In this document: positions 1 to 64,000 of the stretch, piece by piece | How positions within the stretch are numbered: the first letter of the stretch is position 1 | Layout of the letters: each line of letters begins with the position of its first letter | Source of the DNA: Sphingomonas sp. HMP9 | Lineage (GTDB): Bacteria; Pseudomonadota; Alphaproteobacteria; Sphingomonadales; Sphingomonadaceae | Length of the DNA stretch: 64,000 nucleotides | NCBI RefSeq assembly: GCF_013374115.1 | Contig: NZ_AP022673.1 | Coordinates: forward strand, 1,826,501-1,890,500 | Direction of reading: 5' to 3' | Translations under genes and position numbers: made by a program | Notes under the pieces: model-generated | Seen by the model: only the letters and a program-made list of their open reading frames with translations | What the model was told of the DNA's origin: nothing | Database searches by the model: none

Positions 1-1855
1 AGCATTCCAGCACCGCATTGGCATTCGCCATCACGGTCGGCCAGCTCGGCGGACGCCCGTTGATCGCGGTCACCACGATCGGCTTGCCCAGCGCGTGGAG
101 TGCTTCGAACAGCGCGTTCTGCTCGCCGATCAGGTCGAGCGTGGTGCGGTCGCCGAGATGGTTCGCCGAGAACCCCTCGCGGCTGGTCTGCTCGGTATCG
201 CCGATCGCGAGAATGATCGTGTCGGCCCCGCGCGCGACTTCGACCGCCTCGGCGATCAGCGCGCGGTTCTTGGCCGGATCGGCGAGCAGCACCGCGTCCT
301 GCGAGCGGTCCTCGCTCTGCGTGATGAAGACGCCCTGCGCATGGACGATGGTGGCCGCATTGCCGACCAGCGCGCGGACGCCGTCGAGCAGCGTGACGCT
401 CTGCCGCGGCGGCGCGGAATAGCCACCCAATCGCACGATCGCGGCATTCGGACCGATCACCGCGATCTTGCCCTTGGGCGACAGCGGCAACGTACCGTCA
501 TTGGTCAGCAGGCATAGCGCTTTCCGCGCGCCCTCCAGCGCAACGCCCCGCGCCTCGGCATTCCCCGTAAGGCGGGCCGCGGCGCGCGCGTCGACCGCCG
601 ACTCCTCGAACAGTCCGGCGCGGAACTTCAATGCCAGCATCCGCGCGCACGCGGCATCCACCGCGGCGATCGGCACCGTCCCCGCGCGCACCTGCGCGGG
701 CAGCGTCCGATACGCGATCCCGTCGGGCAGCGCGCTGTCGACCCCCGCCGCCAGCGCCAGCCGCGCCGCGCCGGCCACGTCGGGCGCGATGTGGTGGATC
801 GTGTCGAGCTCCTCGATCGCACCATAATCGCTGACGATCGCGCCCGAAAATCCCCATTCGCCGCGCAGCACGTCGCCGAGCAGCCAGTGGTTCGCATGGC
901 TCGGCACGCCGTCGATCTCGTTATAGGACGGCATGACCGCGCCGATCCCGGTGCGCGTCACGACCGCGCGGAACGGCGGGAAGAAGTTTTCGCGCAGTTC
1001 GCGCTCGCCGATCGGCGCGGGGCCGATATTGTTGCCCGCTTGGGGTTGGCCGTGGCCCGTCATGTGCTTCAACGTCGCAAACACCTTGCCGGGCGCGAGC
1101 GTCCGGCTGTCGCCCTGCAGCCCCTCGACCGCGGCGACGCCCATCTCGCCGCACAAATAGGGATCCTCGCCGAACGTCTCCTCGATCCGTCCCCAGCGCG
1201 GGTCGCGCGCGATATCGACGACCGGCGACAGCGACAGATGGCTGCCATGCGCGCGCACTTCGCGGCCGATGATCGCCTGCGCGCGCCGCATCAGGTCGCG
1301 ATCGAACGCGCCCGCCATGCCGATCGCCTGCGGGAACATCGTCGCGTCGGGCGCCATGTAGCCGTGCAGCGATTCCTCATGAAAGATCACCGGGATGCCG
1401 AGCCGCGTGCCCCGCGCCCAGCGCTGGACCGCGTTGACGAACGCGATCGTCGAGGCGGAGCCCCGCCACTGCGCGCCGGTGCCGCCGGCGACGGCTGCGA
1501 CCGACGGACCGCCGCGCTTGTCCGAGGGCCGAGTCACCTGGCCGAACCCTGCCGGATACGCCGCCGTCGCACGCGTCGGATCGAACTCGAGCCCGCCCGG
1601 AGTCATCACATCCGCCTTGGTTGCCCACAGGGAAATGGTCTGGCCAACTTTCTCCTCCAGCGTCATCCGCGCCATCAGGTCGCGCACCCGCAGGTCGACC
1701 GGTGCGCGCGCATCACGGTAGATCGGGAGCGCGGCCGCGGCCTGCGCGACACCGGGGATAAGCCCCGCGACGGACACCGATCCGAACAGCGCGAAAAGGT
1801 CGCGGCGGGTCGGCATGATGGCCGGCGCGGTCGCCATTGTCTTCGTGCCGGACAC
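1..1855 (-). CDS. Glycoside hydrolase family 3 beta-glycosidase (beta-xylosidase/beta-glucosidase), 3' end outside window
   Basis: The open frame runs from about 1855 off the left edge (618 codons seen). The N-terminus has a twin-arginine signal (TRRDLFAL) and an Ala-rich stretch, suggesting Tat export. The GH3 N-domain signature follows: RMTLEEKVGQ, then the acid-loop region, and the nucleophile motif IVSDYGAIEEL with Asp near residue 343. The start of the second (C) domain is also present. A GTG at 1855 sits 4 bases after GGGAGAG; an ATG at 1837 is the alternative. It is divergent from a GH67 alpha-glucuronidase, so removal of xylose from xylo-oligosaccharides is the likely role, but GH3 sequence alone does not separate glucosidase from xylosidase. 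Confidence 0.93.
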   Translation of the reverse strand, partial: MSGTKTMATAPAIMPTRRDLFALFGSVSVAGLIPGVAQAAAALPIYRDARAPVDLRVRDLMARMTLEEKVGQTISLWATKADVMTPGGLEFDPTRATAAYPAGFGQVTRPSDKRGGPSVAAVAGGTGAQWRGSASTIAFVNAVQRWARGTRLGIPVIFHEESLHGYMAPDATMFPQAIGMAGAFDRDLMRRAQAIIGREVRAHGSHLSLSPVVDIARDPRWGRIEETFGEDPYLCGEMGVAAVEGLQGDSRTLAPGKVFATLKHMTGHGQPQAGNNIGPAPIGERELRENFFPPFRAVVTRTGIGAVMPSYNEIDGVPSHANHWLLGDVLRGEWGFSGAIVSDYGAIEELDTIHHIAPDVAGAARLALAAGVDSALPDGIAYRTLPAQVRAGTVPIAAVDAACARMLALKFRAGLFEESAVDARAAARLTGNAEARGVALEGARKALCLLTNDGTLPLSPKGKIAVIGPNAAIVRLGGYSAPPRQSVTLLDGVRALVGNAATIVHAQGVFITQSEDRSQDAVLLADPAKNRALIAEAVEVARGADTIILAIGDTEQTSREGFSANHLGDRTTLDLIGEQNALFEALHALGKPIVVTAINGRPPSWPTVMANANAVLEC

Positions 1856-1903
1856 GTTTCTCTCCCAATGTTAAACGCGGCATTGCTGTCGAAGCCGTCG
1901 TCG

Positions 1904-1917
1904 TGATAGCGATAACA
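1904..1917. promoter_or_regulatory. Xyl-box-like operator in the GH3/GH67 divergent promoter
   Basis: TGATAGCGATAACA is an imperfect 14-base palindrome in the 115-base gap between the two divergent xylan genes. From memory, the xyl-box bound by LacI-type XylR in Caulobacter and Xanthomonas is TGGTAGCGCTAACA; this site matches 12 of 14 positions. A LacI-family regulator controlling both genes is inferred; no regulator gene lies in the window. Confidence 0.55.
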
Positions 1918-1970
1918 TGGCTGATCATCTGCGATCCTGTCAATGTGGCGCGGAACGGCGGGAGAGGATT

Positions 1971-4091
1971 ATGACGGCTTTCGGCCGATCGATCGGTACG
2001 TTCGCGCTGCTCTGTGCAGCGGTAATTGGTTTGACCGGACCAGCGCATGCCGAGGACGGGTACGACCTCTGGCTGCGATATCGGCCCCCCGCCACGACAA
2101 GCGCACGCGGTGCCTTGAAGATCGAAACACGCGGCGATACTCCCACCTTCCGCGCGGCCGCTGAAGAATTGCGGCGCTCGAATCTGTTCGCCACCGGCAC
2201 TCCGACGATCCTGCTCGCAACTGCAAACGATCGCGACGTCGCCGCCCTCCGCCTGCCGCTCGCCTCGCTCGGCGACGAAGGCTACCGCGTCGGCCACGTC
2301 ACGCTCGGCACTCGCCGTGTCCTGCTCATCACCGCCAACACTGATCGCGGGGTGCTCTACGGCAGCTTCGCGCTGCTGCGTCACCTCCAGACCGGCGGAA
2401 GCCTCGACCGGATCGACCTGACCTCGACCCCGCGCGTCCAACTGCGCGTGCTCAACCATTGGGACAATCTGGATGGCGTGGTCGAGCGCGGCTATGCCGG
2501 CGCCTCGCTCTGGGACTGGTGGACGCTCCCCGATTTCCGCGACCCGCGCTACACCGATTACGCGCGCGCCAACGCGTCGATCGGGATCAACGGCGCCGTC
2601 CTCAACAACGTCAACGCAAAGGCGGACAGCCTCACCGCGCCGTACATCGCCAAGGCCGCCGCGCTCGCCGACGTGTTCCGGCCCTACGGGATCAAGGTGT
2701 ATCTGTCGGCACGCTTCTCCGCCCCGATCGAGCTTGGCGGACTCAAGACCGCCGACCCGCTCGACCCGCAGGTGGCGGCGTGGTGGAAGGCGAAGACCGA
2801 CGAGATCTATCGCAGCATCCCCGATTTCGGCGGCTTCCTGGTCAAGGCAAACAGCGAGGGGCAGCCGGGGCCACGCGACTATCACCGCAGCCACGCCGAC
2901 GGCGCCAACATGCTCGCCGCCGCGGTCGCGCCGCATGGCGGGATCGTGATGTGGCGCGCGTTCGTCTATGCCGAGACCGACCCCGAGGATCGCGCGAAAC
3001 AGGCGTACACAGAGTTCAAGCCGCTCGACGGCAAGTTCGCGCCCAACGTCATCGTCCAGGTCAAGAACGGCGCGATCGACTTCCAGCCGCGCGAGCCGTT
3101 CCACCCGCTGTTCGGCGCGATGCCGAAGACGCCGCTGATGATCGAATTCCAGATCACCAAGGAATATCTCGGCTTTGCGACGCACCTCGCCTATCTCGGG
3201 CCGCTATTCGCCGAGACGCTCGGCAGCGAGACGATGCAGACGCCCGGCGAGACCGTCGCCAAGGTCGTCGACGGTTCGGTCGAGCATCATACGCTGACCG
3301 GCATGGCGGGCGTCGCCAATATCGGTCGCGACCGCGATTGGGCGGGCTCCACCTTCAACCAGGCGAACTGGTATGCGTTCGGCCGGATGGCGTGGGATCC
3401 GACGCTCGGCGCCGCCCCGGTGGCGCGCGAATGGGCGGCGATGACCTTCGCGCCCGCCCCCAAGATCGTCGATCCGGTGGTCGCGATGATGATGGGCTCG
3501 CGAGAGGCGGTAGTCGACTACATGACCCCGTTGGGCCTCGCGCACGTCATGGCGACGGGCCAACATTATGGCCCCGGTCCGTGGGTGATCGACCTCAAGC
3601 GCCCTGAATGGAACCCTGTATACTATCACCGCGCCGACAAGGCGGGGATCGGTTTCGACCGAACGAAGACCGGGAGCAACGCGGTCGCGCAATATGCACC
3701 CGGACTTGCCCGCAAGCTGGCTGCCCCCGCGACGACGCCGGAGCGCGAATTGTTGTGGTTCCACCATGTGCCGTGGACGTACCGGACAACCTCGGGTCGA
3801 TCAGTGTGGGCGGAAATGGTCCATGATTACGATGCGGGCGTCGGCTACGTGGCCGGCATGCGTCGACAGTGGGACGGTGTGAAGACCGAAGTCGATACCG
3901 AGCGGTGGGCGAAGACCGCGACGTATCTTGCGGTCCAGGAGCGCGAAGCACGCTGGTGGCGCGACGCGAGCCTTGCCTATTGGATGTCGGTGAACGGCCT
4001 GCCGCTGCCGACCGGAGCGGCTGCGCCTGCGCACGACCTGACATGGTACAAGGCGCAGCGCTTTGCGTACGCGCCTGGCAATCCACAATAA
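1971..4091 (+). CDS. aguA: Alpha-glucuronidase, GH67, secreted
   Basis: Removes 4-O-methyl-glucuronic acid from the non-reducing end of aldouronic acids released from glucuronoxylan. The 706-residue product begins with a signal peptide ending near GPAHA, so it acts in the periplasm. The GH67 core is complete: the acid is Glu296 in KANSEGQPGP, and the paired bases fit Asp370 (NGAIDFQP) and Glu398 (TKEYLG), with spacings of 74 and 28 that match characterised members. The ATG at 1971 follows GGGAGAGG; an upstream in-frame start at 1917 lacks a site. The downstream esterase gene begins 46 bases later on the same strand, so the two are probably one operon. Confidence 0.96.
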   Translation: MTAFGRSIGTFALLCAAVIGLTGPAHAEDGYDLWLRYRPPATTSARGALKIETRGDTPTFRAAAEELRRSNLFATGTPTILLATANDRDVAALRLPLASLGDEGYRVGHVTLGTRRVLLITANTDRGVLYGSFALLRHLQTGGSLDRIDLTSTPRVQLRVLNHWDNLDGVVERGYAGASLWDWWTLPDFRDPRYTDYARANASIGINGAVLNNVNAKADSLTAPYIAKAAALADVFRPYGIKVYLSARFSAPIELGGLKTADPLDPQVAAWWKAKTDEIYRSIPDFGGFLVKANSEGQPGPRDYHRSHADGANMLAAAVAPHGGIVMWRAFVYAETDPEDRAKQAYTEFKPLDGKFAPNVIVQVKNGAIDFQPREPFHPLFGAMPKTPLMIEFQITKEYLGFATHLAYLGPLFAETLGSETMQTPGETVAKVVDGSVEHHTLTGMAGVANIGRDRDWAGSTFNQANWYAFGRMAWDPTLGAAPVAREWAAMTFAPAPKIVDPVVAMMMGSREAVVDYMTPLGLAHVMATGQHYGPGPWVIDLKRPEWNPVYYHRADKAGIGFDRTKTGSNAVAQYAPGLARKLAAPATTPERELLWFHHVPWTYRTTSGRSVWAEMVHDYDAGVGYVAGMRRQWDGVKTEVDTERWAKTATYLAVQEREARWWRDASLAYWMSVNGLPLPTGAAAPAHDLTWYKAQRFAYAPGNPQ

Positions 4092-4137
4092 CGACCGCGC
4101 CGGACAGCGCTGGCACTGCCGAGAGGATGAGGACGCG

Positions 4138-6282
4138 ATGATGAGACGGTGGCCGGTTGCGCTGGTGTTTGGCGCTCTGATCGTGACGGGCGCGAGTGCG
4201 CGGGACACTGCGCGGGCACCGGACACGCGTTGGATCGCAACCTGGGGGGCGTCGCAGATGATCGCCGAGGGCGACAATGCGCTCCCTGCCGATCGGGCTG
4301 GTGCGATCACGTTGCGCCAGATCGTGCGGGTCTCGGCCGGCGGCGAGCGGGTGCGCATCCGGCTCTCCAACGCGTTCGGCACGCGCCCACTCGCGATCGG
4401 CGATGTGCGCATCGCCCATTCGATCACCCCCGGTACGCCGCGGATCGAAGGCGACGCCCGGCTCACCTTCTCGGGGCGGCGCGACGCGGTGATCCCAGCC
4501 GGCGCGGAAGTCTATAGCGACCCCATCGCGTTCCACGTGGCAGCCGGTGCCGATCTCGCGATCAGCCTTTACTTGCCGGACGCCGCAAGCCCGCAGACGG
4601 GCCACCCCGGCTCCCGCGCGACGAGTTTCACGCTTGCCGGAAACGCGGTGACGGACGGGACGCTGGCGGGCGCAACGCCGACGACCCACTGGTATGCGCT
4701 TGCGGATGTGGAGGTCGGCGGGGCGCCGACTGCGGGGACGATCGTAACCATGGGTGACTCGATCACCGATGGTTACGGCGTTAAGCCCGAGCGCAACACC
4801 CGCTGGCCCGACGTTCTCGCCGCACGGTTGCGTGCAACCACGGCGACGCGAGCGATCGGCGTCGTCAATGCGGGAATCGGCGGCAACCGCGTGTTGCTCG
4901 ACGGGCTCGGCCCCAATCTGCTCGCCCGTTTCGACCGCGACGTGATCGCCCGCAGCGGCGTGCGCTGGGCGATCGTGCTGGAGGGCGTGAACGATCTTGG
5001 CGTCCTGACTCGCGAGGCGCCTGCCACGCCTGCGCAACATGCCGCGATCGTTGCGCAGATCACAGCCGGCTTCGCGCAGATCGTCGCGCGGTCACATGCT
5101 CACGGGATCAAGGTGATCGGCGCGACGGTGATGCCGTTCGGCGGCAACACCTATTACCATCCCACCGCAGAGAACGAGGCCGACCGACAGGCCGTCAACA
5201 CCTTCATCCGCACGTCAGGCGTGTTCGACGCGGTGATCGATTTCGACCGGGTGATGCGCGACCCGGCGCACCCCGATCGGCTGTCCCCGGCCTATGATTC
5301 GGGTGATCACCTGCACCCATCGGAGGCGGGCTATCGGACGATGGGCGAGGCCGTACCGCTAAACTTGTTTGACGGTTCGCGCACGCCTGCTCGGTCGCGA
5401 TCGGTGATCGGGGTTGCAGCCCCCGTGTCGGTCGGCTCCGCGAGCCGCAGCGAGGACAGACGTCCGACCATCGCCATAACCTTCGACGACATTCCGGCGC
5501 ATGGTCCGCTCGTGCAGGGGCAGACTCGGGTCGATGTGATACGGGCGATTACCGGGGCGCTGGCCGCGGCGCAGGCGCCGGCGTTCGGGTTTCTGAACGC
5601 GGGTTTCGGGCTGGATGCGCCGGATGATGCTGCGAAGGCGATCGCCGCTTGGCGCGCTGCCGGACTGCCGCTCGGCAATCACACTTATTCGCATGCCAAT
5701 CTCGACACGGTGGGTGCGGCGGCGTTTGCCGCCGATGTCGGGCGGAACGAAGCGCCGCTCGGTGCAGCTGCGAAGGGGACCGACTGGCATTGGTTTCGGT
5801 ATCCGTTCCTGTCGGAGGGAAGGTCGCCGGCGGTTCGCGACGCGGCTCGGGCCGATCTCAGGGCTCGGGGGTACCGGGTTGCGGCGGTGACGATGAGTTT
5901 CAACGATTTCAGCTGGAACCCGGTCTATGCCGCCTGCTCGGTCAAGCGGGATGCCGGGGCGATCGCCAAGCTGGAGGCGAGCTTTCTCGGCGATGCGCGG
6001 GCTGCGGCCTTGGCGGCGCGGGCGCGGGCCAAGGCTCAGCTGGGACGGGATATTCCCTATGTCCTGCTGATGCATGTCGGCGCGTTCGATGCGCGAATGT
6101 TGCCGAAACTGCTCGCGCTGTACCGCGAGATGGGGTTTCGGTTCGTGACGCTGCCCGAGGCGGAAGCCGATCCCTATTATGCGCGGGCGGTCGACCTTTC
6201 GCTGCCGGGGCCGACGCCGTCGCTCGCCGGCCCGCCTGCCCTGCCCGCACTCGCCGGTCCGCCGGCGGGGCTGTGTAGCTGA
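4138..6282 (+). CDS. Two-domain SGNH/GDSL esterase - CE4 polysaccharide deacetylase fusion
   Basis: A 714-residue secreted protein with two enzyme domains in one uninterrupted frame. Domain 1 (about 25-405) is an SGNH hydrolase: a beta-rich N-part, the nucleophile Ser208 in TMGDSITDGYG, and the Asp390/His393 block GDHLHPSEAGY. Domain 2 (about 440-690) is a NodB/CE4 deacetylase: TFDD at 448-451, metal ligands His515 and His519 in GNHTYSHANL, Arg554 in FRYPF, and LLMH near the end. All key residues are present in both. The start at 4138 follows GAGAGGATGAGG. Next to GH67, acetyl-xylan de-esterification is the likely job; this is inference. The C-terminus is a Pro/Ala/Gly-rich tail. Confidence 0.9.
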   Translation: MMRRWPVALVFGALIVTGASARDTARAPDTRWIATWGASQMIAEGDNALPADRAGAITLRQIVRVSAGGERVRIRLSNAFGTRPLAIGDVRIAHSITPGTPRIEGDARLTFSGRRDAVIPAGAEVYSDPIAFHVAAGADLAISLYLPDAASPQTGHPGSRATSFTLAGNAVTDGTLAGATPTTHWYALADVEVGGAPTAGTIVTMGDSITDGYGVKPERNTRWPDVLAARLRATTATRAIGVVNAGIGGNRVLLDGLGPNLLARFDRDVIARSGVRWAIVLEGVNDLGVLTREAPATPAQHAAIVAQITAGFAQIVARSHAHGIKVIGATVMPFGGNTYYHPTAENEADRQAVNTFIRTSGVFDAVIDFDRVMRDPAHPDRLSPAYDSGDHLHPSEAGYRTMGEAVPLNLFDGSRTPARSRSVIGVAAPVSVGSASRSEDRRPTIAITFDDIPAHGPLVQGQTRVDVIRAITGALAAAQAPAFGFLNAGFGLDAPDDAAKAIAAWRAAGLPLGNHTYSHANLDTVGAAAFAADVGRNEAPLGAAAKGTDWHWFRYPFLSEGRSPAVRDAARADLRARGYRVAAVTMSFNDFSWNPVYAACSVKRDAGAIAKLEASFLGDARAAALAARARAKAQLGRDIPYVLLMHVGAFDARMLPKLLALYREMGFRFVTLPEAEADPYYARAVDLSLPGPTPSLAGPPALPALAGPPAGLCS

Positions 6283-6288
6283 TTGCCG

Positions 6289-6320
6289 CCCCTCTCTCCC
6301 GCGCATCGGGAGAGAGGGGG
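6289..6320. terminator. Bidirectional hairpin between converging esterase fusion and ppdK
   Basis: A perfect 12-bp stem (CCCCTCTCTCCC / GGGAGAGAGGGG) with a 7-base loop lies 6 bases after one stop codon and 7 bases before the other. No clear U-tract follows, so it may block exonucleases or polymerase rather than act as a classical terminator. It resembles single arms of the CCCTCTCCCC repeat family at 31556 and 37080. Confidence 0.6.
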
Positions 6321-6326
6321 CTGGCA

Positions 6327-8990
<2,664 letters not shown>

Positions 8991-9041
8991 GGTCGGTCCT
9001 CTAAGTGCTTGTTTTCATTAGCAGGGCAAAAGTGAAGTATA

Positions 9042-9071
9042 GAAAGTGCAGACGCTGGGAAGCGTCTGCAC
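9042..9071 (-). terminator. Rho-independent terminator after glyS
   Basis: An 11-bp perfect stem (GTGCAGACGCT / AGCGTCTGCAC) with a 4-base loop, read on the minus strand and followed by TTTCTATACTT. It begins 10 bases beyond the glyS stop codon and separates glyS from ppdK. Confidence 0.75.
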
Positions 9072-9081
9072 TTCACTCCAG

Positions 9082-11538
9082 TCAGCCCTCGATCTTCGAA
9101 AAATCTGCGACATTGTGCACTGCGGTGCGGACTCGCTCAAGTAGCGCGAGGCGGGCGGAGCGCTTGGCGAGATCGGCATCGTTGACGATAACGCTATCAA
9201 AGAATGCGTCGATCGGCGCGCGCAGCGAGGCGAGCGCGGCCATCGCGGCGGCGAAATCCTCGGCGGCGATCGCGGTAGTGGCGCGGGGTTCGGCGGAGTC
9301 GAGCGCGGTCATCAGCGCAGCCTCTGCCGGTTCGGGCGTGTAGGACAGCGCTTCCTGCTCGCCTTCTGCTGTTCCCTCGCGAACGCGGGGGGCCAGGCCC
9401 GCACCCTCCCGGTGCTCGCCGCCGCTGAGTCCCTGGGCCCCCGCGTTCGCGGGGGAACCGGAAGGGGCTTCCTTCTTCAGGATATTGGCCGCGCGCTTGT
9501 AGCCGGCGAGCAGGTTCGCGCCGTCCTCGGTGGTCACGAACGCCTGGAGCGCATGGACGCGCGCGAGCAGACGGACGAGATCGTCCTCGCCGCCAAGCGC
9601 GAACACCGCGTCGATCAGGTCGTGCCGGACGCCGGCTTCGCGTTGCTGGACCTTGAGGCGGTCGGCGAAGAAGTCGAGCAGCTTTCTTGCCGCTATATCC
9701 GCTCGCTTGCCAAACTTCTCAAGCTCTTCTTCGGACCGTGCGCGTGCAATAATTTCTGCGCGCGTACGCTCAAACTCATCTTCCTTCATTGCATCGCCAG
9801 CTGCGTGGCGAGCCTTAACTAAATCATCAAAGCGCTTGGCCCATTCCGCGCCAGTTACCACTGCAGCAACACGAGCCATACTCAACGATGCAGGACGCCC
9901 GATTGAGAGTCTAATGCTACCCTTCTGGAGCAACTCGATGATGCCAAGCGCAGCGCGCCGCAGCGCAAAAGGATCTTTCGAACCGGTCGGCAACAAATCG
10001 GCCACGAAAAACGAAGATATCGTATCCAGCTTGTCCGCCAAACTCACCGCCACCGTCACCGGGTCGGTGGGGACGTCGTCGCCCTGCCCGACCGGCTTGT
10101 AATGGTCGCGGATCGCGGCGGCGACGGCGGGGTGCTCGCCTTGGGCTGCGGCGTAGTAGCCGCCCATCAGGCCCTGGAGCTCGGGGAACTCGCCGACCAT
10201 GCCGGTGACGAGATCCGCCTTGGCGAGACGTGCGGCGCGTTCTGCGAGGCCTGCCAGTTCCGCGCGAGCCTCGTCCGTCAGTTCTGCACCGCCCCGGCGG
10301 AGGCCGGGGTCCAACTGGGAAGGCTGGTGTGACGACGGACCGTCCTCAGCCAAGGCGCCGTCCCCAATTGGGCCCCGGCCTTCGCCGGGGTGGTTGGAAC
10401 TGTGGGATGGGGCCGAAGTGACGATGCCCTCTTCGACCAGCCAGCGCGCGAGTTTGGCGACGCGGTCGACCTTGTCCGCCACAGTGCCGAGCTTTTCGTG
10501 GAAGACGATCTTTTCGAGCTTGGCGGCCTGCTCTTCGAGCGGCACCTTCAGGTCGGTGTCGTAGAAGAATTTCGCATCCGACAGACGCGCGGCGAGGACC
10601 TTGCGGTTGCCCTCGACGATCTTCGCGCCGCCGTCGTGCGCGGCGATGTTAGCGGTACAGACGAAGGCGTTGGCGAGCGTCCCGTCGGCGCTGCGGCAGA
10701 CGAAATATTTCTGGTTTACGCGCGCGGTGAGCTGGATCACCTCGGGCGGCACGTCGAGAAACGCGGGGTCGAACTGGCCGAGCAGGGGAATCGGCCATTC
10801 GGTGAGCCCGGCATTCTCGGCGACGAGGCCCTCGTCCTCGATCAGTTCGAGCCCGGCCTGCATCGCGGCCTCGCGCGCGTGATCGCGGATCAGCGTCGCG
10901 CGCTCGTCGTGGTCGACGATGACGTGGCAGGCGCGCAGCTTCTCGACATAGTCGTGCGCGCCGCCGATCGTGATCTGGTACGGGTGGTGGAAGCGGTGAC
11001 CGAGCGTAGCGGCGCCGCTCTCGATGCCGGCGATTTCGAACGGCACGATCGTCTCGCCGAGCAGCGCGACGATGCCTTGCAGAGGGCGGACCCAGCGCAA
11101 GCTTTCGGTGCTGGCCGAGGCGTCGCCCCAGCGCATCGACTTGGGCCACGGGAACGCGCGGATGATCGCGGGGATCGCTTCGGCGAGCACGGCGGCGGTG
11201 GGGCGGCCGGGCTTTTCGGTGACCGCGAACAGCGTGCCGCCGCGATCGACCAGCTGCTCGCGCGTGAGGCCGGTTTTGCGCAGGAAGCCTTCGAGCGCCT
11301 GCGGGGGGGCGGAGGTCTTGGGGCCCTTCACCTCTTCGGAGACCGCGGCGGTCTCGATCGGCAGGTCGCGCGCGATCAGCGTCAGGCGGCGCGGCGTCGC
11401 GTAGGTGACGAGCGCGCTGGTGGCGATCCCGGCCTTGGCGAGCTCGGTGGTGAACAGCTTGGCGAGGTCTTCACGCGCCTTCGCCTGCATCCGGGCGGGG
11501 ATTTCTTCGGAGCGGAGTTCTAATAGGAAGTCGGTCAT
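9082..11538 (-). CDS. glyS: Glycyl-tRNA synthetase beta subunit, with two in-frame repeat insertions
   Basis: Forms the alpha2beta2 enzyme with GlyQ that charges tRNA-Gly. Recognisable family blocks are LLELRSEEIPARMQ at the start, AVSLADKLD, and the tail VNDADLAKRSARLALL. At 818 residues it is much longer than E. coli GlyS (689). Part of the excess is explained by two palindromic repeats read in frame, at residues about 381-417 and 693-723. Bases about 9700-10040 are clearly less GC-rich than the rest of the gene. The start ATG at 11538 gives MTDFLLELRSEE; an upstream in-frame codon adds four residues. It follows glyQ on the same strand, with a MITE-like element between them. Confidence 0.96.
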   Translation of the reverse strand: MTDFLLELRSEEIPARMQAKAREDLAKLFTTELAKAGIATSALVTYATPRRLTLIARDLPIETAAVSEEVKGPKTSAPPQALEGFLRKTGLTREQLVDRGGTLFAVTEKPGRPTAAVLAEAIPAIIRAFPWPKSMRWGDASASTESLRWVRPLQGIVALLGETIVPFEIAGIESGAATLGHRFHHPYQITIGGAHDYVEKLRACHVIVDHDERATLIRDHAREAAMQAGLELIEDEGLVAENAGLTEWPIPLLGQFDPAFLDVPPEVIQLTARVNQKYFVCRSADGTLANAFVCTANIAAHDGGAKIVEGNRKVLAARLSDAKFFYDTDLKVPLEEQAAKLEKIVFHEKLGTVADKVDRVAKLARWLVEEGIVTSAPSHSSNHPGEGRGPIGDGALAEDGPSSHQPSQLDPGLRRGGAELTDEARAELAGLAERAARLAKADLVTGMVGEFPELQGLMGGYYAAAQGEHPAVAAAIRDHYKPVGQGDDVPTDPVTVAVSLADKLDTISSFFVADLLPTGSKDPFALRRAALGIIELLQKGSIRLSIGRPASLSMARVAAVVTGAEWAKRFDDLVKARHAAGDAMKEDEFERTRAEIIARARSEEELEKFGKRADIAARKLLDFFADRLKVQQREAGVRHDLIDAVFALGGEDDLVRLLARVHALQAFVTTEDGANLLAGYKRAANILKKEAPSGSPANAGAQGLSGGEHREGAGLAPRVREGTAEGEQEALSYTPEPAEAALMTALDSAEPRATTAIAAEDFAAAMAALASLRAPIDAFFDSVIVNDADLAKRSARLALLERVRTAVHNVADFSKIEG
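9369..9461. repeat. Family B palindromic repeat inside glyS
   Basis: GTTCCCTCGCGAACGCGGGG at the left pairs with CCCCGCGTTCGCGGGGGAAC at the right. Family B copies elsewhere lie between genes (14708, 47896, 59194). Here the copy is translated in frame and encodes a Gly/Ala/Glu-rich loop. Confidence 0.85.
10288..10397. repeat. Family A palindromic repeat inside glyS
   Basis: Arms CCCCGGCGGAGGCCGGGG and CCCCGGCCTTCGCCGGGG with an inner CCAACTGG/CCAATTGG pair, about 110 bases. It is the same element found intergenically at 17442, 44573 and 48014. It is read through in glyS as a Gly/Pro/Arg-rich segment containing HPGEGRGPIG. Confidence 0.88.
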
Positions 11539-11569
11539 TTGGGTCCGCACGCGAAGAAGGGAGAATTTT

Positions 11570-11745
11570 GTTCACGCCGAGACGCGGAGACGCGGAGCAG
11601 AAAGGGAGAATGGCCTTCAGCGCTGCGCGCGGCTGTTCGACGCCGTAGGCGTCTCGCATCACCAAGCTGAATGCTGGGAGCACGAACGCAGAAATGCGAC
11701 ACGTCGCCTACCTTCTGCTCCGCGTCTCCGCGTCTCCGCGTGAAC
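11570..11745. mobile_element. MITE-like element with long terminal inverted repeats (family E)
   Basis: About 176 bases with ends of roughly 32 bases that are near-perfect inverted copies, made of repeated GGAGACGC units (starts GTTCACGCCGAGACGCGGAG, ends in its complement GTGAAC). No coding frame is inside. The central part resembles the core of the element at 58552, so the family has at least two copies here. It lies between glyQ and glyS. Confidence 0.7.
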
Positions 11746-11764
11746 ACACCTTCTAAAGAGTGCA

Positions 11765-12655
11765 TCATGCGGCCCATCCGTGTTTGTCCATCCAGGCGGC
11801 GCAAGCGCCTTTGGCGAGGTCGCGGACGCGGCCCATATAGGCCTGGCGTTCGGCGACCGAGATCACGCCGCGCGCCTGCAGCAGGTTGAACACGTGGCTG
11901 GCCTTGATCGCCTGCTCGTAGGCGGGGATCGGCAGCGTGTGGTTCAGGCTGTTCTCGCATTCGGCGACGTGCTTGCGGAACTGGTCGAACAGCGAGTCCG
12001 TGTCGGCGACCTCGAAGTTCCACTTCGACATCTCCTGCTCGTTCTCCAGGAACACCTCGCCGTAGGTCACGCCGGCGTCGTTGAACGCGAGGTCGTAGAC
12101 GCTGTCCTTGTCCTGGATATACATCGCCAGCCGCTCGAGCCCGTAGGTCAGCTCGCCCGCGACGGGCTTCATGTCGAAGCCGCCCATCTGCTGGAAATAG
12201 GTGAACTGAGTCACCTCCATGCCGTCGCACCAGACCTCCCAGCCGAGCCCCCACGCGCCGAGCGTCGGGCTTTCCCAGTCGTCCTCGACGAAGCGGATGT
12301 CGTGCTTCAGCATGTCGATGCCGATCGCGGCCAGGCTGCCGAGGTAGAGTTCCTGGAGGTTGGCGGGCGAAGGCTTCAGGATCACCTGATACTGGTAATA
12401 ATGCTGGAGCCGGTTCGGGTTCTCGCCGTAGCGGCCATCGGTCGGGCGGCGGCAGGGCTGGACGAACGCGGCGTTCCACGGCTTCGGCCCGAGCGCGCGC
12501 AGCGTCGTGGCGGTGTGGAAGGTGCCCGCGCCCATTTCCATGTCGTAGGGCTGCAGGATCAGACACCCGTGCTCGCTCCAATAGTCATGGAGCGTGAGGA
12601 TCATGCGCTGGAAGCTGAGAGGCTTTTTCAGGGGCTGGGTCAGGTGCTGGGTCAC
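11765..12655 (-). CDS. glyQ: Glycyl-tRNA synthetase alpha subunit
   Basis: Catalytic subunit of the bacterial alpha2beta2 GlyRS; it forms glycyl-adenylate. The sequence is a typical GlyQ throughout: [57 protein letters not shown], and [18 protein letters not shown]. The GTG at 12655 ([16 protein letters not shown]) gives the usual N-terminus; no good ribosome site is visible and an internal ATG at 12604 looks too short. Length is 296 residues. It is divergent from the GumN-like gene, with only about 60 bases for both promoters. Confidence 0.96.
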
Positions 12656-12717
12656 GGGCGGGCTTTGGCGGATGGGGGTGCGCGAGGCAAGTGGTGCGTT
12701 ACGGTGGGGCGTCCTAC

Positions 12718-13686
12718 ATGGGGGCGACCAACGATAAGGATGCCCTGGCCTTGAAGCTGTTTTCGAAGATCGTCTCGTTCCGTTCCGCCCCGTTCCGGTC
12801 GACTCTGTCTGCAATGGCGATGGCGTTCGCCCTCCCCGCCTGTGCGCAGGTCGCGCCGAAGCCCGTGCAGGCCGCCAACGGTGCCGATCCGGCTTTGTGG
12901 GTGGTAAAGGACAAGGACACGACGATCTATCTGTTCGGGACGATCCATGTGCTGAAACCCGGCATGACGTGGTTCGACGAGGCAGTGAAGACCGCGTTCG
13001 ACCGGTCGCAGCAGGTGGTGCTCGAGCTGGTGATGCCTGATCCGGCCAAGATGCAGACTTTGGTCATGGCGAGCGGCGTGGCGAAGGACGGGCCGACGCT
13101 GACCGAGCAGCTGCCCGCGGACAAGCGCGCGGCGTATGCGAAGGCGGTGACCGATCTGGGGCTGCCGGCGAATGCGTTCGATCGGTTCCGGCCGTGGCTC
13201 GCGGCGACCAACCTGTCGATCGCGCCGCTGTCGAAGCTGGGGTATGATTCGGCGAACGGGCCGGAGCAGGTGATCACCGCGGCGGCGAAGGCGGCGGGCA
13301 AGCCGGTGATCGGGCTGGAGACGGCGGAGCAGCAGCTGGGCTATTTCGGCGGGCTGTCGCAGAAGGCGCAAATCCAGTTTCTGGGGAGCACGATCGACGA
13401 ACTGCCCAAGCTCGAGAGCACGATGGCGACGATGGTCGACGAATGGGCGAAGGGCGATCCCGAGGCGCTCGCGCGCGAGATGAACGACAGTTTGAAGGAC
13501 TCGCCCGAGGTGGCGAAGGTGTTGCTGGTGGATCGTAACGCGCGCTGGGCGGAGTGGGTGAAGACTCGGCTCGGGACGCCGGGGACGGTGTTCGTGGCGG
13601 TGGGTGCGGGGCATCTGGCGGGGCAGGACAGCGTGCAGGCGCAGTTGGCGAAGCTTGGCGTGAAGGCGGAGCGGGTTCGGTATTGA
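12718..13686 (+). CDS. TraB/GumN family protein, exported
   Basis: A 322-residue protein of the TraB/GumN (TIKI-like) family. It shows the family start [22 protein letters not shown] and the C-terminal [16 protein letters not shown] with its conserved GxxH. The N-terminus has a hydrophobic stretch ending LPACAQ, consistent with a lipoprotein or signal peptide. Members are thought to be metal-dependent proteases or hydrolases; the substrate in bacteria is unknown. The ATG at 12718 lies after GGTGGGG; a GTG at 12691 is also possible. Confidence 0.85.
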
Positions 13687-13693
13687 GGCCCTC

Positions 13694-13773
13694 GTCATCC
13701 TGACGAAAGTCAGGATCCAGAGTCATAGACGTGGCACCAGTAACCCTGGATCCTGACTTTCGTCAGGATGACG
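13694..13773. repeat. Family C palindromic repeat
   Basis: Left arm GTCATCCTGACGAAAGTCAG and right arm CTGACTTTCGTCAGGATGAC pair across about 80 bases, with the inner pair GGATCC. It begins 8 bases after the GumN-like stop codon, so it may end that transcript. Confidence 0.85.
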
Positions 13774-13903
13774 GAGGAGTGTTTGGGGCTGCTCGGGTGA
13801 TTGCAATTCACCCCATCTTCCGCTATGCGCCCGCGCTTCCGGTCCATGGTCATCCCTGGAGGCGTGGGCGGGAAGAACAACAAACGAGTTTCGGAGAATA
13901 CAG

Positions 13904-14602
13904 ATGAGCGACCAGTTGACGCTCGCAGCCGAGACGCGTGACCGGGTTGGCAAGGGAGCCTCCCGGGCGCTGCGTCGTGATGGCCGCGTGCCTGCCGTGA
14001 TCTACGGCCTGAACAAGGAACCCACCTCGGTTCACCTCGAGGAAAAGGCGCTGATGAAGGCGCTGATGACCGGCCACTTCATGAACTCGATCGTGATGGT
14101 CAACGGCATCCGCACGCTGCCGAAGGACGTGTCGTTCCACCCGGTCTCGGATCGCCCGATCCATGTCGACTTCCTGCGCATCGGCGAGCATTCGACCGTG
14201 ACGGTCGCCGTGCCGATCGTGTTCGAGGACGAAGACGACGCGCCGGGCATCAAGAAGGGCAAGGGCGTCCTCAACATCACGCGCCACGAGGTCGAGCTGG
14301 TCGTCGACGCATCGGACATCCCGAGCGAGATCACGATTTCGCTCGCCGGCATGGAGATCGGTGATTCGATCCACATCAGCGACGTGAAACTGCCCAAGGG
14401 CGCCGTGCCCGCGATCGACGACCGCGACTTCGCGATCGCCACGATCGTGCCGCCGACCGTCCCGACCGTCGAGGACGAAGAGCTCGAGGCAGAGGTCGCC
14501 GAGGCGCAGGCTGCCGAGGCTGCTTCGGATGAAGAGCCGGTTGTCGAGCCTAACGACGATAACAACGACGACGACAAGATCACCACGCAGAAGCACGACT
14601 AA
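13904..14602 (+). CDS. rplY: 50S ribosomal protein L25/general stress protein Ctc
   Basis: Binds 5S rRNA in the large ribosomal subunit. At 232 residues it is the long, two-domain CTC type. The N-terminal L25 domain includes [25 protein letters not shown]; the C-terminal beta domain (about 95-190) includes [20 protein letters not shown]. It ends in a Glu/Asp-rich tail. The ATG follows TCGGAGAATACAG. The downstream partner pth is a common pairing, here separated by a terminator and a repeat. Confidence 0.97.
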
Positions 14603-14648
14603 GCGATTGGTCGCCTCGTCTTCGGATGAGGCATGCGACGTGATCTGG

Positions 14649-14687
14649 CGGGCGGGAAAGCTAGGGCTTTCCCGCCCGTTTCGTTTT
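14649..14687 (+). terminator. Rho-independent terminator after rplY
   Basis: Stem of 12 bp (core GGCGGGAAAG / CTTTCCCGCC), a 6-base loop and the run TTTCGTTTT. It is about 45 bases downstream of the rplY stop codon. Confidence 0.85.
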
Positions 14688-14707
14688 AAGGGCGTGCCCT
14701 GCCCTGC

Positions 14708-14788
14708 TGTTCCCCCGCGAAGGCGGGGGCCCAGGATCAAGCAGCGCCATCGCCCGCTACCCTGGGCTCCTGCGTGCGCAGGAGAACG
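14708..14788. repeat. Family B palindromic repeat
   Basis: GTTCCCCCGCGAAGGCGGGG opposite CTCCTGCGTGCGCAGGAGAAC, with inner CCCAGG/CCTGGG. It lies between rplY and pth. Confidence 0.85.
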
Positions 14789-14826
14789 GCGTATGCGGCT
14801 ACCGCGTTATTTTGGAGAATACCGAC

Positions 14827-15396
14827 GTGCAGATCTGGGCGGGACTCGGCAATCCGGGGGCGCAATATGCGATGCACCGGCACAATGTCGGGTTCATGGT
14901 CGCCGACGCGATCGCCGAGGTGCACGGCTTCGGCGCGGTCAAGAAGCAGTTCCAGGGGTGGACGCAGGAGGGCCGGATCGGCTCCACGAAGATCCTGCTG
15001 CTCAAGCCTGCGACCTTCATGAACGACAGCGGCCGCGCGATCGGCGAGGCGCTGCGCTTCTACAAATTGGGCGTCGAGGCGCTGACGGTGTTCCACGACG
15101 AGCTCGACATCGCCCCCTTCCGCGTCAAGGTAAAGACCGGTGGCGGGACCGCGGGACATAACGGGCTGCGCTCGACCGATCAGCATCTGGGGCCGGACTT
15201 TCGCCGCGTGCGCCTCGGGATCGGGCATCCGGGCCACAAGGATCGCGTCACCGGATACGTGCTCGGCAATTACGCCAAGACCGAGATCGAGCCGCTGTCC
15301 GACATGCTCGGCGCGATCGCCGCGGAGGCGGCGTGGCTGGCGGCGGGCGACGACGTCCGCTTCATGAATGATGTCGCTGTGAGGATGCAACCATGA
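14827..15396 (+). CDS. pth: Peptidyl-tRNA hydrolase
   Basis: Recycles peptidyl-tRNA by cleaving its ester bond in the cytoplasm. Length is 189 residues. Motifs: WAGLGNPGAQYAMHRHNVGF (containing the catalytic His and tRNA-binding Asn), KPATFMNDSG, FHDELDI with the catalytic Asp, and KTGGGTAGHNGLRS. The GTG at 14827 follows TTGGAGAATACC. Its stop codon overlaps the next ATG (ATGA), so the two genes are translationally linked. Confidence 0.98.
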   Translation: MQIWAGLGNPGAQYAMHRHNVGFMVADAIAEVHGFGAVKKQFQGWTQEGRIGSTKILLLKPATFMNDSGRAIGEALRFYKLGVEALTVFHDELDIAPFRVKVKTGGGTAGHNGLRSTDQHLGPDFRRVRLGIGHPGHKDRVTGYVLGNYAKTEIEPLSDMLGAIAAEAAWLAAGDDVRFMNDVAVRMQP

Positions 15397-15998
15397 CCAC
15401 CCGTTCGCTGTTCGCCACACGGTTCTACGAGGCCGATCTCGGCGATGACGATTTGGTCGAGGAACTGGAGGACGCGGCGCTCGAACTGTCCAAGGCCGAT
15501 CGCGCGGGTGTCGCTTGGTCGAAGGCGCATGGCTATCGTGGGTACACGTCGTACGCGTCGCTGAACGACCTGCCGTTGCGCGATCCGCGGTTCGGCGATC
15601 TGGTGCGGTTGCTCAACAAGCATGTCGCGCAGTTCGCGAAGGATTGCGCGTTCGATCTGGGCGGGCGGAAGCTGAAGCTCGACAGCCTGTGGGTGAACGT
15701 CCTGAAGCCGGGCGGCGCACATTCGGGGCATATCCATCCGCACAGCGTCGTGTCGGGGACGATGTACGTGACGATTCCGGAAGGCGCGGGCGCGCTGAAG
15801 CTGGAGGATCCGCGGCTGCCGATGATGATGGCCGCGCCGACTCGGCTGGAGGATGCGCCGGAGGATCTGCGGACGTTCGTCTATGCGGTGCCGAAGCCGG
15901 GGAGCGTGTTTCTTTGGGAGAGCTGGCTGCGGCACGAGGTCGTGCCGAATGCTGCGAAGGGCGAGCGGATCAGCATCAGTTTCAATTATCGGTGGTGA
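15393..15998 (+). CDS. Putative 2-oxoglutarate/Fe(II) oxygenase-like protein
   Basis: A 201-residue protein of the small family annotated as putative 2OG-Fe(II) oxygenase (TIGR02466 type). Likely metal ligands are in HSGHIHPHS and a second His in ESWLRHEVVPN, followed by ERISISFNY, in the order expected for a double-stranded beta-helix. The substrate is unknown. It overlaps pth by four bases, so coupling to translation quality control is possible but unproven. Confidence 0.8.
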   Translation: MTTRSLFATRFYEADLGDDDLVEELEDAALELSKADRAGVAWSKAHGYRGYTSYASLNDLPLRDPRFGDLVRLLNKHVAQFAKDCAFDLGGRKLKLDSLWVNVLKPGGAHSGHIHPHSVVSGTMYVTIPEGAGALKLEDPRLPMMMAAPTRLEDAPEDLRTFVYAVPKPGSVFLWESWLRHEVVPNAAKGERISISFNYRW

Positions 15999-16015
15999 GG
16001 GGGCCCTCACCCTCT

Positions 16016-16097
16016 GTCATCCTGACGAAAGTCAGGATCCAGAGCCAAGCAGCGTAGGCGCCCGTTACCCTGGATCCTGACTTTCGTCAGGATGACG
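16016..16097. repeat. Family C palindromic repeat
   Basis: Same arms as at 13694 (GTCATCCTGACGAAAGTCAG and its complement), about 18 bases after the oxygenase-like stop codon. A family B copy follows directly. Confidence 0.85.
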
Positions 16098-16127
16098 GGG
16101 GGGCGCTTCGGGATGACCAAATCTCCC

Positions 16128-16206
16128 GTTTTCCTGCGAACGCAGGAATCCAGGGTTACGGGGTTCGACGTTCTTGACCCTGGGCTCCTGCGTTCGCAGG
16201 AGAACC
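16128..16206. repeat. Family B palindromic repeat
   Basis: TTTTCCTGCGAACGCAGGAA on the left, CTCCTGCGTTCGCAGGAGAAC on the right. It sits between two converging genes, back to back with a family C copy. Confidence 0.8.
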
Positions 16207-16251
16207 GCGGTTTGAGGGGGCGGCGTGCATAACACGCCGCCCCCTCCCCGA

Positions 16252-17316
16252 TCAGGCCGCGGGCATCGACGCCATGTCGATGACGAAGCGGTACTTCACG
16301 TCGCTCTTGACCATGCGCTCATACGCCGGCTCGATCTCGTCCATCCGGATCATCTCGATGTCCGACACCAGGCCGTGCTCATTGCAGAAATCGAGCATTT
16401 CCTGCGTCTCCGCGATCCCGCCGATCAGCGAGCCCGCCAGCTGACGACGGCGGAAGATCAGGTTGCCGACCGAGGGCGACGGATGCGGCTCGGCGGGCAC
16501 GCCGACCAACGTCATCGTGCCATCGCGCTTGAGCAGCTCGAGGAACGGGTCGAGATTGTGCGGTGCGGCAACCGTGTTCAGGATGAAGTCGAAGCTGTTC
16601 ATATGCGCCACCATCGCATCGGCATCCTTCGACACGATCAGGTCCTTGGCGCCCAGACGCTTGGCGTCGTCGCGCTTGCCCGGCGAGGTCGAGAAGACAT
16701 AGACCTCGGCGCCCATCGCGTTGGCGATCTTGACGCCCATGTGGCCGAGACCGCCGAGACCGACGATGCCGACCTTCTGGCCGGGGCCGACCTTCCAGTG
16801 CTTGAGCGGCGAATAGGTGGTGATCCCGGCGCACAGCAGCGGTGCGACCGCGGCGAGATCGCCTTCGGGATGCGAGACCTTCAGCACGAAGCCCTCGTCG
16901 ACGACGATATGGTCCGAATAACCGCCGAACGTGTGGCCGCCGAGCACGGGATCAGGGCCGTTATACGTGCCGACAAACCCGGTCGTCTCGCAATATTGCT
17001 CCTCGCCGTCGGTGCAGGACGGGCACTGGCCGCAGCTGTCGACCATGCAGCCGACGCCGGCAATGTCGCCGACCTTGAACTTGGTGACGTCGTCGCCGAC
17101 CGCGGTGACGCGTCCGACGATCTCGTGCCCCGGAACGCACGGGTACAGCGTGCCGTCCCACTCGCCCTTGGCGGTGTGGAGATCCGAGTGGCAGACGCCG
17201 CAGAACGCAATGTCGATCGCGACGTCGGTCTTGCCCGGCGCGCGGCGCTCGAAGCTGAACGGCGCGAGCGGCGTTGCGGGGGATTGCGCGGCAAAGCCGT
17301 TGGCGGTGGTGGTCAT
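16252..17316 (-). CDS. NAD(P)-dependent zinc alcohol dehydrogenase (YahK/Ahr-like aldehyde reductase)
   Basis: A 354-residue medium-chain dehydrogenase of the cinnamyl-alcohol/YahK group. The catalytic zinc ligands are in CGVCHSDLHTAKGEWDG and the GHE motif (VPGHEIVGRV). The structural zinc Cys are in CGQCPSCTDGEEQYC. The Rossmann motif is GLGGLGHMGVKIA. It probably reduces aldehydes with NADPH in the cytoplasm. The ATG at 17316 follows TTAGGAAT. It stands alone between repeat clusters, divergent from ychF. Confidence 0.93.
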   Translation of the reverse strand: MTTTANGFAAQSPATPLAPFSFERRAPGKTDVAIDIAFCGVCHSDLHTAKGEWDGTLYPCVPGHEIVGRVTAVGDDVTKFKVGDIAGVGCMVDSCGQCPSCTDGEEQYCETTGFVGTYNGPDPVLGGHTFGGYSDHIVVDEGFVLKVSHPEGDLAAVAPLLCAGITTYSPLKHWKVGPGQKVGIVGLGGLGHMGVKIANAMGAEVYVFSTSPGKRDDAKRLGAKDLIVSKDADAMVAHMNSFDFILNTVAAPHNLDPFLELLKRDGTMTLVGVPAEPHPSPSVGNLIFRRRQLAGSLIGGIAETQEMLDFCNEHGLVSDIEMIRMDEIEPAYERMVKSDVKYRFVIDMASMPAA

Positions 17317-17441
17317 GCTATTCCTAAATTCTGACTGGCAGAGCGGGATATACGCACGGGGATCGAGATATCTACCGACCGGTACGGTAATTTTGCTGCA
17401 TTGCGGCAATCGGGTGGATCGATCAGTCGGGCACCCATACT

Positions 17442-17546
17442 CCACCCCGGCGGAGGCCGGGGCCCAATTGGAAAGGTGGCAGTAACAGCGCGCAGAGCGT
17501 TGCCAGAGACGTCCCCCAATTGGGCCCCGGCCTTCGCCGGGGTGGT
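17442..17546. repeat. Family A palindromic repeat in the adh-ychF gap
   Basis: CCCCGGCGGAGGCCGGGGCC and its partner CCCCGGCCTTCGCCGGGG, inner CCAATTGG pairs. It is the main content of the 350-base gap 17317-17666. The flanks should hold the divergent adh and ychF promoters; an AT-richer stretch around 17625-17660 precedes ychF. I see no gene there. Confidence 0.85.
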
Positions 17547-17666
17547 TCACCTCATCAACGTGGCGAATCGAGATACAGGCGCAGGCGTCCTTGCTGGCGT
17601 TCCTCTTCGCCCTGTCCTAAAGCGCCCGCATATTCTTATACCCCAATCTCAAACTGAAGGCATATC

Positions 17667-18764
17667 ATGGGTTTTCGCTGCGGCATCGTGGGGCTGCCGA
17701 ACGTCGGCAAGTCCACCCTCTTCAACGCGCTGACGCAGACGGCCGCGGCGCAGGCGGCGAACTATCCGTTCTGCACGATCGAGCCCAACGTCGGCAATGT
17801 CGGCGTGCCCGACAAGCGGCTCGACTCGCTGGCGAAGATCGCAGGCTCGCAGAAGATCATCGAGACGCAGCTGGGCTTCGTCGACATCGCCGGCCTCGTG
17901 CGCGGCGCGTCGAAGGGCGAAGGGCTCGGCAACCAGTTCCTCGGCAACATCCGCGAGGTCGACGCGATCGTCCACGTGCTGCGCTGTTTCGAGAATGGCG
18001 ACGTGACTCATGTCGACAACAAGGTCGATCCGATCGCCGATGCCGAGACTGTCGAAACGGAACTCATGCTGAGCGATCTCGAAAGCCTCGAGAAGCGCGT
18101 CCCCAACCTCGCCAAGAAGGGCATGCAGGGCGACAAGGAGGCCAAGATCGGCGCCGCCGTGCTGGGCCAGGCGCTAGACCTGCTCCGCGAGGGCAAGCCC
18201 GCGCGGCTGACCGTGCCCAAGGACGAGGACGAGGCGCGCGTGTTCGCACAGGCGCAGTTGCTGACCGCCAAGCCCGTCCTGTACGTGTGCAACGTCGACG
18301 AGGGCGATGCTGCGAACGGCAATGCGCTATCGGCGCGCGTGTTCGAGAAGGCCGCGGCCGAGGGCGCCGAGGCGGTCGTCGTGTCGGCGGCGATCGAGGC
18401 GGAGATCGCGACGATGCCCGCCGAGGATCGCGGCGAGTTCCTGGGCGAGCTGGGGCTGGAAGAGACCGGCCTCGCGCGCGTCATCACCGCAGGCTACAAG
18501 CTGCTCCAACTGCTGACCTTCTTCACGGTCGGCCCGAAGGAAGCGCGCGCCTGGACCGTCCATGCGGGCGCGACCGCGCCGCAGGCCGCGGGCGAGATCC
18601 ACGGCGATTTCGAAAAGGGCTTCATCCGCGCCGAGACGATCGCGTTCGACGACTTCATCGCGCTGGGCGGGGAATCCAAGGCACGCGAGGCAGGCAAGCT
18701 GCGCGCCGAGGGCAAGGCGTATGTCGTCCATGACGGCGACGTGATGCACTTCCTGCATAGTTGA
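17667..18764 (+). CDS. ychF: YchF/OLA1-type ribosome-binding ATPase
   Basis: A 365-residue Obg-related P-loop protein that prefers ATP and binds ribosomes. Walker A is GLPNVGKST and switch/G3 is [23 protein letters not shown]-like C-terminal domain carries [16 protein letters not shown] and ends MHFLHS. It is complete and single-copy in type. Confidence 0.97.
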
Positions 18765-18782
18765 GCGTTTGGCGGTGGCGGG

Positions 18783-19184
18783 TCAGCGATAGTCCTCGCA
18801 GGCTATCCCGTCGCCGTCACCGTCCATGCCGGCACGATAGCCCGGCTGGCCGCGGTAGAGCGGCGCGGCGCCCGCCGCTCGCACGTCGCGGCATCCGCCG
18901 TAATGCACCGCGCTTTCGGACGGGGCGCTGGTCGATTGGCGGGCCGGTGTCGACGATCCATAGGCCGGCCGATCGATATTGTAGGGCTCGGCGTCGGCTA
19001 CGCGCCGGGCCGGTGCGACCATAGGGCGCGTCGACGCGGGCGGCGCTGTGACCGCCGGATCGGGCCGCGGTCTGGTATCGACGAGCGCCGGGGCTGCGAT
19101 CGGCGGCGGTTCGGTGGCTTTCCAGACACCGGCAAACATCAATGTCGAGGCGATCGCAGTGACCGCGATAAAGGAACGCTCCAT
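18783..19184 (-). CDS. Excalibur calcium-binding domain protein, secreted
   Basis: A 133-residue protein with an N-terminal hydrophobic anchor or signal, then a long Pro/Ala-rich linker, and a C-terminal Excalibur domain. The domain shows Cys in YGGCRDVRAAGAAPLYRG and the EF-hand-like DGDGDGIACE. Such domains occur on secreted or surface proteins; function is unknown. The start at 19184 follows AAGG. It converges on ychF with an 18-base gap. Confidence 0.85.
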   Translation of the reverse strand: MERSFIAVTAIASTLMFAGVWKATEPPPIAAPALVDTRPRPDPAVTAPPASTRPMVAPARRVADAEPYNIDRPAYGSSTPARQSTSAPSESAVHYGGCRDVRAAGAAPLYRGQPGYRAGMDGDGDGIACEDYR

Positions 19185-19313
19185 GGCGTGACCTTACGGG
19201 CGTACTGGTTGACGAAGATTTATCGTCGGTTCGGCCTCTGGGGGTGCGACGGTACGGGCGCGATGCCTCCTATGGGGAGGGAATCAGACGTTCAACTTTT
19301 GGGGTTTCTTCAA

Positions 19314-19748
19314 TCAGCTGGCAGTTACGGAGACTGATCGCAGCCGAGCCCCGGGCAGCATTTTACATCCCTCTTCTATCGCTATCCCCGCGGACGCTTG
19401 TCGTGGTCCGGCAACCCGGAACAAAGAAACGGATGGGGCAAGAAACAAAAGGCCATTCGCCCCCGGTCGTGAACGCTCAAACGTTGCCACGGCGTCCTGA
19501 GAGGCATGGTTCGACACCGACAATCTGGGACGATCTCGCCCATTGAGCCCTGTCGTTGTTAGCTGGGTACGGCTTTCATCATCCATAGTGGATAAGTCGT
19601 ATGTATATACGGGCTGAACAGGCGCGGCCGAGCTTGGCAGACGGTGAGCTATCGCCGAGAACCGGGCGGCGCACTCACTGAGGGTCTCAGGTGCCTGACC
19701 GCAGGCCGCTACTAGAAAGGCGACCGAGATAGCCGCAGCGCTTCGCAT
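19314..19748 (-). CDS. Hypothetical lipoprotein
   Basis: A 144-residue product whose start at 19748 follows GGAAGG. The signal peptide ends in the lipobox VAAC (SVAFLVAACGQAPE), so it is probably a membrane lipoprotein. The mature part includes several polar stretches and two further Cys; I recognise no domain. Base composition is less GC-rich than its neighbours. Confidence 0.55.
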   Translation of the reverse strand: MRSAAAISVAFLVAACGQAPETLSECAARFSAIAHRLPSSAAPVQPVYTYDLSTMDDESRTQLTTTGLNGRDRPRLSVSNHASQDAVATFERSRPGANGLLFLAPSVSLFRVAGPRQASAGIAIEEGCKMLPGARLRSVSVTAS

Positions 19749-19831
19749 ACAAAACCTTCCAAATCCTGCTCGCAATCATACACGGATACCTCTCATCGGA
19801 AAGACCGGTCACGAACGACCGGAATTGAGCG

Positions 19832-20070
19832 TTAGCTGTCGGCCTTGGTATGATCACGCAATGCCAGCGGCTGTCTTGCGGGTTTGCGGCCGGCTGCGGC
19901 GACGATGACGGCGCTGGACAGGAGGATGCTGGAGACGAGCGCGCCGACCGACAGCAGGCCGGCGGTCGTTACTGCGGCGTCAAACGTGGTGCGCTTGCCG
20001 ATCCGGATCGAGACTGTGGCGGCGGAGGTTTGGCGGGTTTTGGTTCGCTCGGGGGCGTTGGGGTCTTCAT
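19832..20070 (-). pseudogene. Possible small single-pass membrane protein, frame broken
   Basis: One frame begins MKTPTPPSEPKPAKPPPPQ at 20070 but then stops early. The overlapping frame continues IRIGKRTTFDAAVTTAGLL, a hydrophobic segment, and a charged tail to a stop at 19832. Together they would form one coherent protein of about 80 residues: a Pro/Lys N-terminus, one membrane helix and a polar tail. Either a single-base frameshift broke it, or only the downstream frame (open from 20275) is used. The start is weak. Confidence 0.3.
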
Positions 20071-20193
20071 GCGGCGAGGCTGGACCTTTCGCGGCTTTCG
20101 GGCAAGGCGGCGCGGTGCGGCCGCGAGGGTTGGGGCGCGTTCGGCGCGAGACTGGCTGGTTGTGGCGCGTCGCGCGGGGGGTAGACCGGCGGC

Positions 20194-20556
20194 ATGATCG
20201 CGCGTCTGATCCTGGCTTTGCTCCTTGCCGCGTTTGCGTTTCCTGCGGTGGCGCCGGCGGCGTGCCATGACGCATCTATGTCGCGCGGCCACGGCGTCGT
20301 GATGGATATGGCGGGGATGCGCGGGACGCGGGCGGCGATATCGGATCATGCGTCGGACCAGCGGCCGGATCACGAACCCGACCGCAAGGCGACCCCGCTG
20401 CATGGCTGTATCGGGTGCGTCCCGCCTTCGAACTGGAACGCCGCTCGGGTTCTCGGGCCGGCGTTGCGGGAACCGGCGATGGTGACCGAGCGGGCGGCGG
20501 TGCTGGATCTCGGGGCTGGCGTCGCGCCGGCGTTGCGGCCTCCGCGAGACGCCTGA
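20194..20556 (+). CDS. Small secreted His/Met/Cys protein, DUF2946/CopL-like
   Basis: A 120-residue product with a clear signal peptide (IARLILALLLAAFAFPAVAPA). The mature part is rich in His and Met and has a Cys pair in HGCIGCVPPS plus Cys in AACHDASM. The layout resembles the small metal-binding proteins (DUF2946, CopL) found upstream of copper-resistance genes. The next gene, 50 bases downstream, encodes a Met/His-rich outer-membrane protein, which supports a metal-related pair. Copper is inference. Confidence 0.6.
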   Translation: MIARLILALLLAAFAFPAVAPAACHDASMSRGHGVVMDMAGMRGTRAAISDHASDQRPDHEPDRKATPLHGCIGCVPPSNWNAARVLGPALREPAMVTERAAVLDLGAGVAPALRPPRDA

Positions 20557-20606
20557 TCGTTGGGTGCTGACGCACCCCGATGTTTAGGCGTTTCAAGGAT
20601 ATAACG

Positions 20607-22241
20607 ATGACTCGATCGAGGTTGCTCGCGGCTGGTGCCGTGAGGGCGATGCTGCTTGCGGGCGGTGTCACGGGAACAATGCTGCCGGCTGGCGCAGTGG
20701 CGCAGCACGCCATGTCCATGCCGGGCATGACGATGCCGATGCCGGATGCGGCGCACAAGACGACGGTGAAGAGAGCCAGGCCGCGACCGGTCGCGAAGCG
20801 GTCGGGTGGGCGTTCGACGGCTCCGACGGTTCGTCCGTCGCAGTCCGGCGTTACGGTCGATCATGCGACGATGGACCATTCGGTCATGCAGGACGCTGCT
20901 CCGGTCGTTCCTCCGGTTCCGGCCGCACCGTCTGTGATGCCGGACGCCCGGCTGGAAGTTGGGCCGGACGCCATGCCGGGGATGGATCATGGTGCGATGG
21001 GGCGCGCGATGATCGATGACGCTGCCTACCGCGCGGCGTCCGATGCGGCCGTGGCGAAGATGCCGGCGGGGTCGGCGATGGCGGGGATGGCGATGGGAAC
21101 GTCGGCCGGCTTCTACGGCCAGGGTAGCGGGACGTCGCGGCTGCCGGCGGCCGAGGGGCCGATGCGCGGGTATATGAGACAGGCGGGCGCGTGGATGCTG
21201 ATGGCGCACGGCTATGCGTGGGGCGTCGCGACCGACCAGGGGGGTCCACGCGGGAAGAGCGAGGCGTTCGTCCAGTCGATGGCGATGCTGATGGCGGACC
21301 GCGATCTGGGCGAGCGGTTTCATATCCAGCTCAGGACGATGAACAGCCTCGAGCCGCTGATGGGCGCGCGGGGCTACACAAATTTGTTCGCGACGGGCGA
21401 GCTGGCGAACGACCGTCCGCTGGTCGATCGGCAGCACCCGCACGATTTGTTCATGGAGCTGGCTGCCAAGCTCGATTACCGGCTCGGCAATGGCGCCACC
21501 GTGTTCCTGTACGGCGGGCCGGTCGGCGAGCCCGCGCTGGGGCCGAGCGCGTTCATGCACCGCGGGTCGGCGCGGTATCAGCCGATGTCGCCGATCACGC
21601 ATCACTGGTTCGATTCGACTCATATCACCTACGGCGTGGTGACGGCGGGGTATGCGACGCCCGCGTTCCAGCTGGAGGCGTCGGCGTTCAAGGGGCGCGA
21701 GCCGGACGAGCATCGCTGGAATATCGAGACGCCGCGGCTCGATTCCTGGAGCGTGCGGGGCACGTGGACGCCGTCGCCGTTCTGGGCGGTGCAGGTGAGC
21801 CATGGGCGGCTGAAGGAGCCCGAGGCGCAGCATCCCGGCGAGGACGAGAACCGTACCACCGCCAGCGTGCAATATGCGCGCGGCGGGCTGGCCACGACAT
21901 TCGCGTATAGCCTCAAGGACCGGGTGCCGGGGGAGAAATTGAGCGCGTTCCTGGCGGAGGCGACGTACGAGCTGACGCCGCGGCATGCGGTGTTCGGCCG
22001 GCTCGAGAACGTGGCGAACGACGAGCTGTTTCCCGACGAGGCGGACCCGCTGCACGACACCAAGTTCCGCGTGACGAAGGCGGCGGTCGGGTACGCGTAC
22101 CGGCTGCCGATCATCGGGCCGCTCGGGCTGGCGCTGGGCGGGACGGTGGCAGCCTATGCCAAGCCGGCGGCGCTGGAAGCGGCTTACGGGAAGGCGCCGG
22201 TGAGTTGGACGCTGTTCAGCAAGCTGGCGGTCGGGTTGTAG
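20607..22241 (+). CDS. Outer-membrane protein with Met/His-rich N-terminal region
   Basis: A 544-residue exported protein. After the signal peptide comes a Met/His segment (AMSMPGMTMPMPDAAHK, then DHATMDHSVM and PGMDHGAMG), like the metal-binding heads of CopB/PcoB. From about residue 165 it has alternating hydrophobic residues with many aromatic ends and finishes in a C-terminal beta-strand ending VGL, as expected for an outer-membrane barrel. The ATG at 20607 follows AAGGATATAACG; 20580 is an alternative. It is not a standard CopB by length. A role in copper or other metal handling is likely but not shown. Confidence 0.7.
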   Translation: MTRSRLLAAGAVRAMLLAGGVTGTMLPAGAVAQHAMSMPGMTMPMPDAAHKTTVKRARPRPVAKRSGGRSTAPTVRPSQSGVTVDHATMDHSVMQDAAPVVPPVPAAPSVMPDARLEVGPDAMPGMDHGAMGRAMIDDAAYRAASDAAVAKMPAGSAMAGMAMGTSAGFYGQGSGTSRLPAAEGPMRGYMRQAGAWMLMAHGYAWGVATDQGGPRGKSEAFVQSMAMLMADRDLGERFHIQLRTMNSLEPLMGARGYTNLFATGELANDRPLVDRQHPHDLFMELAAKLDYRLGNGATVFLYGGPVGEPALGPSAFMHRGSARYQPMSPITHHWFDSTHITYGVVTAGYATPAFQLEASAFKGREPDEHRWNIETPRLDSWSVRGTWTPSPFWAVQVSHGRLKEPEAQHPGEDENRTTASVQYARGGLATTFAYSLKDRVPGEKLSAFLAEATYELTPRHAVFGRLENVANDELFPDEADPLHDTKFRVTKAAVGYAYRLPIIGPLGLALGGTVAAYAKPAALEAAYGKAPVSWTLFSKLAVGL

Positions 22242-22275
22242 GGTTCGGGCGCATCGACAGCACGGCCTGCGCCGT

Positions 22276-22385
22276 CCTCACCCCCTCGGCGAAGGCCGGG
22301 GCCCAGTTGGCTCGGCCGGGCTAACCGTTCGCAACGCACATCAGCGACGTCGCCCAACTGGACCCCGGCCTTCGCCGGGGAGGTG
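22276..22385. repeat. Family A palindromic repeat
   Basis: Left arm CGGCGAAGGCCGGGGCCCAG and right arm CCCCGGCCTTCGCCGGGGAG. It follows the outer-membrane gene by 35 bases; the rest of the gap to 22527 is unassigned and probably promoter. Confidence 0.85.
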
Positions 22386-22527
22386 CTTTGTGCAAACGAA
22401 CCCAAATTTCGAGCTGTCGCACACTGGTCATGGCTGCATATCGGCCCCGCCCGACGGATCGCTTCCACTCGCCGTTCGTGCCGCGTAAGGACCGCGCGAA
22501 GTCGCCACCTTCTCGGGACGAACGGTT

Positions 22528-23832
22528 ATGATCAAGACGACTGCGCTCGCACTCCTCGGACTGACGCTCGCCGGGTGCGCCTATCCGTACACGCCCCCTG
22601 CCCTGGCGCCGATTACTGCCCCCGCCCCGCCATCGACGGCAGCGGCGGCGATGCCCGGCGAGACACGCGCGCCGGTCACGATCCTGGTATCGATCGACGG
22701 CTTCCGGCCGGATTATCTCGATCGGGGCGGGACGCCCAACCTCAACCGCCTTCGCACAGGCGGGGTGTTCGCGGGCATGCGGCCGTCGTTCCCGAGCATC
22801 ACCTTTCCCAATCACTGGACGCTGGTGACGGGCCTGCGTCCCGATCGCAGCGGGATCATCGGCAACAAGATGGAGGATCCGGCGCGACCGGGCGAGACCT
22901 TCACGATGGCGACCGACGATCCGTTCTGGTGGAGCGAGAGCTCGCCGATCTGGGTCGACGCGGAGAAGGCCGGGATCCGGACCGCAACGATGTTCTGGCC
23001 GGGCGCGAACGTGGCGGTCGGCGGCACGGTGAAGCGCGACAGCCACGGGGCGATCGACGGCGGCACGCGACCGGAGGACTGGCAGCAGTTCAACCAGCAG
23101 GTGTCGGGCACGCAGCGAGTCAATGCGGTGCTCGACTGGATGCGGCGGCCCGCGGCGATCCGCCCGAAGCTGGTGACGTTGTATTTCGATACGGTGGACA
23201 GCGCAGGCCATGCGGACGGGCCGGACAGCGCGGGTGTCACTCAGGCCGTGGCGGACGTCGATGCGAGCATCGGTGCGCTGGTCGACGGCCTCGCCGCGCT
23301 GGGACAGACGGCGAACCTTGTCATCGTCGCGGACCACGGCATGGCGGCGACGAGCAGCACCCGCGTCGTGGCGCTCGATACGATCGCGGACAAGGCGGAC
23401 TATCGCACCGTCGAGATGGGGCCGTACGCGACAATGTTCGCGGTGCCGGGGCATGAGGCGGCGCTGGAGGCACGGTTGCTGAAGCCCCATGCGCACCTGC
23501 AGTGCTGGCGGAAGGGGGAAATCCCGGCGCGGTTCCATTACGGACGCAATCCGCGGGTGCCGAGCTATCTGTGCCTCGCCGATGTCGGCTGGCGGGTCGA
23601 CACCAGCGCGCCGACCAAGGCGTCGGTCGGCGGGATGCATGGGTATGACAATATGGCGCCGGAGATGCGCGCGCTGTTCATCGCCAACGGGCCGGCGTTC
23701 GCACGCGGCAAGACGATCCCGAGCTTCGACAATGTCGCGATCGAGCCCTTGCTGCGCGACCTGATCGGACTGCCCGCCGAAGCGGGGCTGGACGGCACCG
23801 ACGCGCCCTTCCAGAAGGTGATGCAACGATAA
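22528..23832 (+). CDS. Nucleotide pyrophosphatase/phosphodiesterase-type lipoprotein (ENPP-like)
   Basis: A 434-residue alkaline-phosphatase-superfamily enzyme. A lipobox (LTLAGC) implies membrane anchoring, facing the periplasm. First metal site: VSIDGFRPDYLD. Nucleophile Thr in FPSITFPNHWTLVTG. Further ligands: LYFDTVDSAGHADGPDS, VADHGM and GMHGYDN. The order and spacing match ENPP phosphodiesterases; the substrate could be nucleotides or phosphodiester lipids. The MaoC gene follows by 14 bases. Confidence 0.92.
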   Translation: MIKTTALALLGLTLAGCAYPYTPPALAPITAPAPPSTAAAAMPGETRAPVTILVSIDGFRPDYLDRGGTPNLNRLRTGGVFAGMRPSFPSITFPNHWTLVTGLRPDRSGIIGNKMEDPARPGETFTMATDDPFWWSESSPIWVDAEKAGIRTATMFWPGANVAVGGTVKRDSHGAIDGGTRPEDWQQFNQQVSGTQRVNAVLDWMRRPAAIRPKLVTLYFDTVDSAGHADGPDSAGVTQAVADVDASIGALVDGLAALGQTANLVIVADHGMAATSSTRVVALDTIADKADYRTVEMGPYATMFAVPGHEAALEARLLKPHAHLQCWRKGEIPARFHYGRNPRVPSYLCLADVGWRVDTSAPTKASVGGMHGYDNMAPEMRALFIANGPAFARGKTIPSFDNVAIEPLLRDLIGLPAEAGLDGTDAPFQKVMQR

Positions 23833-23846
23833 GAGGAGAGGTTTGC

Positions 23847-24290
23847 GTGCAGTATTTCGAGGATATCGAGGTCGGTCGGACCGCGTCGTTCGGCGCCTAT
23901 GCCGTCACCCGCGAGGAGGTGATGGACTTCGCGGCGAAATACGATCCGCAGCCGTTTCACCTGTCGGACGAGGCTGCCGCGCAGACGCATTTCGGGCGGC
24001 TGTCGGCGAGCGGGTGGCATACCTGCGCGATGACGATGTCGATGCTGGTCGCGCACCTGAAGGAGAACCAGCAGGCGGGCCTTGGGTCACCCGGGATCGA
24101 CGAGCTGAAGTGGGTAAAGCCGGTGTATCCGGGCGACACGCTGCGGTGCGAAACCGAGATCCTGGAGAAGCGCGCTTCGGCAAGCCGGCCGGAGATGGGA
24201 ATCTTCAAGAGCCGGATGCGCGTGCTCAACCAGGACGATGTTCTGGTGATGACGTTCGTGTCGAACGGGCTGGTGCAGACGCGCCCATAG
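23847..24290 (+). CDS. MaoC-like (R)-hydratase / dehydratase
   Basis: A 147-residue single hot-dog protein. The hydratase motif with catalytic Asp and His is in FAAKYDPQPFHLSDEAA; the rest (FGRLSASGWHTCAMTMSML) is typical of MaoC proteins. It probably hydrates an enoyl-CoA or a related thioester; the exact substrate is not evident. The GTG at 23847 follows AAGAGGAGAGG. Confidence 0.92.
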   Translation: MQYFEDIEVGRTASFGAYAVTREEVMDFAAKYDPQPFHLSDEAAAQTHFGRLSASGWHTCAMTMSMLVAHLKENQQAGLGSPGIDELKWVKPVYPGDTLRCETEILEKRASASRPEMGIFKSRMRVLNQDDVLVMTFVSNGLVQTRP

Positions 24291-24326
24291 GACGCGCCTG
24301 CACGCTCTGTCTAAGCTTGGCGCGGA

Positions 24327-24974
24327 TTAGCGCGGCGTGCGGTTGCCACCGCGATTGCCGCCACGGTTGCCGCCGCCGAAGGTGCGACCGCCGCCGCCGC
24401 CAGTGCCGCGGTTCTGGCGGAACTCGCGGCGGTCCTGGCGGGCTTCGCTGCGATAGCCCTGGCGGGCGTCGCGACGCTCGCCGCGGAACTGGTCGCGGGT
24501 GACCTGGCCGTTGCGCAACTGACCGCGATCTTCGCGGCGATCCTGACGGAAGTCGCGATTGGCTTCGCGGCGATCCTGGCGATAGTCGCGGGCGGCGGGG
24601 CTGTTGCCGCGCGCGAAATTGCCCCAGTTGCCGCCACCGCGATAATTGCCGCGGCGACCCTGCCAGTAACGCTGCTGAGCGCCGTTCCAGCGATAGGGAC
24701 GACGGTTGCGATCGTAGACGTACACGCCCGAGCCGGGATAATAATAATCGCCGCTCCAGCCGTAATAGGAATTCAGGCCGCCATAGCCGGCGAACCCGTC
24801 ATAGCCGCCGCCGTACCCCCCGCCATAACCGGCGCCGCCATAGCCACCGCCGTAATAGGGATCGCTGGCGTAGCCGACGCCTGCGCCGCCATAGCCGTAG
24901 CCGTCGGTGCAGCCTGCAACGCCTAGTCCGAGACCCAGAGCTAGGCCGATAATGCCGAAGCGCTTCATAAACAT
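24327..24974 (-). CDS. Gly/Tyr/Arg-rich lipoprotein
   Basis: A 215-residue protein with a lipobox (LGVAGC) after MFMKRFG. The mature half 1 is a Gly-Tyr repeat region (YGGGYGGAGYGGGY). Half 2 is rich in RQDRRE-type units (ANRDFRQDRREDRGQ) and ends in GGNRGGNR. Similar RcnB-like or low-complexity lipoproteins are common in sphingomonads; none has a clear function. The start at 24974 follows CGGGAG; 24968 is in frame. Confidence 0.75.
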   Translation of the reverse strand: MFMKRFGIIGLALGLGLGVAGCTDGYGYGGAGVGYASDPYYGGGYGGAGYGGGYGGGYDGFAGYGGLNSYYGWSGDYYYPGSGVYVYDRNRRPYRWNGAQQRYWQGRRGNYRGGGNWGNFARGNSPAARDYRQDRREANRDFRQDRREDRGQLRNGQVTRDQFRGERRDARQGYRSEARQDRREFRQNRGTGGGGGRTFGGGNRGGNRGGNRTPR

Positions 24975-25153
24975 GGAGATTCTCCCGTACGTGGAGAGCG
25001 GACACAACGCGCCGCCATTCGTCGCACAACGGACTCTGTGTGTCGCAAGTTCCATGAACGGGGTCTGACGGGGTTTTGGGCCGGGGGTGGGAAAGGGGTC
25101 TGACGAGTTTGAGTTCGGCGAGAGCCTCGGGGGACCGGGACGCCTTACCTTAC

Positions 25154-25231
25154 TGTTCCTCCGCGTACGCCGGGGTGCAGGGTAGCGGTACGCTACGATA
25201 TTTAGCTGGGCCCCCGCGTCCGCGGGGGAAC
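25154..25231. repeat. Family B palindromic repeat
   Basis: GTTCCTCCGCGTACGCCGGG on the left and CCCCGCGTCCGCGGGGGAAC on the right; the left arm is partly degenerate. Confidence 0.75.
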
Positions 25232-25249
25232 GGTTTGGGAGGGACGGTT

Positions 25250-25354
25250 CCTCCCCGGCAGAGGCCGGGGCCCAATTGGAATGGCTGAAGTAATGGGGCG
25301 ACGCCCTTCGTTAGCAACGTTCCCCAACTGGACCCCGGCCTCCGCCGGGGAGGT
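25250..25354. repeat. Family A palindromic repeat, copy 1 of a duplicated pair
   Basis: CCTCCCCGGCAGAGGCCGGG and CCCCGGCCTCCGCCGGGGAG. Its centre is almost identical to the copy at 25624 (shared GGAATGGCTGAAGTAA and GGGCGACGCCCTTCGTT). Confidence 0.85.
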
Positions 25355-25539
25355 ATCTAGTGGTGCGTAGTTCAGTCCACTCCAAGCGTGCGCTAGGTGC
25401 GAGCATTGGATGACGACGTGTATCGGCGCCGCCCCGGCGATCTCCTCGGTCCACAGAACGAGGGCGCTGCTGATGTGGAGCGGTGGCGGTAGACGCGGCT
25501 GTAGAAAGCCATGCTGAGGATCATGGCCACACCCTAACT

Positions 25540-25617
25540 GTTCCCCCGCGGAAGCGGGGGGCCAGGGTGGCGGGGTGCTGCGGTACTTAGCTGAGCCCCG
25601 ACGTCGCGGGGGAACGG
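25540..25617. repeat. Family B palindromic repeat
   Basis: GTTCCCCCGCGGAAGCGGGG opposite GACGTCGCGGGGGAAC. The right arm has lost bases relative to other copies. Confidence 0.75.
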
Positions 25618-25623
25618 ACGGTC

Positions 25624-25729
25624 CCTCCCCGGCGGAGGCCGGGGCCCAATTGGAATGGCTGAAGTAACGGGGCGACGCCCTTCGTTGGCAACGTTCCCCA
25701 ATTGGACCCCGACCTACGCCGGGGGGGAG
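25624..25729. repeat. Family A palindromic repeat, copy 2 of a duplicated pair
   Basis: Near-identical to 25250-25354 in the centre; the right arm (CCCCGACCTACGCCGGGGGG) has drifted. Confidence 0.85.
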
Positions 25730-25782
25730 CTGTGGTTGGCGGCGGGCGCGCGATATGCGAGCGGCGGGCGCGCGGCGAGCGA

Positions 25783-26331
25783 TCAGTGGCCGGGGAAGTC
25801 GATCAGGGCCGTGGCGTCGATGCCGTCGGCGCGCAACGCCTCCGCGCCGCCGAGATCGGGGAGGTCGACCAGGAACTGCGCCTGCGTGACCACCGCGCCC
25901 GCCTTGTTGAGCAGGCGGACCGCGGCCCGCGCGGTGCCGCCGGTGGCGATCAGATCGTCGACCAGCAGGACGCGCGCGCCGGGCGCGAAGGCGTCGGCGT
26001 GGATCGCGATACGGTCAGTGCCATATTCGAGCGCATAATCCTCGGCGATCGTCGCGCCGGGGAGCTTGCCGTCCTTGCGGATCAGCAACACGCCCGCCTT
26101 CAGCGGCGCGGCGAGCGCGGCCGCGAACAGGAAGCCCCGCGCCTCGATACCTGCAACGAGATCGACCGGGCCCGAGACCGCCGCGACCATCCGCTCGATC
26201 GCGGTCGCCCAGCCGGTCGGGTCGAGCAGCAAGGTGGTGATGTCGCGAAACTGGATGCCGGGCTTGGGGAAGTCCGGGATGGTGCGGATCAGCGCTTTGA
26301 GGTCGGCGTTGCGCTCTTCGGTATCGGACAT
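25783..26331 (-). CDS. apt: Adenine phosphoribosyltransferase
   Basis: Salvages adenine to AMP using PRPP in the cytoplasm. Length 182 residues, as usual. The PRPP-binding motif is VLLVDDLIATGGTA, preceded by GIEARGFLFAAALA and RKDGKLPG. The ATG at 26331 follows AAGGGAACG. It lies downstream of the bc1 operon but beyond a terminator. Confidence 0.97.
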   Translation of the reverse strand: MSDTEERNADLKALIRTIPDFPKPGIQFRDITTLLLDPTGWATAIERMVAAVSGPVDLVAGIEARGFLFAAALAAPLKAGVLLIRKDGKLPGATIAEDYALEYGTDRIAIHADAFAPGARVLLVDDLIATGGTARAAVRLLNKAGAVVTQAQFLVDLPDLGGAEALRADGIDATALIDFPGH

Positions 26332-26386
26332 AAGCGTTCCCTTCTTCGCACGGGCGGCAGACGTATCGCGGCACCACATTACGGCC

Positions 26387-26428
26387 AAAACGAAAGCGGC
26401 GGATCGGGCTGTTCGCCCGTCCGCCGCT
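26387..26428 (-). terminator. Rho-independent terminator of the bc1 operon
   Basis: Long stem AGCGGCGGATCGGGC / GCCCGTCCGCCGCT with one bulge and a 5-base loop, followed on the minus strand by TTTCGTTTT. It is about 40 bases past the petC stop codon. Confidence 0.85.
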
Positions 26429-26469
26429 CCCTCTATCCGTGCGCCCTTACCGTGGGAGCCCTGCGATCA

Positions 26470-27312
26470 TCAATGCTTAACGTCGCGCCAGACATTCTGA
26501 TACGCGCCCCAGGCAAGCCCGCAGAAGATCAGGATGAAGATGATCGACGCGAACCCGGCGGCGTGGCGGGCCTCGAGGTTGGGCTCGGCGGTCCAGGTCA
26601 GGAACGCCGACACGTCGGTCGACATCTGCTCCTTGGTCGGCTTCGTCCCGTCCGCATAGGTCACCTGACCATCCGAGGTCAGCGGCGGCGGCATCGCGAT
26701 GTTGAGGTTCGCGAAATACGGGTTGTAATGGAGACCCTCGGGCGTCTTGATGTCCGGGAATTCCTTCAGCAGCGCAGCAGGCTGCGTCGTGTAGCCGGTC
26801 AGCAGCGAGTGGACATAGGCGGTCCCCTCCTCGCGCGCCTTGGTGATCAGCGAGAGATCGGGCGGCAGCGCGTTGTTGTTCGCGGCGCGGGCGGCAACCT
26901 CGTTGGCGAACGGCGACGGGAAGCGATCCGACGGGATGTTCTTGCGTGTCGCGGGCTCGCCGGTCTCGGGGTTGATCGACGGCTGTTCGATCACCCACTG
27001 GTTGGCGATCGCCTTAACCTCGGGGTCGGTATAGCCGATCTGGGTCAGGTCGCGGAACGAGAGCAGCCGCAGCGAGTGGCAGGCCGAGCAGACTTCCTTG
27101 TAGACCTGGAACCCGCGCTGGAGCTGGCGACGGTCGAACTTGCCGAACACGCCGTTCGAGGCGAGCTCGAGTTCCTTGGGGTGCTTGTGCGCGACGCTCT
27201 CCGCGGTCGGCGCGACGGGGTCGGTGATGACCCCGACCACGCTGCCGAAGAGCGCGATGCCGAGCACCAGCACGAAGGCCGCGCCGACCAGGGATGCGAT
27301 GAGACGAACCAT
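26470..27312 (-). CDS. petC: Cytochrome c1 of the bc1 complex
   Basis: Heme-c subunit of ubiquinol:cytochrome c reductase, in the periplasmic face of the inner membrane. The heme motif is CSACH within YKEVCSACHSLRLLSFRDL; the axial Met lies in the C-terminal half (likely NIAMPPPL). It has an N-terminal helix and a C-terminal anchor (ASIIFILIFCGLAWGAY). Length 280 residues. It is a separate gene, not fused to cytochrome b. The start follows GAGGATACACAC. Confidence 0.97.
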   Translation of the reverse strand: MVRLIASLVGAAFVLVLGIALFGSVVGVITDPVAPTAESVAHKHPKELELASNGVFGKFDRRQLQRGFQVYKEVCSACHSLRLLSFRDLTQIGYTDPEVKAIANQWVIEQPSINPETGEPATRKNIPSDRFPSPFANEVAARAANNNALPPDLSLITKAREEGTAYVHSLLTGYTTQPAALLKEFPDIKTPEGLHYNPYFANLNIAMPPPLTSDGQVTYADGTKPTKEQMSTDVSAFLTWTAEPNLEARHAAGFASIIFILIFCGLAWGAYQNVWRDVKH

Positions 27313-27333
27313 GTGTGTATCCTCGAGTTCGTA

Positions 27334-28653
27334 TCAGTGCGCGGCGTGCGGCGTGGACGACGTCGGCGACGTCTCAAGGGCGGTATGCGCAGGGCTGGTC
27401 CCGCCATGATTGGCCAGCACGGCCTCGGTGATCGAGTTGGGCAGCGGCCGCGGCCGTTCGGAGCGCGAGATGATCGGCAGGATGATCAGGAAATGCGCGA
27501 AATAATAGGCCGCGCAGATCTGGCTGAGGATCACGTAGAACGCATTCGCAGGCGCCCCACCGCAATAGCCGAGCACGAAGATATCGGCGACCAGCACCCA
27601 GAACGCGATCCGCGCCTTGGGCCGATAGTTCATCGAACGCACCGGCGAGCTGTCCAGCCAGGGCAGGAAGAACAGCAGCAGGATCGAGCCGAACATCGCC
27701 AGCACGCCCCAGAGCTTCGCCGGCAGGATGAAGTCCGCGGTGAAGGCGCGCAGGATCGCGTAGAACGGCCAGAAATACCATTCGGGGACGATGTGCGCGG
27801 GCGTCGAAAGCGGGTTCGCCGGGATGTAGTTATCCGGGTGGCCGAGATAGTTCGGGAAGAAGAACAACAGGCTCGCGAACACCAGCATGAAGATGCCGAG
27901 CCCGAAGCCGTCCTTGGCCGTGTAATAGGGGTGGAACGGGACGGTGTCCTGCTCGCCCTTCACGTCGACGCCGGTCGGGTTGTTCGACCCCGGGATGTGC
28001 AGCGCCCAGATGTGCAGGATGATGACCCCCGCGATCACGAACGGCAGCAGGTAATGCAGCGAGAAGAAGCGGTTGAGCGCGGCGTTGTCGGGGGCGAATC
28101 CGCCCAGCAGCCAGATGCGGATGGTGTCGCCGACCAGCGGGATCGCCGAAAAGAACCCGGTGATGACCTGCGCGCCCCAGAAGCTCATCTGGCCCCAGGG
28201 AAGCACGTACCCCATGAACGCGGTCGCCATCATCAGCAGGAAGATGACCACGCCGAGCAGCCACACCATCTCGCGCGGTGCCTTGTACGAGCCGTAATAG
28301 AGCCCGCGGAAGATGTGCGTGTAGACGACGATAAAGAACATCGACGCGCCATTGGCGTGCGCATAGCGCAGGAACCAGCCCGCGTTGACGTCGCGCATGA
28401 TGCTTTCGACCGAATCGAACGCGACCGCGCCGTTGGCGGCATAATGCATCGCCAGCACGATGCCGGTGATGATCTGGATCGCGAGCGCGGCGCCGGCAAG
28501 GACGCCGAAGTTCCAGAAGTAATTGAGGTTGCGCGGGACGGGATAGCCGCCGCCGAGTGAATTATAGACGAGCCGGGGAACGGGAAGTCGCTCATCCAGC
28601 CACCGCGTCAGCGGCAGCTTCGGTTCGTATTGCTTGGCCCAGGGAAAGCTCAT
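27334..28653 (-). CDS. petB: Cytochrome b of the bc1 complex
   Basis: A 439-residue integral membrane protein with eight expected helices; it carries hemes bL and bH and the Qo and Qi sites. Motifs: [40 protein letters not shown], and the Qo-loop [10 protein letters not shown] (PEWY). The C-terminus is His/Thr-rich. 21 bases separate it from petC; the start follows AGGAAAACATC. Confidence 0.98.
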
Positions 28654-28663
28654 GATGTTTTCC

Positions 28664-29248
28664 TCAGCCTACCGTGACGACGGTGTCGGAATTGAAGGCA
28701 TAGTCCGGAACGTGGAGGTTCGACGGAGCGGGGCCTTTGCGGATGCGCGCGGCGGTGTCGTAGGCCGAGCCGTGGCACGGGCAGAAATAGCCGCCGAACG
28801 GGCCCTTGTTCTCGCCCTCGCCCGCGCCGAGCGGGACGCAGCCGAGATGCGTGCAGACGCCGAGCGTGATCAGCCAGTTCTTCTTGCCCGCCTTGGTCCG
28901 CTGTTCCAGCGTCTGCGGATCGCGCAGCGTCGAGATGTCGACCGCGTCGGCTTCCGAGATTTCCTTCGGCGTCAGGTTGCGCACGAACAAAGGCTGCTTG
29001 CGGAACGACGTCTTGATCGCCTGGCCGGGGAGGATCTTCGACAGGTCGATCTCGGTGGTCGACTGCGCGAGCACGTCGGCCGAGGGGTTCATCTGGTTGA
29101 TGAGCGGCAGGACGATCGCGACGGCGCCGACGCCGGCGAAGGAGACGGCGGCAATGTTGATGAAATCACGGCGGCGAGGGTCATGGGCCTCTTCGTGAAA
29201 CGGCTCTGGCGATTCGCCGGGAGGAACCATGTCGTCGACTGTCGCCAT
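28664..29248 (-). CDS. petA: Rieske iron-sulfur subunit of the bc1 complex
   Basis: A 194-residue protein with a 2Fe-2S cluster. The cluster ligands are in CTHLGC and CPCHGS. Near the N-terminus [20 protein letters not shown] is a twin-arginine signal-anchor, consistent with Tat insertion. First gene of the operon petA-petB-petC; its promoter should lie in 29249-29434, divergent from trmL. Confidence 0.98.
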
Positions 29249-29434
29249 TCATCTCGCCCTTGCACGTTATTTTTTTCGTGGCCGACTGGGTTACCCGGTT
29301 TCGCGAAACCATATCCCCATTCCGCCCGACCGTCCCCACGGAGGCTGCGTTCTGATAGACGGCGCGACCGCGCTTTGCCAACTCCCTTTTGCTTTGGGTT
29401 ACCCTTGGGCGCTCGCCGCGCTAGAGGATCGGGT

Positions 29435-29884
29435 ATGCGTATTGCCCTGTATCAGCCCGATATCGCCGGAAATGTCGGCGCCATCCTGCGCACTGCCGCG
29501 TGCATGGGGATCGGCGTAGACCTGATCGAACCGATGGGATTCACCTGGAGCGAAAAGGCCGTGGCGCGATCCGGCATGGACTATGTCGGCGCGGTCGACG
29601 TGGTGCGGCATGTCGATTGGGACGCCTTCCTGGCGCAAGTGACGGGGCGGATCGTGCTGCTGACGACGAAGGGCGCAGTGCGGCTGGATGTGGCCGCGTT
29701 TCGCGACGACGACGTGCTGCTGATGGGAAGCGAGGGCGCCGGCGTGCCCGAGGAGGTCCACGCGCGCGCCGACCTGCGCGTACTGATCCCGATGCAGCCT
29801 GGGTTGCGATCGATGAATATCTCGGTGGCCACGGCGATCGTCGCGGCCGAGGCGTTGCGCCAGACGGACGGCTGGCCGGTGTAA
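29435..29884 (+). CDS. trmL: tRNA (cytidine(34)-2'-O)-methyltransferase
   Basis: A 149-residue SPOUT methyltransferase that modifies the wobble base of two tRNA-Leu species using SAM. The family motifs are IALYQPDIAGNVGAILRTAA, LLMGSEGAGVPEEVH and IPMQPGLRSMNISVATAI, which forms the trefoil knot. The ATG at 29435 follows AGAGGATCGG. Confidence 0.95.
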   Translation: MRIALYQPDIAGNVGAILRTAACMGIGVDLIEPMGFTWSEKAVARSGMDYVGAVDVVRHVDWDAFLAQVTGRIVLLTTKGAVRLDVAAFRDDDVLLMGSEGAGVPEEVHARADLRVLIPMQPGLRSMNISVATAIVAAEALRQTDGWPV

Positions 29885-29909
29885 CGGCGACCTCGCCTTG
29901 ACCCCCACC

Positions 29910-30014
29910 CCGTTCGTGCCGAGTAGAGACCGAGCGTCGTCGAGGGCTCGTATCGAGGTACATGTCTCTCGATACGCCATCTCGACAGGCTCGATGGCTA
30001 CTCGAGACGAACGG
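29910..30014. repeat. Palindromic repeat (family F) upstream of hemF
   Basis: CCGTTCGTGCCGAGTAG on the left matches CTACTCGAGACGAACGG on the right as an imperfect inverted repeat; the centre has TCTCGATACG-type inner pairs. It reaches to 16 bases before the hemF ATG, so it covers the leader of that gene. Confidence 0.7.
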
Positions 30015-30030
30015 AAAACTGGACCCGCGC

Positions 30031-30873
30031 ATGATCGAACTCGACCCCCAGCAAGCCGCCGCCCGCCAGTGGTTCGAATCGCTTCGCAACCGCATCTGCG
30101 CGGAATTCGAGGCGATCGAGCGCGAGGCGGGCTCCGATGCCGCGTTCGCCTATACGCCCTGGGACCGGATCGACCCGTCGGGCGGGCCTGGCGGCGGTGG
30201 CGTGATGGGCGTGATGAAGGGCCGCGTGTTCGAGAAGGTCGGCGTCAACGTCTCGACCGTCGGCGGCACGTTCGAGGGGGAGTTCGCAAAGTCCATCCAC
30301 GGCGCGGGCGAAGACCCCCGCTTCTTCGCAACCGGGATCAGCCTGGTCGCGCACATGGCCAACCCGCATGTGCCCGCGGTGCACATGAACTGCCGCTTCC
30401 TCAACACCACCAAGCGCTGGTTCGGTGGTGGCGGCGATCTCAATCCGCCGCTGCCGATCGAGGAGGATACGGCCGACTTCCATGCGACGATGAAGGCGGC
30501 GTGCGACGCGCATGATCCGACGCACTACGCGAGGTTCAAGGAGTGGGCGGAGACCTATTTCTACATCCCGCACCGCAAGGTCGGGCGCGGCGTGGGCGGG
30601 ATCTTCTTCGATCATCTCGACGGCGATTTCGAGACCAACTTCGCGTTCACGCGCGATGTCGGCGAGGCGTTTCTCGATGCCTATCCGCGGATCGTGCGGC
30701 GGCGGATGAACACGCCGTTCGATGCGGCCGACGAGGCGCGGATGCTCGAATGGCGCGGGCGCTATGCCGAATTCAACCTCGTCTATGATCGCGGCACGCT
30801 GTTCGGGCTGAAGACCGGCGGCAATATCGACGCGATCCTGATGAGCCTGCCGCCGCGCGCGACCTGGTCGTAG
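30031..30873 (+). CDS. hemF: Oxygen-dependent coproporphyrinogen III oxidase
   Basis: Decarboxylates coproporphyrinogen III to protoporphyrinogen IX with O2 in heme synthesis. The 280-residue protein carries GGPGGGGVMGVMKGRVFEK, HMNCRFLNT, WFGGGGDLNP and FDHLDGDFE, all typical of HemF. No good ribosome site precedes the ATG at 30031. The GNAT gene begins one base after its stop codon. Confidence 0.97.
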   Translation: MIELDPQQAAARQWFESLRNRICAEFEAIEREAGSDAAFAYTPWDRIDPSGGPGGGGVMGVMKGRVFEKVGVNVSTVGGTFEGEFAKSIHGAGEDPRFFATGISLVAHMANPHVPAVHMNCRFLNTTKRWFGGGGDLNPPLPIEEDTADFHATMKAACDAHDPTHYARFKEWAETYFYIPHRKVGRGVGGIFFDHLDGDFETNFAFTRDVGEAFLDAYPRIVRRRMNTPFDAADEARMLEWRGRYAEFNLVYDRGTLFGLKTGGNIDAILMSLPPRATWS

Positions 30874-30874
30874 G

Positions 30875-31468
30875 ATGGCGCTGATCCCGGTCGCGGGCGA
30901 CACGCTGGCGACGATCGTCACCACGCTGGAGATGCGGACGCGGCCGCCGCTCAGGCCGAGCCCGGGGTCGCGGCTGAGGCTGGTGCGGTGGGACCGCCCC
31001 GCGCTGGCGAAATACCGCGCGCTGTTCCGTCGGGTCGGCGGCCCGTGGCTGTGGTTTTCGCGGCTGGTGATGGCGGACGATGTGCTGGCGGCGATCGTCC
31101 ATGATCCGGGGATCGGGGTGTATGCGGTGCTCGATCCGACGGGGATCGAGGTCGGGATGCTCGAACTCGATTTCCGGCAGGCGGGTGCGTGCGAGATTTC
31201 GTATTTCGGGCTGATCCCGGAACTGGCGGGGCAAGGTCATGGGCGGTGGCTGATGGCGGAGGCTTGCGCGCGGGCCTGGGCGAAGGGGGTGACGCGGGTC
31301 TGGCTGCATACGTGTACGCTCGATCATCCCAGCGCGCTGGGCTTCTACCGCGCGCAGGGGTTCGTGGCGGTGAAGCGGACGATCGAGACGTTTCCCGATC
31401 CGCGCGCGTCGGGGGTGCTGCCGCCGGAGACCGCGCCGCAGATCCCGTATTTGGGGAAGCTGGGGTAG
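30875..31468 (+). CDS. GNAT family N-acetyltransferase
   Basis: A 197-residue acetyl-CoA-dependent transferase. The core motif A is IPELAGQGHGRWLMAEACARA, followed by RVWLHTCTLDHPSALGFYRAQGF. The substrate is unknown. It is almost certainly co-transcribed with hemF, which starts 1 base upstream of it. Confidence 0.88.
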   Translation: MALIPVAGDTLATIVTTLEMRTRPPLRPSPGSRLRLVRWDRPALAKYRALFRRVGGPWLWFSRLVMADDVLAAIVHDPGIGVYAVLDPTGIEVGMLELDFRQAGACEISYFGLIPELAGQGHGRWLMAEACARAWAKGVTRVWLHTCTLDHPSALGFYRAQGFVAVKRTIETFPDPRASGVLPPETAPQIPYLGKLG

Positions 31469-31555
31469 ACCTGAGACGGGTTTCCCCGCGAGCATAGAGC
31501 CAGCAGGCGCAACACGAAGCCCAGAGCCCCGACGTCGAAGAAGTCGCAACCGAAA

Positions 31556-31664
31556 CTCCCTCTCCCCTCTGGGGAGAGGGGCGGGGTGAGGGGCAGCCCC
31601 AAGCGGAAACGCTGGCAACAGCCCCAACCCCTCACCCCAACCCTCTCCCCAGAGGGGAGAGGGA
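31556..31664. repeat. Family D palindromic repeat
   Basis: Two local hairpins (CCCTCTCCCCTCTGGGGAGA and its partner CTCTCCCCAGAGGGGAGAGG) separated by about 60 bases that also pair in part. It lies between two converging genes; the rest of 31469-31751 shows nothing. Confidence 0.8.
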
Positions 31665-31751
31665 GCAGTTGGTGCGTGCCTTCCCCGCAGGCAGTGCAGA
31701 GCAACAAGCCTACGTGCTCGCAAACATTGGCGGCCCCCTGAGGCCCGCGCC

Positions 31752-32492
31752 CTACCGTGCCAGGCGGCGGTAGGCCGAGATCGCGATCAGCGCCATCGCG
31801 ATGCCGGCCGCCATCGCCGCCACGGCGGCGCCGGCGTCGACGATCGCCAGCGCGACTGGGTTGGCCTGGCCGCCTTCGCGCAGCGCGCGGTCGAGCATCA
31901 TGAACGGCGCGCCGACGAGCCAGCCGCTGATGTAGCTGAACGCCGCCAGCCCCATCAGCGGCAGCCCCGCGCCGCGGCTGAGCACGAAGCTGCGGCGGAT
32001 CGCACCAAGCGCGCCAAGCGGGGCTTCGGCGAACAGCGCCGGGCCGGTCAGCATCGTCCGGCCGAGGATGTAGAGACCGGGAATCGCGTACAGCAGCAGC
32101 CCCGCCCCCGCCGGCAGCGACACGATGATCATCGCCAGCAGGAAGCGTGGGAATATCCGCAGGCACCGCGTCAACGCCTGCCGCAGGTCGAGCTGGTCGC
32201 GGTCGAGATACAGCGCGTAGAATAGCGACGTGCCAAAGAAGCTCATCACATAGGCAAGCAGATACCAGCCGCCATGCGCCGCCGCCCAGCTCTGCACCGC
32301 GTCGGCCCAGACGATCGCTTGCGCCTCGTTATTGCCAGCCGCCGCATCGGGCATCGGCGGATCGGGCACGACCAGCGCTAGCGCGAAGGCGGGCAGGAAC
32401 AGGAACGGTGCGGCAATCCGCAGCAACAGGTCGCGGTCGCGCTTGAAGAGCGTCCAGGCGTCGGTGAGAACGGTCGCGAAATCGAGCTTCAT
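31752..32492 (-). CDS. Multi-pass membrane protein, hypothetical
   Basis: A 246-residue inner-membrane protein with about six hydrophobic helices (FLFLPAFALALVV, WYLLAYVMSFFGTSLFYALY, FLLAMIIVSLPAGAGLLLY, and others). The layout resembles DUF/YciC-type or glycerophosphodiester-phosphodiesterase membrane-domain proteins; no enzyme motif is visible. Its ATG overlaps the upstream stop codon (ATGA), so both are co-translated. Confidence 0.75.
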   Translation of the reverse strand: MKLDFATVLTDAWTLFKRDRDLLLRIAAPFLFLPAFALALVVPDPPMPDAAAGNNEAQAIVWADAVQSWAAAHGGWYLLAYVMSFFGTSLFYALYLDRDQLDLRQALTRCLRIFPRFLLAMIIVSLPAGAGLLLYAIPGLYILGRTMLTGPALFAEAPLGALGAIRRSFVLSRGAGLPLMGLAAFSYISGWLVGAPFMMLDRALREGGQANPVALAIVDAGAAVAAMAAGIAMALIAISAYRRLAR

Positions 32493-33337
32493 GGGACGGC
32501 GTGTTTCTCTCTGGTCGCGACATAGAGCTGCGCGGTGAAGACGGCGGCGAGTGCCGTGAAGGCGGTGGTGACGATCGAGCCGGCAACGCCGGCGAGGAAG
32601 GCGGCCGTCGCGGTGGAGCCTGCGCCCAGCACGAGGCGGAAGATGATACCCGTGACCGCTTGCGCGGCGCCGGTAGCGACCAGCAGCACGATGCCGAACA
32701 GGATCAGCACGCCGATGATCCGCCACGTCATGCCCTTCGTGAGCTGGATCGACCGACGGATCGCACCGACGCCGAGGCGTTCGTTGAGGATGACCGGATT
32801 GAGCAGCACCAGTCGCGCGCCGATCCAGAGCAGGACGAGCAGATAGGCCAGCCCGTAAAGCGCGGTGAAGCTGGCGGCACTGACGCTGGGCGGTGTCATC
32901 TGCGCGCTCGATCCGTTCGCCGCGGCGGCGAAGTCGAAGCCGGACTGGACCAGCACGACGATCGGCGGCACCGCAAGCAGGACCGCGACGATCGTCAACA
33001 GGACGGTAATGCCCAGCGCCGGGAGCACGCGCGCGCTGCCCTGGCGACGCGCGGATGCGGCGTCGACCGCAGGATCGGTCGCGATCGCGACGATGGCGAG
33101 TTGCGCCCAGACCAACGCGACGAGCGCGCCGATCGTCAGGACTGCGCCGACCAGCATCGAAAGGGGATTCGTGCGCGACGAGAATGCGACGAAACCATCG
33201 CGCACGACCGTCGGCAATAATATCCCGAGCACCGCGATCCGCGCGATCATGCCGGTGCGTCCGTTGAGCACCTCGACCGTACGATCCCAGACCGTTCCCA
33301 TCTTCACGCGTGCATTGACCATGCCCGTCGTCGCCAT
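32489..33337 (-). CDS. Multi-pass membrane protein, glycerophosphodiesterase membrane-domain-like
   Basis: A 282-residue protein with six or more helices ([69 protein letters not shown], and two more). The motif [20 protein letters not shown] with [21 protein letters not shown] is typical of the GDPD-membrane-domain family. The ATG at 33337 is preceded by GGTGGGAG. It is the upstream partner of the gene ending at 31752 and divergent from lipB. Confidence 0.75.
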
Positions 33338-33455
33338 GCCCGTGCTCCCACCATTCCCGTTCCTGCGCGAGGTAGCCCAAGCCCTCGCGCTTGACCACAT
33401 GGTTGCAACGCGCGCCGCAGTTGCATCTTCGGGTCCGGGTGCGCAATTGGGACCG

Positions 33456-34109
33456 GTGACCACCCCTCTCCTCTCCGATATCGAATGGCGGACCAGCGCC
33501 GGCCTCACCCCCTATGCGGATGCACTGGCCGAAATGGAGACGCGGGCAGCCGCGGTCGGCGCAGGCCAGGCGCGCGAGCTCTTGTGGATGCTCGAACACC
33601 CGCCGGTCTACACCGCGGGGACCAGCGCCGAGCCCGGCGACCTGATCGATGCACGCTTTCCCGTGATCCCGACGGGGCGTGGCGGAAAATACACCTATCA
33701 CGGGCCGGGGCAGCGGATCGGCTATGTCGTGCTCGACCTCACCAAGCGCGGGCGCGACGTGCGGTGCTACGTCCACGCGCTGGAATCCTGGGTGATCGCG
33801 GCGCTTGGCGCGCTTGGCGTCGAGGCGTTTGCGGTCGATGGGCGGGTCGGCATCTGGACGCTCGATCGGGGCCGCGAGGCGAAGATCGGCGCGATCGGCG
33901 TGCGCGTGAAGCGCTGGGTGACGCTGCATGGCTTCTCGGTCAACGTCGCCCCGGACCTGTCGCACTTCGGTGGCATCGTGCCGTGCGGCCTGCCCGATTA
34001 CGGGGTTACCAGCCTGCAATCGCTTGGCATTCGGGCCGACCTTGCAACTTTCGACGATGCCCTGGCGTTGACGACCGATGCTTTCCTTAAAACAGTTTCT
34101 TGTCCTTGA
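33456..34109 (+). CDS. lipB: Octanoyl-(acyl-carrier-protein):protein N-octanoyltransferase
   Basis: Transfers octanoate from ACP to lipoyl domains in the first step of lipoate synthesis. Length 217 residues. Motifs: [41 protein letters not shown], the Lys in [14 protein letters not shown], and the thioester Cys in [15 protein letters not shown]. The GTG at 33456 gives [12 protein letters not shown], the normal start; an upstream extension has no homologous look. Confidence 0.95.
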
Positions 34110-34212
34110 GAAAACGAGGCTTGAGGGCAAAGCGTTATCGGATTAATGTCCACTACGATTTGGGTATTAAGGGCGAGCAGCCAGCCAAATCCTCTTTCTA
34201 GGGAGCTTCCAC

Positions 34213-34479
34213 ATGCGTGCACTCATTTCCAAGGTTCTGACCGGTTCGCTGATCGCCAGCGCAGCACTTGCCGTTTCGGCTTGCGGTCCGAAGACCGAGA
34301 CGACCACCGACAACACGATGGTCACCGACATGAACGCCACTGAAGGCATGGACACCATGACTGACAACATGACCGCAGTCGACGGTGCGTCGAACGGTGG
34401 CATGATGGCAAACGACACCATGATGGCGAACGACACGATGATGTCGAACGACACCATGATGACCAACAACGCAATGTAA
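34213..34479 (+). CDS. Small Met/Asn/Asp-rich repeat lipoprotein
   Basis: An 88-residue lipoprotein: signal peptide with lipobox (LAVSAC) and mature part of low complexity. It carries tandem NDTMM units (four in the last 35 residues) after an Asn/Thr/Met stretch. Translation start follows TAGGGAGCTTCC. Two hairpins follow the stop codon. Function is unknown; the Met-rich repeats could bind metal or simply form a flexible coat. Confidence 0.8.
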   Translation: MRALISKVLTGSLIASAALAVSACGPKTETTTDNTMVTDMNATEGMDTMTDNMTAVDGASNGGMMANDTMMANDTMMSNDTMMTNNAM

Positions 34480-34488
34480 TCCCTTGGC

Positions 34489-34512
34489 GATCGCCCGTTT
34501 AGGCGGGCGGTC
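34489..34512. other. Hairpin just after the lipoprotein stop codon
   Basis: A 9-bp stem GATCGCCCG / CGGGCGGTC with loop TTTAGG. There is no T-run after it; it may protect the mRNA 3' end. Confidence 0.5.
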
Positions 34513-34535
34513 TCCAACCGGACTTACGTGGTGTG

Positions 34536-34570
34536 AAGGGCCGCCCGGGCAACCGGGCGGCCCTTTCTCT
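34536..34570 (+). terminator. Rho-independent terminator after the small lipoprotein
   Basis: An 11-bp GC stem (GGGCCGCCCGG / CCGGGCGGCCC) with loop GCAA, then TTTCTCTT. The 304-base gap 34480-34783 otherwise holds only the promoter region for the next gene, including an AT-rich TTAAAAT at 34714-34720. Confidence 0.85.
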
Positions 34571-34783
34571 TGGTCGGGACGGAATGTGCGATCCTCGCCC
34601 GCCCGGGGACGATTGATCGGAGCGATTCCCCTGCGGCCGGACGTCGTTTCGGATGCGGCGAATCGAGTTCTGTGGCTTGGTGAAAACTCCGTGCTTGCGA
34701 TTGCGGGAAAAGGTTAAAATCGCTTGGGAGTTTCTGCGAAACGCTTTAGATTCGATCACTTGGAATGCCCCGGGGAGGTTGGA

Positions 34784-35494
34784 ATGAAGGTGTTGCGTAC
34801 CGCGCTCGCGCTTTGCGTAGCGTCGAGCGGGCTCGCTATGGCGCAGTCGGCGTCGGCGCAGTTCTTTTTGCAGTCGCGCGATTTCTCGGGCGCAGCGGTG
34901 ACCGGCGAGGAATCCGATCTCGGCCAGCCTCTGCCTGGCGCGACGTCGGCGGAAATGCGCGCGGCGTTGGTGTGGCACATGCGCGCGGCACTGAACGTCG
35001 CAGCATTGCAGTGCCAGTTCGAACCGACGCTTTTGACCGTGCCGAACTACAACTCGATCCTGGCGGACCACGGCGAGGAGCTGAAGGGGGCGTTCGATAC
35101 GCTGACCAAATACTTCGTTCGCGTGAACAAGGCGGCGGGCCCCAAGGCTGGCCAGACCGCGCTGGATCAGTTCGGCACGCGCACCTATTCGAGCTTCGCC
35201 ACCGTGGCGGCGCAATACGGCTTTTGCCAGACCGCCGGATCGATCGGGCGTGATGCGGTGTTCGCACCCCGCGGTCATTTCGCCGAGGTCGCCCTGGCCC
35301 GCTCACGCGAGTTGCGCAACAGCCTGATCCCGTGGGGCGAGCAGCGCTTCCCGCGGTATATCGGCCGCGAACGCTCGGCGCCCATGATGATCCGCCTCGA
35401 CCCGATCTGCTGGAACAAGAAGGGCGAATGGGTCGACAAGAAGTGTGGCGCGCAGAACTGGCCACCGGTCGGTCTGGGGATGGCGACGCGCTAA
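34784..35494 (+). CDS. Periplasmic protein of unknown function
   Basis: A 236-residue exported protein; the signal peptide ends at QSASAQFF. The mature region includes four Cys (FCQTAG, DPICWNKKG, DKKCGAQNW and QCQFEP), which may pair. It begins after GGGGAGG. I recognise no domain; homologous secreted proteins are common in sphingomonads (from memory). It converges on queE. Confidence 0.65.
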   Translation: MKVLRTALALCVASSGLAMAQSASAQFFLQSRDFSGAAVTGEESDLGQPLPGATSAEMRAALVWHMRAALNVAALQCQFEPTLLTVPNYNSILADHGEELKGAFDTLTKYFVRVNKAAGPKAGQTALDQFGTRTYSSFATVAAQYGFCQTAGSIGRDAVFAPRGHFAEVALARSRELRNSLIPWGEQRFPRYIGRERSAPMMIRLDPICWNKKGEWVDKKCGAQNWPPVGLGMATR

Positions 35495-35564
35495 GTTTGC
35501 CGCTTGAGGGTCGGGTGATCCGAGGGTGCGGGTGCACCCTCGCCCTTCGCACCCGGCACGTCGG

Positions 35565-36197
35565 TTAGCGCAGGCCGAGCAGCTTGTGCGTCTGGAGCGA
35601 CAGCCGCCACTGGGGGCGTTCCATGACCAGATCCACGCACGCCTCGCGGTTGGCGTCGGCGCGTGGATCGTCGAGCGGCTGAAGCAGGAAGTGCGCGAAG
35701 TCCCACGTCTCGACCTCGTGGATATCACTGCCCGGCTGCGGCCAGACCAGCTTCAGTTCGTGTCCGGTGCGCTGGACGACGACGCTGCCCGCCTTGGGGC
35801 TAATGCAGATCCAGTCGATACCGGGGTGCGCGGGAATCGTGCCGTTGCTCTCCATCGCGATCCGGAAGCCCTCGGCGTGCAGCGCATCGACGATCGCGTC
35901 GTCGATCTGCAGCATGGGCTCGCCACCGGTCAGGACGACGAACCGGTCGCGGAGGCCCTCGCCCCAGAAGCCCGCAACCGCCGCCGCCAGCGCCTGCGCA
36001 TCGGCGAACTTGCCGCCGCCGAGCCCATCGGTGCCGACGAATTCGGTATCGCAGAACCTGCACACAGCGGTTGCACGATCCTGTTCGCGGCCCGACCACA
36101 GGTTGCAACCGGCGAACCGCACGAACACCGCGCGGCGACCGGCGTTCACGCCTTCACCCTGCAACGTGAGGAACATTTCCTTGACGGCGTAGCTCAT
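35565..36197 (-). CDS. queE: 7-carboxy-7-deazaguanine synthase
   Basis: Radical SAM enzyme of queuosine/preQ0 synthesis; converts carboxy-tetrahydropterin to CDG. Length 210 residues. The cluster Cys are in CNLWSGREQDRATAVCRFC, the extended spacing of the Gram-negative clade. Other motifs: EMFLTLQGEG and VLTGGEPMLQ. It is three bases downstream of queC and makes the substrate for QueC. Confidence 0.96.
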   Translation of the reverse strand: MSYAVKEMFLTLQGEGVNAGRRAVFVRFAGCNLWSGREQDRATAVCRFCDTEFVGTDGLGGGKFADAQALAAAVAGFWGEGLRDRFVVLTGGEPMLQIDDAIVDALHAEGFRIAMESNGTIPAHPGIDWICISPKAGSVVVQRTGHELKLVWPQPGSDIHEVETWDFAHFLLQPLDDPRADANREACVDLVMERPQWRLSLQTHKLLGLR

Positions 36198-36200
36198 CGA

Positions 36201-36917
36201 TCAGGCCGGCCCGGATCCGGGACGCACCGCGTAGACGGTCGGATCGGCGATCCCGGCGTCCTCGAATCCCTTGGATCGCAGGCGGCAACTGTCGCACAGG
36301 CCGCAATGCGCACCGGCGGGCGTCGGATCGTAGCACGACCAGCTAAGCCCGAGATCGAGCCCGAGACGCGTGCCTTCGCGGACGATATCCGCCTTGGTCA
36401 TCATCTGGAGCGGCGCCTGGATACGGAACGGCTCGCCTTCGACGCCAGCCTTGGTGGCGAGTTCGGCCAAGCCTTCGAACGCGGCGATGAACTCCGGGCG
36501 GCAATCGGGATAGCCGGAATAATCGAGAGCGTTGACGCCGATATAGATGTCGCGTGCGCCCGCGGCCTCGGCCCAGCCGAGTGCGAGGCTGAGGAAGATC
36601 GTGTTGCGCGCGGGCACATAGGTGACGGGAATACCGCCGCCGTCCTCGGTCCCTGCGCCGTCCTTCGGCACGTCGATGTCGGCGGTCAGCGCGGAGCCGC
36701 CGAACGCAGACAGGTCCATTGGCAGGACGATATGGCGTTCGACACCGAGCGCGGCGGCGACGCGGCGCGCGGCATCGAGTTCGATCCGGTGGCGCTGATT
36801 ATAGTCGAACGACAGCGCGAGCACGCGCTGGCCGGCTTCACGCGCAAGTGCGGCGGATACCATCGAGTCGAGCCCGCCCGAGACGAGGGCGACCGCAAAG
36901 GGAGCAGGGGATGTCAT
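36201..36917 (-). CDS. queC: 7-cyano-7-deazaguanine synthase
   Basis: ATP-dependent conversion of CDG to preQ0. Length 238 residues. The ATP-PPase P-loop is LVSGGLDS; the zinc site is [17 protein letters not shown]. No queD or queF is in the window. The start lies about 30 bases after a terminator-like hairpin on the same strand. Confidence 0.97.
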
Positions 36918-36944
36918 GATGCGTGTTCGCTAGGCCAGCGCGCG

Positions 36945-36976
36945 CAAAAAAGAAAGGGCCGCCCGGTGGAGCGGCC
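36945..36976 (-). terminator. Terminator-like hairpin upstream of queC
   Basis: On the minus strand: GGGGCCGCTCC ... GGGCGGCCC followed by TTTCTTTTTT. It lies 28 bases before the queC ATG. It may end transcription coming from hslO, or act as an attenuator of queCE. Confidence 0.7.
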
Positions 36977-37079
36977 CCAAGTTTGGCGCGGACGTGCGCC
37001 ACAAGGGAGAAAACGTGCTGAATAAGAGCACCGGATCAGGGGTAATGCCGAGACGTGAAAACGACGTTAACGGGCACGT

Positions 37080-37212
37080 CCCCTCTCCCCTCAGGGAGAG
37101 GAAGGGAGGAGCCGTAGGCGACGGAAGGGTGAGGGCACGTTTGGGCCACACCCGTGCCCTCACCCTCCCACGCTTCGCGCGGGCCCCTCCCTCTCCCCTT
37201 CAGGGAGAGGGG
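37080..37212. repeat. Family D palindromic repeat abutting the hslO stop codon
   Basis: CCCTCTCCCCTCAGGGAGAG at the left and CCTCTCCCCTTCAGGGAGAG in mirror at the right. The right edge touches the hslO stop codon at 37213. The gap 36918-37212 otherwise has the hairpin at 36945 and no gene. Confidence 0.8.
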
Positions 37213-38118
37213 TTAGGCCTCGACCGGTACTGGGAATTTCTTCGCGCAGAACGCGCAGTCGACGATGATGAAGCCGGTCTCGTCCGCCATCGACTGGCGT
37301 TCCTCCAGCGGGAATTTCGAGATCACGCCCTTGATGTACTCCGGATCGCAGCGGCAGCCACGCGTGATGGGGATATCCGCGAGGATGCGGACGTCCTGCT
37401 CCTCGTTGAACAGCCGCCACACCAGCGTCTCCAGCGGAAGCGCGGCGTCGGTCAGCTCGTCCGCCCCGATCGTGCTGCCGAGCGTGGCGACATGCTCCCA
37501 TTCGGGATGGTCGAGCTTGGTATGCAGCCGCTCGCGCCCGTCCTCGCCCTCGGGAAGGTGCTGGAGGAACAGGCCACCCGCGACGCAGCGGCCGTCGGGG
37601 CCCTTGGCCATGCCGGTGCGGACCATCGTCGGGATCTGCTCGGACTGGGTGAAATAGCTCTGCGCGGCCTGCGACAGCGTGTCGCCGTCGAGCGGGACGA
37701 TGCCCTGATAGCGCTCGTTGCTGCTCGCCATGTCGAAGGTGATGGCGAGATAGCCCGCGCCGAACAGCGCGAACAGCGACGGTTCGGCAGGCGCTTCGGC
37801 GAGCTTGTCCGCGTCATATTCGATGTAGCCGCGGACTTCGCCGCCGCGGTAATCGCAGACCAGCAGCTGGACGACTCCATTGTCGGTGCGCGTCTGCATC
37901 GTCAGCTGGCCGCTGGCGTCCTTCAGCGTCGCGCCGATCAGCGCGGCGAGCGTCAGCGCCTCGGCGAGCAGCTTCTCGATCGCAGGCGGATAGGCGTGCG
38001 CGGCGAGCACCTCGTCGAGTGCGGTGCCGAGCCGGACGATCCGGCCGCGGGCGCTGCGCGCAGGGATCGCAAAGGCCAGCGCGCGGTCGAGATCGGTCAT
38101 GTTGGGGTCGTTCACCAT
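37213..38118 (-). CDS. hslO: Hsp33 redox-regulated chaperone
   Basis: A cytoplasmic holdase chaperone activated by oxidation. Length 301 residues. The C-terminal zinc redox switch is intact: CxC in GCRCDPEY and CxxC in DCAFCAKKF. N-domain motifs include EALTLAALIGATLKD. The ATG at 38118 follows GAAGGAACG; a second ATG at 38100 (MTDLDRAL) is also reasonable. Confidence 0.95.
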   Translation of the reverse strand: MVNDPNMTDLDRALAFAIPARSARGRIVRLGTALDEVLAAHAYPPAIEKLLAEALTLAALIGATLKDASGQLTMQTRTDNGVVQLLVCDYRGGEVRGYIEYDADKLAEAPAEPSLFALFGAGYLAITFDMASSNERYQGIVPLDGDTLSQAAQSYFTQSEQIPTMVRTGMAKGPDGRCVAGGLFLQHLPEGEDGRERLHTKLDHPEWEHVATLGSTIGADELTDAALPLETLVWRLFNEEQDVRILADIPITRGCRCDPEYIKGVISKFPLEERQSMADETGFIIVDCAFCAKKFPVPVEA

Positions 38119-38144
38119 CGTTCCTTCGTCATTCCCCATCGCGT

Positions 38145-38240
38145 CGTCATCCCCGCGCAGGCGGGGGATCCAGAGCGGCAAACGCTCACGGTCTCAACGC
38201 CGGCTCGGAGGTTATGGGTTCCCGCCTCCGCGGGAATGAC
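38145..38240. repeat. Family C-related palindromic repeat
   Basis: GTCATCCCCGCGCAGGCGGG and CCCGCCTCCGCGGGAATGAC, a GC-richer variant of the GTCATCC family. It lies between argF and hslO. Confidence 0.75.
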
Positions 38241-38266
38241 GGAAATGGGGGCGCGCGGGCGTCCGA

Positions 38267-39187
38267 TCAACCAATCTGCCCGAAGCACCAGCGCAGCACC
38301 GATTTCTGTGCGTGGAGACGGTTCTCCGCCTCCTGCCAGATCAGTGACTGCGGGCCGTCGATCACCTCGGGCGTGACCTCCTCGCCTCGGTGCGCGGGCA
38401 GGCAATGGAGAAACTTCGCATCGGGCGTGGCCATCGCCATCAGCGCGGCGTCGACCTGATACGGCGTCAGTGCCGCCAGCTTGGTCTCGGCGTGCGCCTG
38501 CCCCATCGAGATCCAGGTATCGGTGACGACGATATCCGCGCCCTCGACCGCCTCGCGCGGATCGGAGACGACGCGCGCCCTGCCCGACGCGCGAACGATC
38601 GCCTCTTCCGCCGGCTGAAACCCCTGCGGGCACGCGGCGACGACGTCGAACTGCATCAGCCCGGCGGCCTCGACGATCGAGGCGAGCACGTTGTTGCCGT
38701 CACCAAGCCACGCGACCTTGAGGCCAGGCAGCGTCTTGCCGCTCTCGATGATCGTCAGCAGGTCGGCCATGATCTGGCACGGGTGCGACGCGTCGGTCAG
38801 GCCGTTGATGACGGGGACGCTGGCGTAATGCGCCATCTCCTCGATCTTGGCGTGATCGTCGGTGCGGATCATGATCGCGTCGACATAGCCCGACAGGATG
38901 CGCGCGGTGTCGGCGATGGACTCACCGCGCCCGAGCTGCATCGAGCCGCCGTCGGACACGATCGACGTGCCGCCGAGCTGACGGATCGCCATGTCGAACG
39001 AAAAGCGCGTCCGGGTGGAGCTCTTCTCGAAAACCATCGCGAGGGTGTGGCCGGCGAGCGGCGCGTCGGCATCGGCGCGGCCCTTGGGAAAGCCGGCGCG
39101 GGCGGCCTTGCGATCGAGTGCGTCGGCCAGCATCGCGGCGATGCCGTCGGCGCCGGCGTCGGTTAGATTCAGGAAATGGCGGGTCAT
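38267..39187 (-). CDS. argF: Ornithine carbamoyltransferase
   Basis: Makes citrulline from ornithine and carbamoyl phosphate. Length 306 residues. Motifs: carbamoyl-phosphate site [18 protein letters not shown], and the ornithine site [13 protein letters not shown]. The ATG at 39187 follows GGGGAGGATAAT. That site lies in the end of a family D repeat and can pair in an 8-bp hairpin with the preceding CCTCCCCG. It is downstream of argD on the same strand. Confidence 0.97.
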
Positions 39188-39190
39188 ATT

Positions 39191-39323
39191 ATCCTCCCCG
39201 GCACGGGGAGGGGGACCGTTCGCATGGCGAATGGTGGAGGGGGTCCTCCACGAACGCAACACGTCGGGGCGATCCCCCTCCACCATGCTTCGCATGGTCG
39301 CCCTCCCCATACCGGGGAGGATC
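39191..39323. repeat. Family D-type palindromic repeat carrying the argF ribosome-binding site
   Basis: TCCTCCCCGGCACGGGGAGG and, in mirror, CCTCCCCATACCGGGGAGGA; the inner parts also pair (CCATTCGCCATGCG-type). It fills the whole argD-argF gap. The argF Shine-Dalgarno is its terminal GGGGAGGA. Confidence 0.85.
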
Positions 39324-39326
39324 AGT

Positions 39327-40517
39327 TCAATCGTCGGCGGCGGGCACGTAGACGCGCGCGGCGGTCGACAGCTTGTCGAGGCACTCGGCGATATGGCTCT
39401 CGTCGATCACCAGCGGCGGCAGGATGCGGATGACGTTCTCGCCCGCCGATACCAGCAGCAGATTGTGGTGATCGCGCGCGAACGCGACGAACGCGCGGCT
39501 GTCGCTCTTGAGCTTCAGCCCGAGCATCAGCCCGGTACCACGGACGCTGTCGAACAGATGATCGTGGTTGGGGATCATCTGCTCGAGCCCCTGCCGCAAC
39601 CGATCGCCCATCGCGGTCACGTGCGCCAGGAACCCGTCCTCAAGGATGACGTCGAGGATCGCCTCGCCCGCCGCCATCGCGAGCGGGTTTCCGCCATAGG
39701 TCGAGCCGTGCGTGCCCGCGACCATGCCCTTGGCCGCCTCTTCGGTCGCGAGGCACGCGCCGAGCGGGAAGCCGCCGCCAATGCCCTTGGCGACCGACAT
39801 GATGTCGGGGGTGATGCCGTACAGCTCGTGCGCGAAGAACTTGCCGGTCCGGCCATAGCCGCACTGGACCTCGTCGAGAACGAGCAGCAGGCCGTGCTCG
39901 TCGCACGCCTTGCGCAAGCCGGTGAGGAACTCGTGGCTCGCCTGGCGGATGCCGCCCTCGCCCTGGATCGGCTCGACCAGGAAGCCCGCTGTGTTGTCGT
40001 CGATCAGCGCGAGCGCGCCTTCGAGATCGTTGAACTTGGCGTAGGCGAATCCGGGCAGCAGCGGCTCGAACCCGTCGCGCATCTTGGCCTGGTTGGTCGC
40101 CGAGATCGCGCCCAGCGTGCGGCCGTGGAACGCAGTGTCGAACGTGATCAGCGTGTGACGCTCAGGGTTGCCGTTGGCAAAATGATAGCGCCGCGCGGTC
40201 TTGATCGCGCACTCGACCGCTTCCGCGCCCGAGTTGGTGAAGAACACGGTGTCGGCGAAAGTGTTGTTGACGAGACGCTGCGCGAGATGCTCGCCCTGCG
40301 GCGACCCATAGAGGTTCGACACGTGCATCAGCGTCGCCGCCTGCTCCGCGATCGCCTTGGTCAGATGCGGGTGGGCATGGCCGAGCGCGTTGACCGCGAT
40401 GCCGCTGGCGAAATCGAGATATTGCTGGCCGTCCTCACCGAAGAGGTACGCGCCCTCGCCTCGGACCGGACGCACGCCACACCGCGGGTAGACGGGCATG
40501 AGCGGGGTGATGGTCAC
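39327..40517 (-). CDS. argD: Acetylornithine/succinyldiaminopimelate aminotransferase
   Basis: PLP-dependent aminotransferase of arginine synthesis, also usable in lysine synthesis. Length 396 residues. Motifs: [51 protein letters not shown] and the PLP-Lys region [14 protein letters not shown]. The GTG at 40517 follows GAGGAAG; an ATG at 40499 is in frame. Confidence 0.97.
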
Positions 40518-40623
40518 AGGCGCTTCCTCTTCGAAACGAGAAGGGCGGCCCCGATGGACCGCCCGGAATGCCTAATACGGGCGGTGAGGGAGGTGCGTCA
40601 ACCTTGGCCGAACGTGGCGCGGC

Positions 40624-40884
40624 TCAGACCTTGGCCTGTCGCAGCGCCTCGTTCATCCGCGACTGCCACCCCGGGCCGGTGGCCTTGAACTTGTCGAGCA
40701 CGTCCGGATCTAGGCGGAGGGTCACCGTCTTCTTGGTCGGCGCGGCCTGCGGCCCGCGGCGGCGTACCAGCAGCGCGGCGACTTCGGGGGGCAGGACTTC
40801 GGATGCGGGGCGGGCCTTGGCGAAATCCTCCTCGGTCCACTCGGGATTCTCGTCGAAGTCGGGCGGTGGCGGCATCTTATTCAT
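40624..40884 (-). CDS. brnA: BrnA-type antitoxin
   Basis: An 86-residue DNA-binding antitoxin. It overlaps brnT by 8 bases. The C-terminal part TKKTVTLRLDPDVLDKFKATGPGWQSRMNEALR has the RHH-like BrnA fold signature (LRLDxDVLxxFKxxGxGWQxRMNxxLR); I quote positions only beyond that. As in other modules, it should neutralise BrnT and repress the pair's promoter. The family is recognised from this motif. Confidence 0.9.
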   Translation of the reverse strand: MNKMPPPPDFDENPEWTEEDFAKARPASEVLPPEVAALLVRRRGPQAAPTKKTVTLRLDPDVLDKFKATGPGWQSRMNEALRQAKV

Positions 40885-41134
40885 AACGCCGCATCTCCTT
40901 TTCATGCGCTCGTCGAAAACTGATGAGGCGGATCGTCGCCTCTCTCCGCATGAAGACGATACAGAAACCGCGGCCAGCGATCCGGCCATACGCACGGTAG
41001 CGAACTTCCCCATATTCGTATCGACCGTCGATCCTGACGATCGGATCATCGTCGAACCCTGCGAACGCCGCCAGAGACACGCCATGCTTGGCGATGTTGG
41101 CTGCGTCTTTTGCAGGGTCGAACGTAAACTCCAC
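40877..41134 (-). CDS. brnT: BrnT-type ribonuclease toxin
   Basis: An 85-residue toxin of the BrnT family, which cleaves RNA and resembles RelE-fold enzymes. Typical features are FTFDPAKDAANIAKHGVS at the N-terminus, RYRAYGRIAGRGFCIVF, and the conserved C-terminal IRLISFRRAHEKEMRRYE. It is transcribed first, then brnA, on the minus strand. The pair is between argD and parE; no mobile-element gene is adjacent. Confidence 0.92.
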   Translation of the reverse strand: MEFTFDPAKDAANIAKHGVSLAAFAGFDDDPIVRIDGRYEYGEVRYRAYGRIAGRGFCIVFMRREATIRLISFRRAHEKEMRRYE

Positions 41135-41173
41135 TTAAGCTCACCCCGCCAAATTGGCAATACGATTTGCACC

Positions 41174-43180
41174 TCACGCGTCGATCGCTTCCTCGTCCAT
41201 CCGGCCCGCATTCTCCTGGATGAAGGCGAAGCGGTGCGCCGGGTTGTTGCCCATCAGGCGGTCGACCAGGTCCTTGACCTGCGCGCGCTCCTCATATTCC
41301 TGCGGGAGCGTGATGCGGAGCATGCCGCGCGTTGCGGGGTCCATCGTGGTTTCGCGGAGCTGGCTCGGGTTCATCTCGCCGAGGCCCTTGAAGCGGCCGA
41401 CGTCGACCTTCTTGCCCTTGAACACGGTGCGTTCGAGTTCGGCGCGGTGCGCGTCGTCGCGGGCGTAGACGCTCTTGGTGCCGACGGTCAGGCGGTAGAG
41501 CGGCGGTTGCGCGAGATAGAGGTGCCCGCGGCGGACGAGTTCGGGCATCTCCTGGAAGAAGAACGTCATCAGCAGCGTCGCGATGTGCGCGCCGTCGACG
41601 TCTGCGTCGGTCATGATGACGATGCGTTCGTAGCGCAGCGTATCGGGCGTGCAGTCCTTGCGGGTGCCGCAGCCGAGCGCGAGCGTGAGGTCGGCGATTT
41701 CCTGGTTGGCGAAGATCTTCGCGCTGGTCGCCGAGGCGACGTTGAGGATCTTGCCGCGGATCGGGAGGATCGCCTGCGTCTTGCGATCACGCGCCTGTTT
41801 CGCCGACCCCCCTGCCGAATCGCCTTCGACGATGAACAGCTCGGTCCCCTCGGGCGAGTTGGCGGAGCAGTCGGTGAGCTTGCCCGGCAGGCGCAATTTG
41901 CGTGCAGAGGTGGCGGTCTTGCGCTTGACGTCGCGCTCCTGCTTGCGGCGCAGGCGCTCGTCCATCCGCTCCAGCACATAGTTCAGCAGCGCTTTGCCGC
42001 GATCCATGTTGTGGCTGAGGAAATGATCGAAATGATCGCGCACCGCCTTTTCGACGAGGCTGGCGGCCTCGGGGCTGGTCAGGCGATCCTTGGTCTGGCT
42101 CTGGAATTGCGGCTCGCGGATGAAGACCGACAGCATCAGCTCGCTGCCGACCATCACATCGTCCGCGCTGATATCCTTGGTCTTCTTGTTGCCGACGAGG
42201 TCGCCGAACGCGCGCAGGCCGCGGACCAGCGCCTGGCGCAGGCCCTGTTCGTGCGTGCCGCCATCGGGGGTCGGGATCGTGTTGCAGTACCAGCTGTACG
42301 AGCCGTCGCTCCACAACGGCCAGGCGACCGCCCATTCGACGCGGCCCTGCGTCTCGCCGTTCGCGCTGGGGAAATCCTGCGAGCCCGAGAAGAAATCGGA
42401 GGTCGCGCATTCGCGGCCGGCGATCTGGTCGCGCAGGTGATCGGCGAGGCCGCCGGGGAACTGGAAGACCGCCTGTGCGGGCGTGTCGTCACCGATCAGG
42501 TCGGACGTGCAGTGCCAGCGGATCTCGACGCCGGCAAAGAGATACGCCTTCGAGCGGACGAGCTTGTAGAGGCGCTGCGGCTTGAAGTTCAGTTCGGTGC
42601 CGAAAATCTCGGTATCGGGCGTGAACGCGACGCTGGTGCCGCGCCGGTTCGGCGTTGGCCCGAGATGCTCGATCGGTCCGAGCGTCAGGCCCTTGGCGAA
42701 GCGCTGGCGGTACAGTTGGCGATCCCGCGCGACCTCGACCACCGTGTCGGACGACAACGCGTTGACGACGCTGATGCCGACGCCGTGGAGGCCGCCCGAC
42801 GTCGCATAAGCTTTCCCTGCAAACTTGCCGCCCGAATGGAGCGTCGAGAGGATCACCTCGAGCGCGGACTTGTCGGGAAATTTCGGATGCGGATCGACCG
42901 GGATGCCGCGGCCGTTGTCGACGATCGTCAGCCGGTTGTCCGCCTCCAGCGTGACTTCGATCCGCGTCGCGTGGCCAGCGACCGCCTCGTCCATCGCATT
43001 GTCGAGCACTTCGGCGGCGAGGTGATGCAGCGCGCGCTCGTCGGTGCCGCCGACATACATGCCGGGGCGGCGGCGTACCGGTTCGAGCCCTTCGAGGACC
43101 TCGATCGAGGACGCATCGTAGGTGTTTGCAGCGGTTTTCCCGCCAGACGCGCCCGGGGACGCGAACAGATCTTCAGCCAT
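41174..43180 (-). CDS. parE: DNA topoisomerase IV subunit B
   Basis: ATPase subunit of topoisomerase IV (decatenation). Length 668 residues. The GHKL ATPase motif is VLDNAMDEAV, then VDNGRGIPVDPHP and GLHGVGISVVNALS; the TOPRIM domain includes FIVEGDSAGGSAKQARDR and DADVDGAHIATLL. The ATG at 43180 gives MAEDLFASP. It is ParE rather than GyrB by its overall form and lack of a GyrB-length insert; that is a family judgment. Confidence 0.93.
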   Translation of the reverse strand: MAEDLFASPGASGGKTAANTYDASSIEVLEGLEPVRRRPGMYVGGTDERALHHLAAEVLDNAMDEAVAGHATRIEVTLEADNRLTIVDNGRGIPVDPHPKFPDKSALEVILSTLHSGGKFAGKAYATSGGLHGVGISVVNALSSDTVVEVARDRQLYRQRFAKGLTLGPIEHLGPTPNRRGTSVAFTPDTEIFGTELNFKPQRLYKLVRSKAYLFAGVEIRWHCTSDLIGDDTPAQAVFQFPGGLADHLRDQIAGRECATSDFFSGSQDFPSANGETQGRVEWAVAWPLWSDGSYSWYCNTIPTPDGGTHEQGLRQALVRGLRAFGDLVGNKKTKDISADDVMVGSELMLSVFIREPQFQSQTKDRLTSPEAASLVEKAVRDHFDHFLSHNMDRGKALLNYVLERMDERLRRKQERDVKRKTATSARKLRLPGKLTDCSANSPEGTELFIVEGDSAGGSAKQARDRKTQAILPIRGKILNVASATSAKIFANQEIADLTLALGCGTRKDCTPDTLRYERIVIMTDADVDGAHIATLLMTFFFQEMPELVRRGHLYLAQPPLYRLTVGTKSVYARDDAHRAELERTVFKGKKVDVGRFKGLGEMNPSQLRETTMDPATRGMLRITLPQEYEERAQVKDLVDRLMGNNPAHRFAFIQENAGRMDEEAIDA

Positions 43181-43339
43181 GCCGGGAGCGTAGCCGCTGG
43201 TAGCGGACAAAGCCACAGGCTCCGTTTGTTCTCCCTGTGATGCGAAAGCCACATTGATATAGATTGTTGGTTCCAGGGGATAATTTTCCGGCGACGGGCC
43301 GTTTATGAAAAACCTGTCATGAAGTTTCCGGGAGTGAAT

Positions 43340-44197
43340 ATGACTAAGACGATGATGGTGGCGCTCGCTGGCGCCGCTACGCTGGGGTTTGCTGCAATGC
43401 CGGTCTCGGCCCAGGAGATCACCGAAGACGCGCCGTTCAGCGGCATCTATGTGGGCGCGGCCGGTGGGTATGACGTGCAGCCCAACGATATCGGGTCGTC
43501 GATCCAGTTCGATCGCAACCTCGACGGCCGGTTTGGCGATGCGGTCACGACCGCGACGGGTGCCAACGCGTTCTCGCCGGGCTTCTGCAACGGCGCCGCG
43601 ACCAGCAGCACCGCCCCTGCCGTCGGTGGCAGAGGCTGCCGCAACGACAAGAACAACACGGCCTATTACGCGCGCGTCGGCCTCGACCAGCAGATGGGCA
43701 ACATCGTCGTCGGTGTCGTTGGCGAGTTCGGCAAGTCGAACATCCGCGACAGCGTCACCGCGTTCTCGACCACGCCCGCCTTCTATACGATGACCCGCGA
43801 TCTTGCCTGGGAAGCCTCGATCCGCGGCCGTGCGGGCTATGCGGTCAACACGACGCTGTTCTACGGCACGTTCGGCGCGGGCTATGCGCGGATCAACCGC
43901 GATTTCTATTCGAGCAACACCGCCAACGCTTATGCGCAGAGCGGCAAGAAGAACCAGTTCGGCATCACCGGTGGCGGCGGCATCGAGCAGAAGCTCGCCA
44001 AGAACATCTCGGTCGGCCTGGAATATATGTTCCACCAGTATCAGGACGACGACGCCCGGGTCCTGGTGACGCGCGGCACGCAGCCCGCGACCAACCCGTT
44101 CGTGCTGGCACCGAACACGGCCGGGACGGCGTTCAAGCGGTCGGACGACAATTTCCGGTGGCACAGCGTCCGCGGCACGGTGGCGTTTAGGTTCTGA
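43340..44197 (+). CDS. Outer-membrane beta-barrel protein (OmpW/opacity-like porin family)
   Basis: A 285-residue exported protein; the signal peptide ends AMPVSAQE. The mature part begins APFSGIYVGAAGGYD and ends SVRGTVAFRF, typical of small 8-10-strand surface barrels ending in Phe. Two Cys (FCNG, GCRND) may form a disulfide in a loop. The ATG at 43340 follows CGGGAGTGAAT; 43319 is upstream but weaker. Its 3' end carries a structured element shared with gcrA. Confidence 0.85.
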   Translation: MTKTMMVALAGAATLGFAAMPVSAQEITEDAPFSGIYVGAAGGYDVQPNDIGSSIQFDRNLDGRFGDAVTTATGANAFSPGFCNGAATSSTAPAVGGRGCRNDKNNTAYYARVGLDQQMGNIVVGVVGEFGKSNIRDSVTAFSTTPAFYTMTRDLAWEASIRGRAGYAVNTTLFYGTFGAGYARINRDFYSSNTANAYAQSGKKNQFGITGGGGIEQKLAKNISVGLEYMFHQYQDDDARVLVTRGTQPATNPFVLAPNTAGTAFKRSDDNFRWHSVRGTVAFRF

Positions 44198-44340
44198 GGC
44201 GACGGGCGGCCTGCACCATGCTTGTGCAGGACTCGCCCAAGCCCGGCCGGCGCGGCTCGCCGCGGCCGACGACATGGGCTTTGCCCATGGCTAGCTGATA
44301 CAGAGGCCGCTTCCCCACCAGGGGAAGGGGCCTCTTTCTT
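44198..44340 (+). ncRNA. Structured 3'-UTR element / sRNA candidate, copy 1 (after outer-membrane gene)
   Basis: About 143 bases starting right after the TGA of the outer-membrane gene. It folds into: stem 1 CCTGCAC/GTGCAGG (44211-44231); a GC-rich stem 2 around 44241-44272; stem 3 CATGGGC TTT GCCCATG (44273-44289); and a terminator (44303-44335) followed by TTTCTT. The same sequence recurs on the minus strand after gcrA (44766-44911) with stem 1 changed on both sides. It could be a released sRNA, or only a conserved processing/termination module. Confidence 0.55.
44303..44340 (+). terminator. Rho-independent terminator of the outer-membrane gene
   Basis: Stem GAGGCCGCTTCCCC / GGGGAAGGGGCCTC with one mismatch, loop ACCA, then TTTCTT. 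Confidence 0.85.
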
Positions 44341-44448
44341 GTTTTCGGGAGGTCGATGCTGCGTCCTTAGGACAGCCGGCAGCTCCGTCGCTCGGGTACA
44401 TCACGTGAGTGACAGACTGATTTTGCTGTCCCGCGAAGCTTGTTCTCC

Positions 44449-44497
44449 GGTGAAGGCGGGAGCCCAGTCTGGAACCCTGCCTTCGCGGGGAAACATG
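44449..44497. repeat. Shortened family B repeat
   Basis: GTTCTCCGGTGAAGGCGGGA on the left and CCTGCCTTCGCGGGGAAAC on the right, with only about 10 bases between. It seems to have lost its centre. Confidence 0.65.
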
Positions 44498-44572
44498 CTG
44501 GGGGCGGTCGGTATGGTCGTGGCTAGATGTTCTCACTGGGTTTGTTAAGCGCCGCCCGTGTCGCTCCGTATA

Positions 44573-44677
44573 CCTCCCCGGCGAAGGCCGGGGCCCAATT
44601 GGGAAGGTCGATGTAACGAGGGGCGGCCCGTCGTTATTGCCGTTTCCCAATTGGGCCCCGGCCTTCGCCGGGGAGGG
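44573..44677. repeat. Family A palindromic repeat
   Basis: CCTCCCCGGCGAAGGCCGGG and CCCCGGCCTTCGCCGGGGAG, inner CCCAATTGGG on both sides. It is one of the best-kept copies. It lies in the 714-base gap 44198-44911, which holds only repeats and the two ncRNA candidates; I see no gene. Confidence 0.88.
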
Positions 44678-44765
44678 GCCTGGTTTGAGCGTGGCGGCGG
44701 GTTGAGACGCGCAAGCCAAAGCGCGCTGCCGGAACGAGCCCGGTACCCAGACGGGCAATCCAAAC

Positions 44766-44802
44766 GGAAAAAGGCCGCTTCCCCGGGGGTGGGGAAGCGG
44801 CC
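44766..44802 (-). terminator. Rho-independent terminator of gcrA
   Basis: Perfect 12-bp stem GGCCGCTTCCCC / GGGGAAGCGGCC with 6-base loop, and TTTTTCCG on the minus strand. Confidence 0.88.
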
Positions 44803-44911
44803 TCTGTCTCAGGCTAGCCATGGGCAAAGCCCATGTCGTCGGACGCGGCGTTGCCGCGCCGGCCGGGCTTGGGCGAGTCCGTTGCCAATGTGGCAACGGC
44901 CGCCCGGCGCC
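44766..44911 (-). ncRNA. Structured 3'-UTR element / sRNA candidate, copy 2 (after gcrA)
   Basis: About 146 bases starting directly after the gcrA TGA at 44912. It aligns end to end with 44198-44340: same GGGCGGCC entry, stem 1 now CCGTTGCC/GGCAACGG (44880-44902), same ACTCGCCCAAGCCCGGCCGG, same CATGGGC TTT GCCCATG stem, same CAGAGGCCGCTTCCCC, and a terminator with TTTTT. Stem 1 keeps pairing though both arms changed, which supports RNA structure. Confidence 0.55.
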
Positions 44912-45682
44912 TCACCTCGGCCGAGGCCCACCGAACGGCAGCGGCGGAGTCGGGCGACGGTCGCGGCGCGGGAGCTGCGCCTGATACGCGTGGCCGCAGT
45001 GATCGACGCAATACGGGAAGCCCGGATTCACGGCCTTGCCGCAGAAATGGAAGTCCGGCTCGCCGGGATGACCGAGCGGCCATTTGCAGATGCGGTCGTT
45101 GAGTTCGAGCAGGCTCGTCTTGTTCGCCATCTCGGCGGACGGCTTGGCGGGCACGAGGCGACGCGGCGGGGCGGGCGTGCTTGGCGGCTGTTGCTCGCCG
45201 GGCGCCTGGCGGAGGAATCCGCCTGGGCCGACCGAGCGCAGGATCGGCTGCGGTGCACGGACGGGCGCGGGCACGGCGGGTACCGCTTCATCCTCGTCCT
45301 CGTCTTCGTCCTCGTCGTCCTCCGGGTCTTCAGCAACCGGCTCGGGCTCGACCGGTGCTGCGGGCTTGGCCGCTGCGACGACGGGCGGTGCGACCGGTGC
45401 AGGCTTGGGGGCCGCGACCTCGACCGGCTCCGCTGCCGGTGCCGCAACCGGCTCGGGAGCCGCTGCTGCGACCGATGCCGAAGCCTCGGCTGCAGCCGCT
45501 GCCTTGGCCTCGGGATCGTTCGGCTTCACCGGCGACGGGCGCGCCTGCAGTTCGAGGCGGTGCGCCTTGCCGATGACGGCGTTGCGGCTGACGCCACCCA
45601 GTGCTTCGGCGATCTGGCTGGCGGTCTGGCCGGCCTCCCACATCGTCTTGAGCGTCGCGATGCGCTCGTCGGTCCAGGACAT
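44912..45682 (-). CDS. gcrA: GcrA family cell-cycle regulator
   Basis: Transcription coactivator that binds sigma70-RNA polymerase and, in Caulobacter, GANTC-methylated promoters. The N-terminal HTH is typical: MSWTDERIATLKTMWEAG, QTASQIAEALGGVSRNAVIGKAHRL. The C-terminal sigma-binding/zinc-like part is LLELNDRICKWPLGHPGEPD then FCGKAVNPGFPYCVDHC. Between them lies an Ala/Pro/Val linker ending in a run of Asp/Glu (residues about 110-125). At 256 residues it is well above the usual 165-180. The start follows AAGGAACGAAC. Confidence 0.95.
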   Translation of the reverse strand: MSWTDERIATLKTMWEAGQTASQIAEALGGVSRNAVIGKAHRLELQARPSPVKPNDPEAKAAAAAEASASVAAAAPEPVAAPAAEPVEVAAPKPAPVAPPVVAAAKPAAPVEPEPVAEDPEDDEDEDEDEDEAVPAVPAPVRAPQPILRSVGPGGFLRQAPGEQQPPSTPAPPRRLVPAKPSAEMANKTSLLELNDRICKWPLGHPGEPDFHFCGKAVNPGFPYCVDHCGHAYQAQLPRRDRRPTPPLPFGGPRPR

Positions 45683-45747
45683 GTTCGTTCCTTAGTCAGC
45701 GTCAGCCGGGTTGCGGGCGGCAGCGGCAGGGATTACCCGCAACCACT

Positions 45748-46602
45748 ATGAGCAGCCAGCCCCCAATCGGTGAAATCCATTCGGCGGTGCGATCCGCCCC
45801 CGGCGTTCCCGTCATAAAGAGCGTGAACTGGGAGGGTTTGCGAACCCTCTATATCAAGGAGGTGCGCCGATTCTTCAAGGTGCAGCTTCAGACGGTGTGG
45901 GCGCCCGCAATAACGACGCTATTGTTTCTGATCGTGTTCACCATCGCGACGGGCGCGAAAAGCCCCGTGCCGGTCGACGGCCAGATCGTCGCGTTCGCCG
46001 ATTTCATCGCGCCGGGGCTGATCATCGCACAGGGGATGATGGGCCCGGCGTTCGCCAATGCCAGCTTCTCGCTGCTGGTCGGCAAGATGCAGGGCACGAT
46101 CGTCGACTATCTCCAGCCGCCGCTTTCGACGGGTGAACTGCTGGCCGCGCTGGTCGGTGGGGCGGTCACGCGCGCGGTGATCGTCGGGATCGTCGTGTGG
46201 GCGGCGATGGCGCTGTATCCGGGCGTGCACGTCACGCCGCACGCGCCGCTCGCGATCATCTGGTTCGGCTTGCTGGGCGCGGTGTTCCTCGCGCTACTGG
46301 GCGTGCTGACGTCGATCTGGGCGGACAAGTTCGATCATGCCGCGGCGGTCACCAACTTCGTGATCGCGCCGCTGTCGCTGCTGTCGGGCACCTTCTATTC
46401 GGTCGACAAGCTGGCGCCGGCGTTCCGCGCGTTCAGCCATGCCAACCCGTTCTTCTACATCATCTCGGGCTTCCGTTACGGGTTCCTGGGGATCGCCGAT
46501 TCGCCGGTGATGGTCGGCGGGATCGTGATCCTGGTAATCGACGTGGTGCTCGCGACGCTGTGCTACCGGTTGCTGAAGAGCGGCTGGAAGCTGAAGAACT
46601 GA
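45748..46602 (+). CDS. ABC-2 type transport permease
   Basis: A 284-residue membrane permease with six expected helices (TTLLFLIVFTIATGA, FADFIAPGLIIAQGMMGPAF, IIWFGLLGAVFLALLGVLTS, and others) and the ABC-2 hallmark GTFYSVDKLAPAFRAFSHANPFFYIISGFRYGFLG. Likely an exporter for polysaccharide, lipid or drug. Its ATPase partner is not in the window, so it must be elsewhere. Its stop overlaps the next ATG by one base (TGATG). Confidence 0.88.
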   Translation: MSSQPPIGEIHSAVRSAPGVPVIKSVNWEGLRTLYIKEVRRFFKVQLQTVWAPAITTLLFLIVFTIATGAKSPVPVDGQIVAFADFIAPGLIIAQGMMGPAFANASFSLLVGKMQGTIVDYLQPPLSTGELLAALVGGAVTRAVIVGIVVWAAMALYPGVHVTPHAPLAIIWFGLLGAVFLALLGVLTSIWADKFDHAAAVTNFVIAPLSLLSGTFYSVDKLAPAFRAFSHANPFFYIISGFRYGFLGIADSPVMVGGIVILVIDVVLATLCYRLLKSGWKLKN

Positions 46603-47873
46603 TGCGCGGGCTGGCGCTCTGGCTGATGGCGATGGCGGTGGCCTTGCTGCCGGTTGGTGCAATGGCGCAGGGTGCCGTGGCGGACCCGGCGTTGCGGGCC
46701 AAGGCGGACGCGCTGGTGGCGATACTGGACGGTCGCGGGTCGTACGACACCTATTTCGCCGCGAGCTTCCGTGACAAGGTCCCTGCCGCGCAACTGTCGG
46801 CCATTGCCGCGCAGTTGAAGACTGCGCTCGGGGCCCCGCAAAAGATCGAGACGTTCACCGCGACCTCGGCATGGTCGGCGGACCTGACCGTCGGGTACGC
46901 GCGTGGCACGGCGAGCGTCCGCCTGGTGATCGATCCCGCCCCGCCGCATGCCGCGACCGGACTGCTGATCACCGGCACGGCACCGCGCGACGACAGCATG
47001 GCCAAGCTCGAAGCGGAGTTTCGCGCGCTGCCGGGGGCCAGCGGGTTCGGGCTGTATGCGTTGGGCCAGGGCAAGCCTGCGCCGATCCTGGAATATCGTG
47101 CCGATGTCGCCGCACCGCTCGGGTCGGCGTTCAAGCTGTGGGTGCTGGCGGAGTTGGCGCGACAGGTGGCGGCGGACGAGCGGCATTGGGCGGACGTGGT
47201 GACGGTCGGCGCGCCGTCCTTGCCGTCCGGCGTGTTGCAGACCTGGCCTGCCGGGTCGCCGGTGACGGTGCAGACGCTGGCGACGATGATGATATCGATC
47301 AGCGACAACACTGCGACCGATACGCTGCTGACGACGCTCGGCCGTGCGAAGGTCGATGCGATGGCGGCGGCGGCGGGCGGTAGCGTGCCGGTGATGACCA
47401 CGCGCGAGATGTTCGCGCTGAAGGGCGATGCGGCGCTGACCAAGGCCTGGGCTGCGGGATCGGTGGACGCGCGGCGCACGCTGCTCGTGGACAATGCGGT
47501 GAAGATTTCGACTGGGAAGCTGGATCCGACAGTCTTTGCGGGCAAGCCGGTGGCGATCGACAGCGTCGAATGGTTTGCGAGCCCGGCGGCGATGGCGGGG
47601 CTGCTCGATCGGTTGCGGACCGCCGACCCGACGACGCGCGCGATCCTCGCGATCAACCCGGGCATCGACCCCGCGATCGCCAAGCGCTTTCGGTACGTCG
47701 GGTTCAAGGGCGGCGGCGAGCCAGGAGTCGTCGCGCTCGACTATCTGGTGCAGGCGAAGGACGGCCGCTGGTATGCGGCGACGGGCAACTGGCACCGTGC
47801 GGACGGCCCGGTCAACGACATGCGGTTCGCGGGGTTGATGGGGCGGGCGTTGACGCTGCTGGCGGGGCGGTAG
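46602..47873 (+). CDS. Serine hydrolase, class A beta-lactamase-like
   Basis: A 423-residue exported protein with a signal peptide (MAVALLPVGAMAQG). An N-terminal helper region (about 25-130) precedes the serine-hydrolase domain. Active-site motifs: SxxK with Ser175 (GSAFKLW), SDN at 234-236 (SISDNTATD), and Lys369 in FKGGGEPG in place of KTG. The changed KTG (KGG) makes a true beta-lactamase less certain; a peptidase or cell-wall enzyme is possible. It is coupled to the ABC permease. Confidence 0.83.
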   Translation: MRGLALWLMAMAVALLPVGAMAQGAVADPALRAKADALVAILDGRGSYDTYFAASFRDKVPAAQLSAIAAQLKTALGAPQKIETFTATSAWSADLTVGYARGTASVRLVIDPAPPHAATGLLITGTAPRDDSMAKLEAEFRALPGASGFGLYALGQGKPAPILEYRADVAAPLGSAFKLWVLAELARQVAADERHWADVVTVGAPSLPSGVLQTWPAGSPVTVQTLATMMISISDNTATDTLLTTLGRAKVDAMAAAAGGSVPVMTTREMFALKGDAALTKAWAAGSVDARRTLLVDNAVKISTGKLDPTVFAGKPVAIDSVEWFASPAAMAGLLDRLRTADPTTRAILAINPGIDPAIAKRFRYVGFKGGGEPGVVALDYLVQAKDGRWYAATGNWHRADGPVNDMRFAGLMGRALTLLAGR

Positions 47874-47895
47874 CCAGCTTCATACTACCTACGCT

Positions 47896-47974
47896 GTTCC
47901 CCCGCGAAGGCGGGGGCCCAGGATACCAAACGCCATCGCCCGTGACCCTGGACTCCCGCCTTCGCGGGAGAACG
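47896..47974. repeat. Family B palindromic repeat
   Basis: GTTCCCCCGCGAAGGCGGGG opposite CTCCCGCCTTCGCGGGAGAAC, about 20 bases after the serine-hydrolase stop codon. Confidence 0.85.
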
Positions 47975-48013
47975 GCAGTGGTGGATCGAGCGCCGAGACG
48001 TCCCCGTACTGCT

Positions 48014-48120
48014 ACCACCCCGGCGGAGGCCGGGGTCCAGTTGGAAAGGTTAGCGTAACGAGGCGCTGTCGTCCGTTAGCAGCGTTCCCCACCTGGGCCC
48101 CGGCCTTCGCCGGGGTGGTG
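48014..48120. repeat. Family A palindromic repeat
   Basis: CCACCCCGGCGGAGGCCGGG and CCCCGGCCTTCGCCGGGGTGG. It ends 24 bases before the stop codon of the GNAT gene; converging genes. Confidence 0.85.
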
Positions 48121-48144
48121 TATCTATCAGGGTGGTTGAGGCCC

Positions 48145-48717
48145 TCAGGCCCGCCCGGCGGCCTGCCAGCTGTCCGCGCAGAGCCCGTAGATGAGACTGT
48201 CGCGCAACCCCAGATGCGTTTCCCATTCGTCGCGCAACAGGCGTTCGCGGCGAAACCCCAGGCGCTCCAGCAGCAGGATCGACGCGGTATTCTCGGTATC
48301 GGCATCGGCGAACACGCGTTTGCGCCCCTCGGCGAAGAGTCGGTCGATCACTGCCGACACCGCCTCGCGCGCGATCCCTCGCCCCCACGCTTCGCGCGCG
48401 AGGATGAAGCCGATCTCGGTCACCCCTGCCCCGTCCGCCTCGCTCCCGGAAACCCAGCCGATCGCGCGGTCGTCACCGGTGCGCGTGATCGCCCAGGTGC
48501 GCTGGTTGCCCGGCGCGGCCTCCTCGGCGAGGTAGGTGCGGACATCATCGACGCTGTCGAGCGGACCGTCGGCCGAATAGGCCATCAGCTCCGCATCGGC
48601 GAGCATCGGGTGCAGCGCGGGCGCATCACCCTCGACCAGCGGCCGCAGTCGCAGCCGGCGCGTCTTCAGCACCGGCGATACACCGGCACGGCGCGGTCTG
48701 CGTCCGGCCTGCCTCAC
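48145..48717 (-). CDS. GNAT family N-acetyltransferase (RimJ/RimL-like)
   Basis: A 190-residue GNAT. Typical features: TRRLRLRPLVEGDAPALHPM at the N-terminus, IGFILAREAWGRGIAREAV, and the C-terminal NTASILLLERLGFRRERLLRD, as in enzymes acetylating small molecules or ribosomal proteins. The GTG at 48717 overlaps the lysR stop (GTGA), so it is translationally coupled to it. Confidence 0.88.
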   Translation of the reverse strand: MRQAGRRPRRAGVSPVLKTRRLRLRPLVEGDAPALHPMLADAELMAYSADGPLDSVDDVRTYLAEEAAPGNQRTWAITRTGDDRAIGWVSGSEADGAGVTEIGFILAREAWGRGIAREAVSAVIDRLFAEGRKRVFADADTENTASILLLERLGFRRERLLRDEWETHLGLRDSLIYGLCADSWQAAGRA

Positions 48718-49496
48718 GCGGTCAGCGCATCCACGAGCGCGCGGACTTTCTTCTGGCGCCATTGCGGGAGCGGCGCGACCAGCCAATAGCCGCCCTTCGA
48801 CGGCTGCGACTCGCCGATCAATCGCACGCGCCCCTGCAACAGATCGCGCCGTGCAAGCAGTTCGGGAACCGTCGCGCGCCCCAACCCCGCCGCCGCCGCG
48901 TCGATCGCGAGACCGGCATCGGTGACGCGGACCAGCGCCACGCCGTCCTCTCCCGACCACGCGATCGCCGACTCGCTATCGGTGCCGGGCGCGGCGATCG
49001 TCACCATGCCTTCCGATTCGAGCGCCTCGCCCTCATGCTCACCCGGGCCATCGCCCCAGCGGATCGCGAGATCGAGATTGGCCTCGGTGAAGTCGACATT
49101 CTCGTCCGCGGTGATCAGCACGAAGCGCAGCTCGGGATCGGCCTCGGCGATCTGCGCGAGCCGCGGCATCAGCCATTTCTCGGTCAGGTCGCGCGGCGCG
49201 GCGATCGTCAGGGACTTGGACGACTGCCCGGCCTGCATCGCGCGGACCGCCTCCTCGAACTGGAGGAAGCCGCCACGCAGCGCGCCCAGACCCGCTTCGG
49301 CCTCGGGAGTCAGTTCGAGCCCGCGCGTGGTGCGGCGGAACAGGACGACGCCGAGCGTATCCTCGAGCGCACGAATTTGCTGGCCGACCGCGGCCGGCGT
49401 CACCGCCAGTTCGTCCGCGGCACGCGTGAACGACAGATGCCGCGCGGCCGCATCGAGCACGCGAAGGCCGTTGAGCGGAAGATGCGTGCGCTTCAA
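48714..49496 (-). CDS. LysR family transcriptional regulator (GcvA-like)
   Basis: A 260-residue regulator, somewhat short for the family. The HTH is in LNGLRVLDAAARHLSFTRAA and DELAVTPAAVGQQIRALEDTLG, typical of GcvA. The effector domain starts near residue 90 and seems slightly truncated at the C-terminus. It overlaps apaG by four bases, an unusual setting because LysR genes usually face their target. Confidence 0.92.
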   Translation of the reverse strand: MKRTHLPLNGLRVLDAAARHLSFTRAADELAVTPAAVGQQIRALEDTLGVVLFRRTTRGLELTPEAEAGLGALRGGFLQFEEAVRAMQAGQSSKSLTIAAPRDLTEKWLMPRLAQIAEADPELRFVLITADENVDFTEANLDLAIRWGDGPGEHEGEALESEGMVTIAAPGTDSESAIAWSGEDGVALVRVTDAGLAIDAAAAGLGRATVPELLARRDLLQGRVRLIGESQPSKGGYWLVAPLPQWRQKKVRALVDALTA

Positions 49497-49891
49497 TTCA
49501 GCACCGCAGGCGCGAACAGCGAGAAGCGGGGGATCTCGACGGCGAACACCGCGCCGTCTTCGCGGACCATCTGGTAACTGCCCTGCATCGCTCCCGACGG
49601 CGTCGCGAGCGGGCAGCCCGAGACGTAATCGAAGCTCGCGCCCGGTTCGATCACCGGCTGTTCGCCCACCACGCCCTCGCCCTCGACCGAATGGCGCGCG
49701 CCGCGGCCGTCGGTAATGACCCAGTGGCGGGTGAGCAACTGGACGCTCTCGTCGCCCTCGTTCTCGAGGCGGATGTGATAGGCCCAGAACCAGCGGCCAC
49801 GCTCAGGCTCGGACTGTTCGGGCAAATAGCTGACCGACACGCGCACCGTCACCCCGTCGGTCGTCGCCGCGTTGGGGAACAGCGCCTTCAC
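49493..49891 (-). CDS. apaG: ApaG domain protein
   Basis: A 132-residue single-domain beta-sandwich protein. Motifs: VRVSVSYLPEQSEPERGRWFW, LLTRHWVITDGRG, VEGEGVVGEQPVIEPGASFDYVSGCPL, and GAMQGSYQM. Known as ApaG (linked to Co2+/Mg2+ and to protein-phosphatase-like domains); biochemical role unclear. It overlaps both metZ (upstream) and lysR (downstream) by 4 bases. Confidence 0.95.
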   Translation of the reverse strand: MKALFPNAATTDGVTVRVSVSYLPEQSEPERGRWFWAYHIRLENEGDESVQLLTRHWVITDGRGARHSVEGEGVVGEQPVIEPGASFDYVSGCPLATPSGAMQGSYQMVREDGAVFAVEIPRFSLFAPAVLN

Positions 49892-51093
49892 AGACCCGCC
49901 CTGGTCAGCGCCTGGTCGAGGTCGTCGATCACGTCCTGCGCGTCTTCGAGCCCGACGTTGATCCTGAGCAGCCCCTCGGTCACGCCCATCTCGGCCTGCT
50001 TGTCGGGCGATACGCTCGCGTGCGTGGTCGAGGCGGGGTGCGTCATCAGCGAACGCGAGTCGCCGATGTTGTTCGAGATATCGACGAGTTCGAGCCCGTC
50101 GAGCAGGGCATGCGCCTGCTCGCGCCCCTCGACCTCGAACGCGAAGATCGGGCCGCAGGCGTCCATCTGTCGGATCGCCAGCTCATGCTGCGGGTGGCTG
50201 GGCAGGAAGGGGTGCAGCATGCGGGGCACGCGGCCTTCGAGGAATTGCCCGACCTTCATCGCATTCTCGGACTGACGGTGGATGCGCAGATCGAGCGTCT
50301 CGAGCCCCTTGAGCACCACCCACGCATTGAACGGCGACAGCGTCGGGCCGGTGTTGCGCGTGAACGGCAGCAGCGTGTTGGTGATGAAATCCTCGGTCCC
50401 GCAGACCGCGCCGGCGAGCACGCGGCCCTGCCCGTCCATCATCTTCGTCGCGCTGTAGGCGGTGACGTCCGCGCCGAACTCCATCGGTCGCTGCAACGCC
50501 GGCGTGGCGAACGCATTGTCGACCACCGTCGTGATGCCGCGTTCGCGCGCGATGGCGCAGATCGCGTTCAGGTCGGCGATATCCATCGTCGGGTTGGCGG
50601 GCGTCTCGAAGAAGAACACCTTCGTCTCGGGACGGACCGCATCGAGGAACGCCTGCGGGTCACGCGCATCGACGATCGTCGTGGCGATCCCGAACTTGGG
50701 GAGCAGCGTATCGGTCAGCCAGCGGCACGACCCGAACGCCGCGCGCCCGCCCACCAGATGGTCGCCGGTCTGGAGCTGGCAGAGCAAAGCCGCAGTCATC
50801 GCCGCCATGCCCGTCGCCATCGTCCGGCACGCCTCGGCGCCTTCCAGCAGCGCGATCCGCTCCTCGAGCATCTGCACGGTCGGGTTCTGAAGGCGGGAAT
50901 AGGTCATCCCCTCCTGCTCGCCGGCGAAGCGCGCCGCGGCGTCGCCCGCCTTGTCGTAGCAATAGCCCGAGGTGAGGAACAACGCCTCCGACGTCTCGCC
51001 ATATTCGCTGCGGGCGGTGCCGCCGCGGATGGCGCGCGTCGCGGGACGCCAATTCTGGGTGATCGAACGATCCTGGCCGGTCTTGCGCTTCAT
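49888..51093 (-). CDS. metZ: O-succinylhomoserine sulfhydrylase
   Basis: PLP enzyme that makes homocysteine from O-succinylhomoserine and sulfide. Length 401 residues. Motifs: YSRLQNPTVQMLEERIA, GMAAMTAALL, VFFFETPANPTMDIADL, VVDNAFATP, and the PLP-Lys in VTAYSATKMMDGQGRVLAG. The ATG at 51093 lacks a strong ribosome site; it gives MKRKTGQDRS. First gene of the overlapping run metZ-apaG-lysR-GNAT. Confidence 0.95.
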   Translation of the reverse strand: MKRKTGQDRSITQNWRPATRAIRGGTARSEYGETSEALFLTSGYCYDKAGDAAARFAGEQEGMTYSRLQNPTVQMLEERIALLEGAEACRTMATGMAAMTAALLCQLQTGDHLVGGRAAFGSCRWLTDTLLPKFGIATTIVDARDPQAFLDAVRPETKVFFFETPANPTMDIADLNAICAIARERGITTVVDNAFATPALQRPMEFGADVTAYSATKMMDGQGRVLAGAVCGTEDFITNTLLPFTRNTGPTLSPFNAWVVLKGLETLDLRIHRQSENAMKVGQFLEGRVPRMLHPFLPSHPQHELAIRQMDACGPIFAFEVEGREQAHALLDGLELVDISNNIGDSRSLMTHPASTTHASVSPDKQAEMGVTEGLLRINVGLEDAQDVIDDLDQALTRAGL

Positions 51094-51174
51094 GCCCGCC
51101 GCTTTGCCGCTGGGGAGCCGCGATGACAAGCCTTGCGGCCGTAACGGTCGGGTTAGATCCGGCGCAACCTGTCG

Positions 51175-51300
51175 ATCCTCCCCCGCCAGGGGGAGGTGGC
51201 ACCGAAGGTGACGGAGGGGGAGGACACGTAACAGGCGTTTCCTCTACCGCCCCCTCCGTTTGGCGAAGCGCCAACCACCTCCCCCTGGCGGGGGAGGATT
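51175..51300. repeat. Family D-type palindromic repeat
   Basis: ATCCTCCCCCGCCAGGGGGA and CCTCCCCCTGGCGGGGGAGG, with inner CCCCCTCCG-type pairing. It lies between metZ and the glycosyltransferase gene. Confidence 0.85.
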
Positions 51301-51310
51301 GAGGGATCGA

Positions 51311-52411
51311 TTAGTAGCGGCCCCAGGTGAATTTTGACGACAGCGCGTAGTTCCAGACCGCGCCGACCAGCACGCCGACCAGCGCCGAGGCGGCCCAGGC
51401 CCCGTCGCGCATCTCGTACAGGAACGCGGCGATACCGACATTTGCGACCGCGCCGACCAAACAGATCACCGCGAACGACACCCAGCCGTCGACAAGTTGC
51501 CGCCACCCCTTCAACCGCCGATCGCGGTAGGTCAGCGCGTTGTTGAGGAAGAAATTGAAGGTGAGCGCCGCAAAGGTCGCGAGGATCTCGCCCGAAAGAA
51601 ACTGCGTGCCGAGGCCCATGAACAGCGCGGTCAGCACGGCCATGTGGATGCCGACGCCAAGCAGGCCGATCGCCGAGAACATCGCGAACCGCACGGGCAC
51701 GATCCGTCCGAACATCCGGTCGTAGATCGCAATCAGATATTCCAGCGCGACGACGTGATCGAGCTTGCTCTCACCTTCTGCGCGGACGCGGAAGGTATAG
51801 GGAAGTTCGACGAAGCGGAGCGGCGTCGGCGAGGCAGTGAGCAGGTCCAACAGGATCTTGAAGCCGATCGCCGACAGCGATGGCACGAGGCGGCGGACGA
51901 CGTCGGTGCGGATCATGAAGAAGCCGCTCATCGGATCACTGAGGTCGGCCTTCAGCACCATGCGCGACAGCCTCGTCGCAAATGCCGACTTGGCGACACG
52001 GTCGCTGTCCCATGCGCCGGTGCCGCCGCCCGCGACGAAGCGCGAACCGATCACGACGTCGCTCTCGCCGTCCCGGAGACGATCGAGCATCGCCGGCAGC
52101 AACGTCTCGTCATGCTGGAGATCGCCGTCGATCACCGCGACGAACGGCGCCGCGGTGGCGCACATCCCCTCGATGCACGCGGACGACAGCCCGCGGCGAC
52201 CGATCCGCTGGATGACGCGGACCCGGGAATCGTGGCGGGCGATCGCGCGTGCGGCGCCCGCCGTGTCGTCGGGACTGTCGTCGTCGACGAAGATCGCCTC
52301 CCAGTGGCGCCCCGCCAGCGCCTGGTCGAGCCTGGCGATCAGGGTCGCGACATTCGCCGACTCGTTGAACGTCGGGATGACGATCCCGAGTTCGAGCAGG
52401 TCGCCGGTCAC
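51311..52411 (-). CDS. Glycosyltransferase family 2 fused to a GtrA-like membrane domain
   Basis: A 366-residue membrane enzyme. The GT2 domain (about 1-235) resembles dolichol/undecaprenyl-phosphate sugar transferases: IVIPTFNESANVATLIARLD, VDDDSPDDT, DGDLQHDE and QRIGRRGL. The C-terminal GtrA domain (about 240-360) has four helices and FNFFLNNALTYRDRR. It probably makes a polyprenyl-phosphate sugar (glucose or mannose) for surface-polymer modification. The GTG at 52411 begins 7 bases after the leuB stop codon. Confidence 0.9.
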   Translation of the reverse strand: MTGDLLELGIVIPTFNESANVATLIARLDQALAGRHWEAIFVDDDSPDDTAGAARAIARHDSRVRVIQRIGRRGLSSACIEGMCATAAPFVAVIDGDLQHDETLLPAMLDRLRDGESDVVIGSRFVAGGGTGAWDSDRVAKSAFATRLSRMVLKADLSDPMSGFFMIRTDVVRRLVPSLSAIGFKILLDLLTASPTPLRFVELPYTFRVRAEGESKLDHVVALEYLIAIYDRMFGRIVPVRFAMFSAIGLLGVGIHMAVLTALFMGLGTQFLSGEILATFAALTFNFFLNNALTYRDRRLKGWRQLVDGWVSFAVICLVGAVANVGIAAFLYEMRDGAWAASALVGVLVGAVWNYALSSKFTWGRY

Positions 52412-52418
52412 CGGACGC

Positions 52419-53465
52419 TCAAGCCAGTTTGGCCAGCACCGCATCGCCCATCGCGCGCGTCGACAGCGTGCCGCCGAGATCGGGCGTGCGCGCACCGTCG
52501 AGAATCGCGGCCGCGACCGCTGCCTCGATCCGGTCCGCCGCCTCGGGCATGTCGAGCGAGTGGCGCAGCATCATCGCGGCGGACAGGATCGCGGCGCACG
52601 GATTGGCCTTGCCCTGCCCTGCGATGTCAGGCGCGCTGCCGTGGATCGGCTCATACATGCCCTTGTTCGAGCCGTTGAGCGCAGCGGACGGGAGCATCCC
52701 GATCGAGCCCGCGCACATCGAGGCCTCGTCGGACAGGATGTCGCCGAAGAGGTTCCCGGTGACGATCACGTCGAACTGGCCCGGGTTGCGCACCATCTGC
52801 ATCGCCGCGTTGTCGACATACATGTGGCTCAGCGCAATGTCGGGATAGTCGGCGGATACTTCGATCACGACGTCGCGCCACAACTGCGAGGTTTCGAGGA
52901 CGTTGGCCTTGTCGACCGACAGCAGCGTGCCTTTCCGGGTGCGCGCGGTCTCGAAGCCGACGCGGGCGATGCGCGCGATCTCGGCTTCGTCGTAGCGCAT
53001 CTCGTCATGACCTTCGCGCAGGCCGTCGGCGGTGGTACGGATGCCCTTCGCGCCGAAATACACGTCGCCGGTAAGCTCGCGGACGATGACCATGTCGATC
53101 GACCGCGCGATCTCCGGGCGGAGCGCGGACGCGTCCTCGAGGCCCGCGAACAGCTTGGCAGGGCGCAGGTTCGCGAACAGGCCCAGCGCCTTGCGCAGGC
53201 CCAGAATGGCTTGCTCGGGGCGAAACTGACGTTCGAGCGCATCGCAGTCGGGATCGCCGACCGCGCCGAACAGGATGGCATCGGCGCGACGTGCGAGGTC
53301 GAGCGTCTCTGGCGGCAGCGGGTGCCCCGCGGCCTTGTACGCGGCGCCGCCGACGAGGCCCTCTTCGTAGCTGACGTCGAGACCGAGCGTATCGAGCACC
53401 CGGCGCGCTTCCGCGGTGACTTCGGGTCCGATGCCGTCTCCGGCCAGTATCGCGATCAAGGGCAT
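52419..53465 (-). CDS. leuB: 3-isopropylmalate dehydrogenase
   Basis: Oxidative decarboxylation in leucine synthesis. Length 348 residues. Motifs: [61 protein letters not shown], the substrate/Mg site [13 protein letters not shown], and [19 protein letters not shown]. The ATG at 53465 follows AGGAGGAACGCAC. Confidence 0.98.
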
Positions 53466-53505
53466 GTGCGTTCCTCCTGCGCGGCCTCTGCCGGGCGGTG
53501 CGCGC

Positions 53506-54237
53506 TCACGCAACCGCCCTTTTGAGCCGATCGACCAGCCGGTCCCGCGCCGCCAACGGATCGGCGCGCCGGTCGACGAGGATGTCGCGCGCCAGGAAAT
53601 GCCCGGTCAGCCTCAGGCCATCGAAGATATCGGGCCATTCCGCCTCGCCGCCGACCATGAGGAACGCGGGCAATCTGAGCAGCTTGGCCTCATAGCCGAA
53701 CGCCGCCCCGCGCGAGACCGCGGCGCCGCTCTTGGGGCTGACGAAACCGAGATCGTCCGCGGTGCCGTTCGCGACGCACCGGTCGAGGTCGAGCCCGAAG
53801 CCAAGTTCCGCGAGCATCAGCAATTCGTACCGCACCAGCGCGGCGGCCCAGCCGCGCGCGGACGGCGCCGCCTCGATCGCGCCGAGCACGCCGTCGAGCG
53901 CGTCGTGGATCTGCGGATAGGGCTGCGCTTCGGGCAACGACGCCGCGGTCAGCGCGGTGGCCCATTCGAGCGCGCCTGCCGCGAGCGGCTCGCCGTGCAT
54001 CTGCGCGCGGCTGTGGATGAGTTCTGCGGTGAGCGAGGCAAGTTGCTCACCGGTGCGCGCGCGCCATTCGCCCTGAATGACGTTCGCCTGCAGCAACACC
54101 GGCCGCATCGCCCGCGACCGCCCGCCACGGACATAGCCGGGTTGCACGCCGTCGTTGCGAGTCAGCGCCCGCACGATCGCGCCATGCTCGCCATGCTGAC
54201 GGACGGCGACGACGATGGCGGCTGCGCGGAGGTGCAT
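53506..54237 (-). CDS. recO: DNA repair protein RecO
   Basis: RecFOR pathway annealing/loading protein. Length 243 residues. The N-terminal OB fold begins [35 protein letters not shown]; the helical part contains [20 protein letters not shown]. Upstream of leuB on the same strand by 40 bases. Confidence 0.95.
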
Positions 54238-54341
54238 GAGTGGCCTATACCCCGGTCGTTCCGGGAGCGGGAGGGGGACCGCCTTGTGTCATACTGACAC
54301 CCGGTGATCCTGCCCCACCCCCGTCATCCTGACCCACCCCC

Positions 54342-54422
54342 GTCATCCTGACGAAAGTCAGGATCCAGAGTAACGAATGCCGCCCTGCGTGGCTCTGGAT
54401 CCTGACTTTCGTCAGGATGACG
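54342..54422. repeat. Family C palindromic repeat
   Basis: GTCATCCTGACGAAAGTCAG and its complement at the right; a partial extra GTCATCCTGAC stands just before it at 54323. Confidence 0.85.
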
Positions 54423-54495
54423 GGGGGTGTGGGGCCTGCGGTTCGCGGTGCGACGACGTGGTTCGTCACCTTGCTTGGGACTGGCAATCGCGACC

Positions 54496-55401
54496 CTAGC
54501 GGCGGATCTTCTTCGCCAGTCTATCCACCAGCGGCACCGTCGCGGCGCGTTTCGCCAAGGCGATCGCGGCGTCGAACGTGCGCAACGCCAGCAGCGTACT
54601 GCGGTTCGCCAGGGTCGGACGCAGCAGCAGCACGTCGACGCACGCCGTGCCCGCGCTCGAGAATTGCCGCTTGTGCTGCCCCTCGCCCTCGGTGAAGTCG
54701 AACCGGGCGAACCGTCCCTCGGCGAACAGGTCACGCAGCGCCTCGACCTGGAGAACCGCTCCCGGCGACAGGGCGCTATGCACGGGATCATGCCCGACAT
54801 AGGTGTAGCGCAGCGTATCCCCGTCCGCGGTGCAGCACAGATACGCGATCGGCGCGTCCTGCAGGAACACCAGCCACGCCCGCAGCCCGTCCTCCTCCGC
54901 AAGCGCACTCAGTGCGCGCACTGACGCTGGATCGGCGGGCAGGCCAGACCCCAGCAATTTTTCCTGATAGGTCTTTGCCGAGACGCGGCGAGCAAGCGGG
55001 TAGAACGTCGCGAACTGCTCGGCCCGGTGATAGCGACGGACGTCGAGTAGGCCGTCGTTCGCCGCCGCAAGCTTCTTTGCCTTGCGCTTGATGCCGGTGC
55101 GCGCGGTACTCGACAGGCCGGACAGCCATGCCGCTTCACCGGCCGCCAGATCGACATGATACCGGCTGTACCGCTGTCGGACGAGCGCCATTACGTGCCG
55201 ATCGATCAGTCCGGCGAGCCTCGTCTCCGGCAACGACGTCACCAGATACCCGTCGGCATCCGACGGTAGCGGCGGCAATTCGGGCTGCGTCCCGGCGAGG
55301 ACATCGGCGAGCGAGAGCGATAGCCGCACAAGGCGTTTCGGGATCGTGCCGAGCGTCCGCGCGCCGACCTGGAACATCAGTGCCACGGTCGACGTCGCCA
55401 T
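54496..55401 (-). CDS. GNAT/FemAB-type acyltransferase
   Basis: A 301-residue protein with the CelD/FemAB-like GNAT fold: RTGIKRKAKKLAAANDGLLDVR, YQEKLLGSGLPADPASVRAL, WLVFLQDAPIAYLCCTADGD, SPGAVLQVEALRDLFAEGRF and FDFTEGEGQHKRQF. Such enzymes modify exported polysaccharide or peptides. The ATG at 55401 overlaps the deacetylase stop (TGATG); an ATG at 55446 would overlap more. Confidence 0.78.
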   Translation of the reverse strand: MATSTVALMFQVGARTLGTIPKRLVRLSLSLADVLAGTQPELPPLPSDADGYLVTSLPETRLAGLIDRHVMALVRQRYSRYHVDLAAGEAAWLSGLSSTARTGIKRKAKKLAAANDGLLDVRRYHRAEQFATFYPLARRVSAKTYQEKLLGSGLPADPASVRALSALAEEDGLRAWLVFLQDAPIAYLCCTADGDTLRYTYVGHDPVHSALSPGAVLQVEALRDLFAEGRFARFDFTEGEGQHKRQFSSAGTACVDVLLLRPTLANRSTLLALRTFDAAIALAKRAATVPLVDRLAKKIRR

Positions 55402-56378
55402 CAGGTGCGTCGCGACCGGGGGCGTTCCGAGATCCAGTTCGACCATAGTTGCTCGGCCTGCCGCCAGCGCGTGCGCACCGGGTCGGGGCCGAGCGGGATG
55501 TCGCCGCGGTCGAGGTCGAGCACGGGGCGATCGGCGAAATGCGTGGTCGGCAACACGTCGCGCATCTCGGCGAGCATGGTGCATAACGCCTGGAAACGGC
55601 GAACATGGACCGCGTTGGCGCGCGTACCGCGGCGGTTGGCCAGTTCGAAGCCGTGGCTGACGATCGTCACCGCGGCATGATGCGCCGCCGCCGCATGTTC
55701 GAGCGCATCGTAGCTTTCGCCCGCGGACAAAGCGCAGAGCTGGAACGTGCGCACGCGGCCGCGCAAATCCTCGATCACGGTCACGGGGACCTCGACGATA
55801 CCGGCGTCGGTCGACCGTCGGACCGGGGCGATCTGGCGTGCGGGGAGCGAGATACGGCTGGTGTGCGGCGCCTCCGACCCGTTGTGACTGCTGTCATAGG
55901 CGAAACCCAGGCTCTCGAGCGCAGTCAGCGTATCGTCATTGGCGGCATAGCTGCCCGCGCGGAACGCGATCGGATGCGGCGCGCCGGCTTCGACCAGCAA
56001 TTCGGTGGCACGAACGAGCAGTTCGACCTGTTCGGCGAGGCTGTAGCTGTAAAGCTGAAACCGGTCATGCGCGACGCCGTGGTCGCCGGCTATCGCACGG
56101 GTCCAATTGGGGTGGAGATGAAGCTGAACCTCCTGCCCCCCGTCCAGGATCGTTTCGACCATGCGACGGATGGGCGCCAGTCCGAAGGTGATCGCAGGCA
56201 TGGGATCGACGAAGAAACAGGCTTTCAGGTCATGCCGGGCCAGTTCGGCCAGTTGATACCCCAGGCCCACCCCCGCCGGCTCGAGCGAGCGCGCATAAAT
56301 CGCGTCGCAATCGAGGCCAGCGGCATGGTGGCGCCACGCGAACTCGGTATCGACAGTCAGGAAGACAGGCGTGGTCAC
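55401..56378 (-). CDS. Polysaccharide deacetylase-family protein (NodB/CE4-like)
   Basis: A 325-residue cytoplasm-predicted protein (no signal peptide seen). NodB-like motifs: FLTVDTEFAWRHH at the start, the metal pair in HLHPNW, and AFRAGSYAANDDTL. It probably acts on a glycan precursor or sugar-linked lipid. It is followed by the acyltransferase with a one-base overlap, so the two likely act on the same product. Confidence 0.8.
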   Translation of the reverse strand: MTTPVFLTVDTEFAWRHHAAGLDCDAIYARSLEPAGVGLGYQLAELARHDLKACFFVDPMPAITFGLAPIRRMVETILDGGQEVQLHLHPNWTRAIAGDHGVAHDRFQLYSYSLAEQVELLVRATELLVEAGAPHPIAFRAGSYAANDDTLTALESLGFAYDSSHNGSEAPHTSRISLPARQIAPVRRSTDAGIVEVPVTVIEDLRGRVRTFQLCALSAGESYDALEHAAAAHHAAVTIVSHGFELANRRGTRANAVHVRRFQALCTMLAEMRDVLPTTHFADRPVLDLDRGDIPLGPDPVRTRWRQAEQLWSNWISERPRSRRT

Positions 56379-56534
56379 GGGGCAGTCTGTAACAAACGGT
56401 CATGAAAAAGGAGTTTCGTTTTATCCAATCCGACTTGATTTGAATTAAATTTTTACGCCGTCTGGATGAACCCTGCATCGCACAGATGTGGGTGATCAGA
56501 CGGACGGAGGTCATCCGTACTGCGATCTGGTCCG

Positions 56535-58460
56535 CTACCGCGAATGGTAGAAATCATAGACCTGTTGCGCGACGCCCGCGGATACGCCTGGCGCCTGTTG
56601 CAGATCCTGCAGGCTCGCATTGCGGACCGCGCGGCCGGTGCCGAAATGCATCAGCAGCGCCTTCTTGCGCGCAGGGCCGATGCCGGGCACCTCGTCGAGC
56701 GGACTCGCGCCGATCGCCTTGCTGCGCTTGTCGCGGTGGACGCCGATCGCAAAGCGGTGGACCTCGTCGCGCAGCCGCTGGAGGTAGAACAGCACCGGCG
56801 CGTTGACGGGCAGCTGGAATTCGCGACCGTCGAGCATGTGGAACACCTCGCGCCCGTCACGGCCATGCTGCGGCCCCTTGGCGATCCCGACGAGGCACAC
56901 GTCCTCGACGCCGATCTCCTCGAGCGCGGCCTTGACCGTGTTGAGCTGCCCCTTGCCGCCATCGATCAGCACCAGATCGGGCCATTCGCCCGAATCGCGA
57001 TCGGGATCCTCGGCCTGCGCGCGCGCGAAGCGCCGCGTGAAGACCTCGCGCATCATCCCGAAATCGTCGCCTGGGATGGTGTCCTTGTCCTTGATGTTGA
57101 ACTTGCGATACTGGCCTTTGCGGAAGCCTTCGGGCCCCGCGACGACCATCGCGCCGGTCGCGGCGGTGCCCTGGATATGGCTGTTGTCGTAGATCTCGAT
57201 GCGCTGCGGCGGCTCGGCCAGGTCGAACAGGTCGGCGACCTCGCGCAGCAGCTTGGCCTGCGTGGTCGATTCGGCCTGGCGCCGCTCGATCGCCTCGATC
57301 GCGTTGCGCTTGGCCTGATCCATCAGGCGGCGGCGGTCACCGCGCTGCGGCACCTGCAACGCGACCTTGTAGCCCGCGCGCTCGCCCAGTGCCTCGACCA
57401 GCAGCGCGCCTTCGGGCAGCTCGCGGTCGAGCAGGATCTGCCGGGCGGGCGGCACGTCCTCGTAGAACTGGCCGAGGAAGCTGGTCAGCACCTCGTCCTC
57501 GGGCACGTCGTTGGTGTGCTGCGGGAAGAAGCTGCGATGCCCCCAGTTCTGGCCGCCGCGGATGAAGAACGCCTGGATGCCGATCAGCCCGTCCTTGCAT
57601 GCCATCGCGAAGATGTCCGCGTCGCCTACCCCTTCCGCGTTGATCGCCTGCGTGCCCTGGATGAACGTCAGCGCCTTCAACCGGTCGCGCAGCAGCGCGG
57701 CGAGTTCGAAGTCCATGTTCTCGGCGGCGGCCTGCATCTGCGCGCCGAGCTTGGCCTGCACGCCGGTCGACTTGCCCGCGAGGAAGCTCTTCGCGTCCTC
57801 GACCAGCTCCTTGTACGCAGGCTCGTCGATCCGGCCGACGCACGGCGCGGAGCAGCGCTTGATCTGATACAGCAGGCACGGCCGGTCGCGCGTCTTGAAG
57901 AAGCTGTCGGTGCACGATCGCAGCAGGAACAGCTTCTGGAGCGCGTTGAGCGTGTTGTTGACCGACCCCGCGCTGGCGAACGGGCCGTAGTAATTGCCCT
58001 TCGCGCGCCGCGCGCCGCGATGCTTCTGGACGCGCGGGAAATCGTGATCGTCGCGCAGCAGGATGAACGGGAAGCTCTTATCGTCGCGCAGCAGCACGTT
58101 GTACGCGGGGCGATAGCGCTTGATGAGCTGCGATTCGAGCAGCAGCGCCTCGGCCTCATTGTTGGTCGTGACGATCGTCATCGACCGCGTCTGCGACACC
58201 ATCCGCTGGAGGCGTTTCGTCAGCCGCTCGACCTGGCAGTAATTGGCGACGCGGTTCCTGAGCGCACGCGCCTTGCCGACATAGAGCACGTCGCCGCGTG
58301 CATCCTGCATGCGATAGACGCCGGGGCGGACCGGGAGCGTGTCGAGCACGTTACGGATCGCCGCGACGCCGGCCGCCAGATCGGGCGCTTCGCCGCCACC
58401 GCGGACGGCAAAGGTGGATTTGTCTTCGTTGAACCGGTCGGGGGAATTGGGGGAGGACAT
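56535..58460 (-). CDS. uvrC: Excinuclease ABC subunit C
   Basis: Dual-incision nuclease of nucleotide excision repair. Length 641 residues. GIY-YIG domain: PGVYRMQDARGDVLYVGKAR; central UVR motif KLGAQMQAAAENMDFELAALLRDRL; RNase H-like domain IEIYDNSHIQGTAATG and LVLIDGGKGQLN; C-terminal HhH DEVPGIGPARKKALL. The ATG at 58460 follows GGGGGAGG. Confidence 0.97.
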   Translation of the reverse strand: MSSPNSPDRFNEDKSTFAVRGGGEAPDLAAGVAAIRNVLDTLPVRPGVYRMQDARGDVLYVGKARALRNRVANYCQVERLTKRLQRMVSQTRSMTIVTTNNEAEALLLESQLIKRYRPAYNVLLRDDKSFPFILLRDDHDFPRVQKHRGARRAKGNYYGPFASAGSVNNTLNALQKLFLLRSCTDSFFKTRDRPCLLYQIKRCSAPCVGRIDEPAYKELVEDAKSFLAGKSTGVQAKLGAQMQAAAENMDFELAALLRDRLKALTFIQGTQAINAEGVGDADIFAMACKDGLIGIQAFFIRGGQNWGHRSFFPQHTNDVPEDEVLTSFLGQFYEDVPPARQILLDRELPEGALLVEALGERAGYKVALQVPQRGDRRRLMDQAKRNAIEAIERRQAESTTQAKLLREVADLFDLAEPPQRIEIYDNSHIQGTAATGAMVVAGPEGFRKGQYRKFNIKDKDTIPGDDFGMMREVFTRRFARAQAEDPDRDSGEWPDLVLIDGGKGQLNTVKAALEEIGVEDVCLVGIAKGPQHGRDGREVFHMLDGREFQLPVNAPVLFYLQRLRDEVHRFAIGVHRDKRSKAIGASPLDEVPGIGPARKKALLMHFGTGRAVRNASLQDLQQAPGVSAGVAQQVYDFYHSR

Positions 58461-58511
58461 CGGCCGGAATCTAGGGAGTGCGTGGGGGTTATGCCAGCAG
58501 AAGGCAGTGAT

Positions 58512-58739
58512 GTTCACGCGAAGGCGCGAAGGCGCGAAGAGAAGAAGTTTCGTTCACGCGGAGACGCAGAGCCGCGGAGAGAAGAGTCGAGCATTGCGGC
58601 GTTCGCCATCACACTGCCGAAGGCCTGTATCAGCTTGATGCTGGCCGGTCCGTCGGCCCCGTGCCCAACACCTCCGCGCCTCCGCGCCTCCGCGTGAACC
58701 AACTCCTTCTCTTCGCGCCTTTGCGCCTTCGCGTGAATC
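58512..58739. mobile_element. MITE-like element, outer copy of a nested pair (family E)
   Basis: Ends GTTCACGCGAAGGCGCGAAG and CTTCGCGCCTTTGCGCCTTCGCG, inverted. Between these lies a second, related element (58552-58699). Neither has a gene inside. Confidence 0.65.
58552..58699. mobile_element. MITE-like element, inner copy (family E)
   Basis: Ends GTTCACGCGGAGACGCAGAG and CCTCCGCGCCTCCGCGTGAAC. Its core shares an AGCTTGATGCTGG-type stretch with the element at 11570. It sits within the outer copy, about 32 bases from its left end. Confidence 0.65.
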
Positions 58740-58772
58740 AAGCTTCTGAATGCCCTGCGGGCAGAGAGATGG

Positions 58773-59093
58773 TCAGGCCTGCGCGAAGACCTTGGTGCCG
58801 ACGATGCCGACCACGGTCAGCGCCATGAAGCCCGCCTGGAACCCGCTGACCTTGTCGCCGAACAGGATCACGCCGCCGATGATCACGCCGATCGCGCCTG
58901 CGCCGGTCCAGATCGCGTACGCCGTGCCCGCAGGCAGGCCGCGCATCGCGAGCGCGAGCAGGCCCATGTTGACGAAGCTCAGGATGATCGGGACGCTCGA
59001 CGCCTGCCAGGTGGCGACGGTGGCCGCCCATTTGAGGCTGAGCGCCCAGCAGATTTCGGTGATAACGGCGATGCCGAGGATGAGCCAGGACAT
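58773..59093 (-). CDS. gdx: SMR-family guanidinium exporter (Gdx/SugE)
   Basis: A 106-residue four-helix transporter in the inner membrane; Gdx proteins export guanidinium in exchange for protons. The conserved Glu in helix 1 is in LILGIAVITEICWALSLKWA; helix 3 includes AYAIWTGAGAIGVIIGGVILFGD. Trp/Gly pattern fits the SugE rather than EmrE subgroup. I do not see a clear guanidine riboswitch upstream. Confidence 0.93.
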   Translation of the reverse strand: MSWLILGIAVITEICWALSLKWAATVATWQASSVPIILSFVNMGLLALAMRGLPAGTAYAIWTGAGAIGVIIGGVILFGDKVSGFQAGFMALTVVGIVGTKVFAQA

Positions 59094-59193
59094 GGTTGTT
59101 CTCCAACGGGCTCAGATTGGAGACTCGGCCGCCGGAAACCCGGGAAGAGACGGCCGTCGATTTGGAAAGCTTCAGCGCACCAAGCGCTTTGCC

Positions 59194-59272
59194 GTTCCCC
59201 CGCGGAGGCGGGGGTCCAGGATCTCACAGGATAACGCCCGCAACCCTGGACCCCCGCCTTCGCGGGGGAACA
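59194..59272. repeat. Family B palindromic repeat
   Basis: GTTCCCCCGCGGAGGCGGGG opposite CCCCGCCTTCGCGGGGGAAC. It separates the ATP-synthase operon from gdx, 19 bases after the atpF stop codon. Confidence 0.85.
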
Positions 59273-59291
59273 GTATCCTACGCGGATGCTG

Positions 59292-59909
59292 CTAGTTCAG
59301 GCGGCTGAGACCTGAGATCGAGCGGTCGACCATCGCGCGGTCGGCGGCGGCGTCGTGATGCTCGGCGATCAGCATGCCGGCAGCCTTGGCGGCCGCGTCG
59401 GCAGCCCGCGCACGGACCTCGGCGATCGCTGCGCGTTCGGCGGCGGCGATCTTGTCTTCGGCCATCTTCGCGCGACGGGTCATGAGGTCCTCGGCACCAG
59501 CCTTGGCCTTGGCGATGATCGCGGCGGCTTCGTGATGCGCGTGCGCTTTCATGGCTTCGGCTTCGACGTGCGCGGTCTTGGCCTTGGCCTCGTATTCGGT
59601 GCGGATCGCCTCGGCTTCGGCGCGGAGCGCCTTGGCTTCGTCGAGCTGCGTGCGAATGCCCGCGATGCGCGTGTCGAGCATCTTGCCGATCATCCCTGGA
59701 ACCTTCTTCCAGATCATCAGCAGGATCACGACGATCATCGCCACCGCGACCCAGCCGGTCGAGGTCAGGCCGAGTGCGGTCGGATCGGGAACGTGCTCGA
59801 CACCGCCGGGTGCGGTCGTGTGACCCTGGATGCCCTGGTTGTCGATCGCACCCTCGGGCGCCATGCCCTCGCCGTGAATGACCTTTGCGGCCGAATCGGG
59901 ATTAGCCAT
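59292..59909 (-). CDS. atpF: ATP synthase F0 subunit b
   Basis: Peripheral-stalk subunit. Length 205 residues: a long N-terminal extension (1-48), one membrane helix (GWVAVAMIVVILLMIWKKV) and an Ala/Glu/Lys-rich coiled coil (RTQLDEAKALRAEAEAIRTE onward). It overlaps the upstream b' gene by eight bases. Last gene of atpI-B-E-F'-F. Confidence 0.95.
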   Translation of the reverse strand: MANPDSAAKVIHGEGMAPEGAIDNQGIQGHTTAPGGVEHVPDPTALGLTSTGWVAVAMIVVILLMIWKKVPGMIGKMLDTRIAGIRTQLDEAKALRAEAEAIRTEYEAKAKTAHVEAEAMKAHAHHEAAAIIAKAKAGAEDLMTRRAKMAEDKIAAAERAAIAEVRARAADAAAKAAGMLIAEHHDAAADRAMVDRSISGLSRLN

Positions 59910-60396
59910 GCGCCGTCGTCCTGCGTACCGCGTCGCTCGCCGCATCCAGGCTAACCTGGAGGCCGGCGACCTTGGCGGCCAATTGCTGTGCTGCTTCGGC
60001 GGCGACGCCCTGAAGGTTCGAGAGCGCCTCGGCCTTCGCGTTCGCGACCGCCAGATCGTGATGACCCAGACGCTCGGCGAGATCGGCGTCGGCAGCATGG
60101 ACCTGCTGCTCGAACGCCAACGCCGCCCGCTTCGCAGCGGCGGCCGTCTCGGCCTGCGCCGCGGTACGCGCCGCGTCCATTTCTGCCTGCCAGTTCGCCT
60201 GGACCGTATCGGCCTGCGCACGGGCGGCGACCGCCGCCGCCAGATCGCCGGCGATCCGGCCTTCGCGCGAGTCGACGTTGGACACGATCTTTGGCACCAT
60301 TCCCTTGCCGATCCCGAAATACAGCATCCCGAAGGTGAGCAGCAGCCAGAAGATCTGCGAGGCGTAGGTAGCGGCTATCTGGGCAATCTGGGGCAT
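59902..60396 (-). CDS. atpF': ATP synthase F0 subunit b'
   Basis: Second stalk subunit, forms a b/b' heterodimer. Length 164 residues: MPQIAQIAATYASQIFWLLLTFG then GIGKGMVPKI and a coiled coil rich in Ala. The ATG at 60396 follows AGGACAGACC. Split b/b' genes are the alphaproteobacterial arrangement. Confidence 0.95.
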   Translation of the reverse strand: MPQIAQIAATYASQIFWLLLTFGMLYFGIGKGMVPKIVSNVDSREGRIAGDLAAAVAARAQADTVQANWQAEMDAARTAAQAETAAAAKRAALAFEQQVHAADADLAERLGHHDLAVANAKAEALSNLQGVAAEAAQQLAAKVAGLQVSLDAASDAVRRTTAHG

Positions 60397-60417
60397 TGGT
60401 CTGTCCTGCGTTAATCC

Positions 60418-60439
60418 GGCCGGGCGCGGTTGCCCGGCC
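60418..60439. other. GC hairpin between atpE and atpF'
   Basis: An 8-bp perfect stem GGCCGGGC / GCCCGGCC with 6-base loop, 14 bases beyond atpE stop codon and 21 before the atpF' ATG. No T-run. It may stabilise atpE mRNA or reduce b' expression. Confidence 0.6.
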
Positions 60440-60453
60440 AAATCACCGAGTGG

Positions 60454-60681
60454 TTAGGCGACGAACACCAGGATGATCATGGTGACGAAGGCGAGCAGGC
60501 CGAGAAGCTCGGCTGCTGCGAAACCGATGAACAGACGGCCCTGCTGGCTGTCGGCTGCGCCCGGGTTACGGAGAGCGCCAGCGAGGAACTGGGCGAACAC
60601 GTTGCCCACGCCGAGTGCGGCGAGGCCCATGCCGATCGCTGCGAGGCCGGCACCGATCATCTTTGCTGCTTGTGCGTCCAT
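60454..60681 (-). CDS. atpE: ATP synthase F0 subunit c
   Basis: Proton-carrying c-ring subunit. Length 75 residues, two helices. The key carboxylate is Glu in FIGFAAAELLGLLAF; the loop carries ALRNPGAA. The ATG at 60681 follows AGGGAA. Confidence 0.98.
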   Translation of the reverse strand: MDAQAAKMIGAGLAAIGMGLAALGVGNVFAQFLAGALRNPGAADSQQGRLFIGFAAAELLGLLAFVTMIILVFVA

Positions 60682-60722
60682 GATAAATTCCCTTTGAAAA
60701 ACAGTTTAGGTGATGGAAAAAC

Positions 60723-61514
60723 TTAGTGAAGGTTGACCGCGTCGTTCAGATAGACCGACGTCAGCAACGCGAACACATAGGCCTGGATCGCGGCGACCAG
60801 CAGCTCGAGCAGTGTGATGCCGATCATCAGCAGCATGCTCGGCGCGCTCACCAGACCGATATACATCCCGCCCAGGTTCAGGCCGTTGATCACGAACGCG
60901 GCCAGCACCTTGAGCAGGATGTGCCCTGCGGTCATCGCCACGAACAATCGCAGGCCGAGCGAGAACGGCCGCACCAGGAACGACATCAGCTCGACCACGA
61001 AGATCAGCGGGATCATCAGCGCGGGCGTGCCGCTCGGTACGAACAGCGAGAAGAAGTGGAAGCCGTGCTTGCCGAAGCCCACCAGGAGCACGATCGCGAA
61101 GCTGATCAGCGCCAGCACGCCGGTGACGGTCATGTGGCTGGTCACGGTGAACGGATGCACGCCGGGGACGATGCCGAACGGCAGCAGGCCGATGATGTTC
61201 GCGAACAGGATGAACATGAACAGCGAGAAGACATAGGGCACGAAGCGCTTGCCGCCCGGGCCGACATTCTGCTCGAGCATGCCCGAGATGAAGCCGGTAA
61301 AGCCCTCGACCGCCATCTGCCACCGGCCGGGGACGAGCTCGCGCTTCATCCCGCCGATCATGAACGCCCACAATGCGACCAGCGTCACCACCATCCACAA
61401 TGCGGAGTTGGTGAAGGACAGGTCGTAACCACCTACGATCCAGTGCGAGCCGAACGCCGGCTCGATCAGGAACTGGTGCATCGGATCGATCTTGCCGCCC
61501 TGTTCTGCCGCCAC
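60723..61514 (-). CDS. atpB: ATP synthase F0 subunit a
   Basis: Proton-channel subunit, five to six helices. Length 263 residues. The essential Arg is in FSLGLRLFVAMTAGH; other blocks are LFMFILFANIIGLLPFG and LVAAIQAYVFALLTSVYLNDAV. Starts at 61514 (GTG, VAAEQGGKID). Confidence 0.97.
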   Translation of the reverse strand: MAAEQGGKIDPMHQFLIEPAFGSHWIVGGYDLSFTNSALWMVVTLVALWAFMIGGMKRELVPGRWQMAVEGFTGFISGMLEQNVGPGGKRFVPYVFSLFMFILFANIIGLLPFGIVPGVHPFTVTSHMTVTGVLALISFAIVLLVGFGKHGFHFFSLFVPSGTPALMIPLIFVVELMSFLVRPFSLGLRLFVAMTAGHILLKVLAAFVINGLNLGGMYIGLVSAPSMLLMIGITLLELLVAAIQAYVFALLTSVYLNDAVNLH

Positions 61515-61551
61515 GTGGAATCCCTGCCGTCTTGATACGACAAACGCCCGG

Positions 61552-61872
61552 TTACTCCGGGCGTTCGCCTGAAATTCGAATGATCTGCCTGAACGCGACC
61601 GCTATCCCGAGGAACAGCAACACGATCAGCCCCCAAGGGCCAGTACCGAACCAGCGGTCAATCAACCAGCCGATCAGCGCACTGCCGACGAGACTCCCGA
61701 TCAGAGCGGAAATGACGCGATTGCCTTGCGAGTATCCCCGCTCGGCATCCGCCCCCTTCTGCCCCTTTGCCAGCGTTTCCCGAGCCTTGACCTCTCTCAA
61801 TCGCTCATCGAGCGCGGAAAGTCGCGGATCGTCAACACCCTGGGGGTCCTGTCCGGGTTCGATCTCCGCCAC
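61552..61872 (-). CDS. atpI: AtpI/AtpZ-like protein
   Basis: A 106-residue small membrane protein. An N-terminal helical, charged part (LSALDERLREVKARET) precedes two helices (VISALIGSLVGSALIGWLID and GLIVLLFLGIAVAFRQII). AtpI/AtpZ helps c-ring assembly or Mg2+ handling. The GTG at 61872 follows TGGAGGAACGTGC. First gene of the F0 operon. Confidence 0.93.
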   Translation of the reverse strand: MAEIEPGQDPQGVDDPRLSALDERLREVKARETLAKGQKGADAERGYSQGNRVISALIGSLVGSALIGWLIDRWFGTGPWGLIVLLFLGIAVAFRQIIRISGERPE

Positions 61873-62050
61873 GCACGTTCCTCCACCTGATTTCGCATCG
61901 GGGAGGAAGCAAGCAGCGACGAGCGATCCCGCCAAGGCGCGGTCCGTTTAGAAAAGGGGGGGGTGCAAGTCAACCGGTGTGACAGGCGCGTCATCATTGG
62001 GGTCGTCGGTCGCGAGCGCTTGGTAGTCGTTCGGCACCATACACCCAGCC

Positions 62051-62131
62051 GTCATCCTGACGAAAGTCAGGATCCAGAGCCACAAGCGAACCGTGTTGGG
62101 CTCTGGATCCTGGGTCGAGCCCAGGATGACG
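62051..62131. repeat. Family C palindromic repeat
   Basis: GTCATCCTGACGAAAGTCAG on the left; the right arm (CTGGGTCGAGCCCAGGATGAC) has diverged and forms its own hairpin. Located between ydbL and atpI; part of 61873-62050 holds an AT-rich promoter-like stretch and a GGGGGGGG run. Confidence 0.8.
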
Positions 62132-62173
62132 GACTAAGCGAGCGTCGAGATTTCGTTCTCAGTTCGGCCCAGT

Positions 62174-62554
62174 TCAGACGCAGCGCGAATCGCGTTCCGG
62201 GGCGGCCGCCGTGCGCGTCTTCCAGACGCCGCCCGGGGTCTTGTACTTCTCGCCCGCGTTGGTCTGCAGGATCAGGTTGCAGCCGCTGGTGAACGCGAGT
62301 TGCTCCACCGTCGCGCCGCTCGCCTGCGCCTTTTGCGTGTAGGCCGACTTGCGCTGGATATTGATGTTGTTGACCAGCGCGCGCAGATCGCCGCTCGCTG
62401 CGCCGACGAGGCCGAGATAGCCGTCGGGCTGCTCGCCGACCTCGCCGCCGGCGCGCGCCGCGGCATAGGCCGGGTCGCGCTGCGCCGAGGCCGCCACCGA
62501 AAGGCCGCCGAGAGCCACCGCTGCGGCAACCATCATCATGACCTTGGTCTTCAT
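62174..62554 (-). CDS. ydbL: YdbL family periplasmic protein (DUF1318)
   Basis: A 126-residue exported protein; signal peptide ends SVAASAQR. The core GYLGLVGAASGDLRALVNNINIQRKSAYTQ is the family signature. In E. coli YdbL modulates YnbE and YdbH in outer-membrane lipid transport. It follows ynbE by one base. Confidence 0.9.
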   Translation of the reverse strand: MKTKVMMMVAAAVALGGLSVAASAQRDPAYAAARAGGEVGEQPDGYLGLVGAASGDLRALVNNINIQRKSAYTQKAQASGATVEQLAFTSGCNLILQTNAGEKYKTPGGVWKTRTAAAPERDSRCV

Positions 62555-62555
62555 C

Positions 62556-62783
62556 TTAGAATATCCCCGGATTCTGCTGGATCAACGATTTCGCCTCGCC
62601 GTCGAGACGATAGACCACTTCTTGCGTGACGTTGATGTTGAGGTTGATCTCGATCGGCTTGTCGGGCGCCGACACGTTGATGCAGCTCGGCAGGGCGGCA
62701 GCGGTCGTGACCAGAAAAGCGATCGTCCTCATCCTATGCAAGATCGGCCTTTGCTCCAGCTTCTTCAATCCTGTTTCGGTCAT
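62556..62783 (-). CDS. ynbE: YnbE family lipoprotein
   Basis: A 75-residue small lipoprotein. Its conserved segment is CINVSAPDKPIEINLNINV then TQEVVYRLDGEAKSLI. The start at 62783 overlaps the ydbH stop (ATGA) and follows AGGATCGTGCC; this gives a longish N-region before the lipobox LPSC. A start at 62732 is possible. Confidence 0.92.
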   Translation of the reverse strand: MTETGLKKLEQRPILHRMRTIAFLVTTAAALPSCINVSAPDKPIEINLNINVTQEVVYRLDGEAKSLIQQNPGIF

Positions 62784-64000
62784 GGCACGATCCTGCTTGC
62801 GGGAGGCTGAATAGTCGGAAGTTTGGGAGGCGGCGGCGCGGCCTGCTGTTGCAGCAACGCGGGCAGGTTGCGCTGGATGAGGCGCTTCGGATCATAAAAG
62901 CTCTGTGCCGAATCGAGCAGCCCGCGGAACGGCGCCTTGATGCGGATATTGAACACGAACGGCAGCTTTTGCAGGCGACGGACGATGAAGTTCGCCTTCG
63001 CCCCCTCGCCCTGGCTGATCCCGGCGAAGCGCACGTCGGTGACCATCTCGCCCGCCAGCGGCCCGTTCATCCCGACTCGCAGCGACTGGTAGCGCAGCGA
63101 CTTCAGCGCCTGGAACGCGATGTTCGCCCAGATGCCGAGGTCCTTTTGGCTGAGGTCGCCGACATAGGCGAGCGTACCGCCGCCTTTGCGCACCTGAAGA
63201 TCGCCACCCTCGATACGGCCGCCCGTTTCGTCGAAAATCATCGGCAGCACGCCGTCGAAAATTCCGGTCGCGTCGAGATTCTTGAAATCGAACTGCTGGA
63301 GGAACTGGTCCGCCGCCATGTTGGCGACATGGAACGTCATTCGCCGCTCGGACGCCGCGGAGAAGTCGAGCAGCGTCGGGTCGAGCGTCAGCGATCCGCC
63401 CGCGAACGGCCATGACCCGTCCTCGACCTGTACGCGCGCGCCAGGCAGCGTCTGGTAACGGATCGTGCCGTCGGTGACGGGGATGCCCGGGTTGAGCGTG
63501 CGGATCGTCGCCACCTGCCCCGGCGCGCTCTGCAGATTGAGCAGATCGGTGAAGCGGATCTCGGTCGCGATCCCGGTCACCGGGCCGAACGCGGCGGCGA
63601 GGTCGGTGCCGGCGGTGCGGAACACGCCATTGCTCGTCACGCCATCGGGGGTCCAGGCGATATGCCCCTCGCCACTGACCGATCCGTTGACGTCGGCGAT
63701 CACGCCGAAGGTCAGCGGAGTGAGCGCGTCGGGTTGCAGCTTGTCCTTGGCGAACGCGATTGCGGGGACGATGAGGTCGGCCTTGCCCGCCCCTGCCCCA
63801 AGCGCGTGGGTGAGCGTGACGTCGGCGACCTTGGTGTTCGACGTCGGCTCGACCAGCGTCCCCGCGGCGGTGATGCTGCCGTTGACCAGCGCGAGCGTCA
63901 CGGTGCGCGCGTCGAGCGGCTTGAACCGCGGGGTCGGCGCGGCATCGGATACGCCCATCGCGCCGGTGAGGTTGAGCGCACCGCCGACCAGCGTCCAGTC
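62780..64000 (-). CDS. ydbH: YdbH family AsmA-like intermembrane protein, N-terminal part outside window
   Basis: The C-terminal 406 residues of a YdbH-type protein. YdbH spans the periplasm and moves phospholipid to the outer membrane redundantly with TamB and YhdP. Seen here: many beta-strand repeats (DGTIRYQTLPGARVQVEDGS, FDETGGRIEGGDLQVRKGGG) and the C-terminal VRRLQKLPFVFNIRIKAPFRGLLDSAQSFYDP. It is joined to ynbE and ydbL in the order known for E. coli. Confidence 0.9.
   Translation of the reverse strand, partial: DWTLVGGALNLTGAMGVSDAAPTPRFKPLDARTVTLALVNGSITAAGTLVEPTSNTKVADVTLTHALGAGAGKADLIVPAIAFAKDKLQPDALTPLTFGVIADVNGSVSGEGHIAWTPDGVTSNGVFRTAGTDLAAAFGPVTGIATEIRFTDLLNLQSAPGQVATIRTLNPGIPVTDGTIRYQTLPGARVQVEDGSWPFAGGSLTLDPTLLDFSAASERRMTFHVANMAADQFLQQFDFKNLDATGIFDGVLPMIFDETGGRIEGGDLQVRKGGGTLAYVGDLSQKDLGIWANIAFQALKSLRYQSLRVGMNGPLAGEMVTDVRFAGISQGEGAKANFIVRRLQKLPFVFNIRIKAPFRGLLDSAQSFYDPKRLIQRNLPALLQQQAAPPPPKLPTIQPPASRIVP

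Follow-up and report, generated by a model that had tools for sequence, protein, structure and literature searches.

The window analysed here is a 64,000-nt stretch of the Sphingomonas sp. HMP9 genome. It contains two convergent neighbouring genes, omp (outer-membrane beta-barrel protein) and gcrA, each followed immediately by a copy of a structured repeat. The features of this locus are listed below, with the repeat copies scored by the covariance model R2, and the helices of copy A placed by model.

43319..44197, plus strand: omp, host gene of copy A; stop codon TGA at 44195-44197; Pfam OMP_b-brl, E 2.5e-7
44198..44289, plus strand: copy A of the repeat; R2 match 98.9 bits, E 2.6e-13; fold z -5.0
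44198-44200/44241-44243 and 44204-44208/44234-44238, plus strand: helices P0 and P1 of copy A
44210-44216/44224-44230 and 44248-44256/44259-44268, plus strand: helices P2 and P3 of copy A
44273-44279/44283-44289, plus strand: helix P4 of copy A
44302..44345, plus strand: intrinsic terminator 3' of copy A, not part of the conserved unit
44764..44808, minus strand: intrinsic terminator 3' of copy B, not part of the conserved unit
44819..44911, minus strand: copy B of the repeat, immediately 3' of the gcrA stop; R2 match 103.3 bits, E 5e-14; fold z -7.9
44912..45682, minus strand: gcrA, host gene of copy B; stop codon TGA at 44912-44914; Pfam GcrA, E 1.7e-42

With its terminator included, the stretch of copy A runs from the omp TGA to about 44345 on the plus strand, and that of copy B from the gcrA TGA to about 44764 on the minus strand. 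The two copies were found to be 86% identical over 148 nt (E 8e-40, BLAST against the whole genome), which confirms the earlier note's description of two stretches of about 145 nt on opposite strands that start at the two TGA codons and align end to end. The CATGGGC/GCCCATG stem and the terminator common to both stretches were likewise recovered, as was a first stem that is exchanged between the copies yet paired in each (CCTGCAC/GTGCAGG versus CCGTTGCC/GGCAACGG). The copies are inverted with 529 nt between them and have spacer and terminator sequence in common. Each folded better than 200 of 200 dinucleotide shuffles; the register of P3 was shifted when copy A was folded by itself. The point that the earlier note missed is that these twins are two members of a multi-copy family.

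Weaker copies in the same genome were detected by BLAST with copy A as the query; these lie after rho, a second outer-membrane gene, eipA, etfA, and others. Covariance model R1 was built from eight copies, and R2 from 65 matches, some of which are the rho copies that it later found. R1 matches at E<=0.01 were present in 47 of 61 same-genus genomes, counting that of the window, and ranged from none to 39 per genome (70 candidates scored in each). In the R2 search of four genomes (150 candidates scored in each, E<=0.001), there were at least 15 copies in the window's genome and at least 68, 38, and 17 in G003, G044, and G076, respectively. In broader searches, matches were obtained in 18 of 119 same-family genomes and 13 of 91 genera (35 candidates scored per genome). 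A class-wide draw gave matches in 2 of 241 genomes, with only 17 candidates scored in each; the two belong to the same genus. Since the number of candidates scored per genome was limited, all copy numbers are lower bounds and the absences carry little weight. An exact pattern located 29 stretches in named genomes, 28 of them Sphingomonas (three uncultured) and one an uncultured bacterium; the species include S. faeni, S. aerolata, S. aurantiaca, S. rubra, S. hankookensis, S. albertensis, and S. psychrolutea. The twins therefore belong to a dispersed, palindrome-rich repeat family of gene 3' ends in Sphingomonas and some related genera.

In the window, Rfam 15 gave no match at the gathering score. 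At E<=10, the best hit overlapping copy A, copy B, or a terminator was ar7 with 22.2 bits against a cut-off of 60, and none was convincing. The literature searched yielded no paper describing a stop-anchored Sphingomonas repeat family. The covariance model could serve for annotating Sphingomonas genomes; the window copies are without an Rfam 15 match. Carriage of the repeat by phages or plasmids was rejected, as viral contigs contained no such stretch (one search pattern) and plasmids gave no match to copy A.

The conserved unit of about 93 nt consists of the helix P0-P1-P2 followed by the segment CGGC, the hairpin P3, the segment ACGA, and the hairpin P4. P0 has three pairs in the model and five in many of the copies at rho. 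Together with P1 it surrounds P2, whose joint is GACT in one class of copies and GAGACG in another. The joining segments CGGC and ACGA are near-invariant and unpaired, one bulged A or T follows P3, and the P4 loop is conserved as a TTT or TTC type. The consensus is bounded by GGCG and the 3' strand of P4, with the unpaired ACGA inside it, and the unit itself lacks a U tract. At four loci of other genera (L116, L119, L126, and L128), an entire terminator-like hairpin lies within P3 with the flanking conserved segments retained.

GANTC, the CcrM methylation motif, occurs in the repeat core of 81 of 182 non-redundant copies (73 times as GACTC), compared to 36 of 182 when the sequences were shuffled. 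The motif nevertheless corresponds to the GACT joint that marks one class of P2, and a connection to GcrA/CcrM by way of GANTC was rejected.

The pairing is supported by extensive compensatory change. Of the stem cells in 59 distinct copies, 96.7% were paired; changes on both sides were observed at 29 of 32 pairs, and 317 double-change cells were counted compared to 78.2 in shuffles, while pairing fell to 26-44% when the partner was slid by one to three columns. The covariance alignment is itself biased towards pairing, and the covariation counted in it exceeded that of the shuffled controls. The earlier note had proposed a covariance search of sphingomonad genomes; the search was run and yielded both copies elsewhere and further covariation, and the claim that pairing is maintained by compensatory change is upheld. 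The note had further suggested selection for RNA structure. Of this, conserved pairing stands by the covariation, while selection specific to RNA, acting on the repeat stems, is weakly supported: the stem cells of 182 copies included 105 G.U and 98 A.C combinations. In 53 well-aligned copies the counts were 28 and 15, respectively, compared to 9 and 0 for the tRNA stems of the same loci. Given this weak excess of G.U, the pairing may be maintained at the DNA level.

Position relative to genes was assessed with our own scripts for gene finding (by codon usage), stop-codon scanning, and terminator scanning, the gcrA stop being entered by hand; 206 copies were reduced to 182 at 90% similarity. 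A stop codon of the upstream gene was found within -30 to +2 nt of the copy 5' end in 119 of the 182 non-redundant copies and within -9 to +2 nt in 106, a negative offset placing the stop within the copy. Another 25 copies start 3-200 nt after a stop, eight follow a tRNA (seven of these at -1 to +1 of the tRNA 3' end), eight begin no more than 13 nt from a start codon on the opposite strand (five within 1 nt), and 22 fall in none of the stop, tRNA, or start-codon classes. Before redundancy removal (n=166), the offsets peaked at 0 (35 copies), -2 (31), -1 (16), and -7/-6 (26). At the other end of the unit, an opposite-strand stop was found within -30 to +2 nt of the copy 3' end in 1/182 and within -30 to +200 nt in 50/182. 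Terminator-like sites were present within 120 nt downstream of 54 copies compared to 18 of 182 with shuffled flanks. Taken together, the evidence for conserved pairing and position in the family is strong. In two genomes, an antisense copy (L032:1498-1581 and L192:1896-1984) lies within 1 nt of the start codon of a GATase-domain gene (by Pfam for L192), probably guaA, and occupies the usual position of a ribosome binding site.

The host genes were diverse. The ten identified by Pfam in the window's genome comprise two OMP_b-brl genes, GcrA, Rho, EipA, EtfA, a family-A DNA polymerase, TypA/BipA, EF-G, and an FtsJ methyltransferase. In G003 (20 of the 30 listed hosts scanned), they include SecA, an anthranilate-synthase-like enzyme, an amino-acid kinase with ACT domains, a GyrB/ParE type, a pyrophosphatase, Lgt, PCMT, and dehydrogenases, among others. 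The suggested link between GcrA and envelope proteins was not substantiated, the hosts being unrelated genes and tRNAs with no GcrA or envelope theme.

The most detailed data were obtained at rho, which was found in 58 of 61 genomes and carries a copy at its stop codon in 30 of the 58 (E<=0.05). The offset was -2 in 24 of these 30 copies and -3 (two), -8 (two), -14, and +4 in the rest; 20 of the 30 offsets were measured (44 of 59 loci were placed by script) and ten were read from coordinates. The rho copies have a mean identity of 56%, yet 95.9% of cells are paired, with double changes at 26 of 32 pairs and 170 double-change cells compared to 44.5 in shuffles. In three genomes (L261, L247, and L271), the stretch from the rho copy to the following gene contains another copy in antisense, giving an inverted pair as in the window. 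For gcrA, found in 61 of 61 genomes, the 3' region was examined in 59, since G007 and G075 gave no match reaching the C terminus; a copy was present at the stop in ten, with offsets from -21 to +4. The G003 copy that lies opposite gcrA (L157, G003:C1:281900-288000) does not follow an omp gene; it is separated by 13 nt from the start codon belonging to a GyrB/ParE-type gene.

In copies at offset -2, the first two bases of P0 are the last two bases of the stop codon, and the partners follow the codon: TAA is found mostly with TT, TAG with CT, and TGA with TC. Across all copies at this offset, the stop bases were paired in 54 of 58 cases compared to 30.1 in shuffles (0/10,000). For the rho copies the figures were 42 of 46 and 24.4 (0/10,000), and for non-rho genes 12 of 12 and 6.7 (654/10,000, p ~0.065), the last of which is not significant alone. 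At offset -1, where all copies lie outside rho, pairing of the one stop base was found in 12 of 14 cases compared to 6.4 (22/10,000). Since the model alignment favours pairing, the test was repeated at rho with a sequence anchor only, and 37 of 54 cases were paired compared to 25.0 in shuffles (3/10,000; L253 and L269, which have no model match, included). The last two bases of the rho stop codon thus usually form part of the basal helix and show covariation with the bases opposite.

Evidence for movement of the unit came from G003. Among 80 matches in this genome, mean identity was 48%, and only 5 of 3160 pairs were at least 90% identical. One pair was 99% identical over 103 nt, while the rest of the 1094-nt query had no alignment there, and one member of this pair lies directly after the stop codon of glyS (Pfam glycyl-tRNA synthetase beta subunit). 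No element was found in the two glyS orthologs with a readable stop among nine fetched, and glyS ends at the same place in them. From the near-identical copy and the empty ortholog sites, a newly arrived copy seems to have been placed directly after the intact glyS stop codon in G003. An older copy of the repeat at glyS may instead have been replaced by gene conversion. The evidence for mobility of the family is considered moderate. The Y1/RAYT transposase (PF01797) was found in 0 of 20 genomes, including the seven richest in R1 matches, while the control was found in 5 of 14. On this basis, RAYT-driven REPs were rejected as the identity of the family.

The closest comparison is with the GTAG and CGTC REPs. 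Di Nocera et al. 2013 (PMC3733652) describe these as dispersed palindromes mostly 3' of coding regions, where the neighbouring genes are convergent or co-directional; those of P. entomophila and S. wittichii often lie no more than 20 bp from an ORF 3' end, GTAG REP ends often provide a TAG stop, and CGTC REPs have no dedicated transposase. The Sphingomonas family is alike in being multi-copy (68 or more in one genome), mostly extragenic, and 3' of genes, and it has habit and placement in common with REPs. It differs in size and build (about 93 nt with three hairpin domains, compared to a single palindrome of 20-40 bp), in having no unpaired GTAG or CGTC end tag, in having variable stems and fixed joints, and in copies whose start lies at a stop codon or a tRNA end and which are able to form pairs with the stop codon. 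The RAYT/Y1 transposase by which the GTAG super-family is recognised was lacking in the 20 genomes. With tag, size, and transposase absent, the family may work like a REP and is not classed as one. REPs located no more than 15 nt from a stop codon are reported to lower translation in E. coli (PMC12306157). The Sphingomonas unit resembles these in placing a strong hairpin right after the stop, possibly with the same effect on the ribosome, but it is unlike them in sequence and architecture and in that its basal helix can take in the stop codon. Some copies lie just upstream of an intrinsic terminator, and the four loci noted above have a terminator-like hairpin inside P3; unlike terminators, the unit has no U tract, and most copies have no terminator-like site within 120 nt in our scan.

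We consider it probable, with some reserve, that the family is a REP-like, partly domesticated repeat that acts in cis at transcript 3' ends. The unit would have spread as a non-autonomous REP-like element and would be retained at some genes, rho above all, for the compact hairpin cluster that it places in the transcript from the stop codon onwards. The cluster may shield the 3' end from exonucleases, slow the terminating ribosome, or both, by analogy with what PMC12306157 reports for E. coli REPs near stop codons. Several points count against this reading: the weak signal of RNA-specific selection, the two-base stop pairing that is not significant by itself outside rho, the patchy presence at single loci, such as gcrA (10/59), the copies after tRNAs, for which no action via a stop codon is possible, and the copies that lie beside start codons or are unassigned. 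A more specialised function, suggested by the basal helix on the stop codon, would be that of a portable cis-acting module of translation termination, inserted precisely at gene ends without a RAYT, in which folding and stop-codon reading would be mutually exclusive and which would serve housekeeping genes, rho included. We think this rather unlikely as a whole.

A minority chance, to be taken seriously, is given to the proposal that the family is a purely selfish DNA repeat, with hairpins that it needs, in the form of single-stranded or cruciform DNA, for copying itself and that have no role in the host transcript, gene ends being simply where insertions are tolerated or targeted. This is supported by the near equality of G.U and A.C overall (105 and 98), the uneven load of the genomes (none to 39 matches with R1, and 68 or more in one genome with R2), the 99% identical copies in unrelated flanks, and the copies after tRNAs and beside start codons. 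It does not readily accommodate the rho copies in 30 of 58 genomes, which retain pairing through sequence turnover to a mean identity of 56%, the extension of compensatory change into the stop codon, or a 5' end so near the stop, which is beyond what toleration alone explains. The sRNA family derived from 3' UTRs, in which the hairpins would be excised from mRNAs and act in trans on other messages, was deemed improbable. Structured 3' UTRs, a terminator-like site in part of the copies, and the conserved unpaired CGGC, ACGA, and P4 loop agree with it; on the other side, a regulator with defined targets would not be expected in so many copies (68 or more in one genome), placed behind unrelated genes and tRNAs, terminator-like sites accompany just 54 of 182 copies, and the window has no Rfam match at the gathering score.

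The remaining proposal, also raised in the earlier note, was a local inverted duplication of the terminator region, with likeness maintained by recent gene conversion between omp and gcrA. The inverted arrangement at 529 nt and the shared spacer and terminator sequence would fit, and in the window's genome the comparison was neutral, the twins being as alike (73%) as the orthologs (71-74%). In the pair G074/G050, however, orthologs between genomes were 87% (omp copies) and 94% (gcrA copies) identical, compared to 75% and 78% for the twins within a genome. Local gene conversion is thus unnecessary and, on the G074/G050 identities, unsupported, and with other copies elsewhere in the genome and an omp copy but no gcrA copy in G024 and G018, the proposal as a whole is regarded as very improbable. 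The family lends itself to direct tests of what retains a cluster of hairpins at the ends of tRNAs and at stop codons, and of how it spreads in the absence of a RAYT. The rho stop codon, covarying with its pairing partner, offers a sharp handle on whether structure in the 3' UTR affects termination, decay, or the DNA level.

A separate element was noted between copies A and B. At positions 44573-44676 of the window, two arms of 33 bp (GGCGAAGGCCGGGGCCCA type) make up a perfect inverted repeat, which is probably a REP dimer of the kind common in sphingomonads. Palindromes of a similar GAAGGC type occur close by and, in a relative, 3' of gcrA.
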